Assembly: GCF_003353065.1 (NCBI RefSeq)
Contig: NZ_CP027806.1
Span: forward strand, 1,753,353-1,817,352
Reading direction: 5' to 3'
DNA: 64,000 nucleotides
DNA from: Cyclonatronum proteinivorum
GTDB taxonomy: Bacteria > Bacteroidota > Rhodothermia > Balneolales > Cyclonatronaceae
Shown here: one piece after another, positions 1-64,000 of the stretch
Position numbering within the stretch: the first letter of the stretch is position 1
Layout: every line of letters begins with the position of its first letter
Translations under genes and position numbers: made by a program
Notes under the pieces: model-generated
What the model saw: only the letters and a program-made list of their open reading frames with translations
Databases searched by the model: none
Told to the model about the DNA's origin: nothing

Positions 1-75
1 GTGCTGAGTCAGCTCACCGGCGCGCCCGATCCGCACCGTCATCCCTTAGCGAAACCGCAGCCGCATGTCAGCTAA
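1..75 (+). CDS. C-terminal end of an unidentified protein (partial)
   Basis: Frame 1 is open from the window edge to a TAA at 73-75, giving 24 residues rich in Pro and His. The stop overlaps the ATG of the next gene at 65 by 11 bases, the close coupling expected inside an operon, which is the main reason to believe the frame. The fragment is too short for any family call. Confidence 0.45.
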   Translation: MLSQLTGAPDPHRHPLAKPQPHVS

Positions 76-1039
76 GCGCAAGGGGGCCGCCATACTGAAA
101 GCCGCCGGAGCCAAAATCAGGCAGCTGCTTGAACATCCGGTCCTCAACCAGATCAAGCCCGTCTTCAGCCGGCTGCTGCTGTTCGTCATCCTCGGCCTTG
201 TGGGCTGGCAGCTTTACGCCATCGGCCCGGCCGAAATCCTGCGCAACCTGCCCGTGCAGCCGCTGTTCTACCTGCTGTTTCTGCTCACTTTTTTCAGCCT
301 GCCCGTAGCTGAAGTCTTCATTTACCGGCAGGTCTGGGACGTGCCGCGGCGTCACCTGTTTGGCCGCCTGCTCAAGAAAAAAGTCTTTAACGACGAAGTC
401 GCCGGCTACAGCGGGGAAGTCTTCCTGAGTGTATGGGCCAAAAACTACCTCGGCATCGGACACCGCGAAGCCCTCAAAAATGTGCGGGATAACAATATCC
501 TCTCCGCCCTGAGCAACAACTCCGCGGCCCTGCTGCTGCTCGGCGCCGTCAGCACGCTCGGCATTGTGGATTTGAGCACCTACCTCGGAGAGGTAAAACG
601 CTGGCAGTGGGGTACAGGCGCGCTCGTACTTGTGCTGCTCGTCATCCTCTTTTTCAGCCTCCGCCGCTACCTCTTCGCCCTGCCTGCCCGCAAAGCCCTA
701 AAAGTCTTCGGGATTTACTTCACCCGCTTCCTCCTCCACAACAGCCTCATGATCATGCTGTGGGCCGTCGTAATCCCGGAAGTGTCGATCCAAACCTGGC
801 TGCTCTTTGTTACGGTCATGATCGTGCTCAACCGCATTCCCCTGCTGCCCAGCCGCGACCTCGTCTTCCTGATGGTCGGCATCGAGCTCGCCAAAACCTT
901 CGAAGTCGCCACCGCCGCCATGGCCGGCATGCTGCTCGTGTACAGCGCCCTCAAAAAAGGCACCAACCTCGCCCTCTACCTCTGGATCACCTGGCGCGAA
1001 AAAAACGCCCCAACCCAAACGCAAGCGACCGAAGTCTGA
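65..1039 (+). CDS. Polytopic inner-membrane protein, unknown function
   Basis: The product has 324 residues, a basic N-terminus and about seven hydrophobic segments (roughly residues 33-52, 63-85, 150-170, 182-200, 220-240, 245-260 and 285-305). The layout loosely recalls the membrane part of lysylphosphatidylglycerol-synthase-like or flippase-like proteins, but no diagnostic motif was recognised, so no function is assigned. It overlaps the end of the upstream frame and is followed by a terminator-like hairpin at 1094-1130, so it is probably the last gene of an operon that begins outside the window. Confidence 0.75.
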   Translation: MSAKRKGAAILKAAGAKIRQLLEHPVLNQIKPVFSRLLLFVILGLVGWQLYAIGPAEILRNLPVQPLFYLLFLLTFFSLPVAEVFIYRQVWDVPRRHLFGRLLKKKVFNDEVAGYSGEVFLSVWAKNYLGIGHREALKNVRDNNILSALSNNSAALLLLGAVSTLGIVDLSTYLGEVKRWQWGTGALVLVLLVILFFSLRRYLFALPARKALKVFGIYFTRFLLHNSLMIMLWAVVIPEVSIQTWLLFVTVMIVLNRIPLLPSRDLVFLMVGIELAKTFEVATAAMAGMLLVYSALKKGTNLALYLWITWREKNAPTQTQATEV

Positions 1040-1093
1040 CGCGCCGCCAGCACACCCTGCTCCGAAAAGATGATACAAGCATGGCCTCCATTT

Positions 1094-1130
1094 AACCCGC
1101 CTCCCGGGTTACCCTGCTTTTTTATTTTTT
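1094..1130 (+). terminator. Rho-independent terminator
   Basis: AACCCG (1094-1099) pairs with CGGGTT (1105-1110) across a 5-base loop, and T-rich sequence follows. It lies just after the membrane-protein gene ending at 1039. The T tract merges with the start of dispersed repeat copy A. Confidence 0.55.
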
Positions 1131-1212
1131 TGGGAAAATTTCGTGGGCATCACTGTTTTTCGTGGCAGCCCAGCGCTTCCAAATCATAATTTGAGTCCCT
1201 TGCTTTTTTTGG
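1116..1212 (-). repeat. Dispersed intergenic repeat, copy A (diverged)
   Basis: This is the most diverged of six copies of a roughly 95-bp element. Read on the minus strand it starts near a CCAAAAAAAGCAAGG block and ends in a CCCAAAAAAATAAAAAAGCAG block. On the plus strand it keeps GGGCATCA followed by CT, where most other copies have GAGCATCA. See the finding on the repeat family. Confidence 0.6.
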
Positions 1213-1393
1213 ATGTAGCCACAGCTGAGCATGCGATGTTTGAAGAGATGATAAGGTAGTGTGGGGGGGTGGTAAATCGAAAAATGGGGCGTAACCGGAC
1301 GCCGATTTACGCCTGCTAACATCGGGAATTTGCTTCAAATCCTGATTAAGCATGCGAAACTAAATAGTTGTTTCTGCCATGAAATCAAATAAA

Positions 1394-1458
1394 TGACAAG
1401 TTTTCTTGACACGCTCCTTTGTAAAGCATACTTTACGCATGACAAGAATACTTGTCAT
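1394..1458 (+). promoter_or_regulatory. Three tandem operator-like palindromes around a promoter
   Basis: Three inverted repeats, each with a 4-base spacer, stand in a row: TGACAAG-TTTT-CTTGACA (1394-1411, one mismatch), GTAAAG-CATA-CTTTAC (1421-1436, perfect) and ATGACAAG-AATA-CTTGTCAT (1439-1458, perfect). A TTGACA box (1406-1411) and a TACTTT box (1429-1434) sit 17 bases apart inside the array, so protein bound here would cover a promoter. The array lies 25 bases before the ATG at 1484. The XRE regulator encoded at 1950 is the obvious candidate to bind it and control its own operon; that is inference. Confidence 0.6.
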
Positions 1459-1483
1459 TTCTGTCCCTTCAAAATACCATCTT

Positions 1484-1957
1484 ATGAAAGCACTCCTTCC
1501 CGCCTCATTCCGAAAACCCGGTTGGATTATCTTCTCCAACTTCAGCCTCTTTGGCATTATCCTCATGTTCTTTAACATCGAACCGGACTGGCTCAATGTG
1601 ACCCTGTTTGCCGTGGTCACCACGGATCAGGTCGTGTTCGGTGCCGATCAGTACTTCACCTTCACCCGCACCAATATCGTGACTGAACTCACGGCTACGG
1701 GCATCATCGTCGGCGGACTCATGCTGGCGTTTGCACGTCGCGAACAGGAGGACGAGTACATCCTCAAAATCCGGCTTGAAAGCCTGCTTTGGGCCGTGTA
1801 CGCCAACTATATCGTGCTGCTGCTTGCGATTTGGTTTGTGTTCAGCACGCCTTTCTTCACAGTGATGATTCTCAACATGTTCACGGTGCTCGTCATTTTC
1901 ATCCTTCGGTTTGAGTGGGTGATGTTCCGCCTCAGCCGGGAGAACCGAGATGAATAA
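1484..1957 (+). CDS. Small integral membrane protein paired with an XRE regulator
   Basis: The product is 157 residues with four hydrophobic segments in two hairpins, separated by a charged loop with an ARREQEDE stretch. Upstream in-frame starts at 1406 and 1442 fall inside the palindrome array, so ATG 1484 is preferred. The stop at 1957 overlaps the XRE gene start at 1950. Membrane protein plus small XRE regulator is a widespread two-gene module in bacteria, but the role of the membrane partner is generally unknown. No family motif was recognised. Confidence 0.8.
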   Translation: MKALLPASFRKPGWIIFSNFSLFGIILMFFNIEPDWLNVTLFAVVTTDQVVFGADQYFTFTRTNIVTELTATGIIVGGLMLAFARREQEDEYILKIRLESLLWAVYANYIVLLLAIWFVFSTPFFTVMILNMFTVLVIFILRFEWVMFRLSRENRDE

Positions 1958-2156
1958 CCGTGTAAAGGAAGTCCGAACCGCGCGGGGCATGACCCAAAGC
2001 GAGCTGGCCGGGAAAATTCAGGTCAGCCGCCAAACCATTTATGCCATCGAATCCAGCAAATACGTGCCCTCCGTAGTGCTTGCGCTCAAAATAGCCGCCA
2101 TCTTCGAAACGACCGCCGATGCCCTCTTCGATCTCGAAGATTCCGACTGGAAGTGA
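1950..2156 (+). CDS. XRE-family helix-turn-helix regulator
   Basis: A 68-residue protein that is little more than one XRE/Cro-type HTH domain: RTARGMTQSELAGKIQVSRQ covers helices 1-3 and TIYAIESSKYVPS the recognition helix and turn. It ends in an acidic tail. The length is typical of the minimal XRE regulators that autoregulate with a co-transcribed membrane protein. It overlaps the upstream membrane gene by 8 bases, so the two are translationally coupled. It probably binds the palindromes at 1394-1458. Confidence 0.9.
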   Translation: MNNRVKEVRTARGMTQSELAGKIQVSRQTIYAIESSKYVPSVVLALKIAAIFETTADALFDLEDSDWK

Positions 2157-2225
2157 TCCGGCGGCATGCCGTTTTTTGGTATTTTAAGAGACGAATGCTA
2201 CCCCGTGAATCGCCTTTAATTTTTT

Positions 2226-4142
2226 GTGATGATAACTCCTTCTGCTTCTGCCAAATTAGTTGCCCTTTTCCTGCTGCTGTTTTTTAGTGCGGCTTATTTT
2301 TTCGGGGGATGTGCTCCCAAACCTGACGCGCCGCCTGCCCTGGATTCCGTGCCCGAGTGGGCGCAGGAAGCGATCTGGTATCAGATTTTTGTGGAGCGCT
2401 TCCGGGATGGGGATCCATCCAACAATCCGACCCTCGAAACGGTCGAAGGTTCGTGGCCGCACAACAAACCTGCAAGCTGGCAGCCCACCCGCTGGACGCA
2501 GGACTGGTACGAAATGGAAGACTGGGCGCTCGAAAGCGGCAAGGAGTTTTACCGCACCGTGCAGATGCGGCGCTACGGCGGCGACCTTCAGGGGGTGCTC
2601 GACAAGCTGGATTATTTGCAGGACCTCGGCATCAACGCCATTTATTTCAATCCGCTCAACGATTCGCCCTCCCTGCACAAATACGACGCGCGAAGCTATC
2701 ATCACATTGATGTCAATTTTGGTCCCGATCCGGAAGGGGACCGGGCTTTGATGGCAGCCGAAGATCCCGCTGATCCCGCAACCTGGGTGTGGACCTCGGC
2801 TGACCGCCTCTTCCTGCAGGCCGTGGAAGAAGCCAAAAAGCGCGGCATCCGCGTGATTATGGACTATTCGTGGAATCATACGGGCATCACCTTCTGGGCG
2901 TGGCAGCATATTCTTGAGCATCAGGCCGATTCCCCCTTTGCGGATTGGTATCAGATCGACAGCTTCGATACCGATTCGACCTCCTTCAGCTATCCCGGTT
3001 GGGCAGGGGTGCCGGAGCTGCCGCAGTTCCGGCGCTACGACTCCGTGGAGGAGTTCGCGCACGGCGATCTCATCCCCGGCAATTTTCACCCCGAGCTGGT
3101 GAAGCACATTTACGCGGTCACTGAACGCTGGCTGGCACCCGATGGCGATGTGAGCCGCGGCGTTGACGGCTTCCGGCTCGATGTGGCCGAGCTCATCCCC
3201 GTTGATTTCTGGCGGGAGTACCGGGCTTTTGTGCGGGGCATCAATCCCGAAGCCTACCTCGTGGGCGAGCTGTGGTGGGCGGAATGGCCCGATAAGCTGA
3301 TGGATCCGACCGAGTGGCTGCAGGGTGATATTTTCGATGCGGCGATGAACTACCGCTGGTACCGTCCGGCGCGGCAATGGCTTGGCGGAGGCGCACCGCC
3401 GCTGGAAACGCCATCTGCGTTTGTCCATCACCTCGATTCAGTTTCGGCGGGCTTGCGTCCGGAAGTACTGCGGGCACAGATGAACCTCACCGCGAGTCAT
3501 GACACGCCCCGTTTCAGTACCTCGATTTACAATCAGGCGAACATTAACAAATACCGCGTAAATCCCCGCGAAGACGCAGGCTACAAAATACACCGGCCTG
3601 ATGAGCGAACCTGGCGGGATGTCCGCCTGATGCTGGTGCATCAGTTCACCTGGCTCGGTGCCCCGCACATCTGGATGGGTGATGAGCTCGGCATGTGGGG
3701 CGCGGATGACCCCGACAACCGCAAGCCCCTGATCTGGCCCGACCTGGATTTTGATGATGAAGTGACCCATCCGTTCGGGCTTGAGCGTCCCCGCGACCGG
3801 GTCGTTGCCGATATGGATCTGCACAGCTGGTACCGGCAGCTCATACACCTGCGCCGCGATAACCGCGTGTTTTCGCTCGGTGACCTCCGCTACGTGGTGG
3901 CCGACGATCACCGCAACGTGCTCGCCTACGAGCGCACCCTCGGCAAAGATTACGCGCTCGTCATCATGAACAACAGCCATCAGCCCGCGGATATCGAGCT
4001 CATGCTCCCCGAGAACATCGCAGCCCGCGGCCTCACAGATGCCCTCGGCACGGATGTCCTTTCATGGAACATCCGCAGCGATAACCGCCTTCAGCTGCTG
4101 ATTTTGCCAAAGTCCGGCGCGGTGCTCATGGCCCGGGATTAG
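2226..4142 (+). CDS. GH13 alpha-amylase-family lipoprotein
   Basis: The 638-residue protein begins with a lipoprotein signal (hydrophobic 11-26, lipobox FFGGC with Cys29), so it should be anchored in the periplasm or outer membrane. The (beta/alpha)8 GH13 regions are clear: DLGINAIYFNPL near residue 140, GVDGFRLDVAE with nucleophile Asp319, VGELWW with acid/base Glu348, and ASHDTPR with Asp426. The EAIWYQIFVERF opening and the DSPSLHKYD region resemble the neopullulanase/cyclomaltodextrinase group, so it likely acts on alpha-glucans or maltodextrins. Start is GTG 2226 or ATG 2229. It seems to stand alone. Exact substrate cannot be told. Confidence 0.92.
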   Translation: MMITPSASAKLVALFLLLFFSAAYFFGGCAPKPDAPPALDSVPEWAQEAIWYQIFVERFRDGDPSNNPTLETVEGSWPHNKPASWQPTRWTQDWYEMEDWALESGKEFYRTVQMRRYGGDLQGVLDKLDYLQDLGINAIYFNPLNDSPSLHKYDARSYHHIDVNFGPDPEGDRALMAAEDPADPATWVWTSADRLFLQAVEEAKKRGIRVIMDYSWNHTGITFWAWQHILEHQADSPFADWYQIDSFDTDSTSFSYPGWAGVPELPQFRRYDSVEEFAHGDLIPGNFHPELVKHIYAVTERWLAPDGDVSRGVDGFRLDVAELIPVDFWREYRAFVRGINPEAYLVGELWWAEWPDKLMDPTEWLQGDIFDAAMNYRWYRPARQWLGGGAPPLETPSAFVHHLDSVSAGLRPEVLRAQMNLTASHDTPRFSTSIYNQANINKYRVNPREDAGYKIHRPDERTWRDVRLMLVHQFTWLGAPHIWMGDELGMWGADDPDNRKPLIWPDLDFDDEVTHPFGLERPRDRVVADMDLHSWYRQLIHLRRDNRVFSLGDLRYVVADDHRNVLAYERTLGKDYALVIMNNSHQPADIELMLPENIAARGLTDALGTDVLSWNIRSDNRLQLLILPKSGAVLMARD

Positions 4143-4147
4143 GGCGA

Positions 4148-4830
4148 ATGTCGAGATGTGCGACTCCTTCGGAGTCGGTAATCGGTTTATTCTGGCTTTA
4201 TGCTATAAACATGCAATTCCTTCGGGATTGGTCGCTCTGCTGGTTTTGGGGATATTTGGGAGTTCGGAAAGCTGTTTTGGTTTTGGTCGTCATCCATTCT
4301 CCAGGCTTGAGGGCTTTAGAAAATGGTATGAATGGGGATGTCTTTCCAAGATCGACCCCGAACGGGGTCGCATGTTTATAGCAAAGGAGGGTGGCGATAA
4401 GGCTTGCGACCCGGAACGGGTCGAACGGGTGCGTTGTGGTGCGGTTTTGTTCGGGAATGTGGGACTTCTTCGGAATCGGTGCTGTTATTACTGCGGTTTG
4501 TGCTATAAACATGCAATCCCTTCGGGATTGGTTTTTGGGCAAGTTGCGGGGATGTTCAGAAGTTTGAAATGCGGTTTCGGTTTTGCGCTGGATCCATTTT
4601 CCTGCGCATTCAAGATTTTAGAAACGGGCTGTTGTTCCAAAATCGACCCCGAATGGGGTCGCATGTTTATAGCAATGGAAGGTGACGAGAATTAGGGCGA
4701 CTCGGAATGGGTCGAACGGGTGGGGTGTGCTGCGGTCATGTTCGGGTATGTGCGACTCCTTCGGAGTCGGTGCTGTTGTAGCTGCTGGTTGATGCTATAA
4801 ACATGTAATCCCTTCGGGATTGGCTTTTGA
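4148..4830 (+). repeat. Tandem palindromic repeats, three units of about 295 bp
   Basis: Short palindromes recur in the same order: GACTCCTTCGGAGTC (near 4160, a decayed form near 4461, and 4752), GCTATAAACATG followed by AATCCCTTCGGGATT (near 4200, 4502 and 4794), and GACCCCGAACGGGGTC followed by GCATGTTTATAGCA (near 4353 and 4643). The spacing of the first element is about 300 then 291 bases. The CTATAAACATG and CATGTTTATAG blocks are themselves mutual inverted repeats. The long open frames here are artefacts of the repeat and are not annotated as genes. Confidence 0.8.
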
Positions 4831-4885
4831 ATTGATTATGGAGATGAGGAGTGCGTAAACTTGTTTTCTTTACAACTGTCCTGAT

Positions 4886-4927
4886 TTAAGGGTCCACTCC
4901 AAGGTTCATGTCAATTAGAAATCTCAT
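4886..4927 (-). pseudogene. Truncated DUF5615 (PIN-like) toxin remnant, 13 codons
   Basis: The frame reads MRFLIDMNLGVDP then stop. MRFLIDMNL is the usual N-terminus of DUF5615 PIN-like proteins, which are encoded just after DUF433 antitoxins. Its ATG overlaps the DUF433 stop as ATGA, the normal coupling of such pairs. Similarity ends after residue 9. What follows (4880-4903) reads like an insertion-sequence terminus and then the palindromic repeat array, so the rest of the toxin has been lost. Confidence 0.7.
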
Positions 4928-5154
4928 AACGCGTTAAGCGGTTGCTCAATCTCATTTACCCGCCAAGCGGCATATTCTAAAGCCTGTTGGATATCTTTTT
5001 CTTCGAGGTAAGGATATAGCGATAAAATTTTTTGTACGGAATGGCCTGCAGCAATGAGACCTACAATAGTACCGACTGTAATTCTCATTCCTCTTATTGT
5101 AGGTTTTCCTCCCATTACAGCCGGATTAAAATGGATGCGGTCAAATTTTTCCAT
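4924..5154 (-). CDS. DUF433 antitoxin-like protein
   Basis: A 76-residue DUF433 protein. Typical features are the N-terminal FNPAVMGGKPTIRGMRITVG segment, then GLIAAGHSVQKILSLYPYL and a helix ending ALEYAAWRVNEIE. DUF433 proteins are small winged-helix-like antitoxins of VapBC-type pairs with DUF5615 partners. Here the partner start codon overlaps the stop but only 13 codons survive, so this is an orphan antitoxin. Confidence 0.85.
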   Translation of the reverse strand: MEKFDRIHFNPAVMGGKPTIRGMRITVGTIVGLIAAGHSVQKILSLYPYLEEKDIQQALEYAAWRVNEIEQPLNAL

Positions 5155-5420
5155 AGTTTGATGCCTGTTGTATGGTTTAGATCACTATCGTTTGGATTAA
5201 TGTACAATAATCCATTCCCAAAAAAATGATTCAGCTTGAAGAGCATGTTTCATCCAGTTGTTCCGGGTAACTTCTTCACGAGGCTTAAAGCATGCTGATT
5301 TGGCCTTCTGTATTCTCAGGCAGCAAGGCTCATATTTGAGTTACCGATGCATAGTAAGCATCCCACCAACTGCATCTTTATCTGCATAGTTTTGGTTTTG
5401 TAGCTTGCGCCAAAAAAATT

Positions 5421-5717
5421 ATGGCTACAACGAAAGAACAACGCATGTTTGCCTTGGTAGATCAGTGGCGTGCCAGTGGTGAACTTCAGGCTAACTTTTG
5501 CCACCGGCACCAGATTACCACATCCACCTTCAGCTATTGGGTGACCCGTAAAAATAAGGCGGAGCAACAAACTAATAATAGCGGGTTCGTGCAGGTTGAA
5601 CCCGCCGGGCCTGCACCGAAAGCCGGTCAGGTCGAACTGACTTATCCCAACGGGGTACGCCTTCGCGTTGATGGTGCGGATGTGGCTTTCATTAGCAAAC
5701 TAATCCGGGTCTGGTAA
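5421..5717 (+). CDS. tnpA: IS66 accessory protein TnpA
   Basis: A 98-residue protein with the IS66 TnpA layout: an N-terminal helical HTH-like part containing FCHRHQITTSTFSYWVTRK, a variable linker, and a C-terminal VELTYPNGVRLRVDGADVAF segment. It is required with TnpB for transposition in characterised IS66 elements, although its biochemical role is not settled. tnpB follows after a 2-base gap. Confidence 0.92.
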   Translation: MATTKEQRMFALVDQWRASGELQANFCHRHQITTSTFSYWVTRKNKAEQQTNNSGFVQVEPAGPAPKAGQVELTYPNGVRLRVDGADVAFISKLIRVW

Positions 5718-5719
5718 CT

Positions 5720-6088
5720 ATGTTTGGTCTCAACAGTACCCATACCTACCATTTATACCGCAAGGCCTGTGACATGCGCAAAAGTTTTGACGGACTCAGC
5801 GGGCTTGTTCGCAACGAGCTGGGGCGTGAACCCGCATCCGGTGACGTCTTTGTCTTCGTCAACCGCAGCCGTACTCTCATCAAGTTGCTGCAATGGCAGT
5901 CAGGCGGATATGTACTGTACTACAAGCGGCTGGAACAGGGTACCTTTGCCGTACCTGCCCTTGGGGCTGACACCACGCGGATTCGCTGGCCCGAACTGGT
6001 GGTGATGATTGAAGGGATCAAGGTGGAACACAGCGGGAAGCTGCCGTGCAACCGGCTTAAAAATGAGCCAGAACAGGCCGGTAATTAA
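5720..6088 (+). CDS. tnpB: IS66 accessory protein TnpB
   Basis: A 122-residue protein with the family hallmarks CDMRKSFDGLSGLV near the N-terminus, FVNRSRTLIKLLQW and the YKRLEQGTF segment. Length and position between tnpA and the DDE transposase are standard. The function in the transposition complex is unknown. The ORF is intact. Confidence 0.93.
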   Translation: MFGLNSTHTYHLYRKACDMRKSFDGLSGLVRNELGREPASGDVFVFVNRSRTLIKLLQWQSGGYVLYYKRLEQGTFAVPALGADTTRIRWPELVVMIEGIKVEHSGKLPCNRLKNEPEQAGN

Positions 6089-6189
6089 AAGACTAAAGCC
6101 GGAAAAAGTCAGACAAATAAGAAGCAAAAAACAATTAAAAGCCTTCTTTTTTTTGTATTATAAGAGCATGTTATTGCTTATCTTATTGG

Positions 6190-7701
6190 ATGCAAATAAC
6201 ACTCGAAAATATGTCCAAAGCCCAGCTTATTGATCACGCCAATAAGCTGCAGAAAACCGCTGATGTGCTGCAGGAAAAGCTCGCCCGCAAGGACGAACTG
6301 ATTGCCCAATTACAGCGCATGCTGCATGGACAAAAAAGCGAGCGCTTCGAGCTACCCAAAAACCAGCTGCCCCTTCCCTTTGAACCCGCCCCCGCTCACA
6401 AGGCTCAACAAGCTGAGGTCCACGAACAGAAAATCAGCTATGTGCGCACCAAAACAGCACGGCCGAACCACAAAGGACGGCTGAAGCTGCCGGATCACCT
6501 GCCCGTAGAGGAGGTGGAAATCTACCCCGAAGGTGACCTCTCTGAGATGGTATGTATAGGCAAAGAAGTGACCGAAGAGCTCGATCTCAAGCCTGCATAC
6601 CTGTTTATTCGCCGGTACATTCGTTACAAGTATGCAGATAAGTCCGCCGAAGCCAATCCAATCCATATTGGCGAACTGCCCGAGCGGGTTATCGAAAAGG
6701 GTATTCCGGGCGCGGGGCTGCTGGCAAGCATTCTTATTGATAAATATGCTGACCATCTGCCCTTATACCGGCAGGTGCAGCGCTTGCGGCGGCAGGGCGT
6801 AGATATAGCCCGTTCCACCATCGAAGGCTGGACACGTCAGGGCCTGGAGAAGCTGACCATTCTCTACGATCACCTTGTAGCCGAAACCAAGTCACAAGGC
6901 TACCTCCAGGTAGATGAAACCCGCATAAAAGTACTGGAATCCAACAAAAAAGGCGCCGCGCATCAAGGCTGGTACTGGGTATATTACGCCCCGATCAACG
7001 GTAGTGTACTGTTTGAATACCAGCCTACCCGCAAGCGGGCCGGGCCTGAGAAGATGCTTGACGGATTCCGGGGCTATTTACAAACCGACGGCTTCACCGC
7101 TTATAAACGTTTAGGCGCCACACCGGGGATCACTCCTTTGGGGTGCTGGGACCATGCGCGGCGTAAGTTTGACAAGGCATTGACCAACGATGCCGCGCGG
7201 GCGGGCTACGTTTTGACGCAGCTACAACAGCTGTATGCCGTAGAGCGCATGGCTCAAACCAATCAGCTCACCCCCGCTGAGCGCAAAAAGCTTCGGCTCG
7301 AACAGAGTCTTCCGGTTATCAATGAACTGGGTAAGTGGATCCCTCAGGAGTACAAAAAAGTGCAGCCCAGAAGCGCCATTGGTCGGGCCCTGGCCTACTG
7401 CATCAACCAGTGGGATCAACTGTGCGAATACCTGATGGACGGTCATCTGGAGATTGACAACAACCCGGTAGAGAACGTGATTCGCCCCGTAGCACTGGGG
7501 CGCAAAAACTACCTGTTCGCTGGTTCACACGAAGCTGCCCAACGCGCGGCTATGATCTACTCCTTACTGGCCATTTGCAAAAAACATCAGGTTGACCCCT
7601 ACAAATGGCTGCGTCATACCCTGCAAAATATCAGCACCACCAGGTACAACGAAGTGACAAGTTTGTACCCTCAGAACTTTAAAGCAACATGTAGTTCGTA
7701 G
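6190..7701 (+). CDS. tnpC: IS66 DDE transposase TnpC
   Basis: The 503-residue protein starts with a coiled-coil/leucine-zipper-like region (about 10-45), then a DNA-binding and zinc-finger-like region, then the RNase-H-fold catalytic core. Likely catalytic acids are in YLQVDETRIKV and YLQTDGFTAYK, with a glutamate in the C-terminal IDNNPVENVIRPVALGRKN block. A C-terminal IS66 domain follows (FAGSHEAAQRAAMIYSLLA). Length is normal and the stop lies 9 bases before the element's right end. Confidence 0.95.
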   Translation: MQITLENMSKAQLIDHANKLQKTADVLQEKLARKDELIAQLQRMLHGQKSERFELPKNQLPLPFEPAPAHKAQQAEVHEQKISYVRTKTARPNHKGRLKLPDHLPVEEVEIYPEGDLSEMVCIGKEVTEELDLKPAYLFIRRYIRYKYADKSAEANPIHIGELPERVIEKGIPGAGLLASILIDKYADHLPLYRQVQRLRRQGVDIARSTIEGWTRQGLEKLTILYDHLVAETKSQGYLQVDETRIKVLESNKKGAAHQGWYWVYYAPINGSVLFEYQPTRKRAGPEKMLDGFRGYLQTDGFTAYKRLGATPGITPLGCWDHARRKFDKALTNDAARAGYVLTQLQQLYAVERMAQTNQLTPAERKKLRLEQSLPVINELGKWIPQEYKKVQPRSAIGRALAYCINQWDQLCEYLMDGHLEIDNNPVENVIRPVALGRKNYLFAGSHEAAQRAAMIYSLLAICKKHQVDPYKWLRHTLQNISTTRYNEVTSLYPQNFKATCSS

Positions 7702-7868
7702 CGCGGATACGATGCATAAACACTGTAGGTGCAGCATATCTGCAATTCGCCCGGTGTTGCAGTTTTTTTGCAACAGTCAGGTATTTGCAGTTTTTCTGCA
7801 ACGCGTTGCTTTTTTTTAAGCGCAATGTGTGCTAAATACGCAATTATTTGTTGCACTACATTCCCTAA

Positions 7869-7964
7869 CCCCAAAAAGCAAGGCGCCCTGAGACTGATTT
7901 GGGAGGCCTGTTACCAATACTGCTGACCGTGATGCTCTCGGAGTTTCCCCCAAAAAAATAACAG
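7869..7964 (+). repeat. Dispersed intergenic repeat, copy B
   Basis: It runs from CCCCAAAAAGCAAGGCGCC through CTGAGACTGATTTGGGAGG to a variable middle, then GTGATGCTCTCGGAGTTTCC and CCCCCAAAAAAATAACAGG. Both ends share a CCCAAAAA block in the same orientation. It lies between the IS66 insertion and the methyltransferase gene. Confidence 0.8.
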
Positions 7965-8051
7965 GCTGGTATAGCGAGGGATTCGGACGTAATCGCCCGG
8001 ATGGTTTTACCGGCTTCCTGTAGGGCTTTTGTGGGGGAAGGAGGGATGGAA

Positions 8052-8846
8052 TCAGGCGGAGAATTTTTTCTTTACCGCTTTGCGCTTGAGTTTTTGGGCG
8101 AGCTGTACATCCTGCGCGGCTTTGAGGCCGAAGATGGCGGGGATTTTCTGAATGTCGGGGAATTTGCGGCGCTGCCATTCGCTGACTTCACACATGATGA
8201 TGAGCTCATCGGGGCTTGTGAGGTTTGCGGCTACGCCGAGTTGAGTGTCCATCCGCAGGGTGCTTGTGGCGGCTTTGAGGGTTTCGAGGTTGCGGAAGGG
8301 GGTTTCCATGAAGAGCTCGGTGCTGCCGCTTTGGGCAGAGTGTTGTTCAAGTTCGCGCAGCATGGTCGCGCGGGCTTCCGCTTTGGAGGGCAGGTAGCCG
8401 CTGAAGGCAAATTTTTGGCCGCCGAGGCCGAGGCCCATCAGCGCGAGTATGGGGGAGGCGGGGCCGGTGAGGGGCACGACTTTGATCCCGAACTTGTGCG
8501 CCTGTTTTACGAGGTCGGCGCCAGGATCGGCAACGCCGGGGCAGCCGGCGTCGGTGAGTACGCCGAGGTCGGTGCCGTTGAGCATGAGGTTTACGTATTC
8601 CTGAAGACGGAGCTCGCTTGTGGATTTGCTGAGCGGGAAAAAATGCACTTCAAATTCCGGAACCGGATGCTGAATCCATTGCAGGAAGGAGGCGGCCTGA
8701 CGTATGTTTTCGACGGCAAAGTGGTCGAGGCTGCGGGCGATTTCGAGGGTTGCCGCGGGCAGGGTGGTGTTTTCTCCGGTCCGGCTTAGCGGGGTGGGAA
8801 TAAGGAAAAGCTTTCCGAAACCGGCTTCAATGCTTTCTGCGCTCAT
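8052..8846 (-). CDS. Tetrapyrrole-methylase-fold SAM methyltransferase (RsmI-like)
   Basis: The 264-residue protein has the two-lobed TP-methylase layout shared by RsmI: LFLIPTPLS at the N-terminus, the VLTDAGCPGVADPGADLVKQAH loop and the VPLTGPASPILALMGLGLGGQKFAFSGYLP segment that form the SAM site, and a downstream METPFRN block. RsmI 2'-O-methylates C1402 of 16S rRNA. Many Bacteroidota carry this shorter, diverged paralogue besides RsmI, and its substrate is unproven. A basic Lys-rich tail (KLKRKAVKKK) suggests RNA contact. Start overlaps the upstream gene's stop as TGATG. Confidence 0.85.
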   Translation of the reverse strand: MSAESIEAGFGKLFLIPTPLSRTGENTTLPAATLEIARSLDHFAVENIRQAASFLQWIQHPVPEFEVHFFPLSKSTSELRLQEYVNLMLNGTDLGVLTDAGCPGVADPGADLVKQAHKFGIKVVPLTGPASPILALMGLGLGGQKFAFSGYLPSKAEARATMLRELEQHSAQSGSTELFMETPFRNLETLKAATSTLRMDTQLGVAANLTSPDELIIMCEVSEWQRRKFPDIQKIPAIFGLKAAQDVQLAQKLKRKAVKKKFSA

Positions 8847-9358
8847 CAGGATTTGTTTTCAGTGGGTTGCTCAAACTCCAGCCGCAGCTCTTGTCCGCCG
8901 GAGACTTTCGCAGCTTCAGCTTTGCGAATACTGTAACGACTTGCCCAGATGCTTACCGGAATCATCACGAGCAATGACAGTAAAATGACACCGATATTTA
9001 CCAGTACTGTGTTGCGGTGATAGTCGAAAGTTTTGATAATTACAATGTCGTAGGTTGTGCCGGCGAGATAGCGGATATCAACCGTGTTGGCGCCGATGAG
9101 GCGTGAGGCGTGCTGCGCGTGCAGGGTTAGGCGTTCTTTGCGTTCGGCGCCGTTGCCGTCAAAGAAGTGCAAATCTACGTAGCCGTTGGTTTGGGCCGCA
9201 ATTTGTTTAATCCGGAAATCCGTGATAAAGGCTTCGAGTTCTTCGCCTTGTTCCATGGTGTTGCTGATGCCATTGTACACCGAGACCTGCTGTATGAGCA
9301 AAGCGGTAAGGGCCAGCGGGATGAACCATGCGAGGTGTGATAAATGATACGGTTTCAT
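8846..9358 (-). CDS. Two-TM envelope protein, unknown
   Basis: A 170-residue protein with a first membrane segment (about 9-27), a roughly 80-residue beta-rich extracytoplasmic part and a second membrane segment (about 118-139), then a charged cytoplasmic tail. The layout recalls DUF3592-type proteins, but no signature is clear. Its stop overlaps the methyltransferase ATG, so the two are co-translated. Confidence 0.75.
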   Translation of the reverse strand: MKPYHLSHLAWFIPLALTALLIQQVSVYNGISNTMEQGEELEAFITDFRIKQIAAQTNGYVDLHFFDGNGAERKERLTLHAQHASRLIGANTVDIRYLAGTTYDIVIIKTFDYHRNTVLVNIGVILLSLLVMIPVSIWASRYSIRKAEAAKVSGGQELRLEFEQPTENKS

Positions 9359-9445
9359 GTAGGTAAGGACTTCATTAAAAGACGAAAGGGCGAAGTATGT
9401 TCACCCTTTCTGTGTGCCGGTCGGAATCAGTTGAATCGGATTTGA

Positions 9446-10153
9446 TCAGATAAGGTTCATTTTCTTCATGCCTTCAATAATCAGATCGGCCATGTGTTCG
9501 GTCTCGAAATGATCATTGCGAAGCACCATGTGGTAAAGTCCGGGATCGCTGATGTCGTGTTTGGAGAAGCTTTGGATGAACTCGAGGCGCTCATCTGTTT
9601 TTTCAGCAACCATTTTTTCAGCTTCGTACCGGCTGATACCGAGCTTGCGGGCTACCCGGCTTACCCTGAAATTAAAACTACCTGTAATGCGGACATTGAA
9701 AAAGTGCGTTTCTTTTTGCGCGAGAATGGAGGCGCCTGCCCCCAAAATAACGGCATTGCCCTGATCTCCGATAATTCTGACGTTCTGTGCGAGTAGTTTG
9801 TAGCGTGTGAAATCTGAGGGTGCAACCCCGAGGAGTTCCTGAAGGTCCTGAAACAGCTTGGAACCGCCTGATTTGGCACTTTCATTGAAGAGTTCAAGGT
9901 TCAGGTCTGTTTCTTTGGCAATATCAAGAATGAGCTCTCTTGAGTAGAGTAACCATTTCTGATCTTTGGTGCTGAGCCTTTTCACGAGCTCTTCTGCAAG
10001 CGGGTAGCCACCGCAGCCAAATTCGCGGGAAATAGTAATGGTCGGAAAAGGGTGATCAAGCGTGCTGCCGCTGCGAAGCCGGTTGGTTTCTTTAATCTCT
10101 TTCACATAATCAGCAATGCTGCGGGTGTTCTTAGGCGTCAGTTTTGAAATCAT
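9446..10153 (-). CDS. Cytidylate-kinase-like family protein
   Basis: The 235-residue protein belongs to the cytidylate-kinase-like P-loop family (Cytidylate_kin2). The P-loop is the variant ISREFGCGGYPLAEELVKRL (about 42-61), and GAGASILAQ and FNVRITGSFNFRVSRVARK (arginine-rich lid) follow. Many Bacteroidota encode this protein in addition to true Cmk; its substrate is unknown. No neighbour points to a pathway. Confidence 0.85.
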   Translation of the reverse strand: MISKLTPKNTRSIADYVKEIKETNRLRSGSTLDHPFPTITISREFGCGGYPLAEELVKRLSTKDQKWLLYSRELILDIAKETDLNLELFNESAKSGGSKLFQDLQELLGVAPSDFTRYKLLAQNVRIIGDQGNAVILGAGASILAQKETHFFNVRITGSFNFRVSRVARKLGISRYEAEKMVAEKTDERLEFIQSFSKHDISDPGLYHMVLRNDHFETEHMADLIIEGMKKMNLI

Positions 10154-10213
10154 GTTTGCTCCTGATTTAATAATAAGAAATTGAAGGTCAGTGTAGGATT
10201 TGGGTCAGTCAGT

Positions 10214-11446
10214 TTAAAAAGTCGTGTGGGCAGCGGTAGGAGCGTCAGTTTCATCGCGCGGGGTCAGTCGCTGTTCAGAGGCCAGACGCGTGAGCCGGCG
10301 GAGTTCGGGATCGTAAATCAGCCGCCGCTGCAGGTCCTGATTCATGTGATTGCTTGACATGTGCAGGTAGAAGGCGACCGGAAGGTCATCAAAAAAGAGT
10401 ACCTGTGCAAAGCGGTTGCCGGTATAGACGGAGGTGCCGAAATCCATGCCGGTCTGAAAACCCAGACGGCTTCCGAAAAGTGCGCCGTATTCTGAAGCGT
10501 GCTGCTGAACAACCGGATCTTCAAAAGCCCAGCCAAAAGGCTCCAGAATCCGGGCTCCGGCATTGGTGCTGATGAAGCGGCCTTCCATGACATCAGCGAG
10601 AATTTCTGCCAGTTTGAGCGGTTCAGCCCGGCTCCAGAGTCTGTGTGTAGCCCGCTCGTCAGCAAGCAAGCGGTTGCGAATGTGACCTGCGCGCTGACCT
10701 ACTTCAGCCGCAAAATCGGAATCCTGTACATAGCGCTGCGAGAGGGTTTTGGCGACAGACAGACGCTCTTCGGTATCCATCTCATGCAGCCGGGCAATTT
10801 CGGTATGGGGCTCGGTGTCTTCATCCCGCATGATTACCGCAATTTGCAGGCCTGAGCCCGGTATCCAGGGTTCTATGCGCCCAGCACCAACGGAATCGAT
10901 GAGCGCGTTTACGCTTTCAGCACCAAGGTAGAAGAACAGCCAGTCTGAGGCAGCCTGACTGTAATTACGTGATACCAGATACCGCACGTCGCGAAGGGCC
11001 ATTGTTCCGTTGGTTGTTTCCACACTGCGCATGGCGTTGCGGTGCGTGTTTTCGTACCAGGTTGGCACGAGAAAAGCGTCTATTTCTTCCCGGTGAATAC
11101 GGTCGTTGGGATTCAGCTCACCCGCCTGATATTGGCGTTCAAACTCCATGAGTAAAAATAAATTCGAGAGCGCGCCCATTACGCGGGGCGTTTCGGCATT
11201 GTAGAGGATGGAGTCATCTGGGGTGGTCAAATTTAAAGAGACCAGCGAAACATGTTCCGGTGCAGCTTCCATGAACTCAACAAGGCCTGCGAGCGAGTAC
11301 GTTTTTTCTATCCATTCTGAACCTTCGGAAAAGGATTCGGGGTCAGAAAAAACCACTTTGAAAGCCGTCCAGTTAAGCCCTACTACCAAACCGAGAATAC
11401 TGGCAGTGATGACGAAGAAAATAAGTAGTGTCTTGAAAGCTTTCAT
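10214..11446 (-). CDS. Serine-hydrolase/beta-lactamase-like protein, probably inactive
   Basis: The 410-residue protein has an N-terminal membrane anchor (about 7-27) and an exported domain whose order recalls class-A beta-lactamases/PBP-like hydrolases: a PRVMGALSNLFLLMEFE helix where the SxxK nucleophile helix should be, a long insert, and SQAASDWLFFYLGAESVNALIDSVG where SDN and the following helix usually lie. SxxK is absent and SDN is altered, so catalysis is doubtful. It may be a binding or structural homologue. It has its own upstream region and no close partner. Confidence 0.6.
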   Translation of the reverse strand: MKAFKTLLIFFVITASILGLVVGLNWTAFKVVFSDPESFSEGSEWIEKTYSLAGLVEFMEAAPEHVSLVSLNLTTPDDSILYNAETPRVMGALSNLFLLMEFERQYQAGELNPNDRIHREEIDAFLVPTWYENTHRNAMRSVETTNGTMALRDVRYLVSRNYSQAASDWLFFYLGAESVNALIDSVGAGRIEPWIPGSGLQIAVIMRDEDTEPHTEIARLHEMDTEERLSVAKTLSQRYVQDSDFAAEVGQRAGHIRNRLLADERATHRLWSRAEPLKLAEILADVMEGRFISTNAGARILEPFGWAFEDPVVQQHASEYGALFGSRLGFQTGMDFGTSVYTGNRFAQVLFFDDLPVAFYLHMSSNHMNQDLQRRLIYDPELRRLTRLASEQRLTPRDETDAPTAAHTTF

Positions 11447-11573
11447 TCAAACGGAAATAAGTCTAATAATTACGGCTTATGCTAAAAGCCAGCTTTAAAT
11501 TATAATATACAGAACTAACCCTTCATCATACCGTGTAATTCGTGAAAACAAGCTCAAAACCCCAAAAAAATAG

Positions 11574-11613
11574 CAAAAAAAAACCCGGCCAGTATTCCAT
11601 GACCGGGTCTCCC
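11574..11613 (-). terminator. Rho-independent terminator for the 42-residue ORF
   Basis: On the minus strand ACCCGG and CCGGGT form the base of a hairpin that contains a few mismatches higher up, and it is followed directly by eight T residues. It lies 71 bases downstream of the small ORF at 11684-11812 and would separate it from the serine-hydrolase-like gene. Confidence 0.7.
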
Positions 11614-11683
11614 AAACATAACTAACAACTAATCTTATGAATCAATCTAATCAAACTAACTACTATGAATAATACGGGTCTTG

Positions 11684-11812
11684 CTATTTGCCAATCCGGA
11701 ATATCATATCAATGAAGGATCGGAAGGCGTCGAAAATTGTTGCTTTAAAATTGCTGTGATACTTGTCGAAATTATGAAGCTGATTCCGCTTCATGAAGAG
11801 GTTTGTATTCAT
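11684..11812 (-). CDS. Small protein, 42 residues, unknown
   Basis: ATG at 11812 reads MNTNLFMKRNQLHNFDKYHS, then a second half rich in Phe and Ile (FRSFIDMIFRIGK) to TAG. A strong Shine-Dalgarno (GGAGG) lies 5 bases before the ATG, and a clear terminator lies downstream, so this is a self-contained transcription unit. The second half could form an amphipathic helix. No family recognised. It occupies an otherwise gene-free 570-bp gap. Confidence 0.6.
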   Translation of the reverse strand: MNTNLFMKRNQLHNFDKYHSNFKATIFDAFRSFIDMIFRIGK

Positions 11813-12014
11813 TTGAACCTCCGTAACATTAAATTAAAGGTAATTAAGTAAGTGATTATATGCAAGTACTAAAACACGAATGTAAGAAATATTTAAGTGT
11901 TTGAAGTCTGTTATTGATCACTTGTTTAATATACGAATGCGGGGGTTGAAATTATATGAATATTATGTGAAGAAGGGTGGCTTAACACCGTTTCATAATA
12001 CATGGTGACGGTTT

Positions 12015-12236
12015 TTAAAGGTCAACCAAAATGATCTCTTCGTAGTCAGATTCTATTTCATCAAGTAAAGGATTGGCACGTTTTTCAATTTCAGCGCTGT
12101 CAAATTTGCTTAATCCTTCAATACGAATGAACAGTATCTCCCGAAAGCTGTCTTCGGTAATCTCATAACGGGCAGCGTCAAACTGATTTGCCAGTGCCTG
12201 TGCGAGTTCTTCAACCGTAATCCCCTGATCTTCCAT
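12015..12236 (-). CDS. Small acidic protein, unknown
   Basis: A 73-residue acidic protein beginning MEDQGITVEELAQALANQF and ending EEIILVDL. The start at 12236 is preferred over an upstream in-frame start because AGGAG precedes it. Predicted fold is alpha/beta and soluble. No motif recognised. The divergent anmK gene starts 109 bases away, so the promoters share that gap. Confidence 0.65.
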   Translation of the reverse strand: MEDQGITVEELAQALANQFDAARYEITEDSFREILFIRIEGLSKFDSAEIEKRANPLLDEIESDYEEIILVDL

Positions 12237-12345
12237 AGCTCCTATTTTTGTATCATTAAATAAAGTTGGGTTGCACGGGTACTTCTTCTCAGCTCTCCCG
12301 GCAAGCAACACAAATTAACCATTTCCGAATTCATAATCCTACAGC

Positions 12346-13560
12346 ATGTTCCCGCCTTTATTTGAACCATCCGGCGACTTTACGGCTGCGGCCCTGCTTT
12401 CAGGTACTTCGCAGGATGGCCTTGATGTCGCTTTTTATCGCATTACGCCATCTCCGCAAGAACCGCTTCGCCCACACATGCGGCTGCTAACGGCCCGGAC
12501 ACATGCTTTTCCGGAAAAACTGGCCGGTATGCTGCGCCATCTCAGCTTTCGCGCTGATGCGCCGGTGCGTGACCTTTTGCAGTTTGAACAGCACTTTGCC
12601 TTGTTTTGTGTGAATGTATTGCAGCAAAACGCCGAAAGTGCCGGTTTAAATATCAGCGACCTGCATTTTATTGCCACACACGGACAAACGCTTTATCACG
12701 AAAAACTAAGTCGTTCAGCTTTCCGGGCGCTCAGCCTGCAGCTTGCTGGTGCCGATTATCTCGCTTCGAAATTGGGATGCGCGGTCGTGAGTGATTTTCG
12801 CACGCGTCACATCGCGGAAGGGGGAGAAGGTGCCCCGCTTGCGCCTATACTCGATTACCTGTACTGGCAGCCTGAAGCCGGTACACGAATTATGCTTAAT
12901 CTCGGTGGCATTGCAAACATCACCGTTTTACGTGCCGGCGCTTCACTGGCAGAAACAGCTTACGGGGATACCGGACCCGCCAATAAGCTCATGGATCAGC
13001 TCATGCAGCGGGATGGAGGCGCGCCCTGGGATGCGGGCGGGGTGATCGCAGCTTCCGGTCAATTGCAGCAAGCCGTACTCGAGCTGCTGTTGCGCGAGCC
13101 ATATTTCGCGCTTCCCTTTCCCAAATCAACCGGACCCGAGTTGTTCAATCTTACTGAAACCGAAAGGAGGATTCGGACCGCTGGTCTTCCGGTGCCGTCT
13201 TTCCCCGATTTTATGGCGACGCTCAGCGCGCTTACTGCCACTACGGTCGCGGACGCTATTTCCCGCCTGTGCAATTCGGCAGTGACTTCCGACGCCGGCA
13301 CCGAAATTCTCGTAAGCGGCGGCGGTGCCAAAAACGCGCACCTGCTCCGGCAGATTGAGCTTCTGACCGAACTTCCGCTACGCATTGCAGGCAGTGAAAG
13401 GGAAGCGGACGGCGATGAGACGGCTTCGGGTAGTCTCACCGCAGATTTCAAAGAAACGCAGCTTTTTGCGCTTCTTGGCTATCTCACGCTGTACACGCAA
13501 GGAGCCGAAATTTTCCGACCTGGACAGCCAGTCCGACTCGCAAAAATCTCCCTGCCCTGA
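12346..13560 (+). CDS. anmK: Anhydro-N-acetylmuramic acid kinase
   Basis: The 404-residue protein matches AnmK in length and motifs: LLSGTSQDGLDVAFY (phosphate loop), FIATHGQTLYH, LGGIANIT and YGDTGPANKLMDQL, followed by the C-terminal LVSGGGAKNAHLL ASKHA-fold block. AnmK converts 1,6-anhydro-MurNAc to MurNAc-6-phosphate in cytosolic murein recycling, which MurQ then uses. No other recycling gene adjoins. It converges with the helicase gene. Confidence 0.93.
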   Translation: MFPPLFEPSGDFTAAALLSGTSQDGLDVAFYRITPSPQEPLRPHMRLLTARTHAFPEKLAGMLRHLSFRADAPVRDLLQFEQHFALFCVNVLQQNAESAGLNISDLHFIATHGQTLYHEKLSRSAFRALSLQLAGADYLASKLGCAVVSDFRTRHIAEGGEGAPLAPILDYLYWQPEAGTRIMLNLGGIANITVLRAGASLAETAYGDTGPANKLMDQLMQRDGGAPWDAGGVIAASGQLQQAVLELLLREPYFALPFPKSTGPELFNLTETERRIRTAGLPVPSFPDFMATLSALTATTVADAISRLCNSAVTSDAGTEILVSGGGAKNAHLLRQIELLTELPLRIAGSEREADGDETASGSLTADFKETQLFALLGYLTLYTQGAEIFRPGQPVRLAKISLP

Positions 13561-13613
13561 GCACTACCCCATACCCTGTTTTAGCCCGGAAAGCCATCAT
13601 CCTGCAAAAAAAA

Positions 13614-16600
13614 TTACGCGAATAGTTCTAACAGCTCTTTGCGGTCAAGCTCTTTGAAAATACCGGCTTCAGCGGTAATGAGCTGATCCGAAAGCTTTTG
13701 TTTGCGCTCCTGAAGCTGCAGTATCTTTTCTTCTACGGTATCGGGGCAGATCAGCCGGTACACGAACACGTTCTCGGTTTGCCCGATGCGGTGCGTGCGG
13801 TCCATCGCCTGACGTTCCGCTGCCGGATTCCACCAGGGGTCCATGATAAACACGTAGTCTGCCGCAGTGAGGTTGAGTCCTTCGCCCCCGGCTTTGAGGC
13901 TGATCAGGAACAGCTTCTTGTTTTCATCTTGCTGAAACCGATCAACCCGCTCCTGACGATCTTTGGTTTTGCCATCGAGATACTCGTAGTCCCAGTTTCG
14001 CTTTTTGACTTCTGTCTCAATCACCCGCAGAAATTTCACAAATTGCGAAAACACCAGCGCGCGGTGTCCTTCACTGATCAGCTCTTCGGCCAGCTCCAGA
14101 AAGCGGTCAATCTTGGCAGCTTCCCGAATACTTGACTTGGTCAGAAGCGGAGAACAGCAAATCTGCCGTAGTTTAGTAAGGCCTTCGAGTACCACGAAGC
14201 GCGACTCCCGCACGCCTTTCTCATCAAGAGATTTGTTGATAATCTCGTAGTACACCTGCCGGTGCTTATCATAGTATTTGCGCTGTCTTTTTTCCATCGG
14301 ACAGTGAATAATGCTTGACGTGAGCGAAGGCAGGTCTTTGGCTACTTTCTTTTTGGTGCGCCTTAGGATGAAGGGTGCGGTGATTTTTTGGAGCATTTCA
14401 CCCGCGTCTTTGTTTTCAAGCTTCTCAATCGGTTTGACCCATTTGTTCAGAAAGTGCGCCTGATTGCCGATCATGCCGGGGTTCAGGAACTGAAACTGCG
14501 TCCATAAGTCCATGACCGTGTTTTGAACCGGGGTTCCGGAGAGACAAATCCGCTGTTTGGCATTCACCAGCCGAACGGCCTTGAACGTCTGACTTGTGGG
14601 GTTGCGCATACTGTGTGACTCATCGAGTACGGCTATATCAAAGGTGATTTCTTTGAACACTTCGATATCGATGCGCAGGGTGCTGTATGTTGTGATGATG
14701 AGCGCGGCCTCGGGCCATTCTTCCGGATTTTGATTCCGATCGCTTCCGTGGTGCACGTAAACGCCTAAGTCCGGAACAAAGCTCGCCGATTCCGCCTGCC
14801 AGTTTTGGATAACTGAGCGCGGTGCTACAATCAGACAGCGCGGCGGCTGTCCCGTCTGCTCCGTGCAGTGCTGAATGTAGGATAGTACCTGAATGGTTTT
14901 GCCAAGACCCATATCGTCGGCCAGAATGCCGCCAAAGTCGTAGCGGCCCAAAAATGAGAGCCAGGAAAGTCCGGCAAGCTGATAGGGCCGCAGTTCCCCG
15001 TGAAAGCCTTTGGGAGCCGGCACTTCTTCTATGCGGTCAAACGAGCGAAGGCGCGCCACATAGCTTTCGAAGGTTTCATCTTTTTCGATCTCATCGGCTT
15101 CTTCAAGCAAAGCGTCGAGCTGTCCCGCCATAATTTTGGGCACGCGGGCATTTTGTTTACCTGCCTCAATAAGGTGCATTAATTTCCGGATGCGCTCCAG
15201 CCAGGGCTTGGGCAGCTCGCCGTTTGTGCCGTCGGCAAGTTTCACGTAGGAAGTACCGGGAACGAGAACCTGCTCGATATCGCTCAGGCTTAGCTGCTGA
15301 CCTTCAAAGTCCAGCGTGCCGTTGAGTTCAAACCAATCCATACCGCTGGAAATCTGAAACTTTTTAGCCGTCATCTTTTTCGGGCGGGCGTACTTTTTGA
15401 GTGTTTCTTCCCCGTATACTTCAAGCCCGTCTTTTACCAGTGCCGGAAGCTTTTTTGAAAGCCATTCAATCGGATTCTTTTGGATGTAGAAATAATTCGA
15501 GTAAGCTGTGGGTTGCAGGCCGGAAGCGCGCAGCCTGTCTTCCCATTCGGTTTCCAGGTTCCTGTCCCGGGTGAAGCTGCGGATTTTATAGGACACATTA
15601 TCCCCGTTGTCACTTCTAAGGGCTGCCGTGTAGAAAGAATCTGCCTCGATGTTTTCATCCGGTTCAGATCCGTCATAGGCAAATTTGAGTCTCAAATAAA
15701 GCGCTTCTGATGTTTCGGTCAGATACAAGCGGGGCACAGGGGTGATTTCCAAAGCCGTGCAAATCCCGTCTTCAAAGGCAAAATCAACCGCATGCTGTTG
15801 CATTCGTGGAAACAAATCCTGAAAGAAGGCTTCCACATCATCCGCTTCGAGCGTAATGTCTGAAGCCTGCATATCCGTAATCAGCATGGCCGTTTGCTCG
15901 TCCGCATTTACTTCAAAGATTCCCCCGTCATAATACACCCAGCAAGGCTTGCGACTGATCAGAATGCATTCCGATAGGGGGATTTTGTTTTCTCCATGAA
16001 GTAGGCGAAAGGCTAAGCTGAAGCTGTTTGGGATGATATTGTTTTCAGCGTCCCGGGTTCTTAGCATAAATCCCTGAAGCTTGCCTTTGCCTTTCAGGAT
16101 GCTTGCCTTTTTTGTTGAGATTTTCGGATGCTTAATCTTGATTACTTCGCCGGTGAGCAGCGAAAGAATGTCAGTAAATTCTTCATACCGTCTGATGAGA
16201 ATACCCTTGTTCGCGTAAGTTTGCGCCTCAATTTCGTAGATGGCTTTCAGGAAATTCAGGATGATATGGTCGCGGGAAAGCTCTGGCTTAGCTTTTGCCC
16301 AGGGATCCCAGTTATAAAAATTGTAGTAGCTCATTTTTCGGATATACTGCCTTTTTTCCATGATGTCATCATAGACCGCTTGGGGGAAAAAACTCCACAT
16401 ATCACTGTTGAAAAACAGGCAGTAAGTATAACCCGGTTTATCCAGCTTTTTGATGTTTTGTAACTGAAGGGTCGGCGGCTTTTTGAAAAGCTGATTCAGT
16501 CGTCTCAGGTTTATGGCTTGATCACTATCCCTTCCGAAACGCTCAAGACGATCTAACAGCGCGAGTTCAAGAAGGGCCGCCATGGTATGCTTGCATTTTA

Positions 16601-17135
16601 TAATGCTGTAGTTGTTACCGCGGGCTGCCGGACAGGTGCAGCTTGTTCCGATGTCAAGGTGCCTGAGCGCATATAAAGCTTCTTGCGAAGGCGGCGGCTG
16701 AAGGTCGATGTAAACTTTGTAGCTTCTGTTGCCTTGTACCTCAACCGTAAACTGTGTGTTTTCCTGATTCTCGCGGAGAATCTGTTTGACGCGATCTTCG
16801 CGGTAGTATTGGAGTCCGCGTGCGACGTCCCTGTCCGCTGAGTCTACGTAGGTATCACCAAGCCAATCTGCAAGCACTTCTCTCACCCCCAATATCGGAT
16901 CCAGTTCCGGGTTAATCGGGAGATCTTCCCTCATGTAATCAAACGGCAAACTCGTAAGCAGACTCATGATGGGGGCTACGGTCTTCTGACCGATCCCCTT
17001 GATGTCGAGCAGCTCCGCTTCAAACTTTCCGAAGAGCTGTTCAAGGCAAACAATTCCTGCGTTCTGAAGGGCAGTTACGATGCGGCTCTCAAGCTTGAGT
17101 AATATCGGGTCGAAATGACTAAATCTCTGGTACAA
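13614..17135 (-). CDS. SNF2-family helicase with SWIM zinc finger
   Basis: The 1173-residue protein has a helix-hairpin-helix-like start (ELLDIKGIGQKT, about 41-52), a SWIM domain (CTCPAARG then CKH, about 160-187), a long SNF2-associated middle, and a C-terminal SNF2 ATPase. The ATPase shows DDMGLGKTIQ (Walker A, near 735), DESHSMRNPTS (DEAH-like box), CLSGTPVQN, and a helicase C lobe with FLISLKAGGEGLNL and THRIGQ. Such bacterial Swi2/Snf2 proteins remodel protein-DNA or RNA-polymerase complexes. Intact and monocistronic. Confidence 0.93.
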   Translation of the reverse strand: MYQRFSHFDPILLKLESRIVTALQNAGIVCLEQLFGKFEAELLDIKGIGQKTVAPIMSLLTSLPFDYMREDLPINPELDPILGVREVLADWLGDTYVDSADRDVARGLQYYREDRVKQILRENQENTQFTVEVQGNRSYKVYIDLQPPPSQEALYALRHLDIGTSCTCPAARGNNYSIIKCKHTMAALLELALLDRLERFGRDSDQAINLRRLNQLFKKPPTLQLQNIKKLDKPGYTYCLFFNSDMWSFFPQAVYDDIMEKRQYIRKMSYYNFYNWDPWAKAKPELSRDHIILNFLKAIYEIEAQTYANKGILIRRYEEFTDILSLLTGEVIKIKHPKISTKKASILKGKGKLQGFMLRTRDAENNIIPNSFSLAFRLLHGENKIPLSECILISRKPCWVYYDGGIFEVNADEQTAMLITDMQASDITLEADDVEAFFQDLFPRMQQHAVDFAFEDGICTALEITPVPRLYLTETSEALYLRLKFAYDGSEPDENIEADSFYTAALRSDNGDNVSYKIRSFTRDRNLETEWEDRLRASGLQPTAYSNYFYIQKNPIEWLSKKLPALVKDGLEVYGEETLKKYARPKKMTAKKFQISSGMDWFELNGTLDFEGQQLSLSDIEQVLVPGTSYVKLADGTNGELPKPWLERIRKLMHLIEAGKQNARVPKIMAGQLDALLEEADEIEKDETFESYVARLRSFDRIEEVPAPKGFHGELRPYQLAGLSWLSFLGRYDFGGILADDMGLGKTIQVLSYIQHCTEQTGQPPRCLIVAPRSVIQNWQAESASFVPDLGVYVHHGSDRNQNPEEWPEAALIITTYSTLRIDIEVFKEITFDIAVLDESHSMRNPTSQTFKAVRLVNAKQRICLSGTPVQNTVMDLWTQFQFLNPGMIGNQAHFLNKWVKPIEKLENKDAGEMLQKITAPFILRRTKKKVAKDLPSLTSSIIHCPMEKRQRKYYDKHRQVYYEIINKSLDEKGVRESRFVVLEGLTKLRQICCSPLLTKSSIREAAKIDRFLELAEELISEGHRALVFSQFVKFLRVIETEVKKRNWDYEYLDGKTKDRQERVDRFQQDENKKLFLISLKAGGEGLNLTAADYVFIMDPWWNPAAERQAMDRTHRIGQTENVFVYRLICPDTVEEKILQLQERKQKLSDQLITAEAGIFKELDRKELLELFA

Positions 17136-17396
17136 AGGCAGCTCCTTTCCGGGAAAACTGATGAAGGTGGTTTGGGATCGAAACTTAGGAAATCTGCCTC
17201 ATCAAAGCACTACGGAAAATGGAGAAGCTAAAGCCATTTTGCAGGCTTCCTGTAAAATCCATATCTTACAATGATATTTTAATATCAGTAATGGTGTTAA
17301 GGCTTGTGCAGCAAAAAATACCATCTCTGGTGAACAGATCTCCCAATTATCAACCCATACGGCTCTTCCTGAGCCAAACCAAACCCCCTTTTTACG

Positions 17397-18797
17397 ATGA
17401 GCGAATTCAGAATTGAAAAAGATTCCATGGGCGAAATTAAAGTGCCCGTAAATGCCCTTTACTCAGCCCAAACCCAGCGCGCGGTTGAAAACTTCCCCAT
17501 CAGCGGGGTCACCTTCAGCAGTGAGTTTATTCAGGCCGTAGCCTACATCAAAAAAGCCTGTGCCGAAGCCAACGGTGAGCTCGGCCTTTTGGAAGCCGAT
17601 GTGGTAGAAGTGATTGCCGCGGCCTGCGATGAAGTGATCGCCGGTAAGCATGACGGACAGTTCCCCCTCGATATTTTCCAGACCGGCTCCGGTACCTCAA
17701 CTAACATGAACGCCAACGAAGTGATCGCGACCCGCGCTACGCAGCTTCTGGCTGAAAAAGGTGGGGAAGGCAAAAAAGTACACCCGAACGATCACGTCAA
17801 TTTTGGGCAAAGCTCAAATGATGTCATTCCGACCGCTATCCGGGTTGCTGCGGTTGTTGCAGCCAACAAGAATCTGATTCCGAACCTGGGCGTGCTGCGT
17901 GACGCTTTTCTCGCCAAAGGAAAAGAATACGCGCATGTCGTAAAAACCGGTCGCACCCACCTCATGGACGCCATGCCGGTGACCATCGAGCAGGAGTTCG
18001 GTGGCTACGCTCGTCAGCTTGAACTCGGTATTGAGCGCGTAAAAACCGCGCTTCCGCGTTTGTCCGAACTGCCGCAGGGCGGTACGGCGGTAGGAACCGG
18101 GATTAACACCCATCCCGATTTTGGACGCCTTGTTGCAGAGAAAATAAGCGCCTACACCGGCTACAGCTTCCGCGAAGCCGAGAACCATTTCGAAGCACAG
18201 GGCACGGTTGACGCCCCTGTCGATTTCAGCGGTCAGCTCAAGACCATCGCCGTGGGCATGCTCAAGATTTCCAACGACCTCCGTTGGATGAACTCAGGAC
18301 CGAACAGCGGCCTCGGCGAAATTCAGCTTGCACCGTTGCAGCCCGGCTCTTCCATCATGCCCGGCAAGGTAAATCCGGTTATCGAAGAATCCACCAACAT
18401 GATCTGCGCGCAGGTGATCGGAAATGATACGACCATCAACATTTCCGGCATTAACGGCAACTTCGAGCTGAACGTCATGCTGCCGGTTGTGGCGCATAAC
18501 TTACTGGAGTCCATTCGCTTGCTTGCCAACGGCGCGGCCAATTTCGCAGCGCTTTCGGTATCCAAAATTGTGGTTCGTGAAGCCGTAATCGAACAAATGG
18601 TTTCCAAAAACCCGATTCTGGTGACGGCCCTTAACCCGATTATCGGCTACGATCTCGCCGCCAAAATCGCGAAGAAAGCCTTTGCCGAAGATCGCGCGCT
18701 CAAAGATGTGGCCCTCGAAATGACGGACCTCAGCGAAGCCGAACTCGACAAGGCCCTTGACCCGATCAAGATGACCGCAGGCGGTTTCACCGACTAA
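17397..18797 (+). CDS. fumC: Class II fumarate hydratase
   Basis: The 466-residue enzyme matches FumC throughout. GSGTSTNMNANEV, GRTHLMDAMP (catalytic-site His near 188) and the superfamily signature GSSIMPGKVNPV (near 316-326, with the catalytic Ser loop) are all present. It reversibly hydrates fumarate to L-malate in the TCA cycle and needs no iron-sulfur cluster. It stands alone and ends before a strong terminator. Confidence 0.97.
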   Translation: MSEFRIEKDSMGEIKVPVNALYSAQTQRAVENFPISGVTFSSEFIQAVAYIKKACAEANGELGLLEADVVEVIAAACDEVIAGKHDGQFPLDIFQTGSGTSTNMNANEVIATRATQLLAEKGGEGKKVHPNDHVNFGQSSNDVIPTAIRVAAVVAANKNLIPNLGVLRDAFLAKGKEYAHVVKTGRTHLMDAMPVTIEQEFGGYARQLELGIERVKTALPRLSELPQGGTAVGTGINTHPDFGRLVAEKISAYTGYSFREAENHFEAQGTVDAPVDFSGQLKTIAVGMLKISNDLRWMNSGPNSGLGEIQLAPLQPGSSIMPGKVNPVIEESTNMICAQVIGNDTTINISGINGNFELNVMLPVVAHNLLESIRLLANGAANFAALSVSKIVVREAVIEQMVSKNPILVTALNPIIGYDLAAKIAKKAFAEDRALKDVALEMTDLSEAELDKALDPIKMTAGGFTD

Positions 18798-18819
18798 GGC
18801 AAAACAGCACTCCAATTTT

Positions 18820-18856
18820 AAAAAAGCTTCCCGGTTTAGGTCGGGGAGCTTTTTTT
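18820..18856 (+). terminator. Rho-independent terminator after fumC
   Basis: AAAAAAGCTTCCCGG pairs with TCGGGGAGCTTTTTTT through a short loop, and the second arm ends in a T tract. It lies 22 bases past the fumC stop. Confidence 0.85.
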
Positions 18857-18978
18857 ATGGGATGACGTCATCCTAAGGCGAGCCGAATTTACGAACTCTT
18901 AATACTTTCACGCCTGCATTCCTGTATATTCACCCCGTGCGGAATCACCAAAACTCTTTTAAATGCGAATGTAGACCC

Positions 18979-20439
18979 ATGAAAAATTCAAAAAAAACAA
19001 ATGCAGGATTGAATCGCCGTGATTTTCTCAAATTCGGTGCACTCACCGGTATGTTTGCCGGCGCTTCCGGAGTCGCCTCCGCCTGTGCGACGCCGGCTTC
19101 GAACGGTAATTTCGCCGGCCGCGCCAAATACATCATCTTTATGGTTTCCGACGGCATGAGCCACGGAACCCTCCAAATGGCCGACCTCATGAGCCGCCGC
19201 CTGCACGGACGGCCTTCCAAATGGATTGAGCTTTATGAACAGCGTGCCGTAACCCGCGGCCTCATGGATATGACAACCGGCAACGCAAGCGTACCTGATT
19301 CAGCCGCTGCGTCGTCCTCCTGGGGTTGCGGACACCGAATCACCAACGGCAATGTGAATATGGATGACAACGAAAATCCGTTCGAGCCCATCATCCCAAT
19401 TTTTGGTCGTCACGGCCGCAAAACCGGTCTCGTGACCACCACCGAAATCACGCACGCAACCCCCGCCGGCTTCACGGCCAATGTACAGCGCCGACACATG
19501 CAGGATGACATTGCCGCGCAGTATCTCGAGCGCGAAGTCGATGTCATGCTCGGTGGCGGCAGACGCCATTTCGATCCCGATGTTCGGGAAGATGGACAGG
19601 ATCTCTACGCCGGTTTCCGCGACAAAGGCTACAAAGTCGCCCTAACCAAAGCCGAACTGGGGCAGCCGAACGGCTTTGGCCGCGTGCTCGGCACCTTCAC
19701 GGAGCGTCACCTGCCCTACTCCCGCGACCACGAAAATACCGAAGAGCTCGTGCTCGACGTGCCTACCCTCGCTGAAATGTCGAAATACGCCATCGACACC
19801 CTGTACGCGAGCGGCGACGGTTTCATCCTGCAAATCGAAGGCGGGCGCGTAGATCACGCCGCGCACTCGATGGACGCTACCGGCCTCGTTTACGACCAAA
19901 TCGCCTTCGACGACGCCATTCGCGTAGCCTGGGATTTCTACCTGCAGCACCCCGACGAAACCCTCATCGTCATGACAACCGATCACGGCAACGCCAACCC
20001 CTCGCTCAACGCAGCCGGAAGCGGCTACAATGATTCCGATCCCTTCTTCAACCGCCTTCAGGAGTTCACCTACACCAACAACTGGATTATGCGCGGCCTG
20101 AACGAAGATTCATCGGTTGCAGATATCGTAGCACGGGTCGGAACCGCGACCGGACTCGACTTCGAGCGCGACCATGCCCGCATGCTGCAGCAAGCTTTAC
20201 GGGGTGAATTTCAGGCAGCGTACGCCATGAAGGCCCGCCCCATGAACGTGCTTGGCGGCCTCATGAGCAACTACACCGCCGTTTCATTTACGGGCAGCGT
20301 ACACACGGCCGATTACGTCGAACTCGCCGCCGCAGGCCCCGGCAGCGAAACCCTCGGGCCAATCACCCGCAACACCGACTGGTTCGGCCTCATGCTCACC
20401 GCGGCCGGAATCGAAATACCCGAAATGCGTCAGTCGTAA
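18979..20439 (+). CDS. Alkaline phosphatase, Tat-exported lipoprotein
   Basis: The start at 18979 gives 486 residues beginning with a twin-arginine signal (NRRDFLKFGALTG) and a lipobox-like VASAC. The alkaline phosphatase family is shown by IIFMVSDGMSHGT (metal-binding Asp), TGNASVPDSAAASSSW with the phosphorylated Ser, LQIEGGRVDHAAHS and MTTDHGNANP. It should hydrolyse phosphomonoesters in the periplasm or at the outer membrane, with folding and metal loading before Tat export. An in-frame ATG at 18937 would add 14 residues before the signal and is less likely. Confidence 0.92.
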   Translation: MKNSKKTNAGLNRRDFLKFGALTGMFAGASGVASACATPASNGNFAGRAKYIIFMVSDGMSHGTLQMADLMSRRLHGRPSKWIELYEQRAVTRGLMDMTTGNASVPDSAAASSSWGCGHRITNGNVNMDDNENPFEPIIPIFGRHGRKTGLVTTTEITHATPAGFTANVQRRHMQDDIAAQYLEREVDVMLGGGRRHFDPDVREDGQDLYAGFRDKGYKVALTKAELGQPNGFGRVLGTFTERHLPYSRDHENTEELVLDVPTLAEMSKYAIDTLYASGDGFILQIEGGRVDHAAHSMDATGLVYDQIAFDDAIRVAWDFYLQHPDETLIVMTTDHGNANPSLNAAGSGYNDSDPFFNRLQEFTYTNNWIMRGLNEDSSVADIVARVGTATGLDFERDHARMLQQALRGEFQAAYAMKARPMNVLGGLMSNYTAVSFTGSVHTADYVELAAAGPGSETLGPITRNTDWFGLMLTAAGIEIPEMRQS

Positions 20440-20467
20440 GCCGCTTCAAACGTCCGTTTCACAACTT

Positions 20468-20506
20468 AAAAACCCCTGAGCCTGTAAATAGCCTCAGGGG
20501 TTTTTT
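20468..20506 (+). terminator. Bidirectional rho-independent terminator
   Basis: AAACCCCTGAG and CTCAGGGGTTT form a perfect stem around a short loop, with A and T tracts on either side. It lies 29 bases after the alkaline phosphatase gene. Confidence 0.9.
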
Positions 20507-20585
20507 AATGTCCGGGAACCGCGCGATAAACGTGCAAGGTGTACAACAAACATCCGGTCCTGCCACGGACTGCCGTTTATTTCGG

Positions 20586-20680
20586 GCTTTTATTTTTTTG
20601 GGGAAAACCCCGAGAACATCAGGGGCGCCGTGATACTTCCCGCACCCCAAACCTAAGACAGGTCCCTTGCTTTTGTGGGC
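20586..20680 (-). repeat. Dispersed intergenic repeat, copy C (diverged)
   Basis: On the plus strand it runs from TTATTTTTTTGGGGAAAACC through CCGAGAACATCA to CACCCCAAACC and CCCTTGCTTTTGTGGG. It keeps both ends but has GAACATCA for GAGCATCA at the IS110 target position. It lies between convergent genes. Confidence 0.65.
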
Positions 20681-20773
20681 ATGCCAAACCCGCACCCCTA
20701 TCCCGCAATGGAACTTACCGAAAAATCAGGCTCTCTCTTTGCAGGTCTCCCGTAATAGTAAAAACAACTTCGA

Positions 20774-21517
20774 TCAGAAATCGCGGACGCTCACCATTTT
20801 TCCCGGTTCGAAGCGGTCTTCGGTCAGCACGATTTTCATCATCCCCGCAACGGTATCCGGACTGTTGAGTTTGCCCTGCGATTTGGCTTCGATGAAGCTT
20901 TGCACGTACTGAAAGTCTTCGGGACTTTGCTCACGGATTTCATCCTGCATTTGGGTATCGGTACGACCGGGGTTGAAGCCGTAGGTTTTGATCCGGTCAC
21001 GGTGCTCAAGGTGCAGGCAGTCGGTGAGCATATCGAGCCCGGCTTTGGTGCTGCAGTAATGACTCCAGCCGTGATAGGCATTTTGAGAAGCGCCGCTCGA
21101 AACGTTCAGCACACGCAGCTCCCCGCTGAATCCGGCGGTGCGCTTCACAAACTCGTGCATGAGCAGGGCAGGGGCCACGAAATTGACTTCGAGATTCTGA
21201 CGGTAGTGCTCCGTATCGTGTTTCCCCATCGGCCCGATGGGATGCAGCATGCCGGCATTGTTAACCAGGCCAATGTAGGTAGCTTCCGGCATACTGATGT
21301 TTCCGAAGATTTCATCGGTGAGCACCGTAATGCCGTCGGTGCGGCTGAGATCAAACTGATAGGCATGTGCCGAAGCCCCGCGTTTGGAGACGATATCGAG
21401 CAGCCCGCCCAGGTCACCACGCGCAGTAATATGCAGGGTGATACCGGGCGCCGCAAGCGACACAGCCAGCGAATAGCCGATACCACGTGAAGCACCGGTG
21501 ATGATAAAGTGTTTCAT
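20774..21517 (-). CDS. Short-chain dehydrogenase/reductase
   Basis: The 247-residue protein is a classical SDR: nucleotide-binding TGASRGIG near the N-terminus, NNAG near 90, VSSGAS with the catalytic Ser, then YCSTK with the catalytic Tyr and Lys. NADP preference is suggested by the following ARG. Overall it resembles the sepiapterin/benzil-reductase branch. Substrate unknown. It is the downstream member of a minus-strand run with the DUF3891 gene. Confidence 0.88.
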   Translation of the reverse strand: MKHFIITGASRGIGYSLAVSLAAPGITLHITARGDLGGLLDIVSKRGASAHAYQFDLSRTDGITVLTDEIFGNISMPEATYIGLVNNAGMLHPIGPMGKHDTEHYRQNLEVNFVAPALLMHEFVKRTAGFSGELRVLNVSSGASQNAYHGWSHYCSTKAGLDMLTDCLHLEHRDRIKTYGFNPGRTDTQMQDEIREQSPEDFQYVQSFIEAKSQGKLNSPDTVAGMMKIVLTEDRFEPGKMVSVRDF

Positions 21518-21571
21518 AAAAACAAAGGTTTAGGGTTTTGGGCATGCGGCAAACAGCCGTTGCCAAACTGA

Positions 21572-22330
21572 TTATGCGGGGCGCAGCTCCATCCGGAAAC
21601 TGACCTGACGTTCAGGCTGTAACTCTGCAAAAGGCAGCTTCGCCCTATGCTGCCAGGCATGGGCTTCCCAAACAAAGCGGTCACCTTCGAACGGCCAGGG
21701 GCCAATCCGGAATGTTTCAGGCTGTGAAGGGTCCGGCTCCATCTGAAGCTGCAAACCGCGGAAAGCGGGCGGCGGCCCAAAAGGACTTTCTTTTTCGGGA
21801 CCCATGCACATGCGCAGGCTGATGTAATCGGTGAGCAGAATAAAGGCGTTCATGTCGCGAAGGCTTTCCGGGTTTAGGGATGAAAGTCCGGAATCGCCGG
21901 TCAGCTGCGCTTCAAGTTGGGCGTTAAGGTGTTCGCATTCCTGAAAAAAGGCGGCAAGCTGCGGATGATCATCGCCAGGGCTCCCGCTGCCGGCAAGGGT
22001 AAGGTTGTGCCGAAGTACAAGCAAGCCGATCAGGGGATGAACCTGAAAGGCGTCTTCAAAGCCGTTTTTCCAGATACTCAGATGATGGTGCTTGGGCATG
22101 TCCAGAAAATCAAAAGGGTGCCCATTGGGGGCTAAATCCGGCTGACTTTCCCAGTCGAGCCATCCGATATCATGCAGCAAAGCCGCCTGCACTACAAGTT
22201 CCTGATGAGCTGCAATCCCGGGAACGTCCGGCCCGGACTTCCAGGCCTGTGCAAGGGCTCCGGTCATGTAGCTGTGGTGCAACTGTGTGATGATAAGCGC
22301 TGTGTCATCCGCAGAAGGGCGAACAATCAT
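21572..22330 (-). CDS. DUF3891 family protein
   Basis: Starting at 22330 (MIVRPSADD) gives 252 residues; an upstream in-frame start adds an unlikely 17-residue leader. Hallmarks are ITQLHHSYMTGALAQAW, AALLHDIGWLDWE (an HD-like His-Asp pair) and the FDFLDMPKHHH segment. DUF3891 proteins are distantly HD-domain-like and have no established function. It is encoded between the hydrolase and SDR genes on the same strand. Confidence 0.8.
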   Translation of the reverse strand: MIVRPSADDTALIITQLHHSYMTGALAQAWKSGPDVPGIAAHQELVVQAALLHDIGWLDWESQPDLAPNGHPFDFLDMPKHHHLSIWKNGFEDAFQVHPLIGLLVLRHNLTLAGSGSPGDDHPQLAAFFQECEHLNAQLEAQLTGDSGLSSLNPESLRDMNAFILLTDYISLRMCMGPEKESPFGPPPAFRGLQLQMEPDPSQPETFRIGPWPFEGDRFVWEAHAWQHRAKLPFAELQPERQVSFRMELRPA

Positions 22331-22417
22331 GCAAAAGGTATTTGGTTTGGATGAATGAATCAGGGTATTGAAAATACACAATCGTCTGCAGCTTCCAATG
22401 CGGATGTCATGCTGTTT

Positions 22418-23257
22418 TTAATTGAAATAGCGATTGATAAAAGCCTGATAGCCCTGTCCAAAAGCGGGGCCGGTTGCGATGTGCCCGTCGTTGTGATTGC
22501 CCGCAAGTTCGAGCCAGTGACTTGTGCCCGGCGCAGTTTCATACAGAATGCGCCCCATTTCGTACGGGATAAGCATGTCGCCGGGGCTGTGCGCAACAAG
22601 TACCGGCCCGTCGAACTGTTTCACGAAGTCGCGGGTGGGGAGCTTGACCCGGGCCAGCAGCCCGACCGGGAAAATGGGGTAGGTCTTGCGTGCAATGTCG
22701 GGAATGTTGGTGAAGGTTGACTCCAGCGCAAGCGCCCTTGTGTTCCGGTTGATGGCGACCCAAGCCGCAACAGGTCCCCCCATGGAGCGGCCCAGCGGCA
22801 GAATCCGCTCGTGCGCTATGCCAAGTTCGTCGGTCATAAAATCAAAGGCAGCGAGTCCGTCTGCCAGAATTTCGCGCTCACCCGGTCGGCCTTCACTCTT
22901 GCCGTAGCCCTGATAATCAAAAATGAAGATGTTGTAGCCCAGCCCGTGAAATATTTCAAGCAGCGGGATTCGGTTTGCGATGTTTCCCGCATTTCCGTGA
23001 CAAAACAAAATCGCCGGACGATTGAAAGCGTCTTCATCCCCTTCTTGAAAAACAAACCATGCGTGCAGCATGTTGCCGTTTTCGCTGGGGAAAAAGTGCT
23101 CAGAATAAGGAAGGCCGGCCACTTCAGGGGTGAAGGGGACCGGCCTTGATGGAAGAAAAATGAGCCGCTCCTGAAACAGGAACAGCAGCAAAGCAAGCGC
23201 TGCGTACAGACCGCCAAGGGTAAGGATGATGGTCCAAAAAGTGCTCACTTTGTTCAT
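22418..23257 (-). CDS. Membrane-anchored alpha/beta hydrolase (ABHD13/BEM46-like)
   Basis: The 279-residue protein has an N-terminal membrane anchor (about 8-27) followed by an alpha/beta-hydrolase fold. Visible motifs are ILFCHGNAGNIANR (oxyanion hole), YQGYGKSEG, the nucleophile elbow LGRSMGG, an acid in HSPGDMLIP and the terminal His in AGNHNDGH. This matches the BEM46/ABHD13 group of serine hydrolases, whose substrates are unknown. The barrel protein gene at 23275 precedes it by 17 bases on the same strand. Confidence 0.88.
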   Translation of the reverse strand: MNKVSTFWTIILTLGGLYAALALLLFLFQERLIFLPSRPVPFTPEVAGLPYSEHFFPSENGNMLHAWFVFQEGDEDAFNRPAILFCHGNAGNIANRIPLLEIFHGLGYNIFIFDYQGYGKSEGRPGEREILADGLAAFDFMTDELGIAHERILPLGRSMGGPVAAWVAINRNTRALALESTFTNIPDIARKTYPIFPVGLLARVKLPTRDFVKQFDGPVLVAHSPGDMLIPYEMGRILYETAPGTSHWLELAGNHNDGHIATGPAFGQGYQAFINRYFN

Positions 23258-23274
23258 TTTAACAGGGTTGTACT

Positions 23275-23772
23275 TTAGAAACGGTAGCGCATGCCGACCG
23301 ATGTCGGGTCAAGGCTCACGAAAGAATCGCTCAGGGAAATCTGCAGGGCAAGCTCCCCGAACAGCTCGAATCGCGGACTCATCCGCTGTTGGAAACCGAT
23401 GAGCGGAGCAATGCTGTCGCGGTCGTCGGCATCGGTGAAGCTGTCGCGGATGTACTGAAGCCCGAGGTACGTCTGTGTTCCGGCCGTTACCGCACTGTAG
23501 CCGCGCAGACCCGCGCGGTAGCTTACTGCGTCGTTATCTTCATTGAAAAAGCCTGCGTAATGTGCCGAAGCCGAAAGGCTGAAGCGCTCGTTCAGGAAAA
23601 AATCCATGCCGAGGTAGGGGTTGTTGCTCACCGAAATGGAAATACCAACCGGTCCGGAAGGGGCGATTTCGGTGTTGCGGCTGAGTGACCACCGCTGCGC
23701 ATCAGCCAGCTCAACGCCGGCATAGAGCACTAAAAAAGTGATCAGAAAAAAAGATCGAAGCAGTACTTTCAT
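23275..23772 (-). CDS. Small outer-membrane beta-barrel protein
   Basis: A 165-residue protein with a Sec signal peptide (hydrophobic 7-22, cleavage near ELADAQ) and then alternating hydrophobic/polar strands with aromatic girdles, ending in Phe (GMRYRF), the usual C-terminal signal for BAM-assembled barrels. About eight strands are likely. Function unknown. Confidence 0.78.
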   Translation of the reverse strand: MKVLLRSFFLITFLVLYAGVELADAQRWSLSRNTEIAPSGPVGISISVSNNPYLGMDFFLNERFSLSASAHYAGFFNEDNDAVSYRAGLRGYSAVTAGTQTYLGLQYIRDSFTDADDRDSIAPLIGFQQRMSPRFELFGELALQISLSDSFVSLDPTSVGMRYRF

Positions 23773-24168
23773 AAAAATGAGGTTGGAATGAAGGGGGAGA
23801 GAAGACCGGCTTGAGGCGGAATTTCAAGGTCCTGTGCCGGCATAGCGCCGCGATAACGCAGCTGGTACGGCTATCGCATAAACAGGAAACAGGTTTAGGG
23901 AATGGGGTTCAGCATGTCAGCCAAAGCTACAATGTAAGCTTCGGTAGCGCAAGGTAGCTGCATTGCTTCCGTTTCCGGCACACCCGTTAATATATCGTAG
24001 CAGATGGGTAGCCTTGTCATGCGGATTTCACAACAGAACACCATCTTCCATCACATTTTTATAAAAACCTGTAAGCGGGTATTTGGCGTGCCAGAGCTGC
24101 ATCGGATACATTGCAGGGCTGATAATTTGCCCTGTTTCAAATTGCTGAATTTAACAGCGAACTTTGGC
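23773..24168. other. Gene-free stretch
   Basis: Nothing coding or clearly structured was seen. The promoter of the barrel/hydrolase pair should lie near 23780-23850 on the minus strand. Confidence 0.4.
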
Positions 24169-24381
24169 TCACTCGCCCGACGGAGCTCCTATTTCTTTTT
24201 TGAGATGAGCTGCAACGAGCAGGTTCACGATGCCGCCTAACACGACAATCATGGCGGTGACCTGCTGCACGATACCGCCGAAGCTGGTATCCCCGTAGCT
24301 CGTTACAAAGCTGATAATCCCCACAAGCAGCACGATTATGCCGGTGCCGAGAATGGTGTAAAATTTTATTTTGCGGGTCAT
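24169..24381 (-). CDS. Small two-TM protein, unknown
   Basis: A 70-residue protein with two membrane segments (about 9-27 and 37-58) separated by a short polar loop, and a Lys-rich tail. No family recognised. It ends a short minus-strand run after acylphosphatase, with 15 bases between them. Confidence 0.65.
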   Translation of the reverse strand: MTRKIKFYTILGTGIIVLLVGIISFVTSYGDTSFGGIVQQVTAMIVVLGGIVNLLVAAHLKKEIGAPSGE

Positions 24382-24396
24382 AGATAAATGAGTTTG

Positions 24397-24693
24397 TTAT
24401 TCATAGCGGAAGCTGAATTCGTCCCATTGATGGGTCGGCTGTTTTTCTTCTACACTAACTTTTTTGACATTCGAGCCGACCGGACCTTCATGGCAAAGCT
24501 GAATGATTTGACCAATCTTTTGCTCGGGCCCTTCGAAATGGGCTTCAACCGAGCCATCGTCCAGATTACGGACCCAGCCGGTGATATCGTTTCGTTTGGC
24601 AAAGCGGTACACAAAATACCGGAATCCTACCCCTTGTACACGGCCTTCGACCTTTACGCGGGCGGCTGTGGCTATAGATAATTCTTTGTTCAT
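24397..24693 (-). CDS. acyP: Acylphosphatase
   Basis: The 98-residue protein is a typical acylphosphatase: KVEGRVQGVGFRYFVYRFA contains the phosphate-binding loop and catalytic Arg, and ITGWVRNLDDGSVEAHFEG contains the catalytic Asn. It hydrolyses acyl phosphates such as acetyl phosphate in the cytosol. Length is normal. Confidence 0.95.
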   Translation of the reverse strand: MNKELSIATAARVKVEGRVQGVGFRYFVYRFAKRNDITGWVRNLDDGSVEAHFEGPEQKIGQIIQLCHEGPVGSNVKKVSVEEKQPTHQWDEFSFRYE

Positions 24694-24883
24694 CGGGCTG
24701 TAATTTCGTCAATAATTGGATAACAGTCAGGTGACCGCCGGCACAATTTAACTCCTGTTTTCGGTAGCGGCCCTTTTGGAAAATAGGAAATTGAAACATG
24801 GGATACCTGATTTCCTGCATCCATTTTTCGCCATGATGACTTGTTTAGGCGCGCAGTTTTGCTCTTTAAAAAGGTGCTACAGC

Positions 24884-27166
24884 TTAAATGCGGTAGGTGT
24901 AATTGAGTTTGATGGCGCCCTGTGTTTCCAGCGGGGTGAAGCGGTCTTCAAGCTGAATCCAGTTGCGGGTGTAAACGAGGAAAAGGTCAGAGCCGGGGGT
25001 GAGGGTCCAGCGAAGCCGGTTGAACATGCCCAGCATTTCGCTCATGTTATCATATTGAATGATGGAGGTAACCGCGATGTAAGGACTGAGGTCGAAGTTG
25101 CCGGAAAAACGAAACAGGTCGGTATTGAAGCTGCCCGCATCAAGGCTGATGGCGTCGCGGTTCCAGCTGCCGGATACGTTAATGCCGGGGTAAGGCCGCA
25201 GGGTGAGGGAGGCTTCATACTGATTTCGCATGCCGTCCCAGAACCCTTCCCGTGCAAACCCGGTGTAGAGCACTACCCTTCGGAAGGAAGCGGTACTCAT
25301 CCCCAAAAACATGCGTGTCGTAGTATAGCTGCCTTCGTCTATGATAAAACGCCCGTCCCGAAGCAGGTCGAAGCTTACAGGAAGAAACTCATAGGCGTGC
25401 GTCAGACTTCCCCAGAATTGCTCGCCGCTTTCGAGCCGCAGGTTCAGAAACTGCAGGAAAATACTTGACAGCTCGGTGCGTCCGCTCAGGTCCGTGAGCC
25501 AGGTGTAGGAGAGTGAAACATTGGCAGATCTGATTATCGGGTTGTTTTCTGCGACCCAGGTGTAGCCGATGTTGGGGTTTAGCCTACGAAAGCTGTTGCG
25601 TGAGGTAAATCCAAGCTCCGGGTTGTAGGCCTGACCCAACTGACGATAAGACACGTGTCCGTAAAACGGAAAATTCGGAAAGTTGAGCCTGAACCCGTAC
25701 GCAATGCGGTCGGCATCAGAAGATTCGGACGCTTCACGGGGATCGTTGTGCCAAAGGAAGAAGGACTCAAATTCAAGGTTTTTGTCGTTGAGGAAGCGGG
25801 AGGTGTTCAGCCCGAGGTCAGTACCGAAGGTGTGGAAGGCATCAGAGTGACCAAGAGCATTGCGTCTTGTGTACAGGAAGCCCAGGCTGCTTCGGGCGCC
25901 AAAGTTCTGGATATACCGGGCTGCAGTAAAATCTTCGGCAGGCACGGCAGAAGTTTCACCGGTGCGAATCTGATACAGACCAAGGGTGTAATTTTCCGTT
26001 CGCCCCAGTACCCGGAGTCCGGCAGTAATGGGCACGGGGCGCCCTTCAGCGAGACCAATCCTGCGGCTGAAGAACGGGGTGACCCCGCTTGAAGAGGCAA
26101 AGCTGAAAATATTGGCTCCTTCCAGAAAAAAGTCGCGCTGTTCAGGGAAAAACAGGGGAAAGCGCGTCAGGTTGATGCGGCGCTGATCAACTTCGGTTTC
26201 GGCAAAGTCGGTATTCACGGTCAGCGAAGCCCGGATGCCGGGGGTGATGCTGTAAGAAAGGTCAAAGCCGGCGTCGGCACTGCCGGAATAATCCGCAGCC
26301 GTGCCGGGACTTCGCAGGCTTGTGCCGCTTCCGGTAGCATAGGGCTTGATCTCGAGTCCAAGTCCCTGCGAGGGGTTGCGGAGACCGGTGAGCCTTCCGG
26401 CAGCGGCAGGCCGGAATAAGCCCTGATTTCGCTGCCAGCCCGCCCACACAATCTCTTCGTTGGTCCGGCGAATCGTGCGCTGAAAATTGATGCCCCAGTG
26501 CCCTGCACTGCGATCGAAATCAAGCGAGCGAAACGGAATCCGGATTTCAAGACTCCAGCCCCAGTCGCCAACATGGGTACGCACATCCCAGATGCCGTTC
26601 CAGGATTTGTTGAGGGAAACCCCCTGACCAACGGTAAGCAGCCCGTCGCCAAGCAGGCCGTTGGGGTTGGTTTCAAAAAAATAGGCGTTTCGCTGCGTGT
26701 TAAAGGTGTCGAGAATAAACATGAAGCGGTCATCGGTGCCGAGGGCTGCATTACGCCTTTTCTGAAAGGCGAGGATACCGTCCGGGTCATCATCATAGAG
26801 CATAGCAGCGATGTACAGGTAATTGTCGTCGTAGGCTACGAAAACCTCCGTCCGCTGATTAGGAACGGCACCTTCCTCAGGCTCCTGCATGGTAAAACTC
26901 GTTGCAGGTACGGCGCGCGACCAGAAAGGCTCATCGGGTATGCCGTCGAAGGTCAGCTGCTCACCAGGCTGAAGACGGTAGGCCAGAATTTCATACAGCG
27001 GGCTTGCGGAACTACCCGCTTGCGGAGCTTCCTGATGAATCACTTCATCAGTTTGGTCGGTAGTATGACCTGCGAATGCGGACGCACCCCATAGGTGTAG
27101 CAGCGCTGAAAACAAGTAAACAAAAAACCGGAATGACGACATAAATGCTATCAAAGGTGCAGACAA
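24884..27166 (-). CDS. DUF5916 outer-membrane protein with CBM9-like N-domain
   Basis: The 760-residue protein has a signal peptide (about 10-30), a CBM9-like domain (DGIPDEPFWSRAVPATSF then FVAYDDNYLYIAAMLYDDDP, about 73-130), and a long C-terminal barrel-like domain of repeated amphipathic strands, ending KLNYTYRI. DUF5916 proteins are common in Bacteroidota and relatives and are often linked to uptake or proteolysis at the surface, but no reaction is known. It appears monocistronic. Confidence 0.88.
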   Translation of the reverse strand: MSAPLIAFMSSFRFFVYLFSALLHLWGASAFAGHTTDQTDEVIHQEAPQAGSSASPLYEILAYRLQPGEQLTFDGIPDEPFWSRAVPATSFTMQEPEEGAVPNQRTEVFVAYDDNYLYIAAMLYDDDPDGILAFQKRRNAALGTDDRFMFILDTFNTQRNAYFFETNPNGLLGDGLLTVGQGVSLNKSWNGIWDVRTHVGDWGWSLEIRIPFRSLDFDRSAGHWGINFQRTIRRTNEEIVWAGWQRNQGLFRPAAAGRLTGLRNPSQGLGLEIKPYATGSGTSLRSPGTAADYSGSADAGFDLSYSITPGIRASLTVNTDFAETEVDQRRINLTRFPLFFPEQRDFFLEGANIFSFASSSGVTPFFSRRIGLAEGRPVPITAGLRVLGRTENYTLGLYQIRTGETSAVPAEDFTAARYIQNFGARSSLGFLYTRRNALGHSDAFHTFGTDLGLNTSRFLNDKNLEFESFFLWHNDPREASESSDADRIAYGFRLNFPNFPFYGHVSYRQLGQAYNPELGFTSRNSFRRLNPNIGYTWVAENNPIIRSANVSLSYTWLTDLSGRTELSSIFLQFLNLRLESGEQFWGSLTHAYEFLPVSFDLLRDGRFIIDEGSYTTTRMFLGMSTASFRRVVLYTGFAREGFWDGMRNQYEASLTLRPYPGINVSGSWNRDAISLDAGSFNTDLFRFSGNFDLSPYIAVTSIIQYDNMSEMLGMFNRLRWTLTPGSDLFLVYTRNWIQLEDRFTPLETQGAIKLNYTYRI

Positions 27167-27684
27167 CGTCCTGCGTTTGAAATATGTAAGTGAATGACAC
27201 GCGGTGGCTAAGAACAGTTAATCATACTGAATCTGACGACTGACAAAACTGAAACAGGAGCTGATTTGGCGCGGGCAAACATACAGAAAAATCAGGCTTG
27301 TAAGACACAGCAGAAACGCATTTTTACAGCTGCAGGATGATTTTGAAAGCAGGCTTACAGTCGCTTCGCGCGGGTAAATTAATTTGCATAAGGTCAGCGC
27401 TTGCACCAAATCTTATCGTGACGGGCTTGTGTTTATGATTGCGATCTACTTATCTCAAAAAATCGTTAGTAAAGCGGGCAAAGTGAGCATACCATTTTCC
27501 GCTGTTAAAGCCGACGTGAAAAAAGCGGTAGTCGTGCAATGGAGTATCCGCCATGATGCAGGAAAGTTTTAGCCCTGTCACGTTTCAAGTTAAACAGAAG
27601 CTTACAGGCTTAGCAGATATGGAATGGTTCCAAAGGGTTAGGGGCACGCTCAGGCTTAAAGCTGTGAATTAATAGTGAATGCTG
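27167..27684. other. Gene-free stretch
   Basis: No convincing gene. It holds the divergent upstream regions of the DUF5916 gene (minus) and the membrane-protein gene (plus). The only sizeable frame uses TTG and lacks any family resemblance. Confidence 0.4.
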
Positions 27685-27692
27685 TATCTTTG
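27685..27692 (+). promoter_or_regulatory. Bacteroidota-type -7 promoter box
   Basis: TATCTTTG matches the TAnnTTTG -7 consensus of Bacteroidota primary-sigma promoters and lies 34 bases before the ATG at 27727. A clear -33 box was not seen. Its position inside an alternative upstream start argues for the 27727 start. Confidence 0.5.
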
Positions 27693-27726
27693 CCGCGTCA
27701 TAAAAAACAACTTCTATATTCTTCCC

Positions 27727-28170
27727 ATGTCATTTGTTCATCAGATAAGCCTGAATTGGTTTGTAGTGTATTATTTCGTGCTCGGTGCCATGCTGCTGGT
27801 GAACGGGCTCATCTGGTTCTCGCGTCCGGCCCCGTTTCAGCAGTACCTTACCGAACACGCCCGAAAAGATGAGCGGCCTGCCCTGCTTATCAAAACCATT
27901 CGATATCTGATGCTGTTCTCCGGCGTTTCCGTCCTGCTTTCGCTGGTTCCCTTTTCCTGGGTTGAACTTCTGTTTTCGGTTTGGTCGCTGGTCATACTCT
28001 TTATCTTAGGCTCAATTCTGCTGCGCTGGAAACAACTGAAAAATCTCATACTCGAACGACCGCAGGCGGTGCTTGGACAGATTCGTAAGGGCGGATATAT
28101 GATGTTCAGCGTAGGCGTTGTGCTGCTGCTACTTGCCTGGTACCGGCTGAGTATGTACGGATTTGCTTAG
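27727..28170 (+). CDS. Four-TM membrane protein, unknown
   Basis: The 147-residue protein has four hydrophobic segments (about 8-28, 54-73, 78-95 and 122-141). The start at 27727 is chosen because an upstream in-frame ATG at 27679 falls in the promoter. It precedes the glycosyltransferase and sugar-transferase genes with small gaps, so it may belong to a surface-polysaccharide operon. No motif recognised. Confidence 0.72.
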   Translation: MSFVHQISLNWFVVYYFVLGAMLLVNGLIWFSRPAPFQQYLTEHARKDERPALLIKTIRYLMLFSGVSVLLSLVPFSWVELLFSVWSLVILFILGSILLRWKQLKNLILERPQAVLGQIRKGGYMMFSVGVVLLLLAWYRLSMYGFA

Positions 28171-28187
28171 CACCTCATTCACCGCAA

Positions 28188-28970
28188 ATGGTCACTTTGT
28201 ACGTGCCTGATTCACGTGTTCCGCAAGTAACTGTCATTACCGCGGTTTTTAATGCTGAAGCATTTGTGGCACAGACCGTACAGTCGGTGCTGGATCAGGC
28301 GTTTGGCGATTTTGAGTATTTGATTGTTGATGACGCCTCGACCGACAGTACCCCGGATATTATTCAGGGTTTTGCCGAGAATGACAACCGCATACACGTA
28401 TTCCGAAACACGCGCAATCTGGGCGTTGCCGCCTCCCGCAACCGGGCCTTGGCGCAGGCGAAGGGGAAATACATCGCTTTTTTGGATGGTGATGACATCT
28501 GGTATCCCGATTTCCTCCGGGAAATGCTGCTGTTTATGGAAGATGGCGGATTTGCGTTCGGATGTGCTTCCCATAAACGGGTAGATGAAAAGCTGATCCC
28601 GCTTCGGAAGCCTTTCATCGTGCCTGAAGCCATCACCCGAAAAGAACTGCTGCGAACCTGTTCTGTTCCTCTGCTCACGACCATGCTGCGAAGGGATGCG
28701 TTTGATGAAATCCGTTTTCCCCTGCTGCCGGTAAACAACGATTACGGACTTTGGCTCAAGCTTATCCGAAGCTGCGGCACCATTTACGGAAACCCGAAAG
28801 TACTCGCGGTGTACCGTATGCGCAAAGGCTCGGTTTCTTCGGATAAACTCAGGTCTATGCGCTATATTTGGCAGCTCTATCGCACACAGGAAAAACTCGG
28901 CTTTCTGACGGCCTGCCGGCTGATGTTCATTTATACCCTAAACGGTTTCAGGAAATATTATGGTAGTTGA
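28188..28970 (+). CDS. Family 2 glycosyltransferase
   Basis: The 260-residue protein has a GT-A fold: VTVITAVFNAEAFVAQTVQS at the N-terminus, YLIVDDASTDSTPDI binding the nucleotide, and FLDGDDIWYPDF with the metal-binding Asp motif. It probably adds one sugar to a lipid-linked glycan at the inner membrane face. The next gene encodes a phosphoglycosyl transferase that could prime the same glycan. Confidence 0.9.
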   Translation: MVTLYVPDSRVPQVTVITAVFNAEAFVAQTVQSVLDQAFGDFEYLIVDDASTDSTPDIIQGFAENDNRIHVFRNTRNLGVAASRNRALAQAKGKYIAFLDGDDIWYPDFLREMLLFMEDGGFAFGCASHKRVDEKLIPLRKPFIVPEAITRKELLRTCSVPLLTTMLRRDAFDEIRFPLLPVNNDYGLWLKLIRSCGTIYGNPKVLAVYRMRKGSVSSDKLRSMRYIWQLYRTQEKLGFLTACRLMFIYTLNGFRKYYGS

Positions 28971-29018
28971 GCGCATTTGAGCTTCATTTGGAAGCCCCGC
29001 GCTTGTTACCTTGCGCCC

Positions 29019-29639
29019 ATGACTTTTTACACTTCGTACGGAAAGCGGATTTTTGACTTTACCACAGCTTTAACCGGCCTGCTGCTGTTTGGATGGCTGA
29101 TTCTGCTCGCTGCTGTTATTGCACGCCGCGATACCGGCCTGTCGGGCTTTTTCCGGCATACCCGCGTCGGGCAACACGGACGCCATTTTGAAATTCTGAA
29201 AATCCGTACGCTAAGAACTAAAATAGCCTCACCAAAAGGCGTGACTACAACTGCGGAATTACAGCATGTAACGGGAACAGGCCGTTTCTTCCGGCGCACC
29301 AAAATCGATGAGCTGCCGCAGCTTTGGAACGTGCTCAAGGGTGATATGAGCCTGGTCGGGCCGCGTCCGGATGTGCCCGAATATGCCGGCAATCTCGAAG
29401 GGGAAGACCGCATCATCCTCAGTGTCAGGCCCGGCATCACAGGTCCGGCAACCCTGCAGTACCGGGATGAAGAAGAACAGCTGCTCGCCCAAACCGATCC
29501 CGTTCGGTACAACGATGAAGTCATCTGGCCCGAAAAAGTGCGCCTGAACAAACAGTATGTTGCTGACTGTAGCTTTAGATACGATCTCGGCATCCTCATA
29601 AAAACCGTGCTGACGGTTCTCAAAATCGGCAAAAACTGA
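29019..29639 (+). CDS. Bacterial sugar transferase (monotopic phosphoglycosyl transferase)
   Basis: Starting at ATG 29019 gives 206 residues. An N-terminal hydrophobic segment (about 15-37) acts as the re-entrant membrane anchor, followed by the catalytic domain FRHTRVGQHGRHFEILKIRT, KIDELPQLWNVLKGDMSLVGPRPDVPEY and VRPGITGPATL. These enzymes transfer phospho-sugar to undecaprenyl phosphate and prime exopolysaccharide or O-glycan synthesis. Longer versions have extra TMs; this is the minimal PglC-like form. A TACCTTGC box just upstream may be a -7 element. Confidence 0.92.
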   Translation: MTFYTSYGKRIFDFTTALTGLLLFGWLILLAAVIARRDTGLSGFFRHTRVGQHGRHFEILKIRTLRTKIASPKGVTTTAELQHVTGTGRFFRRTKIDELPQLWNVLKGDMSLVGPRPDVPEYAGNLEGEDRIILSVRPGITGPATLQYRDEEEQLLAQTDPVRYNDEVIWPEKVRLNKQYVADCSFRYDLGILIKTVLTVLKIGKN

Positions 29640-29692
29640 GGGCGTATGATATACCCGGGAACCTTTAGACGCGCGGCATCCTTGCAAACAGC

Positions 29693-30703
29693 ATGCAATC
29701 AACCGATAAACACAATCTGAACTACCGGCTTGAGCGCGGTCACGGCATCATCCTGCCCGATGCGGATGTTGGGCTGGATGTTTCGGCCAATGTGGCAAAG
29801 CACATTTTTGTGAGTCACGCCCATGCCGATCACCTGCCGCGCGACCGCTACATGCACGTGTATGCGACGCCGCCAACCGCCCGGCTTATGCAGCTGCGCG
29901 GCTTCCGGGGGGATGTCACCGAGCTTGAATTCGGCAAGCCCGTCGAATTTGATTACTGCCGGGTTACCCTTTGGCCAGCAGGACACATCCTTGGCTCGGC
30001 CATGATCGAAGTCGAGACCGAAGCCGGGCGCATCCTCTATACCGGCGATTACAAGACGCCGCCCTCGCTCGTAACCGAAGGCTTCACTTGTCCGGACGCC
30101 ACTGACTTCTTCATCACCGAGTCCACTTTCCCGCTGCCGATTTATAAGTGGAAACCGCACGACGAGCTCTTCGCGGAAATGCGCGCTTTCGCTACAGAAG
30201 CCCTCGACGAAGGCTACACGCCCGTTTTCCTGGGCTACAATCTGGGCAAGGCGCAGGAAATCATGCACGGACTCGCGCCTCTCGGCCTCCCCGTGCAAAT
30301 TCATGGTGCGGGCTACGAACTTTGCAAGGTCTATGAAGAATTCGGATTTCCCCTGGGCAACTGGGATAAATACGATCGCGCAACGGCTCAGGACGGTCGC
30401 ATTCTCATCACGCCCTCTTCCGCGCTGGAGTCGCCCATGCTGCGGAACATCCGGCGCAAGCGCGTCGCCTACGTGTCCGGCTGGGCTACGCATGAGTCAC
30501 GCCGGGTGCAGCTCACGGTCGATAAGCTCTTCCCGCTGTCCGATCATATCGACTTCTTCGAACTGCTTGAGCTCTGCAAAAAACTGAATCCGCGCAAGGT
30601 GTACATCACCCATACCCCCAACCCGCGCGTCGTGCAGCACTATTTGTCGGAAGCCGGCATTGCGAGTCAGCCGCTTGAAATTGAGGGCTATGAAGATGAC
30701 TGA
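29693..30703 (+). CDS. Ligase-associated DNA exonuclease (metallo-beta-lactamase fold)
   Basis: The 336-residue protein is an MBL-fold nuclease with FVSHAHADHLPRD (HxHxDH metal motif), AGHILGSAMIEVE and YTGDYKTP near the start, and a beta-CASP-like part (SGWATHESRR). This family is typically encoded next to an ATP-dependent DNA ligase, sometimes with a helicase and a phosphoesterase, as a bacterial end-joining-like repair set. Here the ligase start overlaps its end by 14 bases. Confidence 0.92.
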   Translation: MQSTDKHNLNYRLERGHGIILPDADVGLDVSANVAKHIFVSHAHADHLPRDRYMHVYATPPTARLMQLRGFRGDVTELEFGKPVEFDYCRVTLWPAGHILGSAMIEVETEAGRILYTGDYKTPPSLVTEGFTCPDATDFFITESTFPLPIYKWKPHDELFAEMRAFATEALDEGYTPVFLGYNLGKAQEIMHGLAPLGLPVQIHGAGYELCKVYEEFGFPLGNWDKYDRATAQDGRILITPSSALESPMLRNIRRKRVAYVSGWATHESRRVQLTVDKLFPLSDHIDFFELLELCKKLNPRKVYITHTPNPRVVQHYLSEAGIASQPLEIEGYEDD

Positions 30704-32429
30704 CACCCTGCCTGAAACAGACGCCCGGTTCGGAGCTTCCTTCCGCAGGTTTTGTGAAGTGATGCAGCGCATTGCCGAAACCCGCGGCAACAACCGGAAA
30801 ATCAGCCTCTTTGCGGATTACCTGCGCTCGCTTCCCAACGAGCGGGACACCGCGATTGCTGCGCAGTTTGCCGGGGAAGGTGCTTTTTCTTCGGTCTCCG
30901 GCAAACGCGCCTCGGTGGGGCACCGGACTGTTGCCGTATGCGCCGCCTCTTTCTGTGAGATTGATTACGACCTCGTGTTCCGCGCCTGCCGCACTGCGAC
31001 CGGAAGCGCAAGCGAGACCATCGAAAAGCTGATGGAAAACCTGCCCGTTGCCATCAGTAAGCGGCAACCTGAACTGCTGAGTCTGACCGAAACCGAAGCC
31101 CTGTATTACCGGCTCGAAAAAGAGCGTAGCCGCGAAGGCAAACAAGCGCTGCTCACAGAAGCCTGGTCGCGGATGAGTCCGCTGGAAATCAAGTTTTTTA
31201 TCCGGGTGATGGGGCAGGGGAGCCTGCGGATCGGCTTCGAGGCGCGCAGCATTGTTTCGGCCCTTGCCTCGGCTTTTGGATATGAGGCGGAGGAAGTCCG
31301 CTACGCCCACATGATCACCGGCAGCCTTGGGCGGACCGCGGTGCTTTGCCGCGAAGCCCGCCTCGACGAAGCTCGCTTCCGGCTGTTTCAGCCGATTGCC
31401 TTCATGCTCGCCTCCCCGGTCGAGAGCCGCGCAGTCGAGGACATCAGCGCCTACCTTGCCGAAGAAAAGTTCGATGGCATGCGGTGTCAGCTGCATGCGG
31501 AGGGCGCAAAAGTCGCGCTGTTTTCACGCGATCTCAACGACATCACTGCGGCTTTCCCTGAAATTGTGCAGGACTTCAGCGCCAAAACGATGCCCGCTAC
31601 CGTGCTCGACGGCGAGATTTGCGTGTTCCGTGAGGACACCATTCAGCCGTTTCAGGAGTTGCAGAAACGCATGGGCGTGAAAAAGCCGGGCGTGGGCATT
31701 CTCAAAAAACATCCGGTCGTGTTCATCGCCTACGACCTGCTGTACAGCGCAGGCAAGCCGCTGTTCGGACTTCCTCTCACAGCCCGCCGTGCGCAGCTTG
31801 AAAGCCTGTGTGAACAGCACGACATCCGCCGCAGCATTGCGTTTGAGGTGAAGGATGAGGCGGAAGTCGATCAGTTTTTCGAGCGTGCCCTCGCGCACGG
31901 CAACGAAGGCCTCATGCTCAAGCACCGCGACAGTACCTACGAATACGGGCAGCGCAGGAAGTCCTGGCTGAAGGTCAAAAAGCCCGGCGGCACCCTCGAT
32001 ACGGTCATCATGTACGCGCATGCGGGCAGCGGCAAACGCGGCGGCACCTACTCCGATTTCACCCTCGGTATCTCCGTTAGGGATGATGAGCGCTACGAGG
32101 AAGAATTCATCCCCATCGGCAAAGCCTACGGCGGCTATACGGATGCAGAGCTCAAAAAACTCAATCAGGCCATGAAACCCCTCATTGTGGATCGCTTCGG
32201 CCCGACTTACTCCCTTAAACCCGGCATTGTGGTCGAGCTCGAATTCGACGGCATTCAGGTCAACAAGCGCACCAAAGCTGGCTACACCCTCCGCCTTCCC
32301 CGCTTCCGCGCCATCCGCTGGGATCTCACCCCTGCCGACGCAGACACCCTGCATGAAGTCGAACGCCTCGCCGAAGAGAAACGCACCGCTGAGCGAAGCG
32401 CGCAGCGTGAGCATAGGTCGTTTAGGTAG
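30690..32429 (+). CDS. ATP-dependent DNA ligase
   Basis: The 579-residue ligase (start 30690; ATG 30660 or 30696 possible) has an N-terminal DNA-binding domain, then the adenylation domain with EEKFDGMRCQLH (adenylated Lys260), LDGEICVFRE, and GLMLKHRDSTYEYGQRRKSWLKVK (motifs IV-V), and an OB-fold C-terminus. It seals DNA nicks with ATP and forms a functional pair with the upstream exonuclease. The helicase and phosphoesterase that complete this cluster elsewhere are absent. Confidence 0.95.
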   Translation: MKMTDTLPETDARFGASFRRFCEVMQRIAETRGNNRKISLFADYLRSLPNERDTAIAAQFAGEGAFSSVSGKRASVGHRTVAVCAASFCEIDYDLVFRACRTATGSASETIEKLMENLPVAISKRQPELLSLTETEALYYRLEKERSREGKQALLTEAWSRMSPLEIKFFIRVMGQGSLRIGFEARSIVSALASAFGYEAEEVRYAHMITGSLGRTAVLCREARLDEARFRLFQPIAFMLASPVESRAVEDISAYLAEEKFDGMRCQLHAEGAKVALFSRDLNDITAAFPEIVQDFSAKTMPATVLDGEICVFREDTIQPFQELQKRMGVKKPGVGILKKHPVVFIAYDLLYSAGKPLFGLPLTARRAQLESLCEQHDIRRSIAFEVKDEAEVDQFFERALAHGNEGLMLKHRDSTYEYGQRRKSWLKVKKPGGTLDTVIMYAHAGSGKRGGTYSDFTLGISVRDDERYEEEFIPIGKAYGGYTDAELKKLNQAMKPLIVDRFGPTYSLKPGIVVELEFDGIQVNKRTKAGYTLRLPRFRAIRWDLTPADADTLHEVERLAEEKRTAERSAQREHRSFR

Positions 32430-32638
32430 TTTTCTTTAGAAAATAAAGTTGTCCATGCAGGTTCGCGCATGAACTGATTTCTCATTTAAATGCTCGTTGT
32501 GATGTCGAATACAATTTATGAGTTCAATTTTAACACTACCGAATCTTTGGAGATATAGCGGCACGGCCTGGCAAGAGTCAAATTTGTTACGCAACTTTAT
32601 TATATTATGCCAAAAAAACAAAAGCTATCTTATTGGAT

Positions 32639-32890
32639 ATGAATGCTGTATCAACAAAAAAAATTAAAACAAGCCGATTGTTCCCGAAAACCAGCTTTTT
32701 AACGGGGATGGGTTCTGTACTCAATATTTCAGGGCGCTATTTTGAGTTTAATTATTCAAAGTCACCTCAAGAGGCCGATTTTAACGCCCTTGCTTCGGAT
32801 TGGAACATGGTTGGGCAGGATTTCAGGCAGGTACTTGAAGATGAAATGCAAAAAGTGAAGCAATCAGCACTTGAAAATAAACAACCCTAA
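32639..32890 (+). CDS. Small hypothetical protein
   Basis: Start ATG 32639 gives 83 residues; a TTG at 32633 would add two. The N-terminal third is basic (STKKIKTSRLFPK), followed by a beta-like GSVLNISGRYFEFNY segment and a long helix (ADFNALASDWNMVGQDFRQV). It precedes the DUF2335 gene by 12 bases, so they are probably co-transcribed. Base composition is more AT-rich than the ligase gene before it. No family recognised. Confidence 0.65.
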   Translation: MNAVSTKKIKTSRLFPKTSFLTGMGSVLNISGRYFEFNYSKSPQEADFNALASDWNMVGQDFRQVLEDEMQKVKQSALENKQP

Positions 32891-32902
32891 TAGTCCATCG
32901 AA

Positions 32903-33372
32903 ATGAGTAAAAGGCAGGAAAGCCAAGGAAAAGCTTCAGCTCAAATTTCTGATGCATTGGATAAGGCATTAGAAGATGTACCTGCAGAAAAAAAGCTCAG
33001 ACATTGCAGGAGGCTTTGCTTGGTGTAACTATCCAACAATCAAGCTCATTCACAGGTCCGCTTCCGCCACCTGCACTGCTTAAAGAGTACTCGGATATTG
33101 TAGAAAATGGAGCAGAAAGAATATTCCGAATGACTGAAATGCAATCAGCCCATCGCATGCAGCTTGAAGACTATGCTATTAAAGAAGAGCTGTCCCAAAG
33201 CCGTAGGGGTCAAAACTTTGGATTTGCTTTGGGAGTCTTAGGTCTGATTCTTGCAACCGTGCTGGCATTAAGTGGCTATGAATGGGTAGCCGGTGTATTT
33301 GGCACGACTACAATTGTGGGACTTGTGACAGTTTTTGTAATTGGGAAAAAGGCACAGCGAAATCAGGAATAA
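32903..33372 (+). CDS. DUF2335 membrane protein, interrupted by a -1 frameshift
   Basis: The N-terminal 32 codons from ATG 32903 (MSKRQESQGKASAQ...) are in one frame. The rest, containing the DUF2335 signature FTGPLPPPALLKEYSDIVENG, an amphipathic region and two membrane segments near the C-terminus, is in the -1 frame and ends at 33372. The frames meet at A-AAA-AAG (32989-32995), a canonical slippery heptamer. Slippage would give ...VPAEKKAQTLQEALLG... and one continuous protein of about 155 residues. Programmed frameshift, real one-base loss, or sequencing error in the A7 run are all possible. Confidence 0.7.
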
Positions 33373-33401
33373 GCATGATTTACGCGTTTTTTTATTAACA
33401 A

Positions 33402-33703
33402 CTAATCTGTCATTTCATCCGGCAGCAAACGCGAGCTGTGTATGATGCTGATGATCTCAATGGTAGTTAGCTCAGGCCTTACCATGTAGATGATGCGGTA
33501 TGGGTGATGAAAAACCTCCCGGATATCATCCCGTTCATATTCCGGGACCATGCGACCTTTGAACGGATACAGCGGGATTTTTTCGACTCTCCCGATGATT
33601 TTCTGTACGGTCCGATAGGTATAAAGTGTGAGTCTTCTGCGATAAAGTCGAAAATCTGATCGGGTTGTTCCTCGGCTTTCTTTGTCCACGCAATTTTCCT
33701 TAT
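33402..33703 (-). pseudogene. ParE/RelE-family toxin, decayed
   Basis: Reading from 33703, RKIAWTKKAEEQPDQIFDFI then AEDSHF gives the usual ParE N-terminus, but the rest (YRTVQKIIGRVEKIP, GRMVPEY, RIIYMV) lies in another frame. One T appears lost around the TCACACTTTATACC stretch near 33622. The expected ATG is also gone: ATAAGG stands where an ATGA overlap with the antitoxin stop would be. Both lesions should silence the toxin. Confidence 0.75.
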
Positions 33704-33885
33704 GCGGGCTGATATTTCTTTTTCAGTGCATCATGTGAGCACAACCTGCCTGCAGCGGAATCTTCCAATCCTTGTTCAATCGATTGGCGGACATAAATTT
33801 TGTACATCAGATCATCCCAGTCCGCATTTTCCGGCAGATCATTCAAAAGACGTTCGGTTTCTTTTTTTAAGTCGGTTTTTTCCAT
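33700..33885 (-). CDS. Antitoxin of the decayed ParE-type pair
   Basis: The 61-residue acidic protein (MEKTDLKKETERLLNDLPEN... to ...DALKKKYQPA) matches the short helical antitoxins that precede ParE/RelE-like toxins. It contains LPENADWDDLMYKIYVRQSIEQGLED. It is intact, while the toxin after it is broken, so it may simply be a relic or may protect against related toxins. Confidence 0.7.
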   Translation of the reverse strand: MEKTDLKKETERLLNDLPENADWDDLMYKIYVRQSIEQGLEDSAAGRLCSHDALKKKYQPA

Positions 33886-34783
33886 GGTAACAGGAGCTTA
33901 AGTTTATGTTTGAAATAGTATCGTTATCAGTGAAATAAAAAACAATGGGTTTTGACAGGAGCTTAGGTAATTGCCGAAAAAAGGCTTCAGCTTAAACATT
34001 CTCGTATATCGGTGATTCAAAAAAGTGAAGGCGGAGTCGAAGGATCTGGTAATTATGCTTAGGATGCTGTTTCCACAACATCCTGTCCATCCTGTAATCC
34101 TAAAAAATCCTTTTCAACACACGGCAATGACGGGAAGGCCAATCCGGGTGAATGCCGCGGCAACCGGCTGATTCGCGTTCCATCATCCGGGGGCTGCCAT
34201 CTGCGGCCTGCTATTACATCGCGGCTGGTCCTGCTTGGTAGATCCCGGATAATGCTGCAGGGCATTTCGTGGTGGTTAGGGAGTGCCGAATTGCAGCATT
34301 TCCGGGATGACGGTTTAGGATGCTGTAATTATTGGATTTACGAGTGTGGTTAACCCTCCAAGGGTTCGCAACCCTTGGAGGGTTTCGAGTGGGCTTCCAT
34401 TTTCGAATCGAAACGCTGAACTGTTGGGCTTCCTGGTGTTAAGAGACGAAAATTTGACATCGAAAATATTATGAAGACGGCGCAAATCAGTCGCTATCAC
34501 GAAAGGGGTGGTCCCGGAGCAAGCCTGTTAGGGTTGGTGATTCTCGAATTGCTTATGAGCATTTTTAGTCTCGTATGCCTGTGTCGGCTTAGGAAGATGA
34601 TTCCACAACATCCTGTCCATCCTGTAATCCTAAAAATCCTTCTCAAAACAGTGCGATGCGAGGAAGGTAAATTGGGTGAATGCCGCTGCGTTCGCCTGAT
34701 CGGGCTTTTATCAATATTGGTCGGGCTTTCAATTGTGCGCATAATGTGCCCACGCCTTTCCCGCTTCTGAGCCCTACACCACG

Positions 34784-34928
34784 AGATCCTTCGACTCCGC
34801 TGCGCTTCGCTCAGGATGACAGACACCGACTCGCGGCAAACGGCGCGGCAAGTCGCGCCGGGGATTTCAGAAATGACCCTGTCATCCTGAGCGGAGCCGA
34901 AGCGCAGCGAAGGCGAAGTCGAAGGATC
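34784..34928. repeat. MITE-like inverted repeat, copy 1
   Basis: A 145-bp unit begins GATCCTTCGACTCCGCTGCG and ends with a matching inverted arm ending GTCGAAGGATC. The arms are roughly 40 bases and imperfect (CTTCGCTCAGGATGACAG against CTGTCATCCTGAGCGGAG). No coding capacity. Confidence 0.7.
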
Positions 34929-35137
34929 TGGTAATCAGGCTTGGGATGTTGATTTCAAAACATCCTGTCCATCTTGTGATCCTGAAAATCCTGTTCAACA
35001 GACGGCGATGGGGGGAAGGCTAATTCGCGTGAGTGCCGCCCTATTCGTCTCATTGGGCTTCTATCAATATCGGTTGGCCTTCCAATTGTGCGCATAGCGT
35101 GCCCACGCCTTTCCCGCTTCTGAGCCCTACACCACGA

Positions 35138-35281
35138 GATCCTTCGCCTTCGCTGCGCTTCGCTCAGGATGACAGGCGCCGGCACATGGCAAACGGCGCG
35201 GCAAGCCGCGCCGGGGTTTTCAGCAATGGCCTTGTCATCCTGAGCGGAGCCGAAGCGCAGCGAAGGCGGAGTCGAAGGATC
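35138..35281. repeat. MITE-like inverted repeat, copy 2
   Basis: A 144-bp copy of the unit at 34784-34928, with the same arms and the same GCAAACGGCGCGGCAAG centre. The 354-base distance fits the tandem period of the surrounding array. Confidence 0.7.
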
Positions 35282-35419
35282 TGGTGATGAGGCTTAGGAT
35301 GTAGTTTCCACAACATCTTGTCCATCCTGTAATCCTAAAAATCCTGTTTAACACACGGCGAGGCATTCGGGTGAATGCCGCTGCATTAGCCCGATCCGCG
35401 TTCCATCAGCGTCAAACCG

Positions 35420-35519
35420 GCAAAAAAAGCAAGGCGACCTGAGACCGTTTTGGGATGCATTGAGTCAGCATTGCGGCCTTGATGCTCTCGGAGTTTTACC
35501 CAAAAAATAAAAAAAGCAG
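35420..35519 (+). repeat. Dispersed intergenic repeat, copy D
   Basis: It runs from GGCAAAAAAAGCAAGGCGACC through CTGAGACCG and TTTTGGG to CTTGATGCTCTCGGAGTTTTA and CCCAAAAAATAAAAAAAGCAG. It keeps the 8-base IS110 left target (TGATGCTC on this strand) but not the right-target bases. Confidence 0.8.
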
Positions 35520-35712
35520 CTGACGTTTGATGAGTTTTGTTCCGGCCCGGAGGGTGGGTGCGGACTGCCTTTCGGGCAAGGACTGGGGCCTGGCGAGGGC
35601 AAGGGGTGCCGGTTTGTGTTCCAATCTTCGGGAGAATTTATTATTCTCTGCTTTGCTTTCCGAAAATGTTGAGCTTTGAACTGTTCATCACCATTAATCT
35701 AACCGGCTTTTT

Positions 35713-38700
35713 ATGAAACGGACCTGTACGAGCTGTTTTTCCGGCAAAATCCTGATTCCGGGATTTGCCGCTTTTTTGATTTTGTGGGCGCTGTCGCTGA
35801 TTTCGCCCCTTCCCGCTTCCGCAGCTGAGGCTGTGCAAATAGCCAATGAGACGGCCTCCGATGAAGCCGTGCTGCCGTTTTTCCTTACGCACCCTGCGCC
35901 TTCGCCGGACGGCCAATCCGTGGTTTTCAGTTTTGAGGGCGATTTGTGGCAGGTGCCGGTCAGCGGCGGGGTGGCGAGCCGGCTGACCGGGATGCCGGGG
36001 GAGGAGACGCATCCGCGGTTTTCGCCCGATGGGCGCTGGGTTGCGTTTTCGGGCGAGCTCGACGGCAACACGAGCGTGTACCTGAAGCCGGTAGGAGGGG
36101 GCGACATCCGGCGGCTGACCTGGCATGATGGCTCGAACCTGGTCAATTCGTGGTCGTGGGATTCGCAGCACGTGCGGTTCAGCTCCGACCGCTACAATTA
36201 TATTGATGCGTACGAGGTGAGCATCAGCGGCGACACCCCGCGGCGGCTGATGAACAGCCATTTTTTTAACCTGCCGCACGATGTGGCGCAGCATCCGGAT
36301 ACCGGTGATTTCTTTTTTACCGACACCTGGGAGAGTTTCCGGTTTTACGAGCGCAAGCGGTACCGCGGGCCATTCAATCCGGTGATCCGCTCCTACAATC
36401 CGGAAACCGATGTTTATACTGCGCACACGGTGCACGACGGCAAGAACATGTGGCCCTCGATTGACCGCAGCGGGGTCGTGTACTACACCTCAGATGCGTA
36501 CAATGGCGAGTACAACCTGTTCCGGCTTGGTGCGGACGGGCTGGAGCAGCTCACGCATTTCGACCGCTCGGTGAAGTTTCCGCAGGTGAGTGCGGATGGC
36601 AGCGTCGTGGTTTTTGAGCTCGATTATCAGCTTTGGGCCTACGATGTGGCGCAGGCCGAAGCCCGCCGGATTCCGGTGCAGATCACCCGCACGCCGGTGC
36701 TGGGGCTGCCGGTTTCGTTCGAAGTCGCCGGGAACATCACGGCCTTTGATGTGTCGCCGGATGGCAAAAAGCTGGCTTTCGTTGCGCGCGGTGAGCTGTT
36801 TGTGTCCGACGCTGAAGGCCGCTTTGTGCGCCAGATGCCGACCCGAAGCGATGAGCGGGTAGGGGAGGTCATCTGGCTGAATGACGAAGACCTGCTCTAC
36901 ACCCAAACCCTGGCCGGCTACTTCAACCTGTTCCGCATGCGCGCGACCGGCGACGGTCCCGAGATGAAGCTTACCGAGCTGTCCCTGCATCACCGGAACC
37001 TGCGGCTTTCGCCCGACGCCGAAAGCGTGGCCTACTTTCGGGGCCGAACCGAAGTCATGCGCTTCGACCCCGCCCGCAACCAAAGCCGGCTCTTGCTCGA
37101 AGACGAACTCTGGACCTTCCGCAATAGCACCCTCCGCTGGTCGCCCGACAGCCGCTGGGTTGCCTTCAACGCGTATCGCTTTTTTGAGCGCGACATCATC
37201 GTGCACGAGATTTCCGGCGGGCAAACCCTGAACCTCACCCGCACGGGCGTGACCGAAAACACGCCGTTCTGGTCTGCTGACAGCCGCTACCTCTATTTTT
37301 CCACCGACCGCATTCAGCCGGTGTTTCCACGCGGCAACACGGCAGCGGACATCTGGCGCATGGCCCTGACCCCGCAGGCTGCGCCGCTGCGCCTCGACCG
37401 TTTCGACGCGCTTTTCACCGAAGGCGGCAGCACTGACACCGAAGTGAGGGTCGAAATCGAAACCGACCGCCTGCATGAGCGCTGGGAGCAGATCACCCGG
37501 CACAGCGGCAATCAAACCGGCCCGTTTGTGGTCGTTGATGGCGAGAAACAGACCGTCATTTACGGCTCCGCCCACGACGGAAGCGGTTTTCATCTGTGGA
37601 AGACGGTACTCGAGCCTTTCAAGTCGCCCGAGACCACCAAAATTGACGGCACCCGAAATGCGGGCACCGACATCGTCACCGCCGGTGGCAGTCAGTTTTT
37701 GCTCATCAGCGGCAACATCCACAAGCTCGACCTCAACCGGAACAACACCGAGCGCATCCGCATCGAGCACCGCTTCAGCCGCAATCTGATGAATGAGTTT
37801 TCGCAGATGTTCTTCGAAACCTGGGCCAATCTCGAAGAGAATTTCTACGAAGAAAACTTCCACGGTCAGGACTGGCACGCTTTGCGCGACTACTACGCGC
37901 AGTTTCTGCCGCACCTCAATAGCCGCGCCAACTTGCGCCGCCTCACCAACGATTTGCTCGGCGAGCTCAATTCTTCGCACATGGGCTTCAACACCCGCGG
38001 CGACGAAGAGAACGTGTTCCTCAACGCCCGCACCCTGGCTACCGGCATCCTCTTCCGCAACGATGATCCCTTCGTGGTGGAGCGCATCCTGCACGGCAGC
38101 AATGCCGAGCTTGCCGGCTTGCAGGCCGTTGTGCAGCCGGGCGACATGCTGCGCGCGGTCAATGGTGTCCGCGTCAATCCCGAGGGCAACCGCGAGCGCT
38201 ATTTCAGCACGGCAGAAGCCGGAACGCCCCGCGAGCTTGAGCTGACCTTTGCCCGGGGCCGCGCCGAGTATCCGGTGCGGGTGCAGTCACAGACCTCCGG
38301 ATCGCTGCAAAATCTGTTTTATGACGAATGGGAGCGCAGCCGTCAGCACAAGGTCGATGAAATCACCGGTGAGCGGGTCGCCTACATCCACATGCGTAAC
38401 ATGGGCGCGGGCTCGCTGCGGCACTTCCAGCAGGAAATCGCCCGGCAGTTCGTGCACCGCGACGCCCTCATCCTCGACCTGCGCTACAACCGCGGCGGCA
38501 ACGTGCATGATGACGTCATTCAGACCCTCAGCCGCGCGCCCTACCTGAATTGGCAATTCCGCAGCGGCGCCCTCGCCGATCAGCCCAACTTCGCGCCCGC
38601 CGGCAAGCCCATTGTCGTGCTCATCAACGAGCAAAGCCTCAGCGACGCCGAAATGACGACCGCCGGTCTCCGCGAGCTCGGCCTCGGCACCCTCATCGGC

Positions 38701-38937
38701 ATGCCGACCTACCGCTGGATCATCTTCACCACCGCGATGGGCCTTGTGGATGGCTCAAGTCACCGCCTCCCCGCCTGGGGCGTGTTCGATTTCGAAGGCA
38801 ACAATCTCGAACTCACCGGCGTGACCCCGCACATCGAAATCCGGAACAGCTTCCACGACCTCCTGCACGGACGCGATCCGCAGCTCGAGCGCGCCTTCGA
38901 GTACCTGCGCGAACAGGGCGTCAGCTTCGGCGAGTAG
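35713..38937 (+). CDS. Tricorn-like S41 protease, exported
   Basis: The 1074-residue protein has a signal peptide (hydrophobic 15-35, cut near ASAAEA), then beta-propeller repeats of the TolB/tricorn type (PSPDGQSVVF, FSPDGRWVAFSGE, RLSPDAESVAY), a PDZ-like region (GLQAVVQPGDMLRAVNGV) and a C-terminal S41 peptidase core. NEQSLSDAEMTTAGLRELG (near 973-991) holds the likely nucleophile Ser. Tricorn proteases degrade peptides to small products; exported homologues are common in this group. Length is typical. It is preceded by repeats and followed by a terminator. Confidence 0.92.
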   Translation: MKRTCTSCFSGKILIPGFAAFLILWALSLISPLPASAAEAVQIANETASDEAVLPFFLTHPAPSPDGQSVVFSFEGDLWQVPVSGGVASRLTGMPGEETHPRFSPDGRWVAFSGELDGNTSVYLKPVGGGDIRRLTWHDGSNLVNSWSWDSQHVRFSSDRYNYIDAYEVSISGDTPRRLMNSHFFNLPHDVAQHPDTGDFFFTDTWESFRFYERKRYRGPFNPVIRSYNPETDVYTAHTVHDGKNMWPSIDRSGVVYYTSDAYNGEYNLFRLGADGLEQLTHFDRSVKFPQVSADGSVVVFELDYQLWAYDVAQAEARRIPVQITRTPVLGLPVSFEVAGNITAFDVSPDGKKLAFVARGELFVSDAEGRFVRQMPTRSDERVGEVIWLNDEDLLYTQTLAGYFNLFRMRATGDGPEMKLTELSLHHRNLRLSPDAESVAYFRGRTEVMRFDPARNQSRLLLEDELWTFRNSTLRWSPDSRWVAFNAYRFFERDIIVHEISGGQTLNLTRTGVTENTPFWSADSRYLYFSTDRIQPVFPRGNTAADIWRMALTPQAAPLRLDRFDALFTEGGSTDTEVRVEIETDRLHERWEQITRHSGNQTGPFVVVDGEKQTVIYGSAHDGSGFHLWKTVLEPFKSPETTKIDGTRNAGTDIVTAGGSQFLLISGNIHKLDLNRNNTERIRIEHRFSRNLMNEFSQMFFETWANLEENFYEENFHGQDWHALRDYYAQFLPHLNSRANLRRLTNDLLGELNSSHMGFNTRGDEENVFLNARTLATGILFRNDDPFVVERILHGSNAELAGLQAVVQPGDMLRAVNGVRVNPEGNRERYFSTAEAGTPRELELTFARGRAEYPVRVQSQTSGSLQNLFYDEWERSRQHKVDEITGERVAYIHMRNMGAGSLRHFQQEIARQFVHRDALILDLRYNRGGNVHDDVIQTLSRAPYLNWQFRSGALADQPNFAPAGKPIVVLINEQSLSDAEMTTAGLRELGLGTLIGMPTYRWIIFTTAMGLVDGSSHRLPAWGVFDFEGNNLELTGVTPHIEIRNSFHDLLHGRDPQLERAFEYLREQGVSFGE

Positions 38938-38950
38938 ATCCGCTCACTTT

Positions 38951-38996
38951 CCCCAAAACAGCGCCTTGCTTGTTTAACGCGCTGTTTTTTTTGGGG
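38951..38996 (+). terminator. Rho-independent terminator
   Basis: AACAGCGC pairs with GCGCTGTT across about 14 bases, extended by CCCCAA and TTGGGG at the base, and the second arm includes eight T residues. It lies 14 bases after the tricorn-like gene. Confidence 0.8.
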
Positions 38997-39175
38997 TTTC
39001 GGTGGAAGCGCCCCGCAGCTTCCGTGCCGGATTCAGCCCTCCGAACCGGGGGCTGAACCGCTTCGGATGTACCTGCCGGACTCGCCCCATCCAAAAAAGA
39101 AAAGCCGCTGAACCAACCCGCATCACCCGCACCAAAATCCTTCAACCCAATCCCGCATTCAAACCCCTGATCTCC

Positions 39176-40345
39176 ATGAAAAACGTGAACCTCGGACTCC
39201 TGCCCCGTCTCGTCATCGGCATCATCGCCGGCATCCTGATCGGCCTCTACCTGCCGGAGTGGACCGGTCGCATGCTCTACACCTTCACCCACCTGTTCGG
39301 GCAGTTTCTGGTGTTCATGGTACCGCTGATTATCGTCGGCTTCATCGCGGCGGGCATAGCCGAGCTGGGCGCCAAAGCCGGCAAGCTCCTCGCCGGCACC
39401 GCGGGGCTCGCGTACGGCTCAACCGTGCTCGCCGGGGTACTCGCGTACTTCGTGAGCACGGGCATCATCCCGATGTTCATCACCCACAGCGATGTAGGCG
39501 AAGGCGCCTCCGGCCTCACGCCCTTCCTCGAAATCAGCACCCCGCCCATCTTCGGCGTAATGACCGCGCTCGTCACCGCCTTCGTGTTCGGCCTCGGCAT
39601 CAACTACCTCAAACAAAAAGAAAACCGCACCACCCTCTTCGCATGGATTGACGAATTCCGCAGCATCATCGTGCTCGTGATCGTGAAAGTCATCATCCCG
39701 TTTTTGCCGATTCACATCGCCGGGATCTTCGCCGACATGGCGGCCTCGGGCGAAGCTTTCCAAACCCTCGCCGTCTTCGCGCGGGTGTTCGCGGTCATCA
39801 TCGGCACGCACTTCCTCTGGATTCTCACCCAATACACCATCGCCGCCCTCCGGACCGGCACCAACCCGTTCCGGGCCATCCGTGGCATGCTGCCCGCCTA
39901 CACCACCGCACTCGGCACCATGTCGAGCGCCGCGACCATCCCGGTCACCCTCCAAAGCGTGAAAAGCATCGGCGTGAGCGAGCGCACCGCCGAGTTCGTC
40001 GTACCCCTCTCCGCGACCATTCACCTCGCCGGAAGCACCATCACCCTCGTTGCCTGTTCCGTTGCAGTGCTCATCCTCAACGGCATCACGCCGGAGTTCG
40101 GCATCTTCCTGCAATTCATCCTCCTGCTGGGCGTCACCATGATCGCGGCCCCTGGCGTACCCGGCGGCGCCGTCGTAGCCGCCATCGGCCTCATGGCCTC
40201 CGTACTCGGCATGACCGACGCACAGCTCGGCCTCATGTTCGCCCTCTACATGGCACAGGACGGCTTCGGCACCGCCTGCAACGTAACCGGCGACGGCGCC
40301 ATCTCCCTCATGGTCGATTCGATGGACACCACCCCCGAAGCCTGA
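39176..40345 (+). CDS. Dicarboxylate/amino acid:cation symporter
   Basis: Starting at ATG 39176 (MKNVNLGLLPRL) gives 389 residues; an upstream in-frame start at 39002 adds sequence unlike the family. Eight or so membrane segments and two re-entrant hairpins are typical of DAACS/GltP proteins. The AYTTALGTMSSAATIPVT motif (the serine-rich hairpin) and the QDGFGTACNVTGDGAI block (substrate/cation site) are clear. It should import glutamate, aspartate or C4-dicarboxylates with Na+ or H+. Confidence 0.92.
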   Translation: MKNVNLGLLPRLVIGIIAGILIGLYLPEWTGRMLYTFTHLFGQFLVFMVPLIIVGFIAAGIAELGAKAGKLLAGTAGLAYGSTVLAGVLAYFVSTGIIPMFITHSDVGEGASGLTPFLEISTPPIFGVMTALVTAFVFGLGINYLKQKENRTTLFAWIDEFRSIIVLVIVKVIIPFLPIHIAGIFADMAASGEAFQTLAVFARVFAVIIGTHFLWILTQYTIAALRTGTNPFRAIRGMLPAYTTALGTMSSAATIPVTLQSVKSIGVSERTAEFVVPLSATIHLAGSTITLVACSVAVLILNGITPEFGIFLQFILLLGVTMIAAPGVPGGAVVAAIGLMASVLGMTDAQLGLMFALYMAQDGFGTACNVTGDGAISLMVDSMDTTPEA

Positions 40346-40361
40346 CCCCACGCCAACGCCA

Positions 40362-40408
40362 AAACACCGGGATCGGGATTGCAGGAGGTGGTCCCGGTTT
40401 CGGTGTTT
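40362..40408 (+). terminator. Terminator-like inverted repeat
   Basis: AAACACCGGGATCGGGA is matched by TCCCGGTTTCGGTGTTT (three mismatches) around an 18-base loop-side segment. It lies 16 bases past the symporter stop. No long T tract follows, so it may be a processing or attenuator hairpin instead. Confidence 0.5.
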
Positions 40409-40437
40409 AGACTCAGAATTATGGGGTAGTTCAGGGC

Positions 40438-40473
40438 TTGTTATTTTTTGGGAGGAACACCGAGAGCATCACT
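40438..40473 (-). repeat. Dispersed intergenic repeat copy E, part 1 (interrupted by IS110)
   Basis: TTATTTTTTGGGAGGAACACC then GAGAGCATCACT is one half of the repeat. The other half resumes at 41914. With the IS110 element removed the two halves join as GAGCATCA-CT-GGCAGAAG and align with copy B through the whole middle. Confidence 0.8.
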
Positions 40474-40480
40474 CATATGT

Positions 40481-40488
40481 TAATTTTG
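40481..40488 (+). promoter_or_regulatory. -7 box completed by a right-end -33 box in the circular form
   Basis: TAATTTTG in the left end fits TAnnTTTG. In a circle joined at the CT core, TTTG at 41899-41902 of the right end lies 18 bases upstream, giving a -33/-7 pair reading into the bridge RNA. In the integrated copy this -33 partner is absent. Confidence 0.6.
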
Positions 40489-40501
40489 ATTCAAATTGGC
40501 G

Positions 40502-40720
40502 TCTAATCGGGCAAGTGTTAGATTAGAAACCAAACAACCGAAATAGGAGCAAGTCTGGCACCCTCGGAGCATCACAATCACCGGTTTAACCGGATGAACC
40601 ACGCCAGGCATAACCAGACTTGTATCCTGGCGTTGAAAGACAACAGTACCTAGAGCTTAGACCCGTTTCTAAAGCTACCATTCATGAGTGAAATTCATGC
40701 GACAGGATCCTGCTTCGGAT
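40502..40720 (+). ncRNA. IS110 bridge RNA (target- and donor-binding loops)
   Basis: The architecture follows the bridge RNA described for IS621. A 5' hairpin is TCTAATC (40502-40508) with GATTAGA (40521-40527). The target loop is closed by CAAGTCTGG (40550-40558) with CCAGACTTG (40614-40622). It holds GAGCATCAC (40567-40575), identical to the left target plus core C; an internal CCGGTTTAACCGG hairpin (40581-40593); and GCCAG (40603-40607), complementary to CTGGC (core and right target). The donor loop is closed by ATCCTG (40624-40629) with CAGGAT (40703-40708). It holds ACAGTACCT (40643-40651), identical to the right end at 41905-41913, and ATGAG (40684-40688), complementary to CTCAT at the left end. 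RNA ends are approximate. Confidence 0.85.
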
Positions 40721-40753
40721 GCAAATAACACACCACTAAACTATTGATTAGTC

Positions 40754-41794
40754 ATGTTTTATTCCATTGGCATAGATATCTCAAAAGACGACTTCAAGGC
40801 CTGCATCCTCGAGTATAACCCTGTTGAACAGACCGAGCGTGTACGCTCCTCCAGAAAGTTTAACAACACCCAGGCAGAGCTGCCCAAGTTTGTCAGCTGG
40901 GTCACCAAATGGGAGTCCAAACAGCCTGCACCGGTGCGCATCACCATGGAAGCCACCGGTGTGTATTACGAGCGGGTTGCCCTGCACCTGTTTGATAACC
41001 ACCCCGAATGGGCATTAAGCGTGGTTTTACCCAGTCAGGCGCGTAGATTCAATGAGTCTGAGGGATTCAAGAACAAAACCGACCGTATTGATGCCCGCGG
41101 GCTAGCCCTGATGGGTGCGCGCAAGAAGCTGCAGCTATGGCGGGGCATTAAACCCTATTGGAGCGAGCTGCGTCAGCTCACGCGTACCCGTGGCGCGTTG
41201 GTAGAACAGCGGACCCAGCTCAAAAACCAGCTTCACGCTCTCAATTACAGCGCTTACGCTATCAAAGATACGCGCAAGATTGTCCAGCAAACCATCGCTG
41301 CCTTGGATAAACAGATCACCAAGCTTGAAAAGCTGATCACCAGGCATCTGGATTCGGATCCGGAGATCGAAGAAAAGGTGGATAAGCTGAAGTCGATTCC
41401 GTCGATAGGTTTGATTACAATCTCCACGGTGCTGGCAGAGACGCTGGGCTTTGAATACTTTACGTCAAGAAGCCAGCTGATCAGCTATGCGGGTTACGAT
41501 ATATTGGTTAAGGAGTCAGGTAAACACAAGGGCAAAAGAAAAATGTCGAAACAGGGCAATGCGCGCATCAGGGCAGCGATGTATATGCCGGTGGGCAATA
41601 TTTTGTCGCACAAGCGGCAGCCCTATTACAACTATTATGACCGGTTATTCAGCCGGCACGGGATATCAATGAAGGCAAATGTGGCCTTGCAGAAGAAGTT
41701 ATTGTGCCTGATGTACCATTTGTGGAAGAAAAACGAGGCCTTTGATGCCGCGCTGGCGCTCAGGCCGGCCGGCCTGAGCGCCAGCGCGGCCTGA
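40754..41794 (+). CDS. IS110-family transposase (RNA-guided recombinase)
   Basis: The 346-residue protein has an N-terminal RuvC-like DEDD domain (Asp8 in GIDISKDDF, Glu66 in MEATGVYYE, Asp110 and Asp113 in KTDRIDARGLA), a coiled-coil linker (about 140-200), and the C-terminal Tnp domain (SIPSIGLITISTVLAETLG, then KESGKHKGKRKMSKQGNARI). Ser255 is the likely catalytic serine. Family members cut and rejoin donor and target DNA guided by a bridge RNA. The last 16 or so residues (LALRPAGLSASAA) are encoded by a large palindrome and may be a late addition. The ORF is intact. Confidence 0.93.
   Translation: MFYSIGIDISKDDFKACILEYNPVEQTERVRSSRKFNNTQAELPKFVSWVTKWESKQPAPVRITMEATGVYYERVALHLFDNHPEWALSVVLPSQARRFNESEGFKNKTDRIDARGLALMGARKKLQLWRGIKPYWSELRQLTRTRGALVEQRTQLKNQLHALNYSAYAIKDTRKIVQQTIAALDKQITKLEKLITRHLDSDPEIEEKVDKLKSIPSIGLITISTVLAETLGFEYFTSRSQLISYAGYDILVKESGKHKGKRKMSKQGNARIRAAMYMPVGNILSHKRQPYYNYYDRLFSRHGISMKANVALQKKLLCLMYHLWKKNEAFDAALALRPAGLSASAA
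41747..41790. repeat. 44-bp perfect palindrome at the transposase 3' end
   Basis: The arms mirror each other exactly around 41768/41769 (centre GGCCGGCC), with outer sequence GCCGCGCTGGCGCTCAGG. The unit GGCCTGAGCGCCAGCGC is then repeated in tandem to 41804. The palindrome overlaps the last codons of the transposase. Confidence 0.9.
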
Positions 41795-41803
41795 GCGCCA
41801 GCG

Positions 41804-41827
41804 CGGTATCGCCCAAGGGCGATACCG
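41804..41827 (+). terminator. GC-rich hairpin after the IS110 transposase
   Basis: CGGTATCGCCC (41804-41814) pairs perfectly with GGGCGATACCG (41817-41827) across AA. It follows the transposase stop by 9 bases. No T tract follows, so it may insulate or end transcription. Confidence 0.65.
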
Positions 41828-41913
41828 GTGTTGATACTACCATACCGGAGCTAGAAATGGCATTTTTTGAAGATTAAAAGGAAAAAAATTACTTGACTTT
41901 TGACACAGTACCT

Positions 41914-41969
41914 GGCAGAAGTGCTGGTTCCAGACCTCCCAAATCGGTCTCATGGTGCCTTGCTTTTTG
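41914..41969 (-). repeat. Dispersed intergenic repeat copy E, part 2
   Basis: GGCAGAAGTGCTGGTTCCAG then CCTCCCAAATCGGTCTCATG and GTGCCTTGCTTTTTGATG. It is the far half of the copy interrupted at 40472 by IS110 and aligns to copy B (GGTCAGCAGTATTGG). Confidence 0.8.
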
Positions 41970-42501
41970 ATGTTGGCGCTTCTTGCCGATTACTGCGCGC
42001 AAGCCCGAAAGAAAATCATAATTAATGGTAGCAAAGCCGAAATTACTTTGAATGTTAAACTTTGGCGAGTATATTCTTTGGAGCTTAATAGTTTGGTATT
42101 AAGCTTGAAAGGGCAAGTACAAGTAATAGTCCCAATAAACCAAATTGAATAAAGCGCAATAAATGGTCGCATATCACTCCATATTGGTATGTAAAGCGCA
42201 TGTTTATTGCGTGTATAAATGAGTTGGCAGACATTCTATTAAAGCTATTAGTAAGTTCTTCTAGTCATAAATAATAATCAAACGATTCATTTTTGGGAAA
42301 GACGGACAAGTTCAAATGCCGAATTTTTGCTAATTAAAAAAGGTTATCTTTGTATTGGCCAATTTTGATTTATGTGATGATACATGGTTTATCCTTGAAG
42401 TAAGGACTCCATTATTATTTAGAGATTGTTTTCAGGTTGGTGTCTAGAAACAGTTTATTCGTAATAAGCACCCGATTATCCACAAATTAAAGTGCAAAAT
42501 T
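41970..42501 (+). other. AT-rich non-coding leader region of the glucan synthase gene
   Basis: No supported gene. A short frame ending at 42152 (start at 41952 inside the repeat) may be a gene remnant and is not called. TATCTTTG at 42345-42352 fits the TAnnTTTG -7 box and lies 150 bases before the glucan synthase ATG; its -33 partner is unclear. The base composition turns AT-rich here and stays so to about 62400. Confidence 0.5.
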
Positions 42502-45500
42502 ATGAACAACCCGTTAACAGTTTCCTTTAACTCCGAATTTCTGAGAGAAAGTGCCATTAGTTTGGCTAAAATTCATAAAGTATCTAAAGGCTCACCTAAG
42601 CCAAAGTTGATTAAGCCTATATTGGAAAAATCCAAAGAGGTGCTTATTGAAACATATAAAACACTTTCATCCATTGTAAAATCGGAAAAAGAAATCTCCC
42701 CGGCTTCAGAGTGGATTCTGGATAATTTTTATATCATCCAGGAGCAGATGGTTCAGATAGGAATAGACTTCCCTAAAGATTATCACAAAAATATCCCCTT
42801 GCTTTCAAAAGGAGAGCATATTGGTTTCCCAAGGGTTTATGAAATTGTACAGAACCTGCTCACCCATACGGATAATGTTTTAAATAAAGAAGTTTTAGCG
42901 GAGTATATAAAGAATTATCAGGAAGAAGAACCTCTTCAGATTGGAGAGATTTGGGCAATTCCTATCATGATTCGATTGTTTCTTATCCAAATCTTGGCAG
43001 CAAAGGCAGCAACAATTTTAGAACAAAAGAAGCTGAAAATTGAAGTAGAAAAGTTTGTGGTAGGTATTCAGAAGGAAGATCTTGAAGAGCCGGGTGTATA
43101 TTCGCAAGCAATATCCGCTTGGTTTAAAGAACACGCTAAAAAAGCAGGTCTATCTGCACTTACTGAGTTATTCAACCATCTTCAAACCCATGGGCTACTC
43201 TATGAAGAGCAAAAACGCTGGTTCAATTACCGTATTAACCAATATGAAATTACTTTGGAAGATGCCATGCGTCAGGAGGCACAGAAGCAATCAAGACTTG
43301 AGGTAAATGTTCAAAATGCCGTTTTATCCTTAAGGCAGATTTCAGAAGTTGAATGGTCTGATTTTGTGGAGGAGTGTTCCTTGATGAATGACATCCTCAA
43401 AAAAGATCCTTCCGGTGACTATTCGCAAATGGATTTTCAAACCAGAGATAGTTACCGTAAAATCGTAGAAAAAGTGAGCAGACGTTCGGCTTACAATGAG
43501 CTTCAGGTAGCCAACATAGCTTTTGAGTTGGCTACTGAACAGGTGGCACTCGTTTCAAAGGAATGCGAGAACTATATTTTCGGAAAAGACTGTGTTAAGC
43601 GACATATTGGGTATTTCCTGATAGGCGATGGCTATAAAGAACTCATCAGAAAAACCGGATATGCTATCCCTATGAGGGAACGGATCATTCGTGCATTTGA
43701 AACCCACTTTTCACTTTATATCTTGACAGTTTCTGTTCTTTCGTTGGTGTTTATTGGGGCACTTTGGTTAGCTTCAGGAGCAATTGGATACAGTTTTGGC
43801 ATTATAGTAGCGGTTATTCTTATATCCGTTTTCCCCGCCCTCGATTTAGCCATTTCTTTTATTAATCGCTTTTTTGCCTTTTTCTTAGCTCCTCGCTTGC
43901 TTCCAAAACTGAATGACAAAAGTGATGTCCCTGATAATTTAAGAACAATGGTTGTTATACCCACCATGTTGGTTTCTGTAAAAGATGCATTGAGGCAGAT
44001 TGAAAATATAGAAGTTCATTTTTTAGGGAACCCAGATCCCGGTATTCAGTTCGCCATACTATCTGACTTCAAAGATGCACAAGAAAAAATGTCAGAAGGA
44101 GATAAAGCCATTCTAGATGCCGCAACACAAGCAATTCATCAACTTAACCAAAAGTATTCATCTCGATACGGAGACCGATTCTTTATGCTTCATCGCGAGC
44201 GTCTTTGGAATGCGTCTGAAAATACATGGATGGGCTGGGAAAGAAAGCGAGGAAAACTCGAAGAATTGAACAACTTGATTTGTGACCCAACCACTCCAAC
44301 TTCTTATACGGTTATAGTGGGTGATTTTTTGACTAGCACAAGCCTTTGTCCGATACAGTTTGTGATTACATTGGACGCTGACACCAAATTACCACCCGGC
44401 TCTGCAAAAAAATTAATCAACACCATAGCACACCCCTTAAACAGGGCTTGGTATGACGATGAGAAAAAACGCATCACCAAAGGTTATTCAATTGTGCAAC
44501 CACGCATTTCATTTTCTCCTGAATCTGCAAAAAGCACGAGATTTTCTAAAATATTCTCAGGGAATATCGGTTTGGATCCATATTCGGCAGCGGTTTCTGA
44601 TATTTACCAAGATTTGACCGGAGAAGCTTCTTTTACAGGAAAAGGGATTTATGATGTCAGGGCTTTTCATTGTGTACTTACCGGTCAATTTCCCGAAAAT
44701 AGAATTCTATCACATGATCTTATTGAAAGTGCATTTGTAAGAACGGGACTTGCCACAGACATTGAATTGTTTGATGATTACCCGAGTACATACAGCACCT
44801 ATACAAAAAGAAACCATCGCTGGACAAGAGGCGATTGGCAAATAGCTGCATGGCTATTTCGAAGCATTCCTTCAGAGGCTGGTGTTATTAAAAATCCGAT
44901 AAACCTATTATCGAAATGGAAGATATTTGATAACCTACGAAGGTCGCTCAACTTTTTATTTCTAACTATATTTTTCGTTGCAGGTATATTTTGGCTGCCG
45001 GGTGCTAATTGGATCTGGGTATTGGCTGCTTTCGGGGTTATTGCATTTCCTACCTACATCTCTTTATCAAGCGATTTGCTTAATAGGCCCGCACGTGTGC
45101 GATGGAAACTCCACATGGTTAAAGTATGGGATAATTTGAGAATTCATTGGATTCAAGCCATGTCCACCATTATAATTGCACCTCATCAGGCTTTTGTTCA
45201 GTTAGATGCGATTTTTAGAACCTTGTACCGCTTAACTTTTTCGAAAAAATGGCTGCTTGAATGGTCTACCGCTTCGCATGTCGAAAGCCTCAATCAACAT
45301 TCGTTGCGGAGCTACATATGGGGGATGATTTTTCCGATGCTTTTAGGTCTCGGTATATTCATTTTTGCCCTTTTTACCCATCCTGTGAATCTTTGGGTAG
45401 TTACTCCCTTTTTTGTATTATGGTTTAGTTCTCCTTTTTATGTTTGGTATATCAGTCAGCCTTTAGAAAAAAAACCAATCGTAATTTCAGCAGAAGAGCG

Positions 45501-48500
45501 ATCGCGACTTCGCTTGTACGCAAGACGAACCTGGTCTTATTTTGATCGCTTTGTTGATGATACACACGGATGGCTTCCACCGGATAATTATCAGGAAAAT
45601 CCCTCATTGCCTGAAGCCAATAGAACATCCCCCACCAATATCGGCCTGGCATTGGTGTCCAATACATCAGCTTATAAATTGGGCTACATTACTTTAGGAG
45701 TGTATTTACAAAGGCAATTAGATTCTTTGCAGGCAATAGGTCGCCTCGATAAATATAAAGGGCACTTGTTTAACTGGTATGCTACAGGTTCTGGCCATGT
45801 GTTGCAGCCTTCATATATTTCTACTGTGGACTCCGGCAATCTTGCAGCAAGCCTCATCGCAGTTAAAGAAGCGGTGAAGGAGGCGATGGCGTCCAAAGAT
45901 ATTTATAAACACTTTTATGGAGGATTTCATGATACTTTAAGTTGTATTGACAACATAGCGGATGAACTAAAATCAGAAATGTCTCTGAAAATAACGGTTT
46001 TTGACGAGGTGAAAACTTTTATAAAATCCATGCTTCACACATTAGAAAAAGCATCTGCCTCTGACTTTCAACTAAACGTGAAGCTGTTATTAGATTTAAA
46101 ACAAGATGCAGAAAAACTGCTGACCATTCAAGTACCTCAACTCGACAGCTCACTGGATGACAGCAAACTTGAAAACTTTCTTTTCTGGATAGAACGTCCT
46201 TTGGTATATCTAAATCAGGTCTTAGATGAGCTACAAAGCTTAACCCAACAGAAACAAATAGATATCCACCTTTATTCTTGTCTTGATTTAAAAAGCTTAT
46301 TAATTGATGCATCGCAAGATGATCTATGCAAAAACCTAATAGACGAATGGCTTGAGAAAGCAGAACAAATTGAAAAACTTGCAGAAAACTTGATAGATGA
46401 AATGGATTTTTCATTTCTCTACCAGAAAGAAAGAGGTTTGTTTAGTATCGGATACAATCTGGATATCGCACAATTTGATAAAAGCACCTATGATTTATTG
46501 GCAAGTGAAGCACGCATTGCTTCATACATAGCCATTGCCAAAGGAGATGTGCCGGTGGAGCATTGGTTTAGGCTAAGTCGTAGGCTCACCCGAATCAATC
46601 AGGACGAAATGTTGCTGTCATGGGGCGGTACCATGTTTGAGTATTTAATGCCGCTACTCTTCCTGAAGTCTTTTGAGGATACTATGATGAACAATACTTG
46701 TCGGAATGTTATCCAATGGCAAAAAAAATACGGCCATAGCCGTGGTTTCCCGTGGGGCTCTTCTGAAAGTGCTTATTATTTTCTCAATATAGATTTACAT
46801 TACCAATACAGGACTTTTGGGGCACCTGGCCTGGGTTTAAAACGCGGCTTGGCCGATGAATATGTAGTAGCACCTTATGCCAGTTTACTCTCGCTCATGG
46901 TTGAAATAACCGATCCTATGAAGAATCTGAAGGAAATAGAAAAGGCAGGTGGATTGGGGCTTTTTGGATTTTATGACGCCATTGACTACACTCCGGCCCA
47001 CCTTACAGAAGGGACGACCTTTAAGTTGGTAAAAACCTATATGGTACACCATCATGGCATGAGCCTCATCGCCATGGAAAATGTGCTCAATGGAAATTCT
47101 ACCAGAAATAGTTTCCATGCTGACCCCCGGATAAAAAGTTGTGAGCTTTTGCTACAAGAGCGTATTCCCAAAGGAACACCCATCAAAGAACCCCATCCGA
47201 TAGATGCAGAACTGGAGCCGAGCACAAAGTCTGCTGCTCAATATGTAGCAGACCACGCAGGAATCAACGAACTTGATTTAACAACTCCTCGCTTACATAC
47301 CTTATCAAATGGGAATTTCTCATCAATGATAACACATGCAGGTAGTGGTTATGCCAAAACGGAAGGTATCACTTTAAATGGCTGGAAAGCAGACCCAACA
47401 ACAGATCCTTTAGGCTTGTATTTCTACATTAAAGATGTAGAAAGTGGTGAATATTGGTCTGCAATGCACCAACCAGTGAAGCGCAAACCCGATCGCTATG
47501 ATACATGGTTTCACAATGGTAAAGTGATTTGTTCACGTGTTGATAATTGGATTGAAACTACATCAGAAATATGTGTATCGCCTGATTATCCCATTGAGCT
47601 CAGAAAACTTACGTTCACCAATTATTCCGACCGAAAAAGGGTGCTTGAAATTACAAGTTATGCCGAAGTTATGCTTAATGGCTTAATACATCATAATGCT
47701 CATCCTACCTTTTCAAAATTGTTTATTGAAACAGAGTATATAGAAGAGAATGATGCTATTTTGGCCAAAAGAAGGCCGCGAAGCAAGGAAGAATCTCCTT
47801 TTTATCTCATTCATACTTTTGCATGCAGCAATCAAATTGATGTAGTTAAACCCATTGGTTTTGAGACAGAAAGATCAAATTTTATTGGGAAAGGCAGATC
47901 ATTAAGCAACCCGATAGCATTAACAGATGGGTTTATACTCAAAAGGTTTCAAGGCAATGTTTCAGACCCTATTGTAAGTTTAAGAAAGCAAATCATCCTT
48001 CAACCGGGAGAAAAAGCCAACCTGAGCTTTGGTCTTGGTTTTGCAAAATCCAAAGAAGAAGCGTTGCAAATTGCCAAGATTTATGATAGTCAACTGGCTG
48101 TCAACAGAGCTTTTGATTTGGCCTCCATTTACGGTTTTGTAGAGTTGAATCACATGGGTATACGATCTAGTGATGCACATCTTTTCCAAAATCTTTCATC
48201 CTATCTCTTATTTGCCGTTCCAACTTTTAGGACAGATGCTCAAACGCTTCTTTCTAATCAAAAAAAGCAAGCAGATCTATGGGCTTATGGCATTTCAGGT
48301 GATTTTCCGCTGATTGTTTTCCGTATCAACGAAACCAATCAGCTAAAACATGTGAAACTCTTGTTGAAAGCACATTCTTTTTGGCGTAAGCGGGGCATCG
48401 AATCCGAATTACTCATCATTAATGAGCACGCACCCGGGTATATAGACGAAGTTCAGGAGGCCATTCAAGTGGCTATTGAATCCTCCCTTGAGCGAGAAGT

Positions 48501-51195
48501 GTTTAATAGAAGAGGTGGCATATTTATATACAAAGCAGATAAAATACAAGCAGAGGCTTTCACACTTTTGTTAAGTGTAGCACATGTGGTATGGAACAAG
48601 CAACTGCCGAAGCTGTCAAAAATATTTCAAAAAAACGAAACGGAATCTTGGTATTCAAATCATATAGATAGCACCTACAGCCCTTTAAAGAAGCTGATTG
48701 CCTTGGATCAGGAAGTATCCAAAGGATGGTCCAAGGAGCTTCAATTCTTTAACGGCTATGGAGGCTTCTCTGCTGATGGTACCGAATATCACCTACTGAT
48801 CAAAACAAACCCTCAAACAGGGATTCCGATTTTGCCTCCTGCACCTTGGATCAATGTAATTGCCAATCCTAATTTCGGTTTTACGGTTTCAGAGCGTGGT
48901 GCTGGCTATACCTGGAGTGAAAACAGCCGAGAGAATAAGCTTACTTCTTGGTCCAATGACCCCATCAAAGACACCCACTCAGAAGCGTTTTATATTCGTG
49001 ATGAAGAAAATATGCACTACTGGTCTCCATGCCCAGGCCCTGTCGCAGCGGCTGCTTCTTATAAGGTCATCCATGGCTTCGGGTATTCCTGTTTCAAGCT
49101 GGAAACAAATGGATTGGAGCAATCCTTGCTTCAATTTGTGCATATCAATAAAGCTTTGAAATTCTCAACACTTAGCTTAAAAAACACAACATCAAGCACA
49201 CAAAAACTTTCGGTATTCAGGTATTTAGACAGGGTTTTGGGAGTGGACCGCTCCGTCTCTTCACGATTTGTAAATCAGGAAGTATCTACGGATGGCACAA
49301 CACTTTTTGCGTGCAACCACTACAACAATGAGTTTTCAGGGCGAACTGTTTTTTCCACACTCGTCAATCCATTAGATGGTGCTATGAGTAGATTTACTAC
49401 AGACCGTAATCGATTCATTGGCCGCAATCGTTCATTAGGTAAGCCTCTTTCTATTGAATCGTCAAAATGGCTTGATAACAACATTATTTATGGTGGAGAT
49501 GCATGTGCAGCTTTACAAACCTATTTCGAGCTTAGACCGGGTGAAAGCGTTACTCTAGTCTTTTTGGAGGGAGAAGCCAGCAATCGAGCGACAGCAGAAA
49601 ATATCATCCGTGAGTTTTCTGAACTAAAGAATGTCGAAGGAGAACTCCTGAATATTCGAACATATTGGAAGGACATAGTTGCTAAAGTCCAGATTTCTAC
49701 ACCAGACAAGTCCTTGGATATGCTCATGAATGGTTGGCTGATGTACCAAAATTTATCGAGTCGCATGTGGGCACGGACAGGCTTTTACCAATCTGGAGGA
49801 GCTTTTGGATTCCGAGATCAATTGCAAGATGCCATGGCTGCATTGTATGCCGACCCGCTCATTTGCAGAAATCAAATCTTGCTTCATGCCGGGCAACAAT
49901 TTTTGGAAGGAGATGTCCTCCATTGGTGGCATCCACCCACAGGAAGAGGTATTAGATCCAAAATCACCGATGACAGGCTTTGGCTGCCTTATGTGCTTGA
50001 TTTTTATTTAACATCAACGGGAGACACTTCGATTTTGACAGAAAACGTTGGTTATATCCATGCTCGCGCGCTAGAACCAACTGAACATGAAGTTTATCTG
50101 CATCCAAGTACACTGGCACAAACCGGCAGCCTATATGAACATTGTTGCAAGGCAATTGATATTTCACTTCATTTTGGGGTCAATGGACTGCCACTCATTG
50201 GCGGAGGAGATTGGAATGACGGAATGAACCGCGTGGGAGAAGCGGGAAAGGGCGAAAGTGTTTGGCTTGGATTCTTTATGTATGACATACTCGTGAAGTT
50301 TGAAAAAATTTGCCGTAGTATGGATGATACAGCAAGAGCCGATCACTATGCTTTGACAGCCAAAGAACTGAAAGTTAAACTCAATGAAAACGGTTGGGAC
50401 GGAGCATGGTATTTAAGGGCATTTTATGATGATGGCACACCTATTGGTTCTGCTGCTAATGAAGAATGTAGAATAGATGCCATTTCTCAGGCGTGGTCTA
50501 TTTTTTCCGGTGTAGCTTCTCCTGAAAGAGGAAAACAAAGTCTTCAAGCCGTGGAACAACATCTCGTTTCAGAAAAAGGAAAGTTTATTCGATTATTAAC
50601 CCCTCCTTTTGATAAAACGGAAAAAGATCCCGGCTACATCAAAGGCTATATTCCGGGCGTAAGAGAAAATGGCGGGCAATACACCCATGCGGCACTATGG
50701 ACAGTAAAAGCCTTCGCTGCCATGGGTATGGGTGAAAAGGCAGTTCATTATCTCAACATGATCAACCCCATCAACCATTCTCACGACAAAACCTCTGCAG
50801 ATAGGTATAAAGTAGAGCCCTATGTGATAGCAGCAGATGTGTACGGAGAAGCCCCCCTCACCGGACAAGGAGGCTGGAGCTGGTACACTGGTTCGGCAGG
50901 ATGGATGTATCGGGTGGCATTGGAGTCCGTACTTGGGATCCAATTCAATGGCAACTCCCTTTTGTTAAATCCTGTTATATCGGAAAATTGGGAAGGATTT
51001 ACAGTAGATCTGCTCTTGGATGACCAAACCACTAAGTACCATATACAGATTATGAACCCGGAGAGGCGACAAAGCGGGCTGCTTGCCGGAACAGTAGATG
51101 GAGTTGAAGTTCAATTTGGTGAAGCCCCTGCGAAAATTTTGCTTTACAAAGATGGAAAACAGCATCAAGTTCGCTTAGATATAATTGAAACTTAA
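42502..51195 (+). CDS. ndvB: Cyclic beta-1,2-glucan synthase (GT84-GH94)
   Basis: The 2897-residue protein matches NdvB/Cgs in length and order. An N-terminal region leads to membrane segments (about 408-470), a GT84 glycosyltransferase domain (FVITLDADTKLPPGSAKKL near 620, TRGDWQIAAWL near 773), more membrane segments (about 815-985), a glycoamylase-like domain (GHLFNWYATGSGHVLQPSY; RGFPWGSSESAYYF near 1413), two GH94 sugar-binding repeats (near 1596 and 2112), and the GH94 catalytic domain (GGGDWNDGMNRVGE with Asp2570). It builds a protein-linked beta-1,2-glucan chain from UDP-glucose, trims it and cyclises it at the inner membrane. The ndvA exporter is not nearby. Codon use is much more AT-rich than the preceding genes, which points to transfer. 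Confidence 0.95.
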   Translation: MNNPLTVSFNSEFLRESAISLAKIHKVSKGSPKPKLIKPILEKSKEVLIETYKTLSSIVKSEKEISPASEWILDNFYIIQEQMVQIGIDFPKDYHKNIPLLSKGEHIGFPRVYEIVQNLLTHTDNVLNKEVLAEYIKNYQEEEPLQIGEIWAIPIMIRLFLIQILAAKAATILEQKKLKIEVEKFVVGIQKEDLEEPGVYSQAISAWFKEHAKKAGLSALTELFNHLQTHGLLYEEQKRWFNYRINQYEITLEDAMRQEAQKQSRLEVNVQNAVLSLRQISEVEWSDFVEECSLMNDILKKDPSGDYSQMDFQTRDSYRKIVEKVSRRSAYNELQVANIAFELATEQVALVSKECENYIFGKDCVKRHIGYFLIGDGYKELIRKTGYAIPMRERIIRAFETHFSLYILTVSVLSLVFIGALWLASGAIGYSFGIIVAVILISVFPALDLAISFINRFFAFFLAPRLLPKLNDKSDVPDNLRTMVVIPTMLVSVKDALRQIENIEVHFLGNPDPGIQFAILSDFKDAQEKMSEGDKAILDAATQAIHQLNQKYSSRYGDRFFMLHRERLWNASENTWMGWERKRGKLEELNNLICDPTTPTSYTVIVGDFLTSTSLCPIQFVITLDADTKLPPGSAKKLINTIAHPLNRAWYDDEKKRITKGYSIVQPRISFSPESAKSTRFSKIFSGNIGLDPYSAAVSDIYQDLTGEASFTGKGIYDVRAFHCVLTGQFPENRILSHDLIESAFVRTGLATDIELFDDYPSTYSTYTKRNHRWTRGDWQIAAWLFRSIPSEAGVIKNPINLLSKWKIFDNLRRSLNFLFLTIFFVAGIFWLPGANWIWVLAAFGVIAFPTYISLSSDLLNRPARVRWKLHMVKVWDNLRIHWIQAMSTIIIAPHQAFVQLDAIFRTLYRLTFSKKWLLEWSTASHVESLNQHSLRSYIWGMIFPMLLGLGIFIFALFTHPVNLWVVTPFFVLWFSSPFYVWYISQPLEKKPIVISAEERSRLRLYARRTWSYFDRFVDDTHGWLPPDNYQENPSLPEANRTSPTNIGLALVSNTSAYKLGYITLGVYLQRQLDSLQAIGRLDKYKGHLFNWYATGSGHVLQPSYISTVDSGNLAASLIAVKEAVKEAMASKDIYKHFYGGFHDTLSCIDNIADELKSEMSLKITVFDEVKTFIKSMLHTLEKASASDFQLNVKLLLDLKQDAEKLLTIQVPQLDSSLDDSKLENFLFWIERPLVYLNQVLDELQSLTQQKQIDIHLYSCLDLKSLLIDASQDDLCKNLIDEWLEKAEQIEKLAENLIDEMDFSFLYQKERGLFSIGYNLDIAQFDKSTYDLLASEARIASYIAIAKGDVPVEHWFRLSRRLTRINQDEMLLSWGGTMFEYLMPLLFLKSFEDTMMNNTCRNVIQWQKKYGHSRGFPWGSSESAYYFLNIDLHYQYRTFGAPGLGLKRGLADEYVVAPYASLLSLMVEITDPMKNLKEIEKAGGLGLFGFYDAIDYTPAHLTEGTTFKLVKTYMVHHHGMSLIAMENVLNGNSTRNSFHADPRIKSCELLLQERIPKGTPIKEPHPIDAELEPSTKSAAQYVADHAGINELDLTTPRLHTLSNGNFSSMITHAGSGYAKTEGITLNGWKADPTTDPLGLYFYIKDVESGEYWSAMHQPVKRKPDRYDTWFHNGKVICSRVDNWIETTSEICVSPDYPIELRKLTFTNYSDRKRVLEITSYAEVMLNGLIHHNAHPTFSKLFIETEYIEENDAILAKRRPRSKEESPFYLIHTFACSNQIDVVKPIGFETERSNFIGKGRSLSNPIALTDGFILKRFQGNVSDPIVSLRKQIILQPGEKANLSFGLGFAKSKEEALQIAKIYDSQLAVNRAFDLASIYGFVELNHMGIRSSDAHLFQNLSSYLLFAVPTFRTDAQTLLSNQKKQADLWAYGISGDFPLIVFRINETNQLKHVKLLLKAHSFWRKRGIESELLIINEHAPGYIDEVQEAIQVAIESSLEREVFNRRGGIFIYKADKIQAEAFTLLLSVAHVVWNKQLPKLSKIFQKNETESWYSNHIDSTYSPLKKLIALDQEVSKGWSKELQFFNGYGGFSADGTEYHLLIKTNPQTGIPILPPAPWINVIANPNFGFTVSERGAGYTWSENSRENKLTSWSNDPIKDTHSEAFYIRDEENMHYWSPCPGPVAAAASYKVIHGFGYSCFKLETNGLEQSLLQFVHINKALKFSTLSLKNTTSSTQKLSVFRYLDRVLGVDRSVSSRFVNQEVSTDGTTLFACNHYNNEFSGRTVFSTLVNPLDGAMSRFTTDRNRFIGRNRSLGKPLSIESSKWLDNNIIYGGDACAALQTYFELRPGESVTLVFLEGEASNRATAENIIREFSELKNVEGELLNIRTYWKDIVAKVQISTPDKSLDMLMNGWLMYQNLSSRMWARTGFYQSGGAFGFRDQLQDAMAALYADPLICRNQILLHAGQQFLEGDVLHWWHPPTGRGIRSKITDDRLWLPYVLDFYLTSTGDTSILTENVGYIHARALEPTEHEVYLHPSTLAQTGSLYEHCCKAIDISLHFGVNGLPLIGGGDWNDGMNRVGEAGKGESVWLGFFMYDILVKFEKICRSMDDTARADHYALTAKELKVKLNENGWDGAWYLRAFYDDGTPIGSAANEECRIDAISQAWSIFSGVASPERGKQSLQAVEQHLVSEKGKFIRLLTPPFDKTEKDPGYIKGYIPGVRENGGQYTHAALWTVKAFAAMGMGEKAVHYLNMINPINHSHDKTSADRYKVEPYVIAADVYGEAPLTGQGGWSWYTGSAGWMYRVALESVLGIQFNGNSLLLNPVISENWEGFTVDLLLDDQTTKYHIQIMNPERRQSGLLAGTVDGVEVQFGEAPAKILLYKDGKQHQVRLDIIET

Positions 51196-51230
51196 GGGTG
51201 TACATTTTTATATCAAAATGAGGAACGATC

Positions 51231-51364
51231 TGCCAACAGCACCTACCCAAAAGTGGCGGTTCAGTGATCCGCAGACACATTTGTGGTTTATCAAAGTTTG
51301 GTTCTTCGCATCAACATTTGTGGTGAAAATCGCCACCTTCGGGTAGCTGCAAAACGTTATGGGC
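51231..51364 (+). repeat. attC-like imperfect inverted repeat 1
   Basis: CAGCACCTACCCAAAAGTGG at the left is matched by CGCCACCTTCGGGTAGCTGC at the right, and the outer ends are GCCAAC and GTTATGGGC. Size (134 bp) and arrangement resemble an integron attC site or its Bacteroidota relatives. It separates the glucan synthase from the CpXC gene. Confidence 0.45.
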
Positions 51365-51384
51365 AAGCATAAAAACAGACAGCG

Positions 51385-51768
51385 ATGAGTAAAAAAGTAG
51401 AAATAATATGGACTTGTCAGAATTGTGGAGACAGATACGGTTTGACACTTTATCGTTCGATATGGGGTGAACTTCCTGAGAATAGAAGTATCGTAATGAA
51501 TGATACAATCAACACGACTACCTGTCCTAATTGTGGCGTAACTTCAAAAATCCCTTATCCATTTCTTTATACACACAAAAATCCTGACTTTGCTGTTTGG
51601 TGGGAACCGATTTACGACAAAAGTATTGACGAAGAGAAAAAACGGTATGGCAACTTACCCGGCATACCAGACTATTTAACAAATGCACCAAGAATAGAAG
51701 ATTGGGAAGAATTTAAAAGAACAATCTTAAAACTTGAGACTGAACCAAAAAAAACAGCCAGACCATAA
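51385..51768 (+). CDS. CpXC-like zinc-binding protein
   Basis: The 127-residue protein has two zinc-ribbon Cys pairs, CQNCGDRYG (near 12) and CPNCGVTSK (near 50). The WTCQNC...TTCPNC layout with long beta segments resembles CpXC-domain proteins, which have no known biochemical role. It is a lone gene between an attC-like repeat and the IS1380 insertion, like a gene cassette. Confidence 0.65.
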   Translation: MSKKVEIIWTCQNCGDRYGLTLYRSIWGELPENRSIVMNDTINTTTCPNCGVTSKIPYPFLYTHKNPDFAVWWEPIYDKSIDEEKKRYGNLPGIPDYLTNAPRIEDWEEFKRTILKLETEPKKTARP

Positions 51769-51789
51769 GAAGCTAAAAGCCTAAATCCG

Positions 51790-53455
51790 TGAGCAATTCT
51801 CTTTGCCTGATATTCTCCGGTCAAGTCTACAATAGCTGTTAGAAATCTGGATCATTTAGCTTGCTGTAGGTCAACAAAGTCGTTCATTACGATCAATTCA
51901 AACCCCGCAAGACCTCTTCGAGCACCGTTTTTGCTCTTGTTTTGGCTTTACAGCGCATACCAATTCCACAATGCCTGCATGGGCTTTGTTTCACTTGCTG
52001 TTTTGCCGTCTGTTTTCTATCCCAAGCTGTATGCTGTGCTACCCACGAGGTAAAAGTTTGAGCGCCATGACAGGCGCTGCCCAGCCGTGACCCTCAAAAA
52101 TGCGGATGATGGTTTTGCGCGCATGTTGTACCAGCCGTCCCGCCATATACATCAGGTTCTGGATGACGGTGCGCAGCCGAAGCCGTTTGCTCCTGGCTTT
52201 TCGCCCCGGCACCAGACCTGTTTTTAGCATGCCTTGCCCCGCCAGTCGCAATAAATTAAAGGCTATCATGCTCATATCCAGCACGTGCTGGTTGACCCTG
52301 AATTTACCCGAGGGGAGTCGCTCTACATCCATATCTGTCTTGAGTTCACTGTGGTACTGCTCGCTGGTACCCCGCTGTTTGTAGAACTCATGTATCTGCT
52401 CCGGGGTCCAGTCCAGGCTCGTCCAATACGCATCCACGGTAATCATAGCCGGAAACATATACTGTCCGTCCGTGCAGGCAAACCGCTTGGTAACCCGGAA
52501 CACAATCCGGCAGGTCTTCGGATCGTCAGGGGTGTCACTATGTCCGGGAATCTGTACTTCCTTTTGTCCGTACCATGCCCGTGCGCCTATATCTACGTAC
52601 TCGCCATCGGCTCCGCCGTTTTGCTGCACAGCCAGATCCAGCCACTCCTGCAGATCCTGGTTACGTAAGTTACACTTCACAACAAAATCGGTATCCTTCT
52701 GGCGCATAAATAACCTGACATTGACGCCACTATCGTTGCCGGAGTCGGTCACCAAAAGCCGTTTGTGGCTGGTCATACGCTCAGCCATATCCATGGTCTG
52801 CCTGAACCACGCATCGGTGCCGGGTGTGTTGCTGTGCGCCGAGCCGTTGCGCAGCTCGTTGTTTATCATCAAACCATACGGACCGATGTAGCCAAGCATG
52901 GGCGCATAGCCTTCAAACTGTTTGTATGTCCAGTCTACGCCTTCTTTGTGGCTATTGGAGTTATCCATGGGTGAGACATCACAGTGAATCACCGCCCAGG
53001 TCTGCCCGTGCAGATCTTCGGTCAGCAGGTGCGGATGAGCTGCCAGCAGGCGGGTGTTGAACGCACGAAATACCTTATCCAGTGACTCCGGGCATTGCTC
53101 AATACGCTGGCGCAGGGTTTCCGGTGAGGGGGTCTTTTTTATTCCCAAGGCAGTGGCAAATACGGGATCGGCACGATATTCAGCAATAGCGTCAAACTGA
53201 GGTTTACCGACCGACAACAGCCCAATCATGGACTTAATGGTATCAAGGGTGGAAATATAATTCTTGTTGCGGGGCAGCGAACAAAGGCCATTGATGTCAT
53301 TGGCCAGCACGGGATCATCAAGGGCCTGACCAATAAAAGCCAGACCTGCATGAGAGGTAATTGGTGTAGAGGTAAGCTCAAATTGTATTTTTGGCATGCT
53401 CAAACGATTATATAAGGGTTCACCGGTTGGGTGAAAATACGCAGAATCGCTAAAG
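51790..53455 (-). mobile_element. IS1380-family element (ends approximate)
   Basis: The region holds one intact transposase on the minus strand with about 250 bases of non-coding sequence after it and 50 before. AGCAATTCT (51792-51800) and AGAATCGCT (53443-53451) form an imperfect inverted pair that may lie in the terminal repeats. A target duplication could not be identified, so the edges are uncertain. Confidence 0.6.
52039..53403 (-). CDS. IS1380-family transposase
   Basis: The 454-residue DDE transposase shows the IS1380 motifs VIHCDVSPMDNSNSHKEG (first Asp), LLVTDSGNDSG (second Asp) and FYKQRGTSEQYHSELKTDMD (YREK-like block with the Glu), plus the C-terminal LPSGKFRVNQHVLDMSMIAFN. It is full length. 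Its GC content is like the host and unlike the AT-rich genes around it, consistent with a later insertion. Confidence 0.92.
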   Translation of the reverse strand: MSMPKIQFELTSTPITSHAGLAFIGQALDDPVLANDINGLCSLPRNKNYISTLDTIKSMIGLLSVGKPQFDAIAEYRADPVFATALGIKKTPSPETLRQRIEQCPESLDKVFRAFNTRLLAAHPHLLTEDLHGQTWAVIHCDVSPMDNSNSHKEGVDWTYKQFEGYAPMLGYIGPYGLMINNELRNGSAHSNTPGTDAWFRQTMDMAERMTSHKRLLVTDSGNDSGVNVRLFMRQKDTDFVVKCNLRNQDLQEWLDLAVQQNGGADGEYVDIGARAWYGQKEVQIPGHSDTPDDPKTCRIVFRVTKRFACTDGQYMFPAMITVDAYWTSLDWTPEQIHEFYKQRGTSEQYHSELKTDMDVERLPSGKFRVNQHVLDMSMIAFNLLRLAGQGMLKTGLVPGRKARSKRLRLRTVIQNLMYMAGRLVQHARKTIIRIFEGHGWAAPVMALKLLPRG

Positions 53456-53519
53456 CTAGTAATACAAATATGTTAGGCTATGAATTGGCGAGATTACTCA
53501 CGGATTGAGGCTAAAAGAA

Positions 53520-53654
53520 ATGGACTTTTATGTAAAAGACATAATCCAAAATAAACTTGACCCAAATCGGAAGAAAAAAAGTGGATGTTTAGGCAGCTTT
53601 ATATTTTTAACTTTCCTTCTCGGACTTACCATAACGATTTTAGTAACTTTTTAA
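53520..53654 (+). CDS. Single-TM small protein, 44 residues
   Basis: ATG 53520 reads MDFYVKDIIQNKLDPNRKKK then SGCLGSF and one membrane segment (FIFLTFLLGLTITILVTF). It ends 12 bases before the next gene. A GTTAGGC core (53473-53479) fitting the integron GTTRRRY consensus lies upstream. No family recognised; it was probably co-transferred with the following gene. Confidence 0.6.
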   Translation: MDFYVKDIIQNKLDPNRKKKSGCLGSFIFLTFLLGLTITILVTF

Positions 53655-53666
53655 AAATCAATAAGT

Positions 53667-54014
53667 ATGAATAATATCATAAACATTTATTCAAGTGACA
53701 AAAGAATAATTGCACAAGTTAATCTTGAAACTAAAAGCATTCAAATTGACAAAAACAATCAAACCCAAGAAACACTACCTCAGACTTATGCGATATATTT
53801 TCTAATGAACAATTTCGATAATGAAATAGTAAAAAATGCTATTCATATATTTAACGGATTGAGTAATTTGTCAATATTAATTGCAAGACAAGTAATACTT
53901 CAAGAAGGAGAAGCCAGTGGTCTTAAATTTCAAAATCAAAAACTTGAACGATTGACAGATAACGAATACATAACAATTCTGACAAATCATTTATTAGGTG
54001 GAATTAATTTTTAA
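53667..54014 (+). CDS. Hypothetical protein (cassette-like)
   Basis: A 115-residue soluble protein: NIINIYSSDKRIIAQVNLET at the start, then helical segments, ending LLGGINF. AT-rich codon use. It follows the 44-residue membrane protein with a 12-base gap and is followed by an attC-like repeat, so the two genes form a cassette-like unit. No family recognised. Confidence 0.65.
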   Translation: MNNIINIYSSDKRIIAQVNLETKSIQIDKNNQTQETLPQTYAIYFLMNNFDNEIVKNAIHIFNGLSNLSILIARQVILQEGEASGLKFQNQKLERLTDNEYITILTNHLLGGINF

Positions 54015-54038
54015 ATCAATGAGAAAAAACGAATGCCA

Positions 54039-54176
54039 GCCCATAACAGGCGGTATATTTTATTGCCGAGATAGTGCGGGTTTCAGCGTTTCTGCATCTA
54101 ATAAACTTTCGTGTAACTTGACAGGAAAGTGCCCCGAAATCGGCAACAAAAACATACCGCCAAACCGTTGTGCGGC
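54039..54176 (+). repeat. attC-like imperfect inverted repeat 2
   Basis: GCCCATAAC (54039-54047) pairs with GTTGTGCGGC (54167-54176) with one bulge. Inside, GGCGGTATATTTTATTGCCG matches CGGCAACAAAAACATACCGC. The R''-L''/L'-R' order, the 138-bp size and the AAC/GTT ends are what an attC site would show. Confidence 0.55.
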
Positions 54177-54366
54177 ATACAAGAAAAGCCAACGCGCAAA
54201 CAAGCACATTTGGTTTTTGCCGACCCACAAGCCAAACGCGAAAAACCAAAAGAGCCTATTTTTTGCCCACGCTCGGACGGACTAGCAAGGAAACGAACGA
54301 AAAGTATATTAAAAATGAGATAAATGGAAATTTTGAGCTATTTTAGCGACTTAAAATTATACGGAC

Positions 54367-54563
54367 ATGAACCGAATAAAGGAAGTACTTGAAGAAAAAG
54401 GAATTAAGCAGACTTGGTTGGCTGAGAAACTCGGAAAAGTTACAATATGGTGAATGGTTATGTACAAAACCGACAGCAACCAAGACTTGAAGTACTGTTT
54501 GAGATTGCTAAAATTTTGGAAGTAAACGCCAAAGATTTATTGAAAGAAGATTTGAATGACTAA
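54367..54563 (+). pseudogene. XRE/HTH regulator of the RM operon, frameshifted
   Basis: From ATG 54367, MNRIKEVLEEKGIKQTWLAE then KLGK is a normal XRE start but runs to a stop at once. The frame shifted by one base continues SYNMVNGYVQNRQQPRLEVL then FEIAKILEVNAKDLLK. One A seems missing from the GGAAAAGT run (54433-54440). The joined product would be about 65 residues. Such XRE proteins often lie before hsdR. Its end overlaps the hsdR start by 8 bases. Confidence 0.75.
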
Positions 54564-57522
54564 AGAACATCAAATAGAAGAAAACCTAATCAAGCAGCTC
54601 ACCGAGCTGAAATATACCCATCGACCTGAAATTGTCGATAGGAAGTCGCTTGAACAAAACTTCAAAACCAAATTTGAAACGCTCAACCGTGTGCGTTTGT
54701 CAGACAGTGAATTCCTTCGTTTGCGGGAAGAAATCATAGAACCTGACGTATTCAAGGCATCCAAGAAACTTAGAGAACAACAATTCTTCCAGCGTGAAGA
54801 CGGAACACCACTTCATTACACTTTGGTCAACAACAAAGACTGGTGCAAAAATGACTTTGAAGTCATCAGTCAGCTGCGCATCAATACAGAGAACAGCAAT
54901 CAGCGTTATGACATCATCCTGCTGCTCAACGGCCTGCCTATGGTTCAGATTGAGCTTAAGCGACTGGACATATCACCCCGCAAAGCCATGCAGCAAATAG
55001 TGGATTATAAAAACGAACCTGGCAATGGCTATGGCAATTCGCTGATGTGCTACATGCAGTTGTTCATTGTGAGCAACCGTTCCAACACCATCTATTTCGC
55101 CAACAACAAAAAGCAGCATTTCCAATTCAATGCAGATGAGCAGTTCTTGCCCATTTACCATTTAGCGGATGAGAAGAACAACAAAATCAAACATCTGGAA
55201 GATTTTACAGAGCGTTTCCTCAAAAAATGCACACTTGGCGAAATGATTAGCAAGTACATGGTGCTGGTGGAAACGGAGCAAAAACTATTGGTAATGCGAC
55301 CGTATCAAATCTATGCCGTGAAAGCCATTGACGATTGCGTTAAGCAAAACCGTGGCAACGGCTACATCTGGCATACCACAGGGAGTGGTAAAACCCTGAC
55401 TTCTTTCAAAGCTTCAACCCTGCTCAAAGACAATCGGGAGATTGAAAAATGCCTTTTTGTAGTGGACCGGAAAGACCTTGACCGCCAAACACGGGAAGAG
55501 TTCAACAAATTTCAGGAAGGCAGTGTAGAAGAAAACACCAATACCGAAACTTTGGTAAGGCGTTTACTTTCTGCTAATTATGCCGACAAGGTGATTGTCA
55601 CCACCATTCAAAAATTGGGACTTGCCTTAGATGGCACGTACAAACGAAACTACAAGGAACGCTTAGAGCCTTTGCGCGACAAACGCATCGTATTCATCTT
55701 TGATGAGTGCCATCGCTCTCAGTTTGGGGAAAATCATAAGGCCATTAAAGAGTTCTTTCCGAACGCACAGCTTTTTGGCTTCACAGGAACACCCATTTTT
55801 GAGCAAAACTCCAGTCAAAAAATCCGTGAAGATCAGTACGAAAGCTACAAGACTACGGAGAGTATTTTTGAGAAGCAGCTTCACGCCTACACCATCACGC
55901 ATGCCATTGAAGACCGAAACGTACTGAAGTTTCATATTGATTACTTCAGGGGTGAAGGTGCTGCCGCCGCAAGGCCCGGTGAGGGGATTGCGCAAAAAGC
56001 TGTAGTCGAAGCGATTATCAGGAAGCATGACAAGGCTACCAATCAGCGAAAGTTTAATGCCCTCTTTGCTACCGCTTCGATTAATCACGCCATTGAATAT
56101 TTCCGGATATTCAACGCACATCAGCGGGTCATGCAGGAAATTGACCCGGACTTTATACCACTCAATATCGCTTGCGTGTTTTCGCCACCTGCGGAAGGCA
56201 ACAAAGACGTGCAGCAGATTCAGGAAGATTTACCACAGGAAAAGGAAGACAACAAGCAAAACCCTGAAGAGAAGAAAAAAGCCTTGAAGGAAATCATTGC
56301 TGATTACAATAAGCAATTCGACACCAATCACGACATCAACAATTTCGATCTGTACTATCAGGATGTTCAGGGTCGTATCAAGAATCAGAAATACAGCAAC
56401 AAAGACCTTCCGCACAGTAAGAAAATTGATATCACCATTGTGGTAGATATGCTGCTCACGGGTTTTGACAGCAAGTTCCTGAATACACTGTATGTAGATA
56501 AGAACCTGAAGTATCACGGACTGATACAGGCTTTCTCCCGCACCAACCGCGTCTTAAATGACAGCAAGCCGCATGGCATGATTCTGGATTTCCGCTCTCA
56601 GCAGGAATCCGTAAATCATGCTATTATGCTGTTCTCCGGTGAGGATGGTGGCAAAGCCAAAGAGATCTGGATGGTAGATCCTGCGCCTGTGGTCATAGAT
56701 AAGTATCAGGAGGCGGTTTCTAAGCTGGGTGACTTCATGCAGGAGCATAACCTGGTGAATGATCCGGGTGAGGTGTATAATCTTAAAGGTGATGCGGCCC
56801 GCATTGCGTTTGTGAAAAATTTCAAGGAAGTACAGCGACTCAAAACGCAGCTCGATCAGTACACCGATTTGGATGAACAACAGCAAGAGCAGATTGAAAA
56901 AATTCTGCCCAAAGAAACCTTGCAGGAGTTCCGCAGCTCGTATTTAGAAACCGCCAAGCAACTGCGCGAAATACAGCAAAAAGAAGGTGAAGATGCGCCC
57001 GAGGACATCCAACAGCTTGATTTTGAGTTTGTGCTCTTTGCCTCTGCGGTAATTGATTACGATTACATCATGAGCCTGATTGCTGACAGCACCCAAAAGA
57101 AACCTTCCAAACAGAAAATGACTAAGGCGCAAGTTATTCAATTGCTGAAATCCAACGCCAACCTGATGGACGAAGAAGAAGATCTGACGGAATACATCGA
57201 GCAGGTAGATTGGACCACAGGACAAACAGTCGAAGAGCTGAAAAAGAACTTTGAAACCTACAAAGCAGAGAAGTACGACAAGGAACTGGCAGCCATTGCC
57301 AATAAGCACGGCTTGCAAACGGCAGCCCTCAAAACCTTTGTAGAGAAAATCATGAGCCGAATGATTTTTGACGGAGAAAAGCTCACCGATTTGTTGGAGC
57401 CTTTGGAATTGAGTTGGAAAGAACGCAGAACCAAAGAACTGGCCTTGATGGAAGACTTGGTACCGCAATTAAAAAAACTAGCCCAAGGGCGAGAAATTTC
57501 AGGATTGGCCGCTTATGAGTAA
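54556..57522 (+). CDS. hsdR: Type I restriction endonuclease subunit R
   Basis: The 988-residue HsdR has an N-terminal PD-(D/E)xK nuclease region (MVQIELKRLD near 130), a P-loop helicase motor (HTTGSGKTLTSFKA near 275; FDECHRSQFG; LFGFTGTPIFE; MLLTGFDSKFLNTLYVDK) and a C-terminal helical domain. It cuts unmethylated DNA at distance from the target after ATP-driven translocation. It overlaps the HTH remnant and the next gene by 8 bases each, so the operon is tightly coupled. Confidence 0.96.
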   Translation: MTKEHQIEENLIKQLTELKYTHRPEIVDRKSLEQNFKTKFETLNRVRLSDSEFLRLREEIIEPDVFKASKKLREQQFFQREDGTPLHYTLVNNKDWCKNDFEVISQLRINTENSNQRYDIILLLNGLPMVQIELKRLDISPRKAMQQIVDYKNEPGNGYGNSLMCYMQLFIVSNRSNTIYFANNKKQHFQFNADEQFLPIYHLADEKNNKIKHLEDFTERFLKKCTLGEMISKYMVLVETEQKLLVMRPYQIYAVKAIDDCVKQNRGNGYIWHTTGSGKTLTSFKASTLLKDNREIEKCLFVVDRKDLDRQTREEFNKFQEGSVEENTNTETLVRRLLSANYADKVIVTTIQKLGLALDGTYKRNYKERLEPLRDKRIVFIFDECHRSQFGENHKAIKEFFPNAQLFGFTGTPIFEQNSSQKIREDQYESYKTTESIFEKQLHAYTITHAIEDRNVLKFHIDYFRGEGAAAARPGEGIAQKAVVEAIIRKHDKATNQRKFNALFATASINHAIEYFRIFNAHQRVMQEIDPDFIPLNIACVFSPPAEGNKDVQQIQEDLPQEKEDNKQNPEEKKKALKEIIADYNKQFDTNHDINNFDLYYQDVQGRIKNQKYSNKDLPHSKKIDITIVVDMLLTGFDSKFLNTLYVDKNLKYHGLIQAFSRTNRVLNDSKPHGMILDFRSQQESVNHAIMLFSGEDGGKAKEIWMVDPAPVVIDKYQEAVSKLGDFMQEHNLVNDPGEVYNLKGDAARIAFVKNFKEVQRLKTQLDQYTDLDEQQQEQIEKILPKETLQEFRSSYLETAKQLREIQQKEGEDAPEDIQQLDFEFVLFASAVIDYDYIMSLIADSTQKKPSKQKMTKAQVIQLLKSNANLMDEEEDLTEYIEQVDWTTGQTVEELKKNFETYKAEKYDKELAAIANKHGLQTAALKTFVEKIMSRMIFDGEKLTDLLEPLELSWKERRTKELALMEDLVPQLKKLAQGREISGLAAYE

Positions 57523-58354
57523 TGAGATTGTGTTATACCAGGCCAATGAATTGCCCGAGCGTATTGAAGTAAGGCTCGATAATGAGACCGTTTGGCTCAA
57601 TCAGGACCAAATGAGCAGCCTGTTTCAACGGGATCAGTCCGTAATTTCACGCCATATTCGCAATATCTATAAAGAAGGCGAGCTGGAAGAAAAAAGCACT
57701 ATGCAAAAAATGCATATTCCTAATTCAGATAAGCCCGTCGCTTACTACAACCTCGATGTCATCATTTCGGTAGGCTACCGTGTAAAGTCTAAGCAAGGCA
57801 CGCAATTCAGAATATGGGCTACGAATGTCTTGCGGGATTATCTGCTCAAAGGCTATGTGCTGAATCAGCGGATGAACCGCATTGAAAACAACGTCGAGCA
57901 ACTTACCAGTGAAGTAAGCCGGATTGCATTAAAGCTGGAAACCACAGAACTGCCCCGGCAGGGCGTATTTTTTGACGGACAGGTATTTGATGCTTACGAA
58001 TTGACCTCCAAAATCATCCGCTCGGCAAAACAAAGTATTGTGCTGATTGACAACTATATCAACGAAAACACGCTCACCCATTTATCTAAAAAAGCAGATG
58101 GCGTGCAGGTGCTGCTCCTCACCAAAACCATTTCCAAGCAATTGACCTTAGACGTTAAAAAAGCCAACGAGCAATATGGTTTTTTTGAAGCAAAGCCCTT
58201 TAGCAAAAGCCACGACCGTTTTCTGATTATTGATAATTCAGAAGTATATCACTTGGGTGCGTCTTTGAAAGACTTGGGCAAAAAGTGGTTTGCTTTTTCA
58301 AAAATGGATAAGAGCTCGGTAGAAAGTATTTTAAAGGGAACTGGGAATGAGTAA
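57515..58354 (+). CDS. RhuM-like protein with PLD-like C-terminal domain
   Basis: The 279-residue protein has an N-terminal RhuM-family DNA-binding-like domain (VRLDNETVWLNQDQMSSLFQ then RDQSVISRHIRNI, about 18-52; GYRVKSKQGTQFRIWATNVL), a short coiled coil and a C-terminal phospholipase-D-like domain (SIVLIDNYINENTLTHLSKK; KSHDRFLIID near 230). The PLD motif has HxR instead of the usual HxK, so nuclease activity is uncertain. It sits between hsdR and hsdS with ATGAGTAA overlaps on both sides. Proteins of this type recur in type I RM loci, but their role is unsettled. Confidence 0.85.
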   Translation: MSNEIVLYQANELPERIEVRLDNETVWLNQDQMSSLFQRDQSVISRHIRNIYKEGELEEKSTMQKMHIPNSDKPVAYYNLDVIISVGYRVKSKQGTQFRIWATNVLRDYLLKGYVLNQRMNRIENNVEQLTSEVSRIALKLETTELPRQGVFFDGQVFDAYELTSKIIRSAKQSIVLIDNYINENTLTHLSKKADGVQVLLLTKTISKQLTLDVKKANEQYGFFEAKPFSKSHDRFLIIDNSEVYHLGASLKDLGKKWFAFSKMDKSSVESILKGTGNE

Positions 58355-59477
58355 AGAGAAGAAATTGATACCGGAGTTAAGGTTTCCTGAGTTTGAGAAG
58401 TTTGGGGAGTGGGATAGAAAAACTCTCGAATTTGTTGCTGATTCTGAAAGTTCAAATTTGGCTTTAAACAAAATTGAACATAAAGAAAATGGTTATCCTG
58501 TTTATGGTGCAGACAGCATTGTAGGATACATTGACGAGTACCAACAAGTAGAGAAATATATCTCTATTGTAAAAGATGGCTCAGGTGTCGGACGACTAAA
58601 TTTGTGCATACCTAAATCTTCAATACTTGGAACTTTAGCATGCATAAAGTCTAAAGATTTAGTGAAGTTTAAATTGGATTGGATTTATTATCTAATGAAT
58701 ACAATTGATTTCACTTCTTACAAAAAGGGCTCTGGAATTCCTCATATCTATTTTTCGGATTTTAAGATTGAACCAATTGGAGTTCCCCAACCTCAAGAAC
58801 AACAAAAAATCGCCTCCTGCCTTTCTTCTTTAGATGAGCTATTGGCTGCCCACAACGATAAGCTGGATGCCCTCAAAGACCACAAAAAAGGCTTGCTGCA
58901 AAACCTTTTCCCGAAAGAAGGCGAAACCTTGCCTAAGGTGCGTTTTCCTGAGTTTGAAGGGGATGGGGAGTGGGTGGAGAATCAGCTACAAGAAAATTGT
59001 CACAATATCTCTTCAGGTAAGGACAAAAATCAGGATGATGGTGAATTCGATTTATATGGTTCAACTGGGATAATTGGAAAAACTGAAAACGCAAGTTACG
59101 AAGGCGATTACATTCTTGTTGCTAGGGTTGGCGCTAATGCAGGTTTATTAAACAGGGCACTCGGTCAATTTGGAGTTACTGATAATACTCTGGTTATAAA
59201 TCTCAAGGATCCTGAAATGGTGGATTTTATCTTCTATTCTTTGGACAAAATTGGATTAAACAAGTTGGTTTTTGGCTCTGGTCAGCCTCTAGTGACAGGA
59301 AAGCAACTTAAAGAATTAAATCTCCCGATTCCCAAGAACCCAAAAGAACAACAAAAAAACGCCTCCTGTCTTTCAGCTGTGGATGAGCTCATCACCGCCC
59401 AGCAGGAGAAAATTGAGCAGTTGCAGCAGCACAAAAAGGGATTGATGCAGGGTTTGTTTCCAAAAATAAAAACGTAA
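58347..59477 (+). CDS. hsdS: Type I restriction specificity subunit S
   Basis: The 376-residue HsdS has two target-recognition domains. The first opens PELRFPEFEKFGEW and the second KVRFPEFEGDGEW. Each is followed by a conserved helix: EQQKIASCLSSLDELLAAHN then HKKGLLQNLFP, and EQQKNASCLSAVDEL then HKKGLMQGLFP. Near-identical repeats offer sites for TRD exchange. Each TRD reads one half of a bipartite DNA site. Confidence 0.95.
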   Translation: MSKEKKLIPELRFPEFEKFGEWDRKTLEFVADSESSNLALNKIEHKENGYPVYGADSIVGYIDEYQQVEKYISIVKDGSGVGRLNLCIPKSSILGTLACIKSKDLVKFKLDWIYYLMNTIDFTSYKKGSGIPHIYFSDFKIEPIGVPQPQEQQKIASCLSSLDELLAAHNDKLDALKDHKKGLLQNLFPKEGETLPKVRFPEFEGDGEWVENQLQENCHNISSGKDKNQDDGEFDLYGSTGIIGKTENASYEGDYILVARVGANAGLLNRALGQFGVTDNTLVINLKDPEMVDFIFYSLDKIGLNKLVFGSGQPLVTGKQLKELNLPIPKNPKEQQKNASCLSAVDELITAQQEKIEQLQQHKKGLMQGLFPKIKT

Positions 59478-59487
59478 AGACGGGTAA

Positions 59488-59507
59488 AGACGCAATGCAT
59501 TGCGTCT
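59488..59507. repeat. REP-like palindrome upstream of the RAYT-like gene
   Basis: AGACGCAATGCATTGCGTCT is a perfect 20-bp palindrome 23 bases before the RAYT-like ATG. It shares GACGCAA/TTGCGTC with the palindrome inside that gene. Confidence 0.8.
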
Positions 59508-59529
59508 CAACAGCGTCTCCATAAAGAAA

Positions 59530-60153
59530 ATGGACAAATACAAAAACAAATACCGCATTGCCTCCGCCCGTGCCCCGTTTTGGGATTACGGTTGGAATGC
59601 CGCGTATTTTGTAACCATCTGCACACACAATCGCGAACATTGGTTTGGGAAAATTTCAGGTGGGGTGATGGATTTATCGGCAATGGGTCATGTTGCCAAT
59701 TCCTGTTGGTATGAAATCCCGAATCATTTTCCGTTTGTGGAATTGGGGGCGCACGTTATAATGCCCAACCATATACTCGGCATTGTTATCATCATTAAAC
59801 CGGATGATGGTCGCAACGTAGAGACGCAAAATTTTGCGTCTCTACCACCGCCACCGCCACCGCCACCGCCACCGCCACCACCGCCACAAACGCCACCATC
59901 AAAACCATCGGAAACGGATACCAAACCCAAAAACCAATTCGGTCCCCAATCCAAAAATTTGGCATCCATTATCCGTGGTTTCAAAATTGGGGTAACCCAA
60001 AATGCCCGACAAATCAATCCAGATTTTGCCTGGCAATCACGATTTCACGATCACATTATTCGTGATGACCAATCGTATCAAAAAATATCAGAATACATTA
60101 TAAACAATCCCGCCAATTGGCAAGACGATAAATTTTACAGCACAGCACAATGA
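59530..60153 (+). CDS. RAYT-like (Y1/REP-associated) transposase, HUH altered
   Basis: Start ATG 59530 gives 207 residues of REP-associated tyrosine transposase type: RAPFWDYGWNAAYFVTICTH, the WYEIPNHFPFVELGAHVIMP strand, and a C-terminal FHDHIIRDDQSYQKISEYII helix with the likely catalytic Tyr. The HUH motif normally reads MPNHxHG; here it is MPNHILG, so the second metal-binding His is lost. An insert (about residues 97-118) is encoded by a REP-like palindrome plus a CCACCG run giving a proline tract. Its stop overlaps the hsdM ATG. Confidence 0.8.
   Translation: MDKYKNKYRIASARAPFWDYGWNAAYFVTICTHNREHWFGKISGGVMDLSAMGHVANSCWYEIPNHFPFVELGAHVIMPNHILGIVIIIKPDDGRNVETQNFASLPPPPPPPPPPPPPPQTPPSKPSETDTKPKNQFGPQSKNLASIIRGFKIGVTQNARQINPDFAWQSRFHDHIIRDDQSYQKISEYIINNPANWQDDKFYSTAQ
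59818..59845. repeat. REP-like palindrome inside the RAYT-like gene
   Basis: GTAGAGACGCAAAA and TTTTGCGTCTCTAC form a perfect 28-bp palindrome in frame within the coding sequence, directly before a CCACCG-type microsatellite (59846-59888). Confidence 0.85.
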
Positions 60154-61769
60154 CACAAAAAGACCAAGATAGATTAGGAAAAACCCTTTGGACAATAGCA
60201 GACAACCTGCGTGGCGCCATGAATGCAGATTCCTTCCGGGATTACATGCTTTCATTTTTGTTTTTGCGCTACCTATCAGCCAATTACGAAGAATCGGCTA
60301 AAAAAGAATTGGGTTCAGACTACCCCAAACTGTCAGAAGATGACGGAAGAACTGCTTTAGCGATTTGGTATGAAGAAAATGCAGAAGATATATCTGAGTT
60401 TGAAAAGCAGATGCGCAGAAAGGTGCATTATGTTATCAAGCCTGAGCATTTGTGGAGCAATATTACCGAACTCGCAAGAACGCAAAGTCCAGATTTGCTC
60501 ATCACCTTGGAAGAAGGCTTCCGCTACATTGAAAACGAATCCTTCGATAATTCTTTCCAAGGCTTGTTCTCTGAAATCAACCTGAATTCGGAAAAATTAG
60601 GTAAAACACCTTCCGACCGAAACAAAAAACTCTGCACCATCATCCAAAAGATTTCAGAAGGCATTGCGGAGTTCTCTACCGACACCGATACGTTAGGCGA
60701 TGCGTATGAATATTTAATCGGTCAGTTTGCCGCAGGTTCAGGAAAAAAAGCGGGTGAGTTTTATACGCCACAGCAGATTTCAACCATTCTTTCCAAAATC
60801 GTAACGCTCGATAGTCAAGATCCATCAACAGGACCAAAACAGAAATTGGACAAAGTATTGGATTTCGCCTGTGGTTCCGGTTCATTGCTCTTGAATGTGC
60901 GTAATCAGCTCAAGGAACAAACCAAAGGTGCTGGCACCATTGGCAAAATCTACGGTCAGGAGAACAACATCACCACCTACAACCTGGCTCGTATGAACAT
61001 GCTTTTGCATGGCATGAAAGACACAGAGTTTGAAATTTACCACGGTGATACCTTAAAAAACCAATGGGACATTTTGAACGAGATGAACCCATCCAAAAAA
61101 ACCGAATTTGATGCCATAGTCGCCAATCCGCCTTTCAGCTTGCGTTGGGAGCCTAATGAAGCAATGGGAGAAGATTTCCGCTTTAAGAGTTACGGACTTG
61201 CCCCAAAATCAGCCGCAGACTTCGCCTTCTTACTGCACGGATTTCATTTCCTAAGCGGTGAAGGCACCATGGCCATCATACTTCCGCACGGTGTTTTATT
61301 CCGGGGCGGAGCAGAAGAACGCATTCGTACCAAACTGCTCAAAGACAATCACATAGATACTGTAATTGGTTTACCCGCCAACTTATTCTATTCGACAGGT
61401 ATTCCTGTCTGCATTCTCGTTTTGAAGAAATGCAAGAAAGAAGATGATGTCTTGTTCATCAATGCCAGTGAACATTTCGTAAAAGGCAAACGCCAAAACA
61501 CACTGAATAAAGACAACATCAAGAGTATTGTAGAAACCTACAAATACCGTCAGGAAACAGAGCGCTATTCTCGTAAGGTTTCTATGGACGAAATTGAGAA
61601 TAACGGTTACAACCTGAATATTTCCAGATATGTAAGCACGGCAGAAGATGAGATTGAAATTGACTTAGACAAGGTCAACGAAAAACTGACTTCAATAAAC
61701 GAGCGGATTGAAACGAAGACGAAAGAACACAACGAATACCTAAAAGAACTGAAACTAAAAACAATATAA
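60150..61769 (+). CDS. hsdM: Type I restriction methyltransferase subunit M
   Basis: The 539-residue HsdM has an N-terminal helical domain (GKTLWTIADNLRGAMNADSF), then the N6-adenine methylase core with the SAM motif LDFACGSGSLLLNV (near 236) and the catalytic NPPF in AIVANPPFSLRW (near 325), and a C-terminal coiled coil. With HsdS it methylates the target adenines. Gene order R-RhuM-S-RAYT-M is unusual in having the RAYT gene coupled by an ATGA overlap. Confidence 0.96.
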   Translation: MTQKDQDRLGKTLWTIADNLRGAMNADSFRDYMLSFLFLRYLSANYEESAKKELGSDYPKLSEDDGRTALAIWYEENAEDISEFEKQMRRKVHYVIKPEHLWSNITELARTQSPDLLITLEEGFRYIENESFDNSFQGLFSEINLNSEKLGKTPSDRNKKLCTIIQKISEGIAEFSTDTDTLGDAYEYLIGQFAAGSGKKAGEFYTPQQISTILSKIVTLDSQDPSTGPKQKLDKVLDFACGSGSLLLNVRNQLKEQTKGAGTIGKIYGQENNITTYNLARMNMLLHGMKDTEFEIYHGDTLKNQWDILNEMNPSKKTEFDAIVANPPFSLRWEPNEAMGEDFRFKSYGLAPKSAADFAFLLHGFHFLSGEGTMAIILPHGVLFRGGAEERIRTKLLKDNHIDTVIGLPANLFYSTGIPVCILVLKKCKKEDDVLFINASEHFVKGKRQNTLNKDNIKSIVETYKYRQETERYSRKVSMDEIENNGYNLNISRYVSTAEDEIEIDLDKVNEKLTSINERIETKTKEHNEYLKELKLKTI

Positions 61770-61794
61770 ACGGACAGAAATACCTACGCTTCAA

Positions 61795-61860
61795 AGCCAC
61801 ACACATTGCCAAGCCGCACAAGCCTACGCTAAAACCAAAGCTTGGCTGCAGCGTGTGGCT
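61795..61860. repeat. Inverted repeat after hsdM
   Basis: AGCCACACACATTGCCAAGC (61795-61814) matches GCTTGGCTGCAGCGTGTGGCT (61840-61860) with few mismatches. It may act as terminator-like structure for the RM operon or be part of another attC-like site. Confidence 0.5.
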
Positions 61861-61916
61861 GCCCAACCGCACGACAACAACGACCGAAAAACCAACGGAC
61901 GAAAAAGAACACCGAA

Positions 61917-62045
61917 GCGATAACATGCGTTTGGCCCAATGGCGGGTGACGTGGTTAATTGAGCATTCTAACTCGCATCAACTTTTGTGGTGTATTGACA
62001 GTTTTGTGCTCCGAAATCCGCCACTGCGCCAAGCGCCAAAACGTT
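61917..62045 (+). repeat. attC-like imperfect inverted repeat 3
   Basis: GATAACATGCGTTTGGCCC and AATGGCGGG on the left are matched by CCGCCACTGCGCCAAGCGCC then AAAACGTT on the right. The pairing is weaker than in repeat 2, but the AAC/GTT ends and the size (129 bp) agree. Confidence 0.4.
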
Positions 62046-62076
62046 TTTTATTCTTAAATCGCCACCTCACACGATT

Positions 62077-62377
62077 TTGGAAACCCAGCAAGTATTAAAA
62101 ACCATCCATGAAAAACTTCGTGACGATGGCTTCACTCAGGTGCAAGGATACAACAGATTTGGTTACGTTCGAGAGATCAATTCCTCTGTTATTGTATCCC
62201 GTCAAAATGGGCAGGACACACCCATTCCATGTAAGAAAATTGCACTTGCTATAGGGGCTGTAAAAAGATCGGTCGGTTTATGTTAAGGGGCCATCAGGTT
62301 TGAGGGCTCATGGTATTACCCATATCAATTCGCCAGTATGGTCATTACTGCACCTTGTTCCCTTGTCAGAGTACTGA
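62077..62377 (+). pseudogene. Hypothetical gene broken by a 4-bp duplication
   Basis: From TTG 62077 the frame reads METQQVLKTIHEKLRDDGFT and so on to AIGAVKRSVGLC and a stop at 62286. A frame shifted by one base continues VYVKGPSGLRAHGITHINSP then VWSLLHLVPLSEY to TGA 62377. The break falls at TCGGTCGG, a tandem doubling of TCGG; with one copy the frames join as ...AVKRSVYVKGPSG.... Family not recognised. Confidence 0.6.
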
Positions 62378-62518
62378 GCCAATTTGGTGCTTTAGCACTC
62401 CTTGAATATTCCGGCGTAAATTGCCCCGCGTTATTATCACTCCCTCCAATAAGCCTGTAACCCAACTACAGTCTGTTTCCCAAACAGCCGTTTGTATTCC
62501 GCAATCCCTTTCCCTACC

Positions 62519-62542
62519 TTTCATCGTAAACCAACGATAAAA
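62519..62542 (+). promoter_or_regulatory. ArsR operator upstream of arsR
   Basis: ATCGT-AAACCA-ACGAT (62523-62538) is an inverted repeat flanked by TTC and AAAA, 15 bases before the arsR ATG. It resembles the operator upstream of arsD, so ArsR likely represses its own gene here. Confidence 0.65.
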
Positions 62543-62552
62543 TTTCAGGCAC

Positions 62553-62876
62553 ATGAACCTTCAAAAAATTTCCATTGATGACCGGCAGCTTCAGCGGTCA
62601 GCTGAGATAGCTAAGGCGCTGGGGCATCCGGCGCGGATTGCGATTCTGAAGATTCTCGCGGAGCGGACGAGCTGCTTTTGCGGGGATATCACCGAAATCC
62701 TGCCGCTGGCGCAATCAACGGTTTCGCAGCATCTGAAGGCGCTGAAAAATGCGGGCCTGATTAAAGGAGAGGTCGAAGGGGTGAAAACCTGCTACTGCCT
62801 TAATCCGGATGGCATACGCGAGCTTCAAACGGTGCTGTCTGAACTATCCGCGCAGCTCGTTAGGACCTGCTGTTAG
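62553..62876 (+). CDS. arsR: ArsR-family metalloregulator
   Basis: The 107-residue protein is a winged helix with AKALGHPARIAILKILAE, the sensor-like SCFCGDITEILPLAQSTVSQ and the recognition part HLKALKNAGLIKGEVEG. The CFC pair in the alpha-3-like helix and CYC near residue 86 are plausible As(III) ligands. It should repress the ars genes and release DNA on binding arsenite. arsD and arsA follow after a 270-base gap filled by repeat copy F and a second operator. Confidence 0.93.
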   Translation: MNLQKISIDDRQLQRSAEIAKALGHPARIAILKILAERTSCFCGDITEILPLAQSTVSQHLKALKNAGLIKGEVEGVKTCYCLNPDGIRELQTVLSELSAQLVRTCC

Positions 62877-62883
62877 CGCCGAC

Positions 62884-62982
62884 CCCCCAAAAGCAAGGGG
62901 CCTCGCGTTGATTTGGGGTGGCCGATCTGTCACGAAAGACCGTGATGCTCTCGGAGTTTCACCCAAAAATTAAAAAAGCAGG
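62884..62982 (+). repeat. Dispersed intergenic repeat, copy F
   Basis: CCCCCCAAAAGCAAGGGGCC through GATTTGGGG to GTGATGCTCTCGGAGTTTCA and CCCAAAAATTAAAAAAGCAG. It sits inside the ars operon, between arsR and arsD. It keeps GAGCATCAC on the minus strand. Confidence 0.8.
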
Positions 62983-63094
62983 AAATGCCCCGGCAGCCGG
63001 GCGTCCGCTTACAATCGGTTTTTCCAAAGCTTTGCGTAGCCTAAAGGAAGCCGGATTTGATAAACAGGTTGAACCCGTATTTGGAATCCGGCAT

Positions 63095-63120
63095 AATTCA
63101 TCGTAAATTTACGATGAATT
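63095..63120 (+). promoter_or_regulatory. ArsR operator upstream of arsD
   Basis: A perfect 26-bp palindrome, AATTCATCGTAAA with TTTACGATGAATT, lies 26 bases before the arsD ATG. It shares the ATCGTAAA and ACGAT arms with the site before arsR, so arsD-arsA probably have their own ArsR-controlled promoter. Confidence 0.75.
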
Positions 63121-63146
63121 GAATTTTCCCCTTAAAAAAAAACAGC

Positions 63147-63722
63147 ATGAAAGCAAGCCTTGAAATTTATGATCCCGCGATGTGCTGCAGTACGGGCGTG
63201 TGCGGCCCTGATGTTGACGATGCCCTGGTGAATTTTGCGCAAGATGTGAAATGGCTCAAAAGCAAAGGCATTGAGGTGAAGCGCTTTAATCTGGGTCAGG
63301 AACCGGAGGCGTTTAAGATGAATGTTGCGGTGCTCACGCGGCTGCAAAAAGCGGGGGCCGATGTGCTTCCGGTGATTCTTGTGAATGATTCGGTCGCTTC
63401 GGAAGGCCGTTACCCCGACCGGCAGGAGCTTTGTGCATGGCTCGGCATCCATGCGGAGACGGGGGACAGGCATGTGCTGGAAACGCCCGCAAACAGCCTG
63501 CTGGAAAAACTCAGGGACAGTGTCGTCGCTGGCGATACCGCTGGAATGCGCGGGTTGTTTGTTGAAGCGCAGTCGCAGGGCATCGCGCTGCAGGCGCTTG
63601 TTGAGGCGATGCAGGCGGGGCTTGATACCCGGCAGGCGGCTACGCAGGAACTCGTTGAGGCGGCCAATGCGCTGCTGGGCGTATCCCAAAGCTGCTGCAC
63701 ACCCGGCGGCGGATGCTGCTGA
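63147..63722 (+). CDS. arsD: Arsenic metallochaperone ArsD (long form)
   Basis: The 191-residue protein begins MKASLEIYDPAMCCSTGVCG with Cys13, Cys14 and Cys19, the As(III) ligands of ArsD, followed by a thioredoxin-like fold (LPVILVNDSVASEGRYPDRQEL). It hands As(III) to ArsA. Usual ArsD is about 120 residues; this one has an extra 70-residue helical extension ending SCCTPGGGCC, whose four cysteines may be a further metal site. arsA starts 45 bases on. Confidence 0.93.
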   Translation: MKASLEIYDPAMCCSTGVCGPDVDDALVNFAQDVKWLKSKGIEVKRFNLGQEPEAFKMNVAVLTRLQKAGADVLPVILVNDSVASEGRYPDRQELCAWLGIHAETGDRHVLETPANSLLEKLRDSVVAGDTAGMRGLFVEAQSQGIALQALVEAMQAGLDTRQAATQELVEAANALLGVSQSCCTPGGGCC

Positions 63723-63767
63723 ACAGCCGCCTTTAGTCATTATAATTTTAAATTTTAGAGATGCACC

Positions 63768-64000
63768 ATGAATTTATCTGACCCGACCCCCTATATTTTT
63801 TTCACCGGCAAAGGCGGGGTAGGCAAAACTTCCCTTGCAAGCGCAACGGCCATCCGGCTTGCCGACAGCGGGAAATCGGTGCTGCTGATTTGCACCGATC
63901 CGGCATCCAACCTGAAGGACGTGCTCGAAACGGAGGTGACCGAAAAGGTGGGTCCGGTAAACGGCGTGCCGGAACTGCATGTGGTGAATATCGACCCGGA
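63768..64000 (+). CDS. arsA: Arsenite efflux ATPase ArsA (partial)
   Basis: The first 77 or so residues are present, up to the window edge: YIFFTGKGGVGKTSLASATA is the deviant Walker A loop, followed by VLLICTDPASNLKDVLETEV (switch I-like). ArsA accepts As(III) from ArsD and drives its export through ArsB/Acr3. Confidence 0.92.
   Translation, partial: MNLSDPTPYIFFTGKGGVGKTSLASATAIRLADSGKSVLLICTDPASNLKDVLETEVTEKVGPVNGVPELHVVNIDP

What the first reader, a model, noticed from the sequence alone, without database searches (positions are those of the whole stretch)
59488..60153. RAYT-like transposase carrying its own REP palindrome in frame, with a broken HUH motif
RAYT proteins act on REP palindromes. 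Here one palindrome (59488-59507) precedes the gene and a related one (59818-59845, sharing GACGCAA/TTGCGTC) lies inside its coding frame, adjoining a CCACCG microsatellite that yields a proline tract. The HUH site reads NHIL instead of NHxH. The gene is coupled by ATGA overlap to hsdM. A REP seems to have inserted into its transposase gene, which kept its frame, perhaps after loss of catalysis and adoption by the operon.
Basis: partly seen in the sequence, partly recalled or inferred. Interest (0 to 1): 0.66.

Follow-up and report, generated by a model that had tools for sequence, protein, structure and literature searches.

The report
REP-carrying RAYT gene in restriction operon
A small DNA-cutting "domesticated transposase" gene carries, inside its own reading frame, a copy of the palindromic DNA repeat its family acts on; this is a known habit of this transposase class, but this copy has lost one catalytic histidine and belongs to a class that, in this survey, has slipped into type I restriction operons at least ten separate times.

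Summary
Window 59530-60153 encodes a RAYT (TnpAREP). It has a perfect 28-bp double-foot REP in frame at 59818-59845, an abutting CCACCG array, a REP-like palindrome upstream, NHIL where NHxH is expected, and a 4-bp ATGA overlap with hsdM.

The main oddity is already known. Quentin et al. 2018 (PMC6006769) described in-frame REPs between HuH and Tyr as the hallmark of TnpAREP subclass 2.4 (RAYT group 4), and this gene fits that subclass. Here 78 of 132 related RAYT ORFs carry such palindromes, nearly all with intact HUH, including this genome's second RAYT. H83L is unique to the window (1 of 128) and is the only break in 37 conserved columns. So the insert and the catalytic loss are unrelated.

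Points not found in the papers searched: RAYTs recur in type I R-M operons (17 linked loci; at least 10 independent changes), in an accessory-gene slot that also holds AAA_13, RhuM, YhcG and toxin-like genes. In three species the in-gene hairpin is the genome's only match to its core pattern. The hairpins are 28-29 bp with over-long symmetric arms, and covary among syntenic copies. The hairpin may therefore be a maintained part of the gene.

The parts
59530..60153 (+). RAYT / TnpAREP gene (207 aa from ATG 59530; an in-frame TTG at 59500 gives 217 aa)
   Evidence: NF047646 REP_Tyr_transpos E 7e-13 (below that model's strict cut-off); profile match to 4ER8; top Foldseek hit 4er8_A E 3.6e-6
59818..59845 (+). 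in-frame double-foot REP GTAGAGACGCAAAATTTTGCGTCTCTAC, encoding V97-L105 (frame 0)
   Evidence: perfect 28-bp palindrome; residues 97-105 are the only modelled segment with pLDDT under 50
59845..59897 (+). CCACCG microsatellite, about 8.8 copies, encoding the polyproline tract
59488..59507 (+). upstream REP-like palindrome (ATGCAT core), between hsdS and the RAYT
59770..59778 (+). HUH motif H81-I82-L83; the second histidine is replaced by leucine (CTC)
   Evidence: aligned with EHMH of 4ER8
60094..60096 (+). Tyr189 of YIINNP, aligned with the DYIYINP tyrosine of E. coli TnpAREP
54556..57522 (+). hsdR, type I restriction subunit
   Evidence: TIGR00348, PF04313, PF12008
57515..58354 (+). RhuM-family gene
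   Evidence: PF13310
58347..59477 (+). hsdS, specificity subunit
   Evidence: PF01420
60150..61769 (+). hsdM, overlapping the RAYT stop by ATGA
   Evidence: TIGR00497, PF02384, PF12161

Best explanation
The gene is a RAYT of the class called TnpAREP subclass 2.4 / RAYT group 4, a single-strand DNA endonuclease family that recognises REP hairpins with a GTAG foot. Like most of its relatives it carries a double-foot REP in frame, in a disordered loop between the HUH strand and the helix before the Tyr motif. Most likely REPs enter RAYT genes through RAYT activity. They survive where the loop tolerates any peptide and where length changes beside the palindrome restore the frame, and at least at some loci the hairpin is then kept. 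The gene came by horizontal transfer into an accessory-gene slot of a type I R-M operon, where its stop codon overlaps hsdM and keeps the operon translationally packed. This copy later lost one metal-binding histidine (H83L) with the rest of the protein intact, so it is probably unable to cut, though it may still bind REP DNA. Shown: the anatomy, the family, the recurrence of in-frame REPs, the uniqueness of H83L, the slot and the recurrent R-M linkage. Inferred: RAYT-driven acquisition, horizontal transfer of this copy, loss of activity, and any benefit to the operon.
For: All 39 aligned RAYTs hit NF047646; 4ER8 is the best solved match by profile and by fold. 81 strong palindromes lie in 78 kb of RAYT ORFs against 7 in 301 kb of neighbouring ORFs. 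62 of 132 ORFs have an exact GTRG..CYAC palindrome of 28 (53) or 29 (9) bp; 60 of these sit 10-56 residues after HUH; frame counts are 49/13/0, and the missing frame would read TAG. Loop 90-143 has low confidence while the core is above 90. H83L is 1 of 128 and the only deviation in 37 conserved columns. Pairwise dN/dS is 0.09-0.15 against relatives. The subclass 2.4 description matches. R-M slot; recurrent linkage. The nearest RAYTs come from other phyla and classes.
Against: The subclass signature NH[IFV]H is not met at its last residue. Pairwise dN/dS cannot date H83L or tell relaxed from purifying selection on the last branch. No step of REP movement was observed. The window RAYT's exact REP core (AAAATTTT) is not the commonest dispersed form in the genome (ATGCAT and AAAATCTT are).
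Confidence: 0.78

Rival explanations
1. The in-frame hairpin is not a tolerated passenger but a maintained element of subclass 2.4 RAYT genes: a cognate site carried in cis, used for self-recognition, autoregulation in the transcript or nascent single strand, or to seed new REP families after transfer.
For: In G115, G091 and G063 the only GACGTTG..CAACGTC palindrome in the genome is the one inside the RAYT; the same holds for GACGCA..TGCGTC in G049, G065 and G107. At one syntenic locus in five species (flanking genes 78-98% identical), plus one non-syntenic relative, 14 of 17 stem pairs change on both sides and every cell is paired, 0 of 500 shuffles. Symmetric arms run 3 bp or more beyond the feet in 20 of 62 genes against 1.9 by re-pairing, maximum 8 in 2000.
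Against: Some copies are decayed with the gene still open (L127, L143, L141 after HUH) and 54 of 132 ORFs have no strong palindrome. Covariation and long arms can also come from template-switch repair at palindromes or from replacement of one REP by another. Only six sequences were counted.
Confidence: 0.35
2. One reading: a REP inserted by chance into an already inactive RAYT that had been adopted by the R-M operon.
For: REPs of this kind are dispersed in the genome, HUH is broken, and hsdM is overlapped by ATGA.
Against: The insert is shared, at the same loop, by relatives with intact HUH in many genera. L041 has the same palindrome, in the same frame, with NHVH. All 16 other R-M-linked RAYTs keep HUH.
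Confidence: 0.05
3. RAYTs in R-M operons serve the R-M system, for example by promoting hsdS recombination or acting as an accessory defence nuclease.
For: The linked RAYT is on the operon's strand and mostly next to hsdS, with 4-bp overlaps in L046, L066, L072, L131 and the window. Expected chance linkage in the class sample is 0.09 of 60 loci against 5 found, using an assumed 1.3 systems x 4 gaps per 3500 genes. At least 10 independent changes on the tree.
Against: The hsdS-hsdM slot takes many unrelated genes; RAYT fills only 2 of about 28 readable slots. RAYTs overlap or abut neighbours in other contexts too. The window copy appears catalytically dead. No defence assay exists.
Confidence: 0.15
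4. NHIL is a sequencing or assembly error.
For: It is a single A-to-T difference and is unique among relatives.
Against: The genome is one 4.29-Mb contig, 99.4% complete; no reads are available here.
Confidence: 0.07

Closest known systems
TnpAREP subclass 2.4 (Quentin et al. 2018, PMC6006769) = RAYT group 4 (Bertels et al. 2017)
   Same: In-frame REP between HuH and Tyr, double-foot REPs, WQ and YIxNNP motifs, variable insert between beta3 and alphaC, Bacteroidetes and other phyla, REPs flanking the gene
   Different: The second HuH histidine is leucine here; type I R-M linkage is not mentioned in that paper (no occurrence of 'restriction')
Intragenic GTAG/CGTC REPs and Rickettsia palindromic elements (Di Nocera et al. 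2013, PMC3733652)
   Same: Short palindromes kept in frame inside protein genes
   Different: There the hosts are varied genes such as uvrA and recB; here the host is the REP-processing enzyme gene itself, at one preferred loop
E. coli TnpAREP (PDB 4ER8)
   Same: HUH-Y1 fold, REP-associated
   Different: No insert of this kind, intact EHMH, different loop; about 16% identity in the structural alignment
Accessory genes in type I R-M operons (for example the rlo genes of Campylobacter; from memory, supported only by a term match)
   Same: A variable gene lies between hsd genes
   Different: The occupant here is a RAYT with an ATGA join to hsdM

Membership tests
TnpAREP / RAYT family | REP-associated tyrosine transposase profile and HUH-Y1 fold | tested here: met
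   NF047646 E 7e-13, 48.7 bits against a cut-off of 80; 4ER8 top by profile and fold
TnpAREP / RAYT family | intact HUH motif | tested here: not met
   H81-I82-L83 in the window; 127 of 128 with a recognisable motif are intact. The window gene is therefore filed as a member by descent, not as an active enzyme
TnpAREP / RAYT family | catalytic tyrosine | tested here: met
   Tyr189 in YIINNP aligns with DYIYINP of 4ER8
TnpAREP subclass 2.4 | WQ and YIxNNP motifs | tested here: met
   FAWQSRF and YIINNP
TnpAREP subclass 2.4 | NH[IFV]H motif | tested here: not met
   NHIL in the window; met in most of its relatives
TnpAREP subclass 2.4 | in-frame REP between HuH and Tyr, double-foot type | tested here: met
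   59818-59845, GTAG...CTAC
TnpAREP subclass 2.4 | REPs near the gene and elsewhere in the genome | tested here: met
   59488-59507; 31 against 5 control
TnpAREP subclass 2.4 | placement in the published subclass tree | not tested
RAYT activity | cleavage of GTAG-REP single strands | not testable with these tools
   Needs protein assays

The most novel reading that the evidence does not exclude
In subclass 2.4 RAYTs the in-frame palindrome is a maintained cis element rather than a passenger. It can be the sole copy in a genome, keeps a 28-29 bp double-foot form while its sequence turns over by paired changes, and goes with a class of HUH enzymes that repeatedly colonises type I R-M operons.
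Probability: 0.33. Interest if true: 0.68.

Novelty: new member of a known kind. Interest (0 to 1): 0.45.

Why it matters
How REPs and RAYTs stay matched, and how REPs start in a new genome, is unsettled. A RAYT that carries its own hairpin inside the gene takes substrate and enzyme along together on transfer, and the syntenic sets found here make it possible to test whether the hairpin is selected. The repeated arrival of RAYTs in type I R-M operons does not appear in the open papers searched and suggests either shared routes of transfer or a function near hsdS. The window gene itself, with one catalytic residue lost and everything else intact, is a natural binding-only candidate.

Tried and rejected
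RAYT as a fixed part of this R-M type was rejected: of 30 hsdM relatives only the window's own locus and one other (L216) have a RAYT before hsdM. A general decay of the window gene was rejected: one deviation in 37 conserved columns and low dN/dS. Linkage to R-M by common descent alone was rejected: 15 changes, at least 10 forced, no clustering. An alignment with a wrong start was redone. Paper PMC3479197 was not held. A search for group 4 RAYT papers returned noise.

Full report
Observation. The sequence was read directly. A perfect 28-bp palindrome, GTAGAGACGCAAAATTTTGCGTCTCTAC, lies at 59818-59845 inside an open frame that runs from ATG 59530 (or TTG 59500) to the stop at 60151-60153, and encodes V97-L105. 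A CCACCG array abuts it at 59845-59897. A related 20-bp palindrome lies upstream at 59488-59507. The HUH site reads NHIL. The stop overlaps the hsdM start as ATGA. The operon is hsdR, a RhuM-family gene, hsdS, the RAYT, hsdM.

Genome. The window lies in a single-contig 4.29-Mb genome whose relatives include a Balneolales metagenome bin. It holds 31 GACGCA..TGCGTC palindromes against 5 for the reversed control. Two dispersed forms dominate, with cores ATGCAT and AAAATCTT. Apart from short ORFs, only two copies are inside a gene recognised here, and these are the two RAYT genes. The second RAYT (L002; 58% identical; NHFH intact) directly follows another hsdS and carries the ATGCAT form, in the other open reading frame.

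Family. The protein and 38 relatives all hit NCBIfam NF047646, REP-associated tyrosine transposase; the window scores 48.7 bits against a strict cut-off of 80. Pfam misses it, although 29 of the 39 relatives reach Y1_Tnp at a loose threshold. A profile of the set finds only 4ER8, E. coli TnpAREP, in the PDB; the window's H81-I82-L83 aligns with HMH of its EHMH motif, and Y189 with the tyrosine of DYIYINP. The AlphaFold model (mean pLDDT 84) has a confident core, a disordered stretch at 90-143, and its lowest part exactly at 97-105, the REP-encoded residues. 4er8_A is the best fold match.

Known precedent. Quentin et al. 2018 state that in TnpAREP subclass 2.4 REPs are found inside the tnpAREP genes, do not disrupt the frame, and lie between HuH and Y; they describe 'double foot' REPs and NH[IFV]H, WQ and YIxNNP motifs for this subclass. 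Except for NHIL, the window gene fits. Di Nocera et al. 2013 list intragenic REPs in other genes. The core of the finding is therefore known.

How general. Among 132 distinct RAYT ORFs from three samples, 78 hold a strong palindrome; density is 1.03 per kb against 0.023 in 214 neighbouring ORFs. 62 have an exact GTRG..CYAC palindrome, 53 of 28 bp and 9 of 29 bp; 60 lie 10-56 residues after HUH. The first base falls in frame 0 in 49 cases, frame 1 in 13 and frame 2 never; frame 2 would read TAG. Neither 28 nor 29 is a multiple of three, so simple insertion would break the gene. Open genes must have gained or lost other bases in the loop, consistent with the short tandem repeats that often flank the palindrome.

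Catalytic site. Of 128 ORFs with a recognisable motif only the window has a non-histidine second residue. It is the window's only departure in 37 conserved columns. Pairwise dN/dS with its nearest relatives is 0.09-0.15. This is a point loss in an otherwise intact protein. The HuH motif coordinates the metal ion needed for cleavage (stated in PMC8266576), so loss of cleavage is expected but not shown.

Restriction linkage. Local searches found hsd genes beside the RAYT in 17 loci, on the same strand and mostly next to hsdS. With about 1.2 HsdM_N genes per genome, chance linkage in the 60-locus class sample would be about 0.09, using an assumed four gaps per system among 3500 genes; 5 were found. 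On a RAYT tree the linkage needs 15 changes, at least 10 forced by well-supported branches, and shows no clustering (a FastTree tree, so support values are approximate). Searches for RAYT with hsdS or type I restriction returned no paper on the subject. The slot is not RAYT-specific: before 30 relatives of this hsdM the gene is most often an AAA_13 ATPase, and otherwise RhuM, YhcG, zeta-toxin-like, PIN or PDDEXK_2 genes. RAYT occurs in the window's own locus and L216 only, and L225 has hsdS joined to hsdM by the same ATGA with no gene between. R-M-linked RAYTs carry in-ORF palindromes more often, 16 of 17 against 62 of 115, but this was not corrected for relatedness.

Is the hairpin maintained? 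Three results point that way. In G115, G091 and G063 the only GACGTTG..CAACGTC palindrome in the genome is the one in the RAYT; likewise GACGCA..TGCGTC in G049, G065 and G107. Symmetry runs 3 bp or more past the feet in 20 of 62 genes, against 1.9 when flanks are re-paired. At one locus shared by five species, with one further relative, 14 of 17 pairs vary on both sides with no broken cell. Against this, other syntenic sets show decay, and replacement of one REP by another or palindrome-templated repair would leave the same marks. I hold this as an open reading, not a result.

Verdict. An ordinary, well-formed member of a known class with a unique catalytic lesion, in a changeable slot of a restriction operon. 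The surrounding pattern (recurrent R-M linkage, possible maintenance of the in-gene hairpin) is the part worth following.

Noticed in passing
L161 (5725-6259) versus L164 (5396-5972): Flanking genes are 98% identical but the RAYT at the same site is only 69% identical, with a different palindrome core and a near-identical C-terminal part: a mosaic or partly replaced RAYT with a joint near the loop.
   Followed up: partly
L058 3167-3800: A 158-bp inverted duplication of part of a RAYT 5' half is centred on the in-gene REP; a second RAYT ORF with a C-terminal part lies just downstream in the same locus.
   Followed up: no
L123, L124, L128, L146, L153, L156, L162, L165 (upstream) and L041, L046, L066, L072, L131, L151, window (downstream): RAYT ORFs overlap a neighbouring ORF by exactly 4 bp unusually often, in R-M and other contexts.
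   Followed up: partly
L123, L124, L125, after HUH: Two single-foot REPs in inverted order about 50 bp apart lie in frame, a REPIN-like pair inside the RAYT.
   Followed up: no
G031:C41 15174, 15587, 18463 (L131): All three copies of the GACGTTGCATGCAACGTC palindrome in this genome lie within the R-M/RAYT locus region, as if they arrived with it.
   Followed up: no
L195 1501, 2432, 3257; L006-L010: Palindromes spaced at 400-930 bp occur in clusters in the window's genome, one cluster with a shorter core (GACGCAAAGCTTGCGTC).
   Followed up: no
slot between hsdS and hsdM, L197-L226: Hypervariable accessory-gene slot with ATPase, RhuM, nuclease and toxin-like occupants in relatives of this type I operon.
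   Followed up: partly
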